Below are positions 1 through 64,000 of a DNA stretch of 64,000 bases, piece by piece. The DNA is from Paratrimastix pyriformis. Lineage: Eukaryota > Preaxostyla > Paratrimastigidae. A program made the translations under genes and the position numbers. Location of the stretch: positions 213,501 through 277,500 of the forward strand of contig JAPMOS010000005.1 in NCBI GenBank assembly GCA_027972325.1, given 5' to 3'. Below the pieces are notes generated by a model. The model was not told the origin of the DNA, ran no database searches, and saw only the letters and a program-made list of their open reading frames with translations. Every line of letters begins with the position of its first letter. Position 1 is the first letter of the stretch.

Positions 1-86
1 CGCGAGACGATGACGATGATGGGTTTTGGTGGCCGTGGGTCGATGGGTTTTCGCTGAAGGCCGGCGCCATCCATTCCGGGGCCTTT

Positions 87-3000
87 TCAGAGAAGCATCT
101 CGGTGGGCCGGGTGCTCTTGGGGCCCGTGGGGGCAGGGGCCGTCACGATGCCGGCTGCGCTCTGGAGGAGGGTCGCCGCCAGGGCCTGCCGTTGGGCCGC
201 CTGGATGGGCGGCTGGACGGCCATCCGCCAGTGGGGCCCGTGGGGCCAGGGGCGCAGCGAGCGCGCCTGCAAGGCCGATTCCAGGCGGCTGACGTAGTTG
301 AGGATCTGGGGGGTGCGCGTGCGTGCACGCATACGGGGCGACACCCAGAGAGGAAAGGCAAAAGCGGCGAGGACGACCAACGGGTGAGGGCAGGAAACGA
401 AGAGAGGCAAAGGGCAGTGTGGACAGGACAGGTGAGGAGGGGCGAGAAGCAGGCAGCGCAGGGACGGAACGGGAACGGACCTCGAAGCTGTTTGCCCACT
501 CGCCCATGCACACCCGGACGACCGCGTCGCAGGCGGCGCTGAGGAGCAGCGGGACGCGGCCGCCGGGCCTTCCCGAGGTCTGCTGCGGAGTGGCGGCGCT
601 GTCCCCCTGGTCGGCGGCAGCAGCAGCGATGGGCCACCAGCGGTCGGCCGGGGGGCCGCCTTCGGCCGACGGTTCGAGGGCTGCGTACATGCAGAGCGGC
701 GGGGCCACGAAGACCACCGGGGGCGCCGACTCGGGGGCCGGGGCAGCAGGGGCCTCCGTGGCGACCAGAGGAGATGGAGAAGAAGGGGTGGACGGGCTGG
801 GGGGGACTGGCGTGGCGCTGCTCGCGGGCTGGTCTTCGGATGGCGGCGCCAGTAGGGCGGACTTGTGCAGGGGCGAGGGCGGGCGGGCGGGCAGCGCGGA
901 TGAAGGGGCCAAGGGCGCCCTGGGTGCGAGCGATGTTGATGGGATGGTGGTGGTGGTGATGAAAATGATTGGATGATGATTGGGGATGATGATTTGATTG
1001 GGTGCTGGTGATTGGATGAAAATAATGGGATGCTGATTGCTGCTGCTTGTGGGGTTGTGATGCTGGTGATGACGTGTTTGATTTCACCGAGGGGGCCGGC
1101 TTCCCAACTCCGCCCAAGGAGCATCCCGGGCAGACCGAGCGAGGACGGCCACCTCGGGAGGCAGCACCCGCCCCAACGGGCGGACGGAGCCATCGCCCGG
1201 GTCGGCATCGCCCAGCCCGTCCTCCCCGTCGGCATCCCTGGGGGCCGAGCCCCGCCGGGGGACGGCGCCCTTGCGCAGGGTGGGCTGCTCCCCGCGCCGC
1301 TTGTACGGCTCCTGGCGGGCCTCCCAGATCTCGTACTGCAGGGGCGGCGGCAGGGGCGGCTGGGCGGGGAGCTGATCGGGCGGGGCGGGGCCAGTGTTCC
1401 CGGCCAACGGAGGCTGAGAGTCGGGGTGCTCGGGGTCGGAGGGAGCAGGCGAGGAGAGCGGAAGCAGCGGCTTGGAGGGCCCCAGTGGCGAGGGGGCGGC
1501 CAGGGCCCGCTCCTCCTCCTCCTCGGCCAACTTCCGGGCGGCCTCGTCGAAGACAACCTGCGCATCGAACGAGACTGGGCAGCGTGCGGAAGAGCGGGCG
1601 GGTGGTGTGGGCGCGTGTGGTGAGCAAAGGGACCGATCATGCGGACAAGAAGGGGCCTCTCAAATGACGCACTTGGAGCCTCTGTGGCGAACAAAGAACC
1701 GCAAAACGAACAATTCGCAAAAAAACACAAACTCGAACGCAGACCGCCATGCGAATGAGGCAAGGAGTTCACATTCGGACCGATCAGGGTCAGGAGACGA
1801 GGCTGGGCGAGGGGGGAAGGAGGCTGGGACGGACAGGCGGATGTGGTGGGCAGCAGCGGGTCGGTCCCATCGCTCTCGGGCTGCATGGGCGCGCCGTCCT
1901 CGTCCTTCAGGGGGCGCTGGGCCAGCGGCTGCGACAGGAAGGACTGCGCGAAGGGCTGGCTCAGGGGCGAGGGGGCCCGTTGCTGTTGGGCCACCGCGGC
2001 GGCGCAGCCCCTGAAGAGCCGCGAGACGGTCGCCGTGGCGGAGGGCGGGCCCGGGATGAAGTAGGGTTGGGTGGGGGCCGTGGCGCTCGCCGGGGCGGGG
2101 CTGGTGGGCGCCTGCGAGGGGAAGGACGGAGGCGGCGGGTGGACAGGAGCGGAAGGCGCCTCGTGAGCCCGGGTTTGATCGGGGATCTCCCTCGGTGGCA
2201 ATGAATGGGAAGAAAGGTTGCCGGGCAGGCGTAGGAGGCCCGTCAAGGCGCACATACAGCAAACGAGTGCCGACCTCATCAACATCGGCACTGGCACAAA
2301 CACACACAGCAAACGAATGCCGACCTCATCACCGGGAGACTTGGAGATGGCGGGCGACTGGGCGGGTGCCGAGAGGGACTCGGCCCTGAGGGCGGTGAGC
2401 GCGGTCGTCGTCTGGGCCTCGAGGTCGCGGCCCAGGTGGCCCCCGGCGCACCGAACGAAGGCCGCCTCGGCCGCACCGCCACCGAGCAGGGGCAGCTCCC
2501 TGGGGGCGGTAATGGGGAGGGTGGGCGTCACCAATCATCATCCTCATCCTCATCATATCCACATCAACCATCATGGGGGGCCAGCAGACGCGGGGTTTTC
2601 GGGGAATCGGAGCCCGGCTTCGAGGGGCGACGGCAACGCGACCAGCGTCTGCCAAGCATCGGAATGGGACATCCACAAAAAAAAAAAAAAAAACAAAGTG
2701 TGGGTTTGGGGTTTTTTCTCGTTTCCAATTTCCAATCATTTTCCCCTTCAATTGAAAGGGCGCTTGGTGGGAACATGAGGTCCCACCCATGTCAAAAAAA
2801 AAAACCAGGACCCCCCCCGACGGACCTGGAAGTAGGTTGCCCACGGGGGCAGGCCGGCCATCCGGGGGCAGACGCACTCGGGGCGGTCCGTGTCGAGGGT
2901 CCATGCGAGGTGCATGGCCGCCACCAGGCAGGCCACCAGGTGTGGGGTGGGGTTTGCATAGTACGTCTCGAAGCCGCGCACCTGCAGGAGCGGGAGGAGG

Positions 3001-4152
3001 CCCATCACCAAGGGGTACAGGCTCGCTGTCGTGGGGGAAAACCCAAGGAGGTAGGAATACGTCATCATTCAGGAGATCGTAGGTGTGGGCACAGGCATGG
3101 CGGGCGGGGGATCCGGCGAGGCGTGCGGACCGGGGAGGGCGATGGTCCGGGCCAGGCGCAAGGCCAGGGCGGGTCCGTTGGGAGGGGGCAGGGGGAAGGG
3201 CATCAGGGTCGCCAGGCGGCCGACATCCCCCTGCACCTGCTCCACCCGGATCTGGGCCTGCGCAATGCAACGGGCAACCGAGAACAAGAACGGAGATGGT
3301 GAATCGACCGCGCTCACGTGGCGCTCCAGCAAGCGGAACGGACGCGAACGGTAAAGAGGCGCCGCGAGGCCAGAGATCCGACGAGTTCTTCATGGAAACG
3401 CAGCAGCGGCAGCTGCCCGGAGAGAGCCCACCTGCGGGGGCGACAAAAACCAGAGATGCGTGATTCATCCGTGGGCGCGTGGTAGTTGTGGTTGTGGTTG
3501 TGGTTGGTGCGTGTGACGGACCACACCAAATCTTCGAGGAGGACAGGCTGACGTGCGAGGAGGCAGCCCACGTAGACGATGGCGAGGGAGAGGCTGGGCT
3601 GGACGCCTGGGGACAGCGCGACCAGCGACAGGAAAATGATATCCAGAAATAGGTGACGAGAAGGTTCCCCGACCGAACACGGCAGACCTCGGATGGTGTC
3701 AGATTGAAGGGCAGAGAGATATGCATCCCACACCCGACGGACGCCCTCTTCCACCCGGAGAGTGAAGCCTTTTTGCTAACGAGGGGATCGAAATTTATGA
3801 CCAAAAAGAAAAATGCATACCTGAATCAAGGCAAGAAGCTGAGCCTGAAGGAGCTGTTGAAAGGACGAACAATACTCGATGTGCGAGAGGACATGATGAT
3901 CAATGAAACCCCCTGGAGGAATAAAGATCTGCCGCTCCGAATCTACAGAAAAAAAGTCGTAAAAAGGTGGGACATCTCCGAAGAACCTGAATCGCTTGTC
4001 CGGATGCGGATCATCGATGCATTGACAGCATCGCCCTCTCTGTCAATTTTTGCGATCACCATTCGCTTGACCTGCGTGCCACAATCCATGCACACCATGA
4101 CGCCATCTTCATCTTCGAAAAACTGAGATCCTTTGCACACAGAGCAAATCAT
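87..4152 (-). CDS. TAF1B: TAF1B/Rrn7-like RNA polymerase I initiation factor, multi-exon
   Basis: A TFIIB-related core-factor subunit of the Pol I machinery, acting in the nucleolus. The start at 4152 opens directly on an Rrn7-type zinc ribbon (ICSVCKG then VCMDCGT, two CxxC pairs). Exon 1 (4152-3987), exon 2 (3942-3821) and exon 3 (3775-3688) join in phase and give the family's N-terminal helix (IEYCSSFQQLLQAQLLALIQ). Exon 4 (from 3606) carries the first cyclin-fold signature (QPSLSLAIVYVGCLLARQPV, then WALSGQLPLLRF). Further exons near 3300-3130 (MPFPLPPPNGPALALRLART) and 3065-2835 hold the second cyclin-like region. Exons below about 2530 are long, Pro/Ala-rich and poorly conserved; the last (305-87) reads ILNYVSRLESAL and ends at the stop at 87. 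It is divergent from the TMEM181-like gene. Family assignment comes from recognised motifs; middle exon borders are approximate, and the low-complexity 3' half is the least certain part. Confidence 0.72.
1620..1670 (+). repeat. Dispersed repeat module B, copy 1
   Basis: About 50 bp beginning GTGAGCAAAGGGACCGATCA and ending near ATGACGC. It lies in a probable intron of the TAF1B-like gene, antisense to it. A diverged copy is at 62525-62573 in an intron of the giant gene, also on the plus strand. By eye the two are roughly 80% alike. Its nature is unknown. Confidence 0.5.
2675..2810. other. Intronic segment bounded by two A-runs with two hairpins
   Basis: Between A-runs at about 2677-2694 and 2796-2806 lie two short inverted repeats: one centred on CAATTG (about 2742-2760) and one with arms GGTGGGA/TCCCACC (2766-2787). 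It sits in an intron of the minus-strand TAF1B-like gene, where the A-runs read as T-runs. They could be pyrimidine tracts or remnants of a small retroelement; the sequence does not decide. Confidence 0.3.
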
Positions 4153-4549
4153 CCAACAAAGCCCTGCAAGTCCCAGGAGCACCCCGGTGAGGCCGACTCT
4201 CCCTTCATGATGGGCCTTTGCCCACATTTGGGGCGCTTTCTTTAAATTTTGCTTTGTGGGTGATGCCCCACAAGAGGTGAAGTTGTTTTTGTCCGTCCCA
4301 GATCACCAGAGTCCCCCTCGGCATTTCCGGCACCCGTGCGAAGCTCCAGGGGGATACCATATTAAAGCCCCGAATGCACGACAGGCTTGAAACAGCCAGT
4401 AAGGTCAATTTCCTGCACGAGGATCCTTTTTCCTGAGTTGTTTCCTTTTGAATAGGGATGTGTTGCGTGGGTATTTTGCCTGATTTCTCTCTTCGCCATT
4501 CTCGCCTGTGCCTTGGGCATTTTTTCACCCGCTTCTCTTGATGTATCAG
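4153..4549. promoter_or_regulatory. Head-to-head intergenic region, TAF1B-like / TMEM181-like
   Basis: Roughly 400 bp between the TAF1B-like start codon and the first recognised exon of the TMEM181-like gene. It is visibly richer in A+T than the flanking exons. It must hold the minus-strand promoter and probably the 5' exon(s) of the plus-strand gene, which I could not identify. No clear TATA box was seen. Confidence 0.4.
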
Positions 4550-6658
4550 CATCGACTGCGTGGAAATGTCCACAGGAATATACACGCTACAATAGTCTGG
4601 TCTTCGCTTTTCCCCCCGCCGCTTCACGACCCATCCAGTTTCGTGCATGGGCGTCGATCTCGTCGCGGGAAGCCACTCTGTTCAGATTGTCGGCCCTTTT
4701 GTTTCCTTCAACAACCGGATCCGGTTGACGGCTCAGGTGACGAATTTGGTCCGGCTTCTCGGCTTTTTCCCCTTCCGCTTCATTCCATGCTGGACAGCGA
4801 CCTCTGCTGGGATTCTCCAAGGCCCTCGGCTGGGCGGTTGAAGTCGCCACCCTGGAGACGGAGCATTCCGCGCCCACTGTGGTCTACACCCAGACATACA
4901 CCCGTCAGTTGGAATGCCCCGAAGGTAAGAGCCACTGTGCGGCTATGACCCTGTACTTCGACGACATCATCCGGGCGCCCTACTACCAGTTCACGGTGCA
5001 GCTGGCGAATGGCACGACGGGAGGCGACCTGGCGGGTTGGTTCGGGGACGTCCTCTTCCGGACCGAGACACAGACCGCAGCCTTCAGCACCTTCCAGGTC
5101 GTCTTCCGCTACACGCTGCTCGTCCTGGCCCTGGCGGCCCTGGCCAGCTACCTGGCCGTGTATTGGGTCTACCTCCGCCGCTCCCGGCACATGCTCAACG
5201 CCGAGGCGGCCATCCTGGAGGCCTCCGACACCCCGGTCACATCGGGCGGGGCCTCCCTGGCCCGGGCCTTCGTGGGCTCGCTCGGGGCCCACGCCACCCA
5301 CCGCTGGGCGCTGCTGCTGCTGGGCGGGTCGTGCCTGTTGGTGGACCCGCTCTTCCTGTGCCAGTTCTTCGCCCCCTCGGTGGCCTTCCCGCTGCTGGAT
5401 GCCCTCTGGGTGGCCACCTTCTTCGCCCTGGTGCTTCTCCAGCTGCCGGTCGTCTTCGGCCGATTTATGCTCCGCGGGGCCACCCGGGGCCACGCCCTGT
5501 GCTACTCGCTGCCCCGGGGCATCATCGTGGTCCTCATCTGGATCGCCCACGTCTTCAGCCTCCTGTGGACCGACCGTCTGTCGCCCCGCCGCCTTTCCAC
5601 GGCCATCCGCACATCCGACAGCACCTCTGCCCCCCACCCGCCCCTTCGGCCACACATGTTCTCAATGCCCGCCGCCTCACCACTTAATTCGTTCGCTGGG
5701 GGCTGGATGGATGGCGGGACAGTGCAAGACGAGGCCAACCCTGCCACCTCAGGTTCCATCATGTCCGCATCCACACCCCCATTCCCCAACCCCCCGCCCC
5801 GCGTCCACCGGTCCCGACCTTGGGTTCGACTGACCGCGGCCTGGCGTGGTGGTCCCTCTCTCCTCTCCCTCCGCACTGCAGGTGGTGGCTGCGGGTGGTC
5901 GTGACGGGTCTGCTGGCGCTGTATCTTGTGGTGCACTTCTACTCGATGGTTCGCCTGCTGCTGATGCTCCGCGGCCGGGGCGGGGTGGCCACCCTGGCCG
6001 GCCGGGTGCCGCTCCGGTACCGAGTGCTCTTCGTGGTGGTCCACGTCTTCCTCTTCCTCTACATCCTGCTGGCGGGGTTGGTCACGTACGGGCCCACCGA
6101 GTCCGTCAACGGGCTCGACCTGTCCATGATCGCCGTGGTCTGCATCCCCACCCCACCCCCCCCCCCATATGCACACGCCTGCATCCCCCTGGGCGACTCC
6201 TCACCGATCGACCTTCCCCCTTCCATTCCCTCTGGCCCCCCGGGTCGGTCCGTGCGGCGCAGGGGCTCTGCTACGGCTGGCTGATGGGCTGGTGCTACCT
6301 GCCCTCGCTGGGGGCCCTGGTCCAGTCGAGCCCCTTCGAGCCGGCCGGGGTCTCGGAGACCTTCAGCATGGCGCCCCCCGCCCTCTCGCCCTCCTTCCTC
6401 TCGGCCTACCCGGCCGCCCGCAGCAGCCCCTCCGAGATGGAGTACCTCACGGGGACGGCGGGCGCGCCCCCGGCGGCCAGGGACTGGGCCGAGGAATCGC
6501 CCGCCGAGAGGGGCGCCATCGCTGCCCAGGTCGACGAGTTGGCCGGGGGAACGGCGGCACCGCCCCCGGTCGACGGAACCCCGGTCGCAGTCGGCGAAGG
6601 CGAGGGCGAGCCGGAGAAGAAGGGCGCGGCTGCCGCTGCAGCTTTTGTGGTGGAATGA
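4550..6658 (+). CDS. TMEM181-like (Wntless/GOST superfamily) seven-helix membrane protein
   Basis: Predicted Golgi or trafficking membrane protein with a lumenal N-terminal domain and a seven-helix bundle. Exons at 4550-4597 and about 4620-4736 encode TAWKCPQEYTRYN and FNNRIRLTAQ. The long exon starting near 4829 gives the rest of the lumenal domain, the first helix (FRYTLLVLALAALASYLAVY) and the most diagnostic segment, HRWALLLLGGSCLLVDPLFL with FPLLDALWVATFFALVL, which resembles TMEM181. An intron then leads to about 5882-6137 (WWLRVVVTGLLALYLVVHFY). The final exon (about 6273-6658) has GLCYGWLMGWCYLPS and an acidic, Ala-rich tail. An NGT sequon lies in the lumenal part. The true start is probably an unrecognised upstream exon; ATG 4647 lies in frame. 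The TMEM181 name is by pattern, so another GOST member is possible. Confidence 0.65.
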
Positions 6659-7139
6659 ACGACGGACTGAGTGGGGGCCGATGATTTTTTGTGACCCTGT
6701 GAATCGTATTGTTTTTTTGGCCAACCTTGGGCTTCTCTTCCGGATCTTCTCTTCGGATTTCTCTTCAATATGTACCATTCGAATTCAAATTTGAGTCCAA
6801 TGCAGCGGGCTGAGACCAGGAGAAGCAGCGACAGGGAAGTGCTGTTTCCCCTCAGGCCACAGCGAGACAGATTTTTTCTGCGCAGCACCAATGAGCTCCC
6901 TTGACTCACCACAAAAGCAGGGTCTGCCAGTTCAGCATTCTCTCCCTCTCTTGACATCATACACAATGATTGTTCCCTTTCAAATTCTCTCTGTCCCTAC
7001 TTTGTGATACTCTCTCTTTGATGTTTCATTGGGTCCGTCTTTCCAGGCCCTCGAGATCGTGGTCCGATTAATTGCATTTTCTCTCCAATTTCAGATTGTT
7101 CAACCTCACCTGGACCTCTTTTGTCCCGTTTCGCGCCAA
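6659..7139. promoter_or_regulatory. Intergenic region upstream of eIF4G
   Basis: About 480 bp between the TMEM181-like stop and the eIF4G start, both plus strand. It is less GC-rich than the flanking exons, with pyrimidine-rich CTCTCT/TTCTCT stretches nearer the eIF4G start. It should hold the 3' end of the first gene and the promoter of the second. No AATAAA or TATA box stands out. Confidence 0.35.
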
Positions 7140-7522
7140 ATGTCCCCTCCATTTTCCGGAACAGTTGGCAATTCCAACCCGCCCGCCTCTCCTCCGTCTT
7201 CGTCGTCGGGATCGGCCTCTCCTCCATCTTCTGCATCTCCCACCACCACTCCGACTCGGCACTCCTCAAAGCGCCAGCCGCGTTCCTCTCGCTTCACATG
7301 GCGCCCTCCTGCCAAGGAAGGCGCTGCTGCTGAGCGGCAGGCCACACCCTCCTCCCCTCCTCCTCCTCTTTCGCCTGTCCAGCCGATATCCCCCGCGGCG
7401 GAGCAGACGGCATCCCCGGCGGCCGAGTTGGCCTCGGCCGTGGGGTCGCTGAGTCTCGGCGAGTTACCAAGACCCACGAGCGCGGTCTGTCGTGGTCCAG
7501 CCCACTCGGCCTCCTCCTCCTC

Positions 7523-7553
<31 letters not shown>

Positions 7554-10500
7554 CTCTGCCTCTGCCTCTGCCTCTGCCTCTCGGGGTCTGCTCACTGGTT
7601 CCCCTTCTTGTGCCTGTCGGGTCATCGCGTGGTGTCTGCGCGCCCACCCCAGAGCCGCTCGGGGATCTACAAGTACAGCCTCGAGTTCCTCCGCCAGTTC
7701 CGCACGGTCCGTCCCCCGCCCGGTCATCCTCTGCCTCATCATCATCTCCCTCCCACACTCCGTCGCTGCCCCCCCCCCCCCCCCCCGGCCAGACCTGCAC
7801 ACGCAAGCCCGCGGATATGAACATGCCCAAGTACCCCACCTACCCCATTGTCGGCCAGGCCTCCCCGGCCCGCGCCACCTCGCGCAGCCCCACCCGCATG
7901 GTCTGTCTTCAGACCCCCGGCTCGTGGCATGGGCATGGGCATGGGCATGGGCACTTGGGCATGGTCGATCCAACCGCCCCGCCTTCATGATCTCCCTTCG
8001 TGGTCGGTGTGTCCGTTCTTCCTGCCGTAGAACATCCCCCACGCCTCGCCGTCCCGGTCACCCTCACGCTCGCCCGTCCGCAGCCAGCCCCTGGTCCTCG
8101 TCCAGGGCGAGGTCCGCCTGCCCTCCCACTGCCCGCCCCTCCCACCCCTACGTCCCGCCTCTCCTGACAGCCATCCTTGTGTTGGGGCATGCAGAGCATC
8201 CTGGCCTGGCAGTCGCGGCATGCGGTGACCCCCGTCGAGCCGCTGCAGCTCGCGCTGGCCCGCCAGCGGCTGACCATCGAACGGCTGACCGCCGATCGGA
8301 TCGACCAGACCGCCGCGGCCCTCTGCCAGGCCCTCACCAGGTCCCGCCACGCTCCCTCTCGCGCCCTCCGGCCGACACGACGCACACAAACCATACAGAC
8401 CATACAGACCAGACAGACCAGACAGAATACAGACCATACAGACCATACAGACCATACAGACCATACAGGGCAGGACACCTTTCATCCGATTTGGCCTCAT
8501 TCCGCCCTCGCTTTCCCCCCTTTTTTTTGCGCCCGCGCGGCCCTTGGTGCAGCCCCGAGCTCGTCACGGGGACGGCCGACCTGGTGGTGGAGCGGGCCCT
8601 GCTGGCGCCCCACCAAGCGGGCCTGCTGGCCTCGCTGGCGCTGCTCATGTCTACGGCCGCCCTGCCCTGCACGTGCCCCTGCCCGACCCCGGGCTCCCCC
8701 TGCTGCCCGGCGACCCCCAACTCGCCCGTGGTGACGACCCTGCCCATGATCGCCCAGGACTCCCCGATCATGGTGGGCCCGGCGCCCACCGTCTACACCC
8801 CCCCGCCCGTTATCACCGCCCTGCCCGCCCTGAGCATGGCCGGCCCGGGGCCCACCAGCGCCATGTCGCCCCCGAGCCCCGTCAAGACGGCCCGCTCGCC
8901 CCTGCTGCCCCTGCCCGCCACGCCCCCGCCGCCGGCCCGGTCGCCCCGCAGCAGCCCGCTGAACACGCCCACCCGGTCGCCCGCCTCGCCGGCAACCTCG
9001 GCCTCGTCCTTCTCGCCCAGCGCCCTCCTGGCGGCCCTGTCGCCCTCGTCCCCCGTGTGCGGCCCCCAGAACGTCTGCTGGCCACACAGACACAGAAAAC
9101 ACAGACCGGACACCGGACACCCGGACACACACCGGACACACCGCATGGCCCTTTTCTGTCCGACACAGACCCGTTCCGCACCATACCGGGGCACCATACA
9201 CGCACACACCAGGGCATCATACACAGACACCGGCCGGGGCACCATGCACACACCGGCCGGGGCAATATTTCCGCTCGCTCACCTGCCCTTCCCTTTGCAG
9301 GATTTCCGCCGGCTGTTGGTGAACCGTGTGGAGCGGGAGTACAAGCGGGGCTACAGCCCCGAGCAGGGCCTCTCCCTGACCGAGCGGACCAGCCTGCCCC
9401 CCGAGGAGAAGGACCGCCACGCCCTGGCCGTCAAGCGCCGCTACCTCGCCAGTCCGTAGCCCCCCCCCCCCCCCCCCCCCAGGGACCCTGCGGCTTTGAT
9501 GAGGACGGGGTTCAGGCCACTGCTAGTGCCCCAATTTTTCTTTCCCCCCCCCCCCCCCCCCCGCCGAATGCGGCCTCGTTTCTTTTCTTTGCCCAACCCC
9601 CACGCCTTTGCTCACCCGCACTGTGTCTTTCGTTCGGGTGTGTGTGTGTGTGTGCTGTGGGATTCTTGCAGAGGTTCGCTTGATCGGGGAGCTCTTCCTC
9701 AGGGGCCTCGTGGCCCGGCGCACCGTCCACGCGATCCTGATCGACCTGCTCAGTCTGCTCAGGCCCACTCTCCGCTCCTCTCCGCTCATCCCATCTCATA
9801 CCCATCACGCACCCATCACGCACCCATCACATGCCCCATGTTTCAAGCATCACATGCCCATCACATACAGACCCATCCCATACCCTTCACATGTCCACTC
9901 CATGCCCATCGCATGCCCATCGCATGCCCATCCTGATCATCCTCCTTCCCCCCTGCCTCCGCCCAAAGCGACCGACGTGGACCAGCCCGACGCCCCGCTG
10001 GAGCGTGTCGAGGCGGCCTGCGTGCTGCTGGCCGTGGCGGGCGAGCGGATCGACGGGCCCCAGACGGCCCGCCACATGCGCAGCTACATGCGCCGCCTCG
10101 ACCAGTGGGCCGCCGCCCCCAAGATGCCCGCCGCCCTGCTGGCTTGCATCGCGGTCCGCAGATGCTCCCTCGCACCTCGTCCCGGCCACCACCACCCACC
10201 CACCACCCACCACCATCCCGTGCGCGCGCACGGACGGCACAGAACGACACCCGGTGCGCAGTAGATGTCTGACACATCATCATCATCATCATCATCATCC
10301 AGCTGCCACCATCCCACCATCATCATCACCACCCTGTCGGTTTGCGGTCTCTCCACAGGAGGTGAAGGCCCTCCGCGAGCGCAGCTGGGCCCCCGCCGCC
10401 ACCCCGTCCGTGCTCTTCGGCGCCTCCGGTCCCGACGCCCCCGCCGCCGCCGAGCCGCCCGCCACCGAGCCCGAGCGGACGGTGGCCCAGTTCATGGCCA

Positions 10501-12955
10501 CCCGGGACGTGGGCCAGGCCCTGGCGGCCGTGGTGCTGGTCCGGGAGGAGATGCTGGCCGGCCCCCAGGGCCCCCACGTCTTCGCGGGCTGCATGCGGCG
10601 CCTGGTGGGCGGCCTGCTGACAGAGGCCCTGGTCCACGAGGGCGGCATGCATCTGGACAGCGCCCTCTGCCTGCTGGTGGATCTGTTCGCCCACGGGCTG
10701 GCCCCGACGGGCGCCTTCCTGAAGGGGTCTGCTCGCCCCACCCTGCCCACATTCCCCCTGCCCGCATTCCCCCCTGCCCACATTCCCCCCTGCCCGCGTA
10801 CCGGGGACCGCGACCACCCACTGCCCCTGCCCCTGCCCCTGCCCCTGCCCCTGCCCCTGCCCCTGCCCCTGCCCCTGCCCCTGCCCCTGCCCCTGCCCCT
10901 GCCCCTGCCCTGCCCCTGCCCTGCCCCTGCCCCTGCCCCTGCCCCTGCCCCTGCCCCTGCCCCTGCCCCCATCATCACCAACATTTCCCCACTCACCTCA
11001 CCCGGATGTCGCTCCTCCCTCCCTGGGCTTCCCTCGCCCCTGGCGCAGGCTGGGCCGGCTGATGGACGAGTACAACGCCCTTGCCGCGGGTCACCCGCAG
11101 CTGCCGGGGCTCCTGGGGACGGCCCTGGGGGTCCTGGTGGCCAACCGGGTGATCCCCCTCGCCAGCGCGGCCACCTTTGACCTGACCAAGAGCGTCCACA
11201 CCATCCCGGCCATGTTCAAGGTCCGCCCAAGCACCCAAGGCACCCAGACGCCTCGTCCAGAATCGACAACATGAAAGACCAGCTCACCAGCTCCCCAAAT
11301 TTGCACCCACCTGCTCACGGAACGGAACGGAACTGACCTCAACCGAACAACTCAACTCACGGAACTCAACCGAACTCACGGAACTGAACTGACCTCAACC
11401 GAACGGAACGGAACTGATCGACTCCCCGCTTCTCCTGCCCCCAACCTCACTCGACTCGCGTCTCTCTGCGCTCTGGGGTGGGGATGGGGTCGGCCCAGGC
11501 GATGGAGGGCGAGGTGGTCCGGGGCCGGGAGGACGTGCTGACCATCCTGCGCGCCTCGGACTTCGACCTGGTGGGCCTCATGCTCCCCTGGGTCCAGACC
11601 GCAGGCATCGTGGCCTTCTTCGCGGGCGTGGTCCGCCCTTCCCACCGCCCGGCCCACCTTTCCTCACGCCCCTCCTGCCTTCCTCACGCCCGGCCCACAT
11701 TCCTCACGCCCCTCCTGCCTCCCTCACGCCCCTCCTGCCTTCCTCACGCCCCTCCTGCCTTCCTCACGGCCCTCCTGCCTTCCTCACCACCTCACCCCCC
11801 CCCCCCGTCCTCCCTTTCATACATTCCCTGTCGGCATCCCCACCACCGTCCTCATCCCCCTCCCGCGGCTCCCGTCTCATGTTCTTGTCCCGTCCCCCCC
11901 CCCCCCCCCCCCCCCGGCGCAGGGCCTCGAGTGGGTCTACTACTGCGCGGCCGAGAAGTACCTGGCCCAGTTCCTGCTGCGCCCCGTGGGCAAGCCCTCT
12001 TCGGGGAGCAGATCAGGCGGATCCACCCCAGCCCGCCTGCGCCCCATGTGCGCCACCGCCCTGCGGGCCTCCTCAAGGCGGCCCTGGATAAGTGCGGCCC
12101 CGGTCTGCGCTCCCCATCCCCCACACGCTTGCCCCCCCACCACCACCACCACCACCACCACCACCACCACCACCACCACCACCACCACCACCGGGCCATT
12201 CCAATACCGAAACGACGGCATTGTCCCGCATTGCTCTTGTTTGATGCCACGACCTCCCAGGGTTGGGAATGGGGTCCTTTGCGCGCCTGCTGCCTTCATT
12301 GGGAGCAAAGCAATAACAATCATCGTCCCTGGGCCGTATTTCAATCATCGCCCCTCCCTGTCTCAGTATCGCCAAATGTCCCTCCCATCTTCACCCGTTT
12401 TCCCGGCCCGGCTCCTGCCCCTGCCTGCCGCACCCCCAGGGAACATTGGGGGCGTGCTCTACCAGCTGGACCAGTACGTGAGCGCCCTGCGGGACCTGGT
12501 GGCCCACCAGCCGTCCCCCATGCACAGCTGCCTCGACGCCATCGCCGACTTCTGCGCGGCCCACCGCTACCCGCGAGGTCCGTCACCTGATCCCCACTAT
12601 GGCCCTATGGCCCGATGGTCCCATGCCCCTATGGCCCCATCATCTCATCATCTCATCATCTAACCCTGCAGAGCTGCTGACGGGCCTCTTCCGGTGGATC
12701 CGCGACCGGGACGTCTGCACGGCGGGTGCCTTCCACACCTGGACGGAGGCGCCCCTGACCCTGCGCGACCGGGCCGTGGCCCGGGTGGCCGCCCTGAACT
12801 ACCTCGCCTCCGCCGCCACGGGGGGCCCCGCCTCGCCCGCCCGCCGGTCATCCCCAACACGCAAGCAGGCCGGCTCCCCCGCCAAGGGCCCCGCAAGCCC
12901 GCCAGCCACACCCCCACAGGCACCCGCGGCCCCGCTCGCCACCCCAACCCAGTAA
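7140..12955 (+). CDS. EIF4G: Translation initiation factor eIF4G (MIF4G, MA3 and W2 domains)
   Basis: Cap-complex scaffold that binds eIF4E and eIF4A. Fourteen exons were traced: 7140-7484, 7653-7706, 7793-7900, 8195-8340, 8553-9072, 9301-9451, 9672-9752, 9969-10153, 10359-10726, 11049-11220, 11499-11630, 11923-12102, 12440-12577, 12672-12955. Exon 2 is an eIF4E-binding motif (KYSLEFLRQF; compare YxxxxL). Exons 4-9 form the MIF4G domain: SILAWQSRHAVTP, DFRRLLVNRVEREY, IGELFLRGLV, ALRERSW. Exons 9-12 resemble MA3, and exons 13-14 end in a W2-type tail (LFRWIRDRDVCTAGAFHTW). A Pro/Ser-rich insert (about 170 residues) interrupts MIF4G in exon 5. All joins keep phase except exon 12, where one base seems to be missing near 11980. 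The first 115 residues are low-complexity. The MIF4G assignment is firm; the MA3 boundaries are approximate. Confidence 0.85.
7519..7580 (+). repeat. CTCTGC hexamer array in eIF4G intron 1
   Basis: About nine tandem TGCCTC/CTCTGC units inside the first traced intron, beginning soon after donor GTCTGT (7485). Confidence 0.85.
8385..8467 (+). repeat. CATACAGAC minisatellite in an eIF4G intron
   Basis: Tandem 9-10 bp units (CATACAGAC, with CAGACAGAC variants) between the exons ending at 8340 and starting at 8553. Confidence 0.8.
10816..10970 (+). repeat. CCCCTG hexamer array in an eIF4G intron
   Basis: About 25 near-perfect CCCCTG units in the intron between the exons ending at 10726 and starting at 11049. 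Two units are shortened to CCCTG. An ORF encoding Pro-Ala or Gly-Arg repeats through it is an artefact. Confidence 0.9.
12139..12192 (+). repeat. CAC triplet array in an eIF4G intron
   Basis: Tandem CAC/ACC triplets in the intron that starts at GTCTGC (12103). Confidence 0.85.
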
Positions 12956-14091
12956 TCCCCCAACACACCACCACCTGCGCCGTCACGGCGGCCGCCAACC
13001 CGCCGGCGCCAACCTCCCCCAGTGGGCATCAAACCCCCCCCCCCCCCCCCCCCGCATTCCGCTGTAATTTTGGCGACAATTCAATTCAACCCCCCCCCCC
13101 CCCCCCCCAGAGGCGCCCTGCTTGGAGCAGAGGACCCTGGGCGGATGACTCCTCTCCCTTCCTTGTCTCCATTCTCCATTCCCTCTTCCTCTTCTTCCCC
13201 CTTTCCCTCGCTCTGTCGGGCGCCGTGAAACACCACGCGCTTGGCGCGAGGGCCGGGGCTTCTCAGCAAAGAGGCCCCCGAACAGCAAAACAAGCCACCA
13301 AATGATCATCGCCGATCAGGGGGTCCCATGATGAATTGGGGGAAACCCGGCCCCCAGAGATTGGCAGACCCCCCTCGTGTTCACACTGGTCCAAGGGGCG
13401 AAGAAGGCCAAGCGAGCCTCAGCTCCGCTTCGAAATCGTAGGCGCAACGTCTCCCTCCCCCCTCCCCCTCGCCCCTCACCCCTCGCTTTGGGAGGCGGAA
13501 AAGATTCGACTTGGGCACAGCGTCTTGACAAACGAATGAACAACGGCGGCCACCACCGACAAAGGCGGCGCCACCAATAAAAATCCAAGGCGCCAACATG
13601 AACAAGAGAACAAGCCATGCGGCCCAGGGGGGGCAGCCGACCGCCAGACAAGAAGCGATCGCCCACATCCGCCCCGGCCAGCAGAGAAACAATTAAATTT
13701 ACATCAAATCATGTCACCCTCTTGGGAACACAAAGACACACAGAGACAGACACACAGACGCACATACATACAGACGCACAGACGCACAGACGCACAGACG
13801 CACAGACGCACAGACAGACACACAGACACACAGACACACAGACACACAGACACACAGACACACAGACACACAGACACACAGACACACAGACACACAGACA
13901 CACAGACACACAGACACACAGACACACAGACACACAGACACACAGACACACAGACACACAGACACAGACACAGAACATCCGATGAAAAGCTGGATCATCG
14001 AAGCCGACAAGGGCAGTCAGCCATCGACACAGGAGACATCTTCATGCAAGCGCATCCGGCCCTTGTCCCACGGCTGGCCGTTCGCAGCGGC
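12956..14091. other. Convergent gap between eIF4G and the next minus-strand gene
   Basis: No supported gene. It holds two C-runs (about 13029-13050 and 13091-13110), an AATAAA at 13576 that could serve eIF4G, and the CACAGA array. A minus-strand ORF near 13692-13381 has a hydrophobic patch, but no family or splice support was found for it. Confidence 0.5.
13733..13975 (+). repeat. CACAGA satellite-like array
   Basis: About 240 bp of tandem CAGACA/CACAGA hexamers, with GCACAGAC variants at the left end, in the gap between converging genes. It is open in several frames on both strands (Thr-His-Arg and Cys-Val repeats). Those ORFs are not genes. Confidence 0.92.
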
Positions 14092-16216
14092 TCACACCTT
14101 GGACTCGGCCGCCGGGGGCGGGGGGATCGCCGCGGGCTGCTTGGCGGCCGGGGCGGCGGCCTTCTTGGCGGCCCGCCGGCGGAGCAGCATCAGCCCCACG
14201 ACCGCGGCCGCCACCAGGGCAACGGCACCCACCGAGCCGCCCGCCGCGATGGCAAGGGTCGTCCCCGTGCTGACCACGGCCGGGTCCACGGGCACTGCAG
14301 AGTGGATGGGAGGGTGGGGAAGGGGAATGTGGGAGGAGCTGGGACTTGAAGGGGGCGGGGGGAGGGAGGAGGGGGTGAGGGACGGACCGCTGATGCCGGT
14401 GATGGGCAGGATGGCCGCCATGGCGGCCTTGGGGGCGGGCACCAGGTCGCCCGCATCCTCGGCGCTGTTGGCGCCGGCCCGCATCAGGAAGCGCACCTCG
14501 GACACGTGGCCCGGGACGAAGTTGCCGAACTCCGCATCGAACTCTGCCCCAGGTGGCGGTGGGGTGGGTTGGCACAAGGTGAGGTGGGCGAGTGTACGGC
14601 GGCAGAGCGAGGAAGGTGCGGGCAAGCAGGGTAGGCCAGAGCCGCGGGGCGGGCGGCGGCTGGCGGCTGGCGGCTGGGGAGAGGGCGGACCGAGCTCGGT
14701 GATCAGGTTGACATTCATGTCCACCCCGAGGGCGAAGTGGAAGGCCAGGATGTCCAGGTGGAAGGTGACGTTCCACACCATGGAACCCGTCCGGGTGACC
14801 TCCAGGTGCAGCTCAGGGATGGCCCCCCAGAAGGCCGGCGCGTTGTTGACCACGAGGACTTGGCTCTCCTCCTCGGGGCACGTCTCGCCAGCCTGTGAGG
14901 AAGTGGGGGGCGGGGCGGGTGGCGGTTGGTGAGCGAGGCTAACAACGGCGACGAGAGTGCGTGAGAACGCGATGACGCTGACTGGATGATGAGGCGAGCG
15001 GATCGGAGGGCGGCAGTGGCGGCAGTGGGGCGCACGTCAGAGAGGCGGGACGGACGTGGGGCAGGGTGCACACCCGCATGCGGAGCATGTCGGCGTTGGC
15101 CAGGGGCACGTCGGCGTACAGCTCGCCCATGACGGTGCAGTGACGGCCCCATGCAAGGGCCGTGCCGCCGTCCATCTCGACCCACAGCTCGCCCGTGACG
15201 GTGATGTTGATGACGGTCGCCTGGCAGTTGCCCGGGATGATCTCGTAGTCGGCGAAGTAGTCGCCCTCGGTGCCGCTGGGGCAGTGCTCAGCCTCGCGGC
15301 ACGTCACGTGGGACCCGATCCGGTAGATGCCCCCCAGCAGGCAGGTCGTCCGCTGGTTCCGGATGCGCATGTAGTAGGCCCGCTCGCAGAAGCTGTGTGG
15401 CGGATGGGGGTGAATGAAGCGGGTGAGGGCGGCGCGCGAGGAAGATGGTCGTACACGGGATGGCGCGGTGGGCGGGAGGGTGCGCGGGTGCGGGTGCGTG
15501 TAGCGGCGGCGGCGGCAGGTGGGGGCGGACCGGGTCGGGTCGGCGCAGTTGTCGTCGGCCGGCTCGGGGATCAGGTCGATGTCACCCAGGGGCAGCGGGG
15601 CCGACATCAGGAAGGGCAGGCCCTGCTCGTAGGGGAAGTTGGTCCAGATGGAGAAGTGCAGGATGTACTCCAAGTCGACATGCGAGTAGTACGAGACGCC
15701 CTTCTCGAAGCCCGTGTAGTTGACCACGTGCATCACGTCGACCGTGGTCGAGGCGTCCACGCTGATGGTCTGCTCGATCAGGATCTCCATCGACTGGTAC
15801 CGGCGCCCGTAGACCGGATCACCGTTCGGGTCGATGCCCGTCAGCACCGTCGACAGGACGTGCAGCGGCACGTGCCAGAGCATCTTGTCGTCGATGACCT
15901 CGGTGATGACCGAGGGGCACGCGGCGATGGTCGCGAGGAGCTCCCGGAAGGACATCTCCACATCGCAGGGCATCGCCGGGTCGGGGACGACGACCGTAGG
16001 CACCGGCAGGCAGGCCGGGTCGGCCACCAGCGGAGGGGGGCCCGCCGCAATGACGAACTCGCTCAAGCCGAAACCGTCCACCTTGACGACCAGCTCGTCC
16101 CCGTCGACCAGGGCCTCGCTGAACGTGGCCGCGTGGAAGGACGCGGCCGGGCAGTCAAGGGCCGATGCAACGGCCCAGAGAATCGACACCAGGAAATAAA
16201 TGGTTGTTGCCTTCAT
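14092..16216 (-). CDS. Unrecognised type I membrane protein with signal peptide
   Basis: No family recognised. The first exon begins at 16216 with a clear signal peptide (MKATTIYFLVSILWAVASA) and runs to about 15536. Later exons lie near 15390-15073, 14890-14694, 14548-14391 and 14295-14092. The ectodomain, about 500 residues, is rich in beta-type sequence. It has several Cys, mostly in the second exon (FCERAYY, TCLLGG, VTCREAEHC, NCQATV), and NxT/S sequons (NYT, NIT, NVT). A single helix near the C-terminus (VGAVALVAAAVVGLMLL) is followed by a basic stop-transfer stretch (RRRAAKK) and a short Ala/Pro-rich cytoplasmic tail. Donors are GTCCGC, GTGTGC, GTCCGC and GTCCGT. It is probably a surface glycoprotein; its role is unknown. 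It shows no obvious similarity to the paralogous pair to its right. Confidence 0.65.
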
Positions 16217-17143
16217 AAGGCGGCGATCGTAAACAATCGGTAGTTGGGGAAGAAGAAGATAAAATTGAGTTGCAGTGGGAAACGGCGCTGTTTTCTGAAT
16301 TTCATTTCATGGGGTTCTTGCCACTGCCAAAATTTCGTAAATTTGAAGATTGAGCAGCGCCCCACCGGCATGAATTTTCAGTGCCGAATCGCCCCACATC
16401 CAGAAAATCCACCGCCACACCACCCCATATCGGCATATCGGCATCATCTCTCAGTCGCCTGTATTCTGGATGATTTGCCACTGATCGCCCCGGGTGTTCG
16501 GGGCGTTCCACCTCAACATGGCAGGCAGAAGGCGCCCTTCAACAGCGATGCGGCTCTTTCAGGGAGCCCTCAAACAGGATACGGCCCGTCGACTGCCCAC
16601 ATGGGGTCCAGCCCCGTCCCCAGCCTGGCCCAGCCACGTGGCTGGGGGAAATCGGGCGGCATCTCTTCCAACTGGCCATTACCACATTGCAAAATCCCTC
16701 CGACCAAGCCGACGGCCAGGACACAATTGACGCGGCCACTCCCAATCATCATCGGTCGTTGAATGTCGCACAGCGAGGGGCGCAGCACGAAAACAACAAC
16801 AATTGCAAAAAAAAAAAAAAAAAAAAAAAAATACAACGCAAATCACAAAAACAACAACATGGGAAAAACCGGGTTTTAAAAAAAGAGGGATTTCGAGGGG
16901 GCTTGCACCACCAGCCCCCCCCCGAAAAAACGTGAATAAAGACGGTGGAAACATGAATAAAGATGGTGTGCATCGTCAAGAGGCGGCCGGCGAACCCGGC
17001 GGCGAGAAGGACCCGCCGCCGCTCCATGAAGGAGGAAGGAGGTCGGTTGGGGTTGAAGTAAGGGCATATAAATTGGTGGTCCAGCAACACGGTGGGTATG
17101 GCGTGGCTGGTACCTTGGGGTGCTATTGCCTGAGCGGGCTGGC
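16217..17143. promoter_or_regulatory. Gap between two tandem minus-strand membrane protein genes
   Basis: About 930 bp holding the promoter of the 14092-16216 gene and the 3' flank of the 17144-21857 gene. It contains an A-run of about 26 (near 16808-16833), a second A-rich stretch, and two AATAAA motifs (near 16933 and 16954) that point the wrong way for the minus-strand gene. No coding exon was identified. Confidence 0.4.
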
Positions 17144-21857
<4,714 letters not shown>

Positions 21858-22358
21858 GGGGGAAAAGAGTGGAGGGAACCGACGGGACCAGAAATTCAAA
21901 CGGGCCGAAAGTCGGTCAGTCGCGTGCGAATGCAGCCTCGTGAGGCTAACTCAGGGGATAGAATAATGACTACAAAAGGTCCTTTCAAATGCTTTGAAGC
22001 AACGAGAAAATCACAGTCGAGATTCACAAAATGTGCCTTATTCTCCTCACTTCCCCCCAACCCATCATCTTTTGTGAGCAATCGCGCCCTGGGGACACCA
22101 AAACCACATGACCCTCGGCCTGACAGTTCGGCCTCGGGCCTGACAGTTCGTTTCCAATGGCCATCCTCAGGCCGAACATCCTCTTCATGCCTACAAATCA
22201 GCTCCGCCAATCGATCCAACCCGACAGAATATCCATCTCCAAGTTTCTCGGGCAACCGTCATACGTCACATCATCGTCAACTTGACGTCACGTTTGACCG
22301 AATGAATATTGCACCGGGGAAAGTCCACTGTCTTCGTTGGGGCACCACAGCGTCGCCT
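21858..22358. promoter_or_regulatory. Bidirectional promoter of the paralogous pair
   Basis: About 500 bp between the two divergent start codons. It includes a perfect 14 bp direct repeat GGCCTGACAGTTCG at 22117-22130 and 22137-22150, 20 bp apart (two helical turns), followed at once by a CCAAT-type sequence (TTTCCAATGG). Regulatory function is inferred from position only. Confidence 0.45.
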
Positions 22359-25310
22359 ATGCGATTCTGGGTGTCCTTCTTCTTGCCGGCTCTTGCCCTC
22401 GGCATTTATTGTGGATGTTTGACTGAGCGTTCAGCGGGAATTGATTCAGAAGAGTGCTGCAACACAGATGGTTTCTGCACCTGGAATGTTGTTCCGCCTC
22501 TGGGCCTTAACGAAGCCATATTCTACGAGGTGAAATCAGTTTCCGTCTGTACTGAACATATAATTATTTGCAAGTCTCATTGCCGAACGATACATTTGCA
22601 GGAAGAAGGTGCAGCAGCACTCGTTTTCTCCAATTTGGAAGACCACCGCGTCTTCCAACGACTGGACAGCTTTAATATGACCATGCGAGGGTCCACAGAA
22701 TTCAGGGGACTCCAGTTAGCGTTCACTCACGACCAAAACAACAACGCGCAGTTCTTCTTTTCGTACCACGTGGGAAAGACGCCCCTTCATGGTCTTCGGT
22801 CCTTGTTCGATGTACCTGATTTCCCCCCCCCAGTGGCAATCCCCAAGGAACCATCGACCCTCAGTGTGACCGTGAGCCTGGATTTGTACGGGGTGAATTC
22901 CACGTCCGGATCCCTCCGTCGTCCCGCCACCATTTTTCACTTCCCATTGCTGCCACATCAGGGACCTGCCCTTGGCGGGCACTTTGCACATCCACACGGC
23001 CCTGCCCGCGGCGTTGGGCCCCAACTCCTCGGTCCTGCTCGAGCTGATCGACATGGACACGGGGGCCCGGGCCGCCCTCATCACCCCGGCCACCAACGCC
23101 ACCGGTCTGTACCACCCACCTCCATGATGTTCACCCGACACGCGTCCCACAGGGGGCGAGGGCTTTCTGTGGCAGGCCAACGAGCCCAACGTGACGGTGG
23201 GCCAGCGGGTGGCCGTCCGGGCGACGGCCCTTGCCGACACGTCTCTGGTTGGCCTCTCCGCCACCCTCACCGTGCGCGGTCCGCATGCCGCCGGGTGTTC
23301 GGCGGAGTCACGGGTTCGATCCCTGTCTCCCGCGGATTATTTATTTGCTGTTTGTGTTTTTTTTTTCCCCCTCGCCCAGCCGGCGTGCTGCTGTTTCCCT
23401 CGCGGCTGACCACCTGGGCCGCGGGCGTGGGGAACGTCATCTGGGCGGGGCTGCCCCCGGCCCACTACCCGTCCCTGTCGGTGGACTTGGTCCAGCCGGC
23501 CCGGGGCGCCCGCCACCGCCTGGCGGAGAACGCGACCACCCCCGGACCCAGCCCGGACGGATACTCGGGTCCGTTTCTCATCTTCCCTGCGGCCCCCGCC
23601 CCCCCACAGGTGCGCGTTGTTTGATGATTCTGCGGGAACTCGCGCATCTTGTTCCCTCCTCCCCCTCCCCTCCCTCCTCCCCCCCTCCCCCGGGCGCCCA
23701 CCACCATGAAATGAGGATCAGCTCAGCTGGCCGTCTCTCTGGCTCATCTGGGAAATCCGAGGCCACGAAGAGACCGACCCGGACACGGGATGGGGGGGAT
23801 GGGGGGGATGGGGGGATGGGGAAGGGCAGCGTCCCGACGTCATCATCACCGCTCTCTGGGATTCCACACATCTCATCCGCCTCTCCCCCGGCTCGCCCAG
23901 TGCTGGACGTGGCGCTGCCCTGCATGCTGGGTGAGACCTGGGAGCTCGTCATGGAGGCCGCCTCGGCCCAGCCGGGCGAGCCGGCCATCATCATGCGCAG
24001 CAGCCCGTTCTACATCGCCCGTCCGCTCCGCCTCTGCCCCTGCCCCTGCCCGTCACCCTGAGCGCCCCGCTTGGCACTCCCCGGCCCCGCTGTCGCCCTG
24101 GCCCCTGCCCTGCCAGCCTCCCCCTGCCACAGTTTTTGTGGGGTCCCAGGAAGGAGATGCACACATGCGGACAGCAACCAAACGGCCAGGGCGCTGATTC
24201 CGCTCCTCGACTCCCCATCCTCCCCAGGCGGCTTCTACAGTTACTCGACGGCCCCCGAGGTGGCCGGCCAGCCGATTGGGCTGCGGTGGCGCTGCGAGGG
24301 GCTGCCCGAGGGGGCGGCCACGGTGGAGCTGCTGCTGAACGGCAGCCGGATGGCCGCCTTGGAGGACTTGCCCCTCGACCCGCGTCCGTAGCACGCGACG
24401 TGAATGTGCGGGCACAAGGACCCGAATGTGGAGATGAGGCTGATTGGAGAGCGATTGGATGATAAGTTGATGGCGATGACGATGACGGTGACGGTGACGG
24501 TGACGGTGACAGTGACGATGACGATGAGCGATGACGGTGAGCGATGATTGGATGATGATTGGATGATGCTGGTGCTGGTGATGATGCTGGTGATGGTGAT
24601 GGTGATGGTGATGGTGATGGTGATGGTGATGGTGATGGTGATGGTGATGGTGATGATGCGTGGGCCATCTGTCTGGTGCTGTTTGTCTGTGCTCTCTGAC
24701 TGTGCGCTGCGCTCGTCCTCATGGCCTTCGTCGTGCCGTGTTGGGTGTCTGGGGGCGCCCCTGCACTGCCTTAGCGAACGCCTCGATGCCGACCGCCCAG
24801 GCCTGGCCCACGGGGTACTACCAGCTCCGCTACAGCACAACCGCCTTCGGGGCACGGGACGAGTGGGAGGGCGATTGGGTCACCATCCGCAACGGTCCCT
24901 CACCGTCCTTCCCTTCGCCGCTGCCAATCGTCACCAATCATTCGTCATCACCACAATCATCACCACCCAATCATCATCACCCAATCATCATCACCCAATC
25001 ATCATCACCCAATCATCATCACCCAATCATCATCACCCAATCATCATCACCCAATCATCACCCAATCATCCAATCACCATCCAATCATCATCATCACTCA
25101 ATCATCTTAACCACCACCACCGCCATCATCCACTCGTCATCATCCGTCATCCGTCATCCGTCCTCCATCCTCCAACCATCCATCATCCAATCATCTCACG
25201 ATCACCATCAGATCATCCTCACCACCACCATCATGGGTGAGCATCTTCTTTCGGCCGTCCGAATCTGCGTGGTATCGCCCGCCCCCCACCACTTCCACTT
25301 GACTCTGCTG

Positions 25311-25341
<31 letters not shown>

Positions 25342-27592
25342 AGAGGTGGACGCGTTCTGCTACCCGCGGGCCACGGCCCCCGTTCGGGACTCGCTGGGCG
25401 CCATGTCCGCTGAGATGGGGCCCTTCGGGTCGCCCTGCCCATGGCGCTTCGATGTGCGCAACCCGCTGCGGCTGAACCCCTACGTCAGCATCAAGTTCAC
25501 CGTCAGGTCCGCCCGCGCCTGGCGCCCAGTGGGTCGCCTCGGAGCTGACTGACCATTCCCCCTGGGTGGCCTGTCTGTTCTGTCTGTTCTGTCTGTCTGC
25601 CTGTCTGCCTGTCTGCCTGGCTGTGCTGGCTGTGCTGGCTGTGCTGGCTGTGCTGGCTGTGCTGGCTGTGCTGGCTGTGCTGGCTGTGCTGGCTGGCTGT
25701 GTGTGCAGCGTGTATCCGATCACCCCTGGGTCGTTGCGCATCTACGATGGGCCCACGAACGCGAGCGCACTGCTCTACTCCACGCCCGCCACCCCTCCCG
25801 TTGCCTCCACCACCCCAGGTCTGGCAGCTCCCCCCCACCATCCTCCGAGTGCATGTGGTTGGAAAGGATGGAAGGATGGGGAGGATGGAAAGGAGATGGA
25901 AAGGATGGAAAGGGGTGTGTGGAATCTGTGTGTGGAATCTGTGTGTGGCATCTGTGTGTGGCATCTGTGTGTGGCATCTGTGTGTGGCATCTGTGTGTGG
26001 CATCTGTGTGTGGCATCTGTGTGTGGAATCTGTGTGTGGCATCTGTGTGTGGCATCTGTGTGTGGCATCTGTGTGTGGCATCTGTGTGTGGCATCTGTGT
26101 GTGGCATCTGTGTGTGGCATCTGTGTGTGGCATCTGTGTGTGGCATCTGTGTGTGGCATCTGTGTGTGGCATCATCGTGTGTGGCATCTGTGTGTGGCAT
26201 CTGTGTGTGGCATCTGTGTGTGGAATCTGTGTGTGTGGCATCTGTGTGTGGCATCTGTGTGTGGCATCTGTGTGTGGCATCTGTGTGTGTGTGACATCTG
26301 TGTGTGTGACATCTGTGTGTGTGGCATCTGTGTGTGTGGCATCTGTGTGTGACATACGTGTCCGGGGCGCAGGTCTATTTCACCTCGCCTCCCTCTCCCC
26401 TCCTTCCCCCGGGGTGCAGGCGTCTATTTAACCTCGACGCCCGATGCCCTGATGATCTTTGCCCCCGCATGCAGCCAGGACCTCCTCGAGGCCACGTACA
26501 CCGCCCTCACAGGTCTGCACATGTTGATCAGGCGAGGGCGATGATTGATGATGATGATGGGGTGATGATGATGGGGTGATGATGATTGGGATGATGATGA
26601 TGCTGGTGGTGGTGGCGGTGACGATGATGATGATGATGATGATGGATGATATGATGGATTGATGATGATTGGATGGTTGGATCATGATGTGGATGATGAT
26701 GGTGATGATGGCTGGATGATGGTGATGATGGCTGGATGATGGCTGGATGATGGCTGGATGATGGCTGGATGATGGCTGGATGATGGCTGGATGATGGCTG
26801 GATGATGGTGATGATGGCTGGATGATGGCTGGATGATGGCTGGATGATGATGGGGAGCCCAGTTCGCCCTCCCTCACGCTTCTCTGCCGTCTGGGGCCGG
26901 GTCTTGCGAGCGCAGCCTCCGAGCATCCCGGGCCGAACCTGTGGTGGCTCTGGCTCCTGGTGGCGGGCCTGCTGTGCGGGTGCGCCATCCTGGGCACCGT
27001 CAGCGCGGTGCACCTGCTCAAGGCACACAGGCTCAGGGTCTGCGCCCGCTCTCGCTCTCGCTCAATGCGGATGATGGTCGGATGATGGCCGGATTTTTGA
27101 ACGAGGATGGGGGGGTCAAGTGTGATGGTGATGAAGCTGGTGATGATGATGATGATGGTGGTGATGGTGATGGTGGTGATGGTGGCGATGGTGGTGATGG
27201 CGGTGATGGTGATGATGATGCAGAAACCGAGGGGAATAGCCAATCCATCAATGAGACGCATTCGCCAAGGGGGGAGCGGGATAGCCATCGCCATAACCGC
27301 CCACCAATGAGGTGCATGGAATAGCCACCCCGCCGATCGTCAGAGCCCCATGGTGATGATGCCGACTTTCTTCTCGTCCCAAAACGGGCGTGCTGCCCTT
27401 TGCATTCCTTTGGGGTGGGCGGGCTGATGGGGCGCGCAGCACCTGCGGGCTGCCAAGGCGGCCGCCCGGCGTGAGGCCCGCGAGCGTGAGCCGCTGCTGC
27501 CCCCGCCCAGTATCTCGCCCCCCGTGTCACCCGCGCCCTGCGGCGGCCTGCCCCCGGTGGCGGAGGTCGAGGAAGGGACCACGCCCGTATAA
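22359..27592 (+). CDS. Type I membrane protein with repeated beta-sandwich and CUB-like domains (paralogue 2)
   Basis: The start at 22359 gives signal peptide MRFWVSFFLPALALGIYC, close to that of paralogue 1. Exons lie near 22359-22530, 22602-22960, 22966-23104, 23153-23279, 23380-23610, 23900-24023, 24228-24390, 24776-24893, 25344-25506, 25708-25820, 26420-26513, 26925-27040 and 27440-27592. Matching pairs with paralogue 1 include LPLAGTLHIHT/LPLSGTLFVST, VTVGQRVAVRA/ITLGQRVAARV, YQLRYSTTAFGA/YTLRYRTTAFGA and GSLRIYDGPTNAS/GALRIYDGNTTAS. The CUB-like unit precedes the helix WWLWLLVAGLLCGCAILGTV and a basic, then Pro-rich, tail ending at TAA 27590-27592. Introns carry the 13 bp array, GAT arrays and a tRNA-like sequence. 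Function unknown, probably a surface receptor or adhesin. Confidence 0.66.
23283..23367 (+). other. tRNA-like 3' half (T-arm/B-box) with T-run, inside an intron
   Basis: A GC hairpin (CCGCCGGGTGTTCGGCGG, 23288-23305) stands in the place of an anticodon arm. A T-arm follows: stem ACGGG/CCTGT, loop TTCGATC. It contains an exact B-box, GGTTCGATCCC (23313-23323). A T-run of about 10 near 23358, of the kind that stops RNA polymerase III, lies about 35 bp downstream. No 5' acceptor strand or A-box is visible, so it is not a complete tRNA gene. It may be a tRNA-derived relic, a SINE head, or chance. Confidence 0.4.
24480..24658 (+). repeat. GACGGT and GGTGAT hexamer arrays
   Basis: Two related hexamer arrays (GACGGT at about 24484-24515, GGTGAT at about 24590-24655) in the paralogue 2 intron before the exon near 24776. 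Confidence 0.85.
24940..25235 (+). repeat. CAATCATCATCACCC minisatellite and ATC-rich tract
   Basis: A 15 bp unit, CAATCATCATCACCC, is repeated several times and decays into ATC-rich sequence within a paralogue 2 intron. Confidence 0.8.
25312..25343 (+). repeat. Homopolymeric C acceptor tract
   Basis: About 30 consecutive C end directly in CAG, before the exon reading VDAFCYPRATAPVRD. This is the clearest case of a pure C polypyrimidine tract joined to an acceptor. Confidence 0.8.
25562..25694 (+). repeat. CTGT-rich and GTGCTGGCT arrays
   Basis: TCTGTCTG/CCTGTCTG short units, followed by about eight 9 bp GTGCTGGCT units, in the intron splitting the CUB-like domain of paralogue 2. Confidence 0.85.
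25916..26362 (+). repeat. 13 bp minisatellite (TGTGTGGCATCTG)
   Basis: More than 30 tandem copies of a 13 bp unit, with a few variants (GGAATC, an ATCATCG insertion, GTGTGTGAC units at the right end). As 13 is not a multiple of 3, all frames give the same 13-residue periodic peptide, so the long ORFs here are not evidence of coding. It lies in a paralogue 2 intron. Confidence 0.93.
26526..26850 (+). repeat. GAT-rich tract with GGATGATGGCT units
   Basis: Degenerate GATGATGATGGGGT units, then about ten 11 bp GGATGATGGCT units, in the last large intron of paralogue 2, before the exon with the membrane helix. Confidence 0.85.
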
Positions 27593-27957
27593 AAACCCCT
27601 GCTGGCCCCGTGATTTTTTTGCGAAATTGTACAGCAAACGTGGCGGGCATGCACAACAACCAACAGACGGGTGTTGGTCCCCCCCGATCCCCCCATTTGG
27701 TGGTGAGGGGATGCGTGGGATTCTCTGGCTGGAATTCTCCCCCCCCCCCCCCGGCGCTGTTCTGAGAAGACCAGACAACAGCGCGTGCGGTGCGGTGGGC
27801 GATATATGACAGAGGAGCGGGAGTGTGGGGAGAGGAGAGGGACGAGAGGGGATGCTGACGGGAAGGGGAAGCGAACTCGGTGCTTACGGCCGAGGGCCAC
27901 CGAAGCCGCCTAACGAGACCCCCCCGACACAGACAACAGGGGGAAACGAGTCGTCAG
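27593..27957. other. Convergent gap between paralogue 2 and BUB3
   Basis: About 365 bp between two facing stop codons. It contains a T-run (about 27606-27613), a C-run (about 27741-27752) and no supported gene. Confidence 0.5.
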
Positions 27958-30006
27958 TCAGCCCCCCATAACGCCGCCCCCCACTCGCAGCCCCAGGCAG
28001 CCCAGCCAAAGGAGGAAAAGCAGGGGGGGATGCAGACCAGGTGGCATGAACCCGCCGGGTGGAGGAGGCGGGGGGTGGAACCCACCCATGGGGGGCATCC
28101 ACCCGCCCGGCCCGCCGAAGCCGCCCGGAGGGGCACCGGGGAAGCCGCCAGGGGCGGGGCCGCCGAAGCCGCCGAAGCCGGGCGGGGGCGGCGGGGCGCC
28201 GCCGAAGCCACCGGGGGCAGGAGCGCCGCCGAAGCCGCCAAAGGCGGGCGGGGCGGCGGCCGGGGGTGGCGGGGCGGGGGCGGTGCCCGTACGTGGGCGG
28301 ACGTCGGCCTCGAGGACGGGCCGGATGTAGATTGTGTCTGGCGGGTGGCTGTGCGAGGCAAGGGGGAGGCAGGGGGAGGGGAAGCAGAAGAACAAAGGAG
28401 GGGCCGGTGAGCAACGGGGTGTTGTCTTGTGTCGTGTCGTGTCAGAGTGTTGTGGAGGGCTGAGCAGACTCCATGTCGCCCTGCTCGAAGGTGTACGAGG
28501 AGGCGATCGCCAGCAGAGAGCCGTCGTTGCTGAAGGCGCACGAGCTGATGCTGCAAGGGGGGCGAGTGCCAGAGGACAACCGACGGCGGCGGGTGGGGGC
28601 GTGGTGAGAACGACATCATCGGGGTGGGGGGATGGGGGATGGAGATGACCGAAGGGGGGGCGCGCGGACCTGGTGGGAAACCGCTGGAACTGGCAGAGGC
28701 GCTTCTTGTTGACGGGGTCCCAGATGTTCACCACCGCGTCGCAACCGCCCGTGGCGAAGGTGCCGTACCTTGATAAGGAAAGGGGAGTTGGGATGGGGTT
28801 GGGGTTGGGTGGGGTGGGGGTGGCGCGGACTGGGGATGGAAGGCCAGCGCGTTGACGGGGTACACGTGGTCGACGCCATCCTGGTTGACGCGGTGACACT
28901 TGAAGGCGTACTTGCGGGCCTGCGAGGCCGGGCTGGGGTCGAAGAACTCGATGGCCACGCGGCCCTCGATGCTGCTCAGGGCGTACCCTGGGGGAGGGGG
29001 GGAGGGGGGGAGGGAGGAGGGGAGACGGGAATGAGCGGGGAGGGAGACAGAAGGGAGGCCCGTATATTTTGACCGGATTCCGCGGGGTGGTTCTGGAGCA
29101 CCTCCCACATGGGGGGCGTGGGGCGTGGTAGGGCGTGTGGGCATCCAGACCGGTGCCGTCGGGGAAGGCCTTGATGGCGCGGGTCTGATACTTCAGGGAG
29201 GACTCGCGGGACTGCTCGGGCTCGGACTGCCACAACGAACCAGAGGAATCGTTCGATGCGCGGGATGAGGAGGACAGACCATTTGACGGAGGTCATAAAT
29301 CAAAATATGCCGGCCGGCAGTGCCCACGACCACGCGATCGCCCGAGATCGTCATGGTAAAAACTTTCTCGGGGAGGTCATGTTTGCTGACAGCCCCCTTT
29401 GCCCGGTAGTCCCAAATTTTAAGGGAGCGGTCCCAAGAACCCGAAACAACAATGCCTGAGGTCGCAATCAGATCGAGCACCGCGTGTGCCAACGAGTGTC
29501 CGAGTCACAAACCATGCACAGACACGAAGATGTATGAGTATCCGAGCCCAAGAAGAGGATGGGTGACACAGACCCCGAGCCTCGTTGAACTCCACCGAAC
29601 GAACGGCCTTATCGTGCGAACCCAGAATGGATTCCTGCCCAGAGGTGAACTCATACCTGATCCCGGAATGTGTATGGAGAGGACTACAAGAAAACACAGA
29701 CATTTTCACAGTCTTATCCACACTGCCCGAAAAAGCCATAGTGTCATCCCCAAAACAGCAGTCCAGGACACCAGCCTTGTGATAATACCTCGATTTCAGA
29801 GTGTTCGAAGCCACATCATAGAGCCGGACACCCTAGCGAGGGGTGATAACGGGAAATACACGGAAAAAGAACGAAGGGTTGGCCGAAAAAATACAAAAAA
29901 TGCGGACTGAATCCCATGAAGAAACCAGAAGCAAATTCTGGGTCTTTGCAAATCTGACGGTTGTAATACCGTCGGCAGGAGGGTGCGCAAGTTGGAATTG
30001 CGACAT
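27958..30006 (-). CDS. BUB3: BUB3-like WD40 mitotic checkpoint protein with Gly/Pro-rich tail
   Basis: A seven-bladed WD40 propeller of the spindle checkpoint that docks BUB1/BUBR1 at kinetochores. The ATG at 30006 opens with [19 protein letters not shown]. Later exons give [81 protein letters not shown] and [15 protein letters not shown]. The [12 protein letters not shown] and NKKRLCQF segments favour BUB3 over its relative RAE1. Exons lie near 30006-29911, 29832-29695, 29670-29590, 29485-29285, 29230-29150, 28988-28835, 28768-28676, 28545-28460 and 28350-27958. BUB3 usually stops soon after the last blade, but here a tail of about 110 residues rich in GFGG and PPP runs to the stop at 27958. 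It is divergent from PUS10. Confidence 0.85.
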
Positions 30007-30283
30007 CCTTGTCCCAAAGGTCCAATCCACTATTTCCAATGCACCGGCCACGGTTGAACTTGCCGTCCTTTCAGCAGCAACGGACTGCCGTTGAAGGCCT
30101 GCGCACTTTGGGTGTGTGCCCAAGGTGTATGCTCTTGATCTTGAACCACCGAGAGAAAGGTGTCTATGAGAGCATTGAAGCCTCCACACGCTCCGTTTCG
30201 AACTTCCTTGAGCCGGCCCACCTTCCCCTAACTTACCCCCGTCTGGTTTCTCCCTTTGGCCAATTCTAAACTCGTCTACTGAC
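30007..30283. promoter_or_regulatory. Bidirectional promoter, BUB3 / PUS10
   Basis: A compact gap of 277 bp between two divergent start codons. No TATA box or obvious dyad was seen. Both transcripts must start inside it unless a first exon was missed. Confidence 0.5.
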
Positions 30284-33200
30284 ATGCGGACGATAGCCAA
30301 CAATCTGTGCCCCTGCTGTTTGGGGATTTTTGATCTCCTCACCAAGGAAGAAACTGTCCAGAAACTCTACCAGGATATTCTGAAAACAGATTACGAGGTC
30401 CACTCGAGCGTCACTGTTTCTCGCGCCCCAATGTCCTTCTTCCACGCCCCCCAGTTTCCCCGCTACACGCTTCGGATCGTGTGCCCGCACTCCGTCAACG
30501 TGCGCGTGCTTTGCTTCCAGATTTATCTTAAGGACCTTTGCGGGTCCGTGTCCCCCCGGTCATGCCATCCATCCTCACCCCATGCCAGAATCGACGTGCC
30601 CACGATGCGGGACGCGGACGTGAAGGACGTGGCGCGGCTGATCCTGATCGACCGGCTGGATCGGCTGCTGCAGAAGCAGCACGAAGTCGAGGTCGACATG
30701 CCTCCTCCCCTCCCTCTTGCCGATCACCTGTTCCGTCCCCTCCCCCCCTCTCCCCATGATCCCTTGGGTCGACATCCCCCCATCATCCCTTGGTCGACAT
30801 CCCCCCAAAATGACGATTTGGAGGCATTCCCTGCAGATGTGTCGACATTGCCCCACGCTGATCCTTGGGTCGATATTCTCCCGGTGCTTCCCACCCCCCT
30901 CCCCCGGCACCCCACCTCCCCCGACCCCAGGGCCCCTTCGGGGTGACGGTGACCATCGAGCACCCGAGCGCCACCGAGTTCGACTTCCTGGCGGAGAGCA
31001 TCCTCAACCTGAAGGAGAAGCAGGCCCTGCAGACCCAGCGCCGCCAGGCCCACAAGCACGCCCTCTTCAAGGAGGAGATGCAGCGCCAGCTGCGGGCAAC
31101 CTCGGGCGCTGCCATGAGGGCCGCAGCTGCTGCTGGTGCTGGCGCCGCACAGGGGGCGAGCGAAGGTCGGTCGGGGGGCATGGCAGACAGGCATGCGCCC
31201 TGTCTCTTTCACCACAGCACCCTCTCTCTGGTTGTTTGTCTTTTTTTTCCTCATTTCTTCAAGCTGTTTGGTCGCTGTTCCTTCTCCCCGACACCCACCT
31301 GTCGCCGGATGCCTGCCACCACGCACACGCATACGTTCTTTTGTTGTTTTTTTGAATTTTTCCCCTGACGGCCTTCTCCCTCTCTGTCTCAACACCCACG
31401 CACACACACATGCGTTGACCATCTCCCTCTCCGGCCCCCCCCCCCCCCCCCCCCCCCCCCCTAGGCGCCTCTCCGCCAGCCCCGCCCTCGCGACCGACTC
31501 CGCCTCAGCCGCCTCGATCAGCGTCACCGCCTCGGCCACGCCCTCCGAGGCCCCCACGCCCTCGCCCTCGCCCCCTGCGGGCAGCATTTCCTGGGGCAAG
31601 CTGGGCGGCGGGGGAGACGCCGACCCTGACGAGGCAGACGAGGAGGCTGCCGCTCCGCCCCGTGGCGGCGCTGCTGCTGGTGCCGAGGGGGCGGCTGAGA
31701 TGCTGGAGGTGGACGAGGACGATGAGGAGACCAGGCGCAAGCGGGCCAAGGCCGGTAACACCCCCCGCATGTACAACACGCACACCCGAGCCCCCGCCGT
31801 CGTCATGTCCAATGTCCCGGCGCCCGCTCTCCCCGCACGGACACAACAGTCGACGTCACGTCTCGCCCTGTCGCCTCCACTTGGTCTCGCTATGTCTTTG
31901 ACACGCCCTCACCTCCCTCTGCTCATCACCTCCATCCGACACGTCTCCACACCCCACACCCCCACTTCTGCCCCTTGGCGCCCGCCAGCCGGACAAGACG
32001 GTCGGCCTGACGAACACCGTCCTCAGCCGGATCTTCGCCAAGCCGCCCCGAGACGCCCTCCTCGCGTCCGCACCCGCACCCGCCCCCCCAACACTCGCCC
32101 CCCCGCGCCTGTCGCCCGCACGCCCCACTTCCAACACTCCGGCACTCCGACCCCCCCCCCCCCCCCCCCCCCCCCCCCGGGCACAGAGACACACGGCATC
32201 GGCACCTCCTTGCAGCGTCTCATGATTTCCCACACACCCGTCCCGATGTCCCCCCATGTTCCATATGGCCCCATGTCCCCCAATCTGGCCCCATGTCCCC
32301 ATCAGGCACAAGATGGTCCCGCCGCCCCCCGTGGCGGAGCCGGTCAGCCTGCAGCTGGAATGCGAGATGGAATCGGTCCTCGTGGGCGGTCCGCAAGCCA
32401 CCACAACCCCCACCCCCACCCCCTCCCCGTCGGGGCTTTGATTGCGACACCTGTTGGGGACGCAGCGTGTCGGTCGCTCAGCGCCTCATTCTCAAGGCCT
32501 TTGGACGCCAAGGATGGGCAGGCAACGACTGCAAGTCCTCGCCCCCCTCATTCCCACCGCCTCATTCGCACTGCCCCGATCTGGGCCCCCGGCAGCAAGG
32601 ATTCCCCCTCATTCTCATTGCTTCGGCCTCAATATCTGGACAGCCCGATCTGGGCCTCACGGGCAGGCAACTACTGCAAGTACTCGCGGATTCTCATTCT
32701 CACGGCCCCTTGTTGTCCCTCTCTGCTCACTCACGGGCAGGCAACTACTGCAAGTACTCGCGGATTCTCTCGCAGACGCCCTGGCTGATCGACGGCAGCC
32801 GGCGGACGGCCGACTCGGTGCAGGAGCTCATCGGCGAGCCCATCGCGGCCCACTTCAAGACATCCCGTCCGCCGCAGCCCCCGCCACACACGCACACCAG
32901 ACACTCACACTCATCACATCGGCGAGCCCATCGCGGCCCACTTCAAGACATCCCGTCCGCCCCAGCCCCCGCCACACACGCACACCAGACACTCACACTC
33001 ATCACATCGGCGAGCCCATCGCGGCCCACTTCAAGACATCCCGTCCGCCCCAGCCCCCGCCACACACGCACACCAGACACTCACACTCATCACATCGGCG
33101 AGCCCATCGCGGCCCACTTCGAGACTTCCCGTCCGCTCTGGCCCCCGCCCCACATAGGCACACAGCACAGCAAAAGCAGCACCCCGTACACTCCCACCCA

Positions 33201-34081
33201 CCACTTTGACAAGCCCATTTGCGCATTGGACTCTGGGTCACTGTGTGGGGGGGCCCTCGTCCACTCCACCCGTCCGTATGGGGGGCAGGGTACCTGTTCC
33301 ACTCGGCCGGCCGGGAGGACGTCGACGTGCGGATGCTGGGCGAGGGCCGCCCCTTCGTGCTGGAGCTCGTCCGGCCTTGCCCCCAATATGCCCCCGCCAA
33401 TATGCCCCCGCCCCCTTATGCACCCAATCTGCCCATGCACCCAATCTGCACCATTCACCCAGGATGCACGCAGGCCCCCAATATGCCCCCATCCCATCTT
33501 ATGCTGCCGTTATCTGGCCCATGTCACTCCCCATGCCCCTCTGCGCCGCCCCATGCCCCAACCACCCGACGATGCTCGATGTCACGATGCCTTGCGCCAA
33601 CCAACTTGCTCACCTTCGTTCTTTCTGCCCATCCGTGCGTCTGCCCATCCGTGCGTCTGCCCGCCCCTGCCCCGCCTGCCGGCCAGCAAAACGCGCATCG
33701 GGTCTGCTTCAGCCCAGAGGAGTACGAGCGCTTCGCGGCTGAGGTCAACGGGGCCACCGACCTGGTCGCCGTCAGCCGCCTCCGCTCTGTCACAAAGTCC
33801 GCCCCCACCACAGGCATACAGCATCATCTCCATCCCATCACATCCGTTCCCATGCCATCCCATGTCATCCCTCTCCCAAGCTCACTTACACATTGTGGTG
33901 CTGGGCTGGATGATGACTGGATGATGACTGGATGATGACTGGATGATGATTGGATGATGTTGGTGATGATGGTGTTGGTGATGGTGATGTGATGATGATG
34001 ATGATGGTGGTGGTGATGGTGATGATGATGATTGGATGATGGTGATGGTGATGGTGGTGGTGGTGGTGGTGGTGGTGGTGG

Positions 34082-34159
<78 letters not shown>

Positions 34160-34510
34160 CGGCTGGGCAGGGACGAGTTCACGGTGCTGAAGGAGGGCGA
34201 GAACAAGAAGCGGAAGACCTACCAGGCCGTCGTCTGGCTGAGCCAGGCCCGCTCCCAGGCCCAGCTGGTCTGCCGCCACCCCCACCTGCCCCGCCCACCT
34301 CACGCACGCCCGCGGGTGCCCAGTGACATCCGTGCTGGCTCGAATATATTTTCCCGTTCCTTCTTCTCCCTTTCTGAATTGACACGCCCACGGGTGCCCA
34401 GTGACATCCGTGCTGGCTCTTCGACCTCTCTGCTTCCCCGTTCCTTGTCCCTTTTCGTAGTGGCACGCACGCGTGCACACCCACCCATCCGGCTTGCCCC
34501 TATCCCCCCC

Positions 34511-34541
<31 letters not shown>

Positions 34542-35527
34542 ACACCTCTCTGGTTTTTGTTTTATTTTCCCGTTCCTTCGTTCCTTCTTTACTCGACACA
34601 CACACACACATACACACACGCACCACACGGGTGTGAGACGGGATCGACCACTCATCCCCCCGCCTCCCCTCCTCTCGCACCACAGGACGAGGTGCTGTCC
34701 CGCGTCCACGACCTGCATCTCGACCAGCTCACCCCCATCCGCGTCCTGCACCGGTCCGTCCGCCCCCCGATCCCGCGCCCGATTGGGCGTGCACAACCCT
34801 GATGGGGGCGAAGGGCTGTTCCATCGGCTCTTCGGTTGGTGGGCTCACAACGGGATTCCTCCGGGTTCGTCGTCTGTGCTCTTTTGGCTGTGCTGTGCTG
34901 GCCGTCTGTCTGGCGCCCCTGTCTGTCTGTTTGTCTGGGTACCTGTGCCTCTGTCTGTCTGTCTGGACCTCTCTGACTGTCTGTAGCCGAACGCTGGCCA
35001 CTCGGGACAAGATCATCCACAGCGCCCAGGGCCGCTCGCTCAACCCGCACTTCTTCCTGCTCACCCTCGACACCTCCGCCGGCACGTCCGTCCCGCCGGC
35101 CGCCCGCCTTCCCCTTCCCGCCCAACCGCCGATTCAAAAATCGCCTCCCCTTCCCGGCCACCCACCGCCACATCCTGTTTTCATCCTTCTCCCCATGTCT
35201 GTCTCTGTCTGTGCTGCCTGTGCTGCCTGTGCTGCCTGTCTTTGTCTGTCTCTGTCTCTGTCTGTCTGTGCTGTCTGTCTGTCTGTACTGTCTGTGCTGC
35301 TGTCTGCGGGGCGCAGCTACGTCAAGGAGTTTGTCCACGGAGACCTGGGCCGGACCCGGCCCAACGTGGGCACCCTACTGGGCTGCGAGGCGGACATCCT
35401 GCAGCTCGACGTGCGCGACCTGAGACTCGACCTCACAACCCCGACCACCACAGCCACCACAGCCACCACAGCCACCACAGCCACCACAGCCACCACAGCC
35501 ACCACAGCCACAGCCACCGGCAAATAG
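30284..35527 (+). CDS. PUS10: tRNA pseudouridine synthase PUS10
   Basis: PUS10 makes pseudouridine 54/55 in tRNA. The ATG at 30284 leads to a zinc-binding CPCCLGI segment; the second Cys pair of the family was not located. Exons 1-3 (30284-30543, 30589-30691, 30931 to about 31169) join in phase. Catalytic-domain landmarks: CKYSRILSQTPWLIDGSRR and VQELIGEPIAAHF (about 32745-32875); AGREDVDVRMLGEGRPF (about 33300-33370) with the catalytic Asp in REDVDVR; VCFSPEEYERF (about 33700); GENKKRKTYQAVVWL (about 34200); VLSRVHDLHLDQLTPIRVLH (about 34690); SYVKEFVHGDLGRTRPNVG (about 35320). It ends at TAG 35525-35527 after a Thr/Ala repeat tail coded by a CCACAGCCA-type repeat. Acidic, Ala-rich inserts (about 31465-31790) separate the N-terminal and catalytic parts. 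Middle exon borders are approximate. Confidence 0.85.
31439..31464 (+). repeat. C-run acceptor tract in PUS10
   Basis: About two dozen C running into CTAG, before an exon reading SASPALATDSASAAS. A similar run is at about 32153-32178. Confidence 0.75.
32660..33140 (+). repeat. Duplicated edges of a PUS10 exon
   Basis: The 5' edge of one exon, with its acceptor (CAGGCAACTACTGCAAGTAC), occurs at about 32663 and again at about 32741; a weaker copy is near 32518. Its 3' edge is tandemly repeated: TCGGCGAGCCCATCGCGGCC starts at about 32830, 32919, 33007 and 33095, a unit of about 88 bp. The real exon lies between, from the 32741 acceptor to near 32875. Confidence 0.85.
33895..34160 (+). repeat. 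GAT/GGT triplet arrays in a PUS10 intron
   Basis: TGGATGATGAC units, then GGT and a perfect GAT run (about 34083-34158), end just before an exon reading GENKKRKTYQAVVW. Confidence 0.92.
34305..34425 (+). repeat. Direct duplication in a PUS10 intron
   Basis: GGTGCCCAGTGACATCCGTG plus CTGGCTC occurs twice (about 34316 and 34394). Each copy is followed by a TTCCCGTTCCTT or CCCCGTTCCTT segment related to dispersed module A. Confidence 0.7.
34546..34597 (-). repeat. Dispersed repeat module A, copy 1
   Basis: A 52 bp sequence whose reverse complement begins GTCGAGTAAAGAAGGAACGA and ends AAAAACCAGAGAG. It lies in a PUS10 intron between CA/TG dinucleotide repeats. Near-identical copies are at 56956-57006 and 62461-62512 (one substitution, at most one indel). 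Confidence 0.85.
35440..35519 (+). repeat. CCACAGCCA-type array inside PUS10 coding sequence
   Basis: Tandem ACCACAGCC units (9 bp, so frame-neutral) encode a Thr-Thr-Ala repeat just before the PUS10 stop. This repeat appears genuinely coding. Confidence 0.7.
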
Positions 35528-35962
35528 AGCGGATCGGCTCATTTTGGACGATGGCTGGGGGGGAATGACCATTTTTGGGGCGAAGAGACATCTGGGACGA
35601 CTCGGACGAGAGATCGGGCGAGACAACACAAACAACTCCCGCTCTCGAGCTGGTGATAGACTTGACCGACGCCCGCCTGGCAAAGGCAAGCCCCTGGCAC
35701 CCAGGGGTGAACCCCGATAGTCGGTGTCTCCCCCGCTCGGTTTTCCGGAAGGGAAAGAAGAACCGGTAAAAGGCCAACCCAGCAGGTAGGTCACTGGGCG
35801 CCAGAAACGTGGCGGTCAATCCGCCAAGCCCTGACACTTCGCAGCCCCCCACCAGATTCGCCAAAGTCAGTCCTGTCCATGGGCCCCTGATATAGGCCCG
35901 CAAAGGCACCCCCTCATGACCGGGGGATGTTGGTCTGGCAGTCGAGGGGTCTTGGCCCGCAC
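35528..35962. other. Gap downstream of PUS10
   Basis: About 435 bp, probably the 3' flanks of PUS10 and of a possible facing gene. No exon, RNA gene or repeat was recognised. Confidence 0.4.
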
Positions 35963-36575
35963 TAACGCCCTCGCTCGTCATCGATTTTCGCGAGCATCCG
36001 TCGGAGGTGGCTCCCACTGTCCCCACCGTTCGGGCTGAGCGCCTGGCCGATCTGCGCGAGGAGCCTGGAGGCGTCGGGGTACTGGAGGGGGCACAGACAC
36101 CCCATATGGAACCGCCCGGCAGGGCTCCAACACAGGGGTGCAGCAGCATGCAGGGGTACCAGCGACAGGAGGTCGAGGGTGCCCCCTGGGGGGAGGGTGA
36201 CACTCGGCGAGGGGGGGGCAGGGCTGGCGATGGTGGGGGTGGAGCGGCCGGGGAGTGGGGAGGCGGCGGGGTGGCTGAGGAGGGGTCAGGGATGGGTCAG
36301 GTGAGGGACGTGTGCTCTCGGGCATCACCGCCGAGGCTCGCGCCGTTTCCTGGGTCGGCAGTCCCCCCGGCCCCGACTCCGGCTCTGTACGCCGTCCGCA
36401 ACCGGCTGGGCGTTGCGGCCCGCCCGCCCCGTGGCCACCGAGGCGGAGGCGCGCAAGGTCGCCCAGGCGGAGATCTGTCCTCCAGAGCCAACTCACCCCC
36501 GAGGAGTTTCAGATCAGCACCACCCACCATGCGTGGATGGTGGTTGATGGTCGCACCGAACGAATTCTGACTCAT
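35963..36575 (-). CDS. Possible small hypothetical protein gene
   Basis: Not recognised. The best evidence is a 3' exon of about 36190-35963. It follows a C-rich acceptor and reads GTLDLLSLVPLHAAAPLCW, RFHMGCLCPLQ, YPDASRLLAQIGQALSPNGG, then RMLAKIDDERGR and a stop at 35963, with GC-rich third positions. A candidate first exon starts at 36575 (MSQNSFGATINHHPRMVGGA), and a middle exon may read ISAWATLRASASVATGRAGR. The exon joins are not established. The opposite strand has a competing ORF with LTPEEFQIS, so the strand itself is uncertain. Confidence 0.33.
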
Positions 36576-37144
36576 TTTTTCGGTTGTGTTTATTTATTGA
36601 ATTTTCAGGCATTTGCGGCAAAGATGGCGCAGGCGGCCTTTGCGATGTAAATTCACCGAAAACAATTGGTGTCGAACGAACGAGTCTCTTGGGGAGAGGA
36701 CACAAAAGTCAGAATTCCGCCCTCGACATCTTGACCCACCTCTCCGTTCGAGTCCAACTATTTTCCGTTTCGGTTTTCCCGACTGCTCTTCGTTTCTTTC
36801 ACTCGGATTGAATGAGCAGCCTGGAAGAGGTCGGTGCTTATTGCGTTTTTTTCTGCGCTCTCAACCACTTTCTACAGGCAGCATCTTCTCAAAAGTATCG
36901 AACTCCAAACAGGTCAGCTCTCATTTGAACCTTCTCGAGTACAGATCCGAGCAACGGCGCATGCGCGAGCAGATTTGCGCCAACTTCCCCAGCCATGACG
37001 CGGTGCGATGCCGTTTGAGCCGATGAGGTCGGGGGTGATCAGGTGAGTTGAATTGGGGGGAGAAAACCTTGTGTGGTCATTTCTTTCTCATGGTTCTTAG
37101 CATGAAGACGTAAAAAGCTTGTCAAGGTTGAGCAGTCTCGGAGG
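36576..37144. other. 5' region of TGS1 with candidate small exons
   Basis: It holds several short segments between plausible splice sites on the plus strand: ATG 36811 (MSSLEE), ASSQKYRTPN after a CTACAG acceptor (about 36880), and SEQRRMREQICANFPSHDA after a GTACAG acceptor (about 36943). These may be the true first exons of TGS1, but the join to the exon at 37145 could not be fixed. The rest is relatively rich in A+T and promoter-like. Confidence 0.35.
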
Positions 37145-41728
<4,584 letters not shown>

Positions 41729-43458
41729 CCGCTAACGGCACGGTGCCACTTCCGCATCAGAAAAACGGCCCAAAAATGGGACTGGTGTGTTTCGTGATCC
41801 TGGGAGGGGGGAGAGTGGGAATCCGAAAAAGTCGATGCCGGCTCAAATGAAAGATTCAAGTGAGGTGACAACGAAACGGTGGGCCACTAAGGTTGGAGGT
41901 CCCTGGGCACGCGGGGGTGGCGCGATGAAGATTGCGGATGAGGGAAAAAGTGTACAGATGGTCGTGTTCTCTGTCGTATTCCAAGGCCGATATGTGTACG
42001 AACAAGGTGCCGTGGTGAGTGGGTCTTGATGAAGGGGTGTGCGTGGTGGCCTCTTCTCGTTGGATATCGGCGAAGGAGGACTCCATCCCTGCCGTGTCGT
42101 CGTCGTCTTCCTCTTCCTCGGCCCAGGAATGAAAGTGACCAATGAAAATATGAAGCTAAAAAACGATAGAGGATGACTCAATAAGCTTGCAGCTAAATGA
42201 AGAAATGATGCATTCAAAGAAAGTGAAGGGAGAAGCCGAATAGGATTGCCTGCCCCCGAGAAGCGATGACTCAACCAATTTCTTTGCTCAAGTATTAATA
42301 TCTGAGTGAAATGAATTTCGAGATGAAAGGATGAGTGTGAGTGCAGCTCAAAAGACCCACCAAAGGCAAGAGGAAAAACAACCGAGTCAAAAAAAAGATA
42401 GCGAATTGGGGACAGGGGTGTATATATGCTCCCCGGCGGTTTTGGGTTTTGTGTGGTCGGCACAGGTCGCCCTGTACACTCACCGGCGAACGGGGTTGTT
42501 TTCGTTCAAATCTTCTTTCTGCATCCCCTCTTTTATTGCGATCAAGAAAAGTGGGTACAAACAGACGTTTTTTCTTTGTGATGCAATTTCCCACTCCCCT
42601 GTACGCTCACCCCGAACTCCCGCCACCACCACGGGAAAGTTTGGGAGCGTGCCGCTTGTTTTGGCACAAGAAAACTGGGTACAAACTCGTTCGGGAGGGG
42701 TGACCCCATCCATGGGGCCCGGTCCGGAATGCCGGGGGGGGGACCGCACCTATCGCCGCGCGGGGATCGCATGGCTGGCGGGGGCATCACGAACGGACTG
42801 GGAGCCACGTGACCCTCCGATTAATGCCACAACCACAGGTCTCCTGGAAAACCGATTGGCCGGTGGCGCCTCCTCACGGACAACGGGTGGGGGTGGCCGC
42901 CCCGGCAGAGGCCTTTCATATTTTTAATTCAACGCCCAAGCTCTACGACATGGGATGCACGCAAAAAAAATCTGTTATTCATTTGTCGCCACGCCGCCTG
43001 AGAGGAGGCGGGACCCAAAAAAATGCGAGGGAAACAGGCCAAAGAGAACGAGGTTTTGCGCACTGCTGAGCACAGTGACGCAAAGAAGGACATAGAGAGA
43101 CAGAAAAAGGGAGAGAGAAAAGGAAGGACAAAGAGAGACGACAGACAAAGGAGAGAGAAGGAGGGTCAAAAATGGTGCCGGGTGAGATAGGTCACCACAT
43201 CAGGGTGACGACGACGAGACGGACGCGCAGAGGCCCAGTTTTTCCGTCGCAACATCACATCACATCCCGTCACATTGCATCACATCCTGCCAAGCACAAA
43301 AGAACGACCGACAGTCCCCCCCCAAAAGATTTTAATCGTAAAAAAATGTCACGATGACCATCATCGAAAATGATGCATAAAAACCAATTTTGGTCAAACC
43401 GATGGCTGAATCTCCCCAAAAAAGAAAATCTCAGGCACACGTCATAAAAGAGCCCCTC
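41729..43458. other. Convergent gap between TGS1 and the giant gene
   Basis: About 1.7 kb, visibly poorer in GC over 41750-42700 than its surroundings. It has an imperfect direct duplication (CCTGTAC-CTCACC near 42471 and 42599; GGGTACAAAC near 42552 and 42679), a hairpin (43055-43084), and a purine-rich tract (about 43090-43160). A minus-strand stretch near 42120-41860 (AEEEEDDDDTAGMESSFADI) could be an exon but has no visible partner. No gene is claimed. Confidence 0.45.
43055..43084 (+). other. Perfect-arm hairpin
   Basis: TTTGCG-CACTG, a 7-base loop, then CAGTG-A-CGCAAA: eleven base pairs with one bulged A, in the gap near the 3' end of the giant gene. It could act in RNA processing or be chance. 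Confidence 0.45.

Positions 43459-64000
<20,542 letters not shown>

Follow-up and report, generated by a model that had tools for sequence, protein, structure and literature searches.

An altered 5′ splice-site code with a putatively co-evolved U1 snRNA in Paratrimastix pyriformis

The introns of an eIF4G gene of Paratrimastix pyriformis raise the question of how a spliceosome recognizes donors that read GTCYGY where GTRAGT is expected, and whether its U1 RNA has changed with them. The gene lies in a stretch of 64,000 nucleotides, the whole of which is referred to as the window (JAPMOS010000005.1, positions 213,501–277,500, contig C441), from an assembly of 56.06 Mb in 495 contigs. With the reading frame as a guide, 14 eIF4G introns were traced by hand, 13 of which have a GTCYGY donor (Table 1). 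The 13 donor hexamers listed in an earlier note on this DNA, 12 of them GTCYGY, were found in the given order from 7485 to 12578. The pattern was thus confirmed; the number of introns was short by one, which begins at 8112 (GTCCGC). The spliced frame stays open up to a frameshift within the exon 11923–12102, and the last two junctions (introns 13 and 14) were judged in the frame that follows it. The spliced eIF4G-like protein carries a MIF4G domain (PF02854, E = 3e-12). The exon preceding intron 2 encodes YSLEFLRQF, which is presumed to be an eIF4E-binding-like motif.

The same donor had been claimed for BUB3, and it was found there in seven of eight introns, traced by hand on the minus strand. 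Two of the eight offered a second in-frame GT (GTTTTC and GTCACC), which was not chosen. Residues 4–305 of the joined protein (320 residues) align with an mRNA export factor of known structure (E = 1.3e-54), and residues 4–296 with yeast Bub3 (1.3e-32), which ranked behind. The name BUB3, taken from the earlier note, is therefore presumptive. The giant EGF-like gene does have a GTCTGT donor after CSGHGS, as had been stated, at position 56898 and not around 56909.

Table 1. Introns and donors located in the window.
Feature	Positions	Strand	Donor	Remark
eIF4G intron 1	7485..7652	+	GTCTGT	hand-traced in frame
eIF4G intron 2	7707..7792	+	GTCCGT	hand-traced in frame
eIF4G intron 3	7901..8030	+	GTCTGT	hand-traced in frame
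eIF4G intron 4	8112..8194	+	GTCCGC	hand-traced; absent from earlier note
eIF4G intron 5	8341..8552	+	GTCCCG	hand-traced in frame; sole non-GTCYGY
eIF4G intron 6	9073..9300	+	GTCTGC	hand-traced in frame
eIF4G intron 7	9452..9671	+	GTCCGT	hand-traced; within MIF4G domain
eIF4G intron 8	9753..9968	+	GTCTGC	hand-traced; acceptor AAG
eIF4G intron 9	10154..10358	+	GTCCGC	hand-traced in frame
eIF4G intron 10	10727..11048	+	GTCTGC	hand-traced in frame
eIF4G intron 11	11221..11498	+	GTCCGC	hand-traced in frame
eIF4G intron 12	11631..11922	+	GTCCGC	hand-traced in frame
eIF4G intron 13	12103..12439	+	GTCTGC	hand-traced, post-frameshift frame
eIF4G intron 14	12578..12671	+	GTCCGT	hand-traced, same shifted frame as intron 13
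BUB3 intron 1	29833..29907	-	GTCCGC	hand-traced
BUB3 intron 2	29657..29701	-	GTCTGT	alternative in-frame donor 29695 not chosen
BUB3 intron 3	29456..29573	-	GTCTGT	alternative in-frame donor 29567 not chosen
BUB3 intron 4	29227..29279	-	GTCTGT	acceptor one of 4 in-frame options
BUB3 intron 5	28988..29150	-	GTCTGG	hand-traced
BUB3 intron 6	28769..28830	-	GTCCGC	hand-traced
BUB3 intron 7	28551..28669	-	GTCCGC	hand-traced
BUB3 intron 8	28349..28469	-	GTCTGC	hand-traced
EGF-like giant gene, donor after CSGHGS	56893..56898	-	GTCTGT	donor side only; outside the pooled 58

A motif-blind sample was drawn from the CCT chaperonin and kinesin families, which were searched genome-wide, outside the window. 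Introns were bounded by adjacent exon blocks and constrained by GT, AG, reading frame and profile spacing only. The sample includes all eight CCT genes with neighbouring blocks, but just two kinesin genes. Nine of the 45 adjacent exon-block pairs were excluded (profile gap >8 or span >600 bases); among the 36 usable pairs, 32 had candidates and four had none. EM was run without motif prior from 12 random starts, one start seeded with GTAAGT and one seeded with GTCTGT. All 14 starts converged to the donor AAG/GTCTGT and the acceptor CAG over 32 introns, with GTCYGY in 23 and GTRAGT in none. The other nine donors occur once each: GTCAGT, GTCCGA, GTCTGG, GTCCGG, GTTGGA, GTATAT, GTTTGT, GTCGGC, and GTCTTT.

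Comparison with solved structures was used to judge the junctions. The part of CCT theta spanning four junctions aligned without gap at three of them and with one-residue gaps beside the fourth, and the kinesin part was gapless at all three of its junctions. This comparison omitted one CCT gene (C28), whose spliced translation contains stops. Away from the traced junctions, CCT theta has an insertion of 16 residues relative to its solved homologues, encoded by 48 bases that start with GTCTGT and end with CAG. This segment, which was not pooled with the others, is most likely an intron that was read through and, as such, an unplanned blind check.

A donor matrix, of the kind proposed in the earlier note, was computed from 58 introns spread over 14 contigs, window included. 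The 32 EM introns were pooled with those of eIF4G (14), BUB3 (8), SNRNP27K (2), WBP4 (1) and U1C (1, donor side only); the donors of these 26 were picked by hand with the motif known, which was not the case for the EM introns. No dominance of GTRAGT was seen (0/58), and 46 of the 58 donors are GTCYGY. For comparison, GTCYGY makes up 720 of 21,200 GT (3.4%) and GTRAGT 1.5% of GT on both strands of the window and 20 other stretches, giving a binomial P of about 1.6e-56 for GTCYGY. The proposed pyrimidines at +3 and +4 with a retained G at +5 were borne out: +3 is C in 55/58, +4 is U or C in 54/58 (T 34, C 20, G 3, A 1), and +5 is G in 55/58. Position +6 is mostly C (26) or T (25), with five G and two A, whereas +7 is A in just 10/58. 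On the exon side, -1 is G in 46/58.

The GT (58/58) and AG (57/57) ends hold by construction, as other ends were disallowed. Acceptors are CAG (42), TAG (11) or AAG (4). A CTNAY branch point is present in 20 of 55 introns versus 10 for the reversed control, from which no consensus is claimed. U12-type donors read [AG]TATCCTT; the corresponding start GTATCC was found in none of the 58 donors, AT donors being excluded by construction. Counting k-mers over 212 kb gave no clear enrichment (observed versus expected: GGTCTGT 61 and 70.5, GGTCTGC 72 and 58.5, GGTCCGT 65 and 65.1, GGTCCGC 88 and 77.2, GGTAAGT 1 and 1.8). These counts are evidence neither for nor against a donor shift.

U1 was sought with the Rfam profile, 41 of 992 first-look candidates being scored, so that further copies may exist. 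Eight loci matched, each over model positions 1–166, with E-values from 1.1e-12 to 5.6e-10 and scores of 50.8 to 60.2 bits, under the Rfam gathering score of 69.5. All eight begin with ATACAGACCTTGCTTGG, where the Rfam consensus begins with AUACUUACCUGG, and contain AUACAGACCUU in place of AUACUUACCUG; their 5′ motif is ACAGACC and not ACUUACC. The changes relative to the consensus are UU to AG at nt 5–6 and G to U at nt 11, and nt 5, 6 and 11 face donor positions +4, +3 and -3, respectively. The sequence AUACAGACCUU is the exact complement of AAG/GUCUGUAU. Its reverse complement, AAGGUCUGUAU, agrees with the EM consensus throughout, at all nine positions from -3 to +6. The complementarity ends there, and the donors do not follow U1 at +7 and +8.

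The flanks of the eight U1 loci share short blocks just upstream and are otherwise dissimilar. The columns common to all eight are a T run at about -70, CC at -59/-58, A at -54, and AATTC from -5 to -1. Such shared blocks are as expected for working genes. None of 200 shuffled sequences folds as well as the RNA (z = -3.4), although nt 4–8 are paired with the Sm region in the fold model of isolated U1. A canonical U1 end followed 8–20 bases on by GATCA, searched as one exact pattern, had no match in 56 Mb. A scan of viral contigs with ATACAGACCTN{8,25}GATCA returned at least 120 stretches; the pattern was too loose and nothing was concluded.

Over positions -3 to +6, the 58 donors form on average 6.45 Watson-Crick pairs with this U1 versus 4.84 with the canonical U1; pairing is better for 50 donors, equal for seven and worse for one. 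The duplex energy is better for 57 and worse for one, with means of -8.8 versus -3.7 kcal/mol. When the 16 possible letter pairs were placed at nt 5–6, AG ranked highest by number of Watson-Crick pairs; by energy it was second to GG. The fit is incomplete: C at +4 (20/58) and +6 (26/58) makes A-C mismatches with U1, and the exon positions -3 (A in 20/58) and -2 (A in 23/58) fit weakly.

The ACAGAGA region of U6, also proposed for inspection, is unchanged in four of four loci, which read AUACAGAGA. U2 keeps GUAGUA (GUGUAGUA in the two loci read of ten), and U5 keeps its loop 1 (CGCCUUUUACUA in the two loci read of seven). The prediction had been a compensating change in U1 or a heavier reliance on U6 or U5. 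Its first branch is supported, at the level of sequence, by the change in all eight U1 loci, whereas the motifs of U6 and, at the loci read, of U5 are unaltered; a heavier reliance on U6 may hold too, through the donor and not through an altered U6. What was not foreseen is that nt 1–7 of U1, AUACAGA, are identical to the stretch of U6 that holds ACAGA. The donor segment UCUGU (+2 to +6) is complementary to ACAGA in both RNAs.

Genes for splicing factors were also encountered. An exon with a Methyltransf_10 domain and NPPFF (Pfam E = 8.8e-15) presumably belongs to a METTL16-like gene, and an SNRNP27 domain spans an intron (E = 3.5e-24). Two zf-U1 matches were obtained. The first (C86) was rejected as U1C, as it resembles WBP4, which it is presumed to be; the second (C68), an exon fragment reading YCDYCDVFLTHDS, is taken to fit U1C. 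Apart from splicing, an EF-1A fragment is without the 12-residue insertion that the human alignment shows and the yeast spans imply. This insertion is a mark of opisthokonts, so the organism probably falls outside that group, and Fonticula, an opisthokont, was rejected as its identity.

It is very probable that the major (U2-type) spliceosome reads an altered 5′ splice-site code in this organism and that U1 co-evolved to match it. The donor consensus would be AAG/GUCUGU, +4 and +6 often being C, and the 5′ end of U1 would have become its exact Watson-Crick complement from -3 to +6 by the substitutions noted above at nt 5–6 and nt 11. The mature RNA would start with AUACAGACC, with no pseudouridine at A5/G6. 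It is presumed that the donor is paired with U1 in the customary register and then passed on to the ACAGA box of U6, with UCUGU able to form the same five pairs with each. Within the spliceosome, C at +3 would pair with the G of this U6 box.

As nt 1–7 of U1 equal AUACAGA of U6, the same donor could be fully paired with each of the two RNAs. A tentative extension, to which somewhat less than an even chance is given, is that U1 was rewritten to duplicate the sequence by which U6 recognizes donors, a donor forming the same helix twice, first on U1 and afterwards on U6. No compromise would then be needed over +3 and +4, which ordinarily suit U1 but not U6, and the transfer would become an exchange between identical guides. 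The core of METTL16 substrates is UACAGA, and U1 itself may then be a substrate. Since m6A generally pairs unfavourably with U (PMC11732430), U6 of this organism is predicted to carry little methylation, or else the METTL16-like enzyme to act on other RNAs.

The strongest competitor, rather unlikely but not negligible, places U6 in the driving role: the donors would have drifted towards its complement UCUGU because pairing with U6 is limiting, and U1 would have followed or would matter little. Indeed, 14 of the 58 donors match all five positions of U6 ACAGA, with a mean of 3.9 of 5, and no trade-off is seen between exon-side and intron-side pairing (rho = 0.01). Commitment is argued to occur mainly at the hand-over to U6, and Cyanidioschyzon merolae splices without U1 (PMC11732430). 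However, it is U1 that changed, in eight of eight loci, and U6 that did not, in four of four; if U1 were unimportant, nothing would require its new end to fit the donor consensus between -3 and +6.

A modification of A3 and A5 of U1, or of their U6 partners, for example to inosine, would allow both U and C to pair at +4 and +6. Among the non-T letters at these two positions, C does exceed its share in intron bodies (+4, 20/24, P = 0.004; +6, 26/33, P = 0.004). This bold reading is improbable, as a tolerated A-C wobble, the plain one, suffices without any modification.

Still less credit is given to a loss of METTL16 or SNRNP27K that would have turned the A at +4 into U, as happened in yeasts, with the change in U1 incidental. 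Such a loss is the known correlate of +4U (PMC10581693), and U or C does occupy +4 in 54/58. However, a METTL16-like gene and an SNRNP27 domain both seem to be present, so that the loss of either is very probably not the cause of the change at +4. The C at +3 would be left unexplained, and the yeast U1 did not change (PMC10581693). Base composition, with pyrimidines at +3, +4 and +6 arising from C-rich introns (bodies 42% C, 24% T) in a GC-rich genome and with GGTCTGT and its kin not above expectation over 212 kb, is hardly credible in view of C at +3 and G at +5 in 55/58 each, the drop of pyrimidines to 39/58 at +7 and 42/58 at +8, the chance share of 3.4% for GTCYGY, and a matching U1 that it leaves unexplained unless the eight loci are pseudogenes.

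With an altered code matched by U1 as the preferred reading, the genome seems to offer a natural example of a switch carried to completion in a pairing code that is usually nearly invariant. Few RNA sequences are as well conserved across eukaryotes as the 5′ end of U1, and since thousands of donors must change with it, such a switch looks nearly impossible. The organism would allow one to test how a spliceosome moves between codes, the weight of U1 versus U6 pairing, and whether METTL16 and SNRNP27K keep their roles once A has been lost from +4. Genomes of this kind would defeat gene finders trained on GTRAGT as well as the Rfam cut-offs for U1.

In several other lineages the U1 end is reported to be preserved. 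ACUUACC is invariant in the U1 candidates of 227 of 230 Saccharomycotina and nine of ten outgroups (236 U1s; PMC10581693), and ACUUAC is kept in Giardia (PMC3510501) and in the Guillardia nucleomorph (PMC6461891). Across a partially accessible literature, without bioRxiv and most subscription journals, no report was found of a natural U1 that had altered its 5′ end in keeping with a genome-wide donor. With the canonical helix between U1 and the 5′ splice site, the present case shares the presumed register from -3 to +6, the full-length match to the U1 model, the U6 motif, and the motifs of U2 and U5 at the loci read; the difference is ACAGACC for ACUUACC. Engineered or suppressor U1s, therapeutic ones among them, likewise have a 5′ end altered towards a non-consensus donor, as compensatory mutation has shown (PMC11732430). 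Here, in contrast to the engineered and suppressor U1s, the alteration is natural, is present in all eight loci found, and matches the consensus of the sampled donors.

The tunicate Fritillaria borealis also departs genome-wide from the usual donors, mostly with non-GT/AG introns. However, it strictly conserves the 5′ end of U1, ACAGAGA of U6 and loop 1 of U5, and changes in U2AF and m6A have been proposed there (PMC13326754), whereas here GT/AG is kept and U1 is changed. The switches from A to U at +4 in Saccharomycotina resemble the present case in having U or C at +4 with G at +5, and UGU facing ACA of U6. U1 and U6 are unchanged there and the loss of METTL16 is the correlate, while a METTL16-like gene is kept in P. 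pyriformis; the replacement of pseudouridine 5 of U1 by A, conceivable as a compensation and not found in those yeasts (PMC10581693), is present here. Finally, U1 is reported to be absent from Entamoeba, Amoebophrya and Cyanidioschyzon (PMC13292270, PMC7789003 and PMC11732430). The likeness is a U1 missed by standard searches; the difference is that here it is present, below the Rfam cut-off. By analogy, some of these reported absences might hide a divergence of the same kind, and some reported U1 losses merit re-examination.

The eight U1 snRNA loci share sequence blocks within the 75 nucleotides preceding the RNA (-75 to -1), which, judged by sequence, look like an snRNA promoter (see table). 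When the RNA of one locus (L001:1501-1656) is folded in isolation, nucleotides 4-8 are paired with the Sm region, so that release of the altered 5' end may require Sm binding. The copy at L008:1501-1657, in which AGAAUG replaces AUAAUG at the likely Sm region, has the lowest score of the U1 loci and is possibly decaying.

A METTL16-like gene is kept in the assembly despite the presence of +4A in only 1 of the 58 pooled donors. One intron of the SNRNP27K gene (L065, minus strand) has the donor GTCGGG, which is among the weakest observed.

The CCT theta gene (L049) contains a probable 48-base intron, GTCTGT...CAG, that is in frame and devoid of stop codons, and translates through as 16 residues. 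Short in-frame introns of this kind would be overlooked by frame-based tracing. Simple repeats, among them (CCCCTG)n and (GCCTCT)n as read on the coding strand, occur within eIF4G introns. The eIF4G frame shifts within the exon at 11923-12102 of the window, which may reflect a real frameshift, a sequencing error, or a small unmodelled feature. The EGF-like surface-protein genes occupy the minus strand at 43000-64000 of the window, their exons being separated by long ATG/CAT-type repeats.

Positions of features in the U1 loci, the assembly and the window
Feature	Position	Strand
Blocks upstream of U1, L001-L008	T run (around -70); CC (-59/-58); A (-54); AATTC (immediately 5' of the RNA)	
METTL16-like gene (L043)	G000:C332:38824-39153	
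Simple repeats in eIF4G introns	window, about 10820-10970 and 7520-7585	coding
CSGHG motifs of EGF-like genes	window, ending at 56898 and 61532	minus

The EF-1A fragment (L194) includes an unusual stretch, NQDPKTGENKPFLG, and lacks a 12-residue insertion that is present in human EF-1A.
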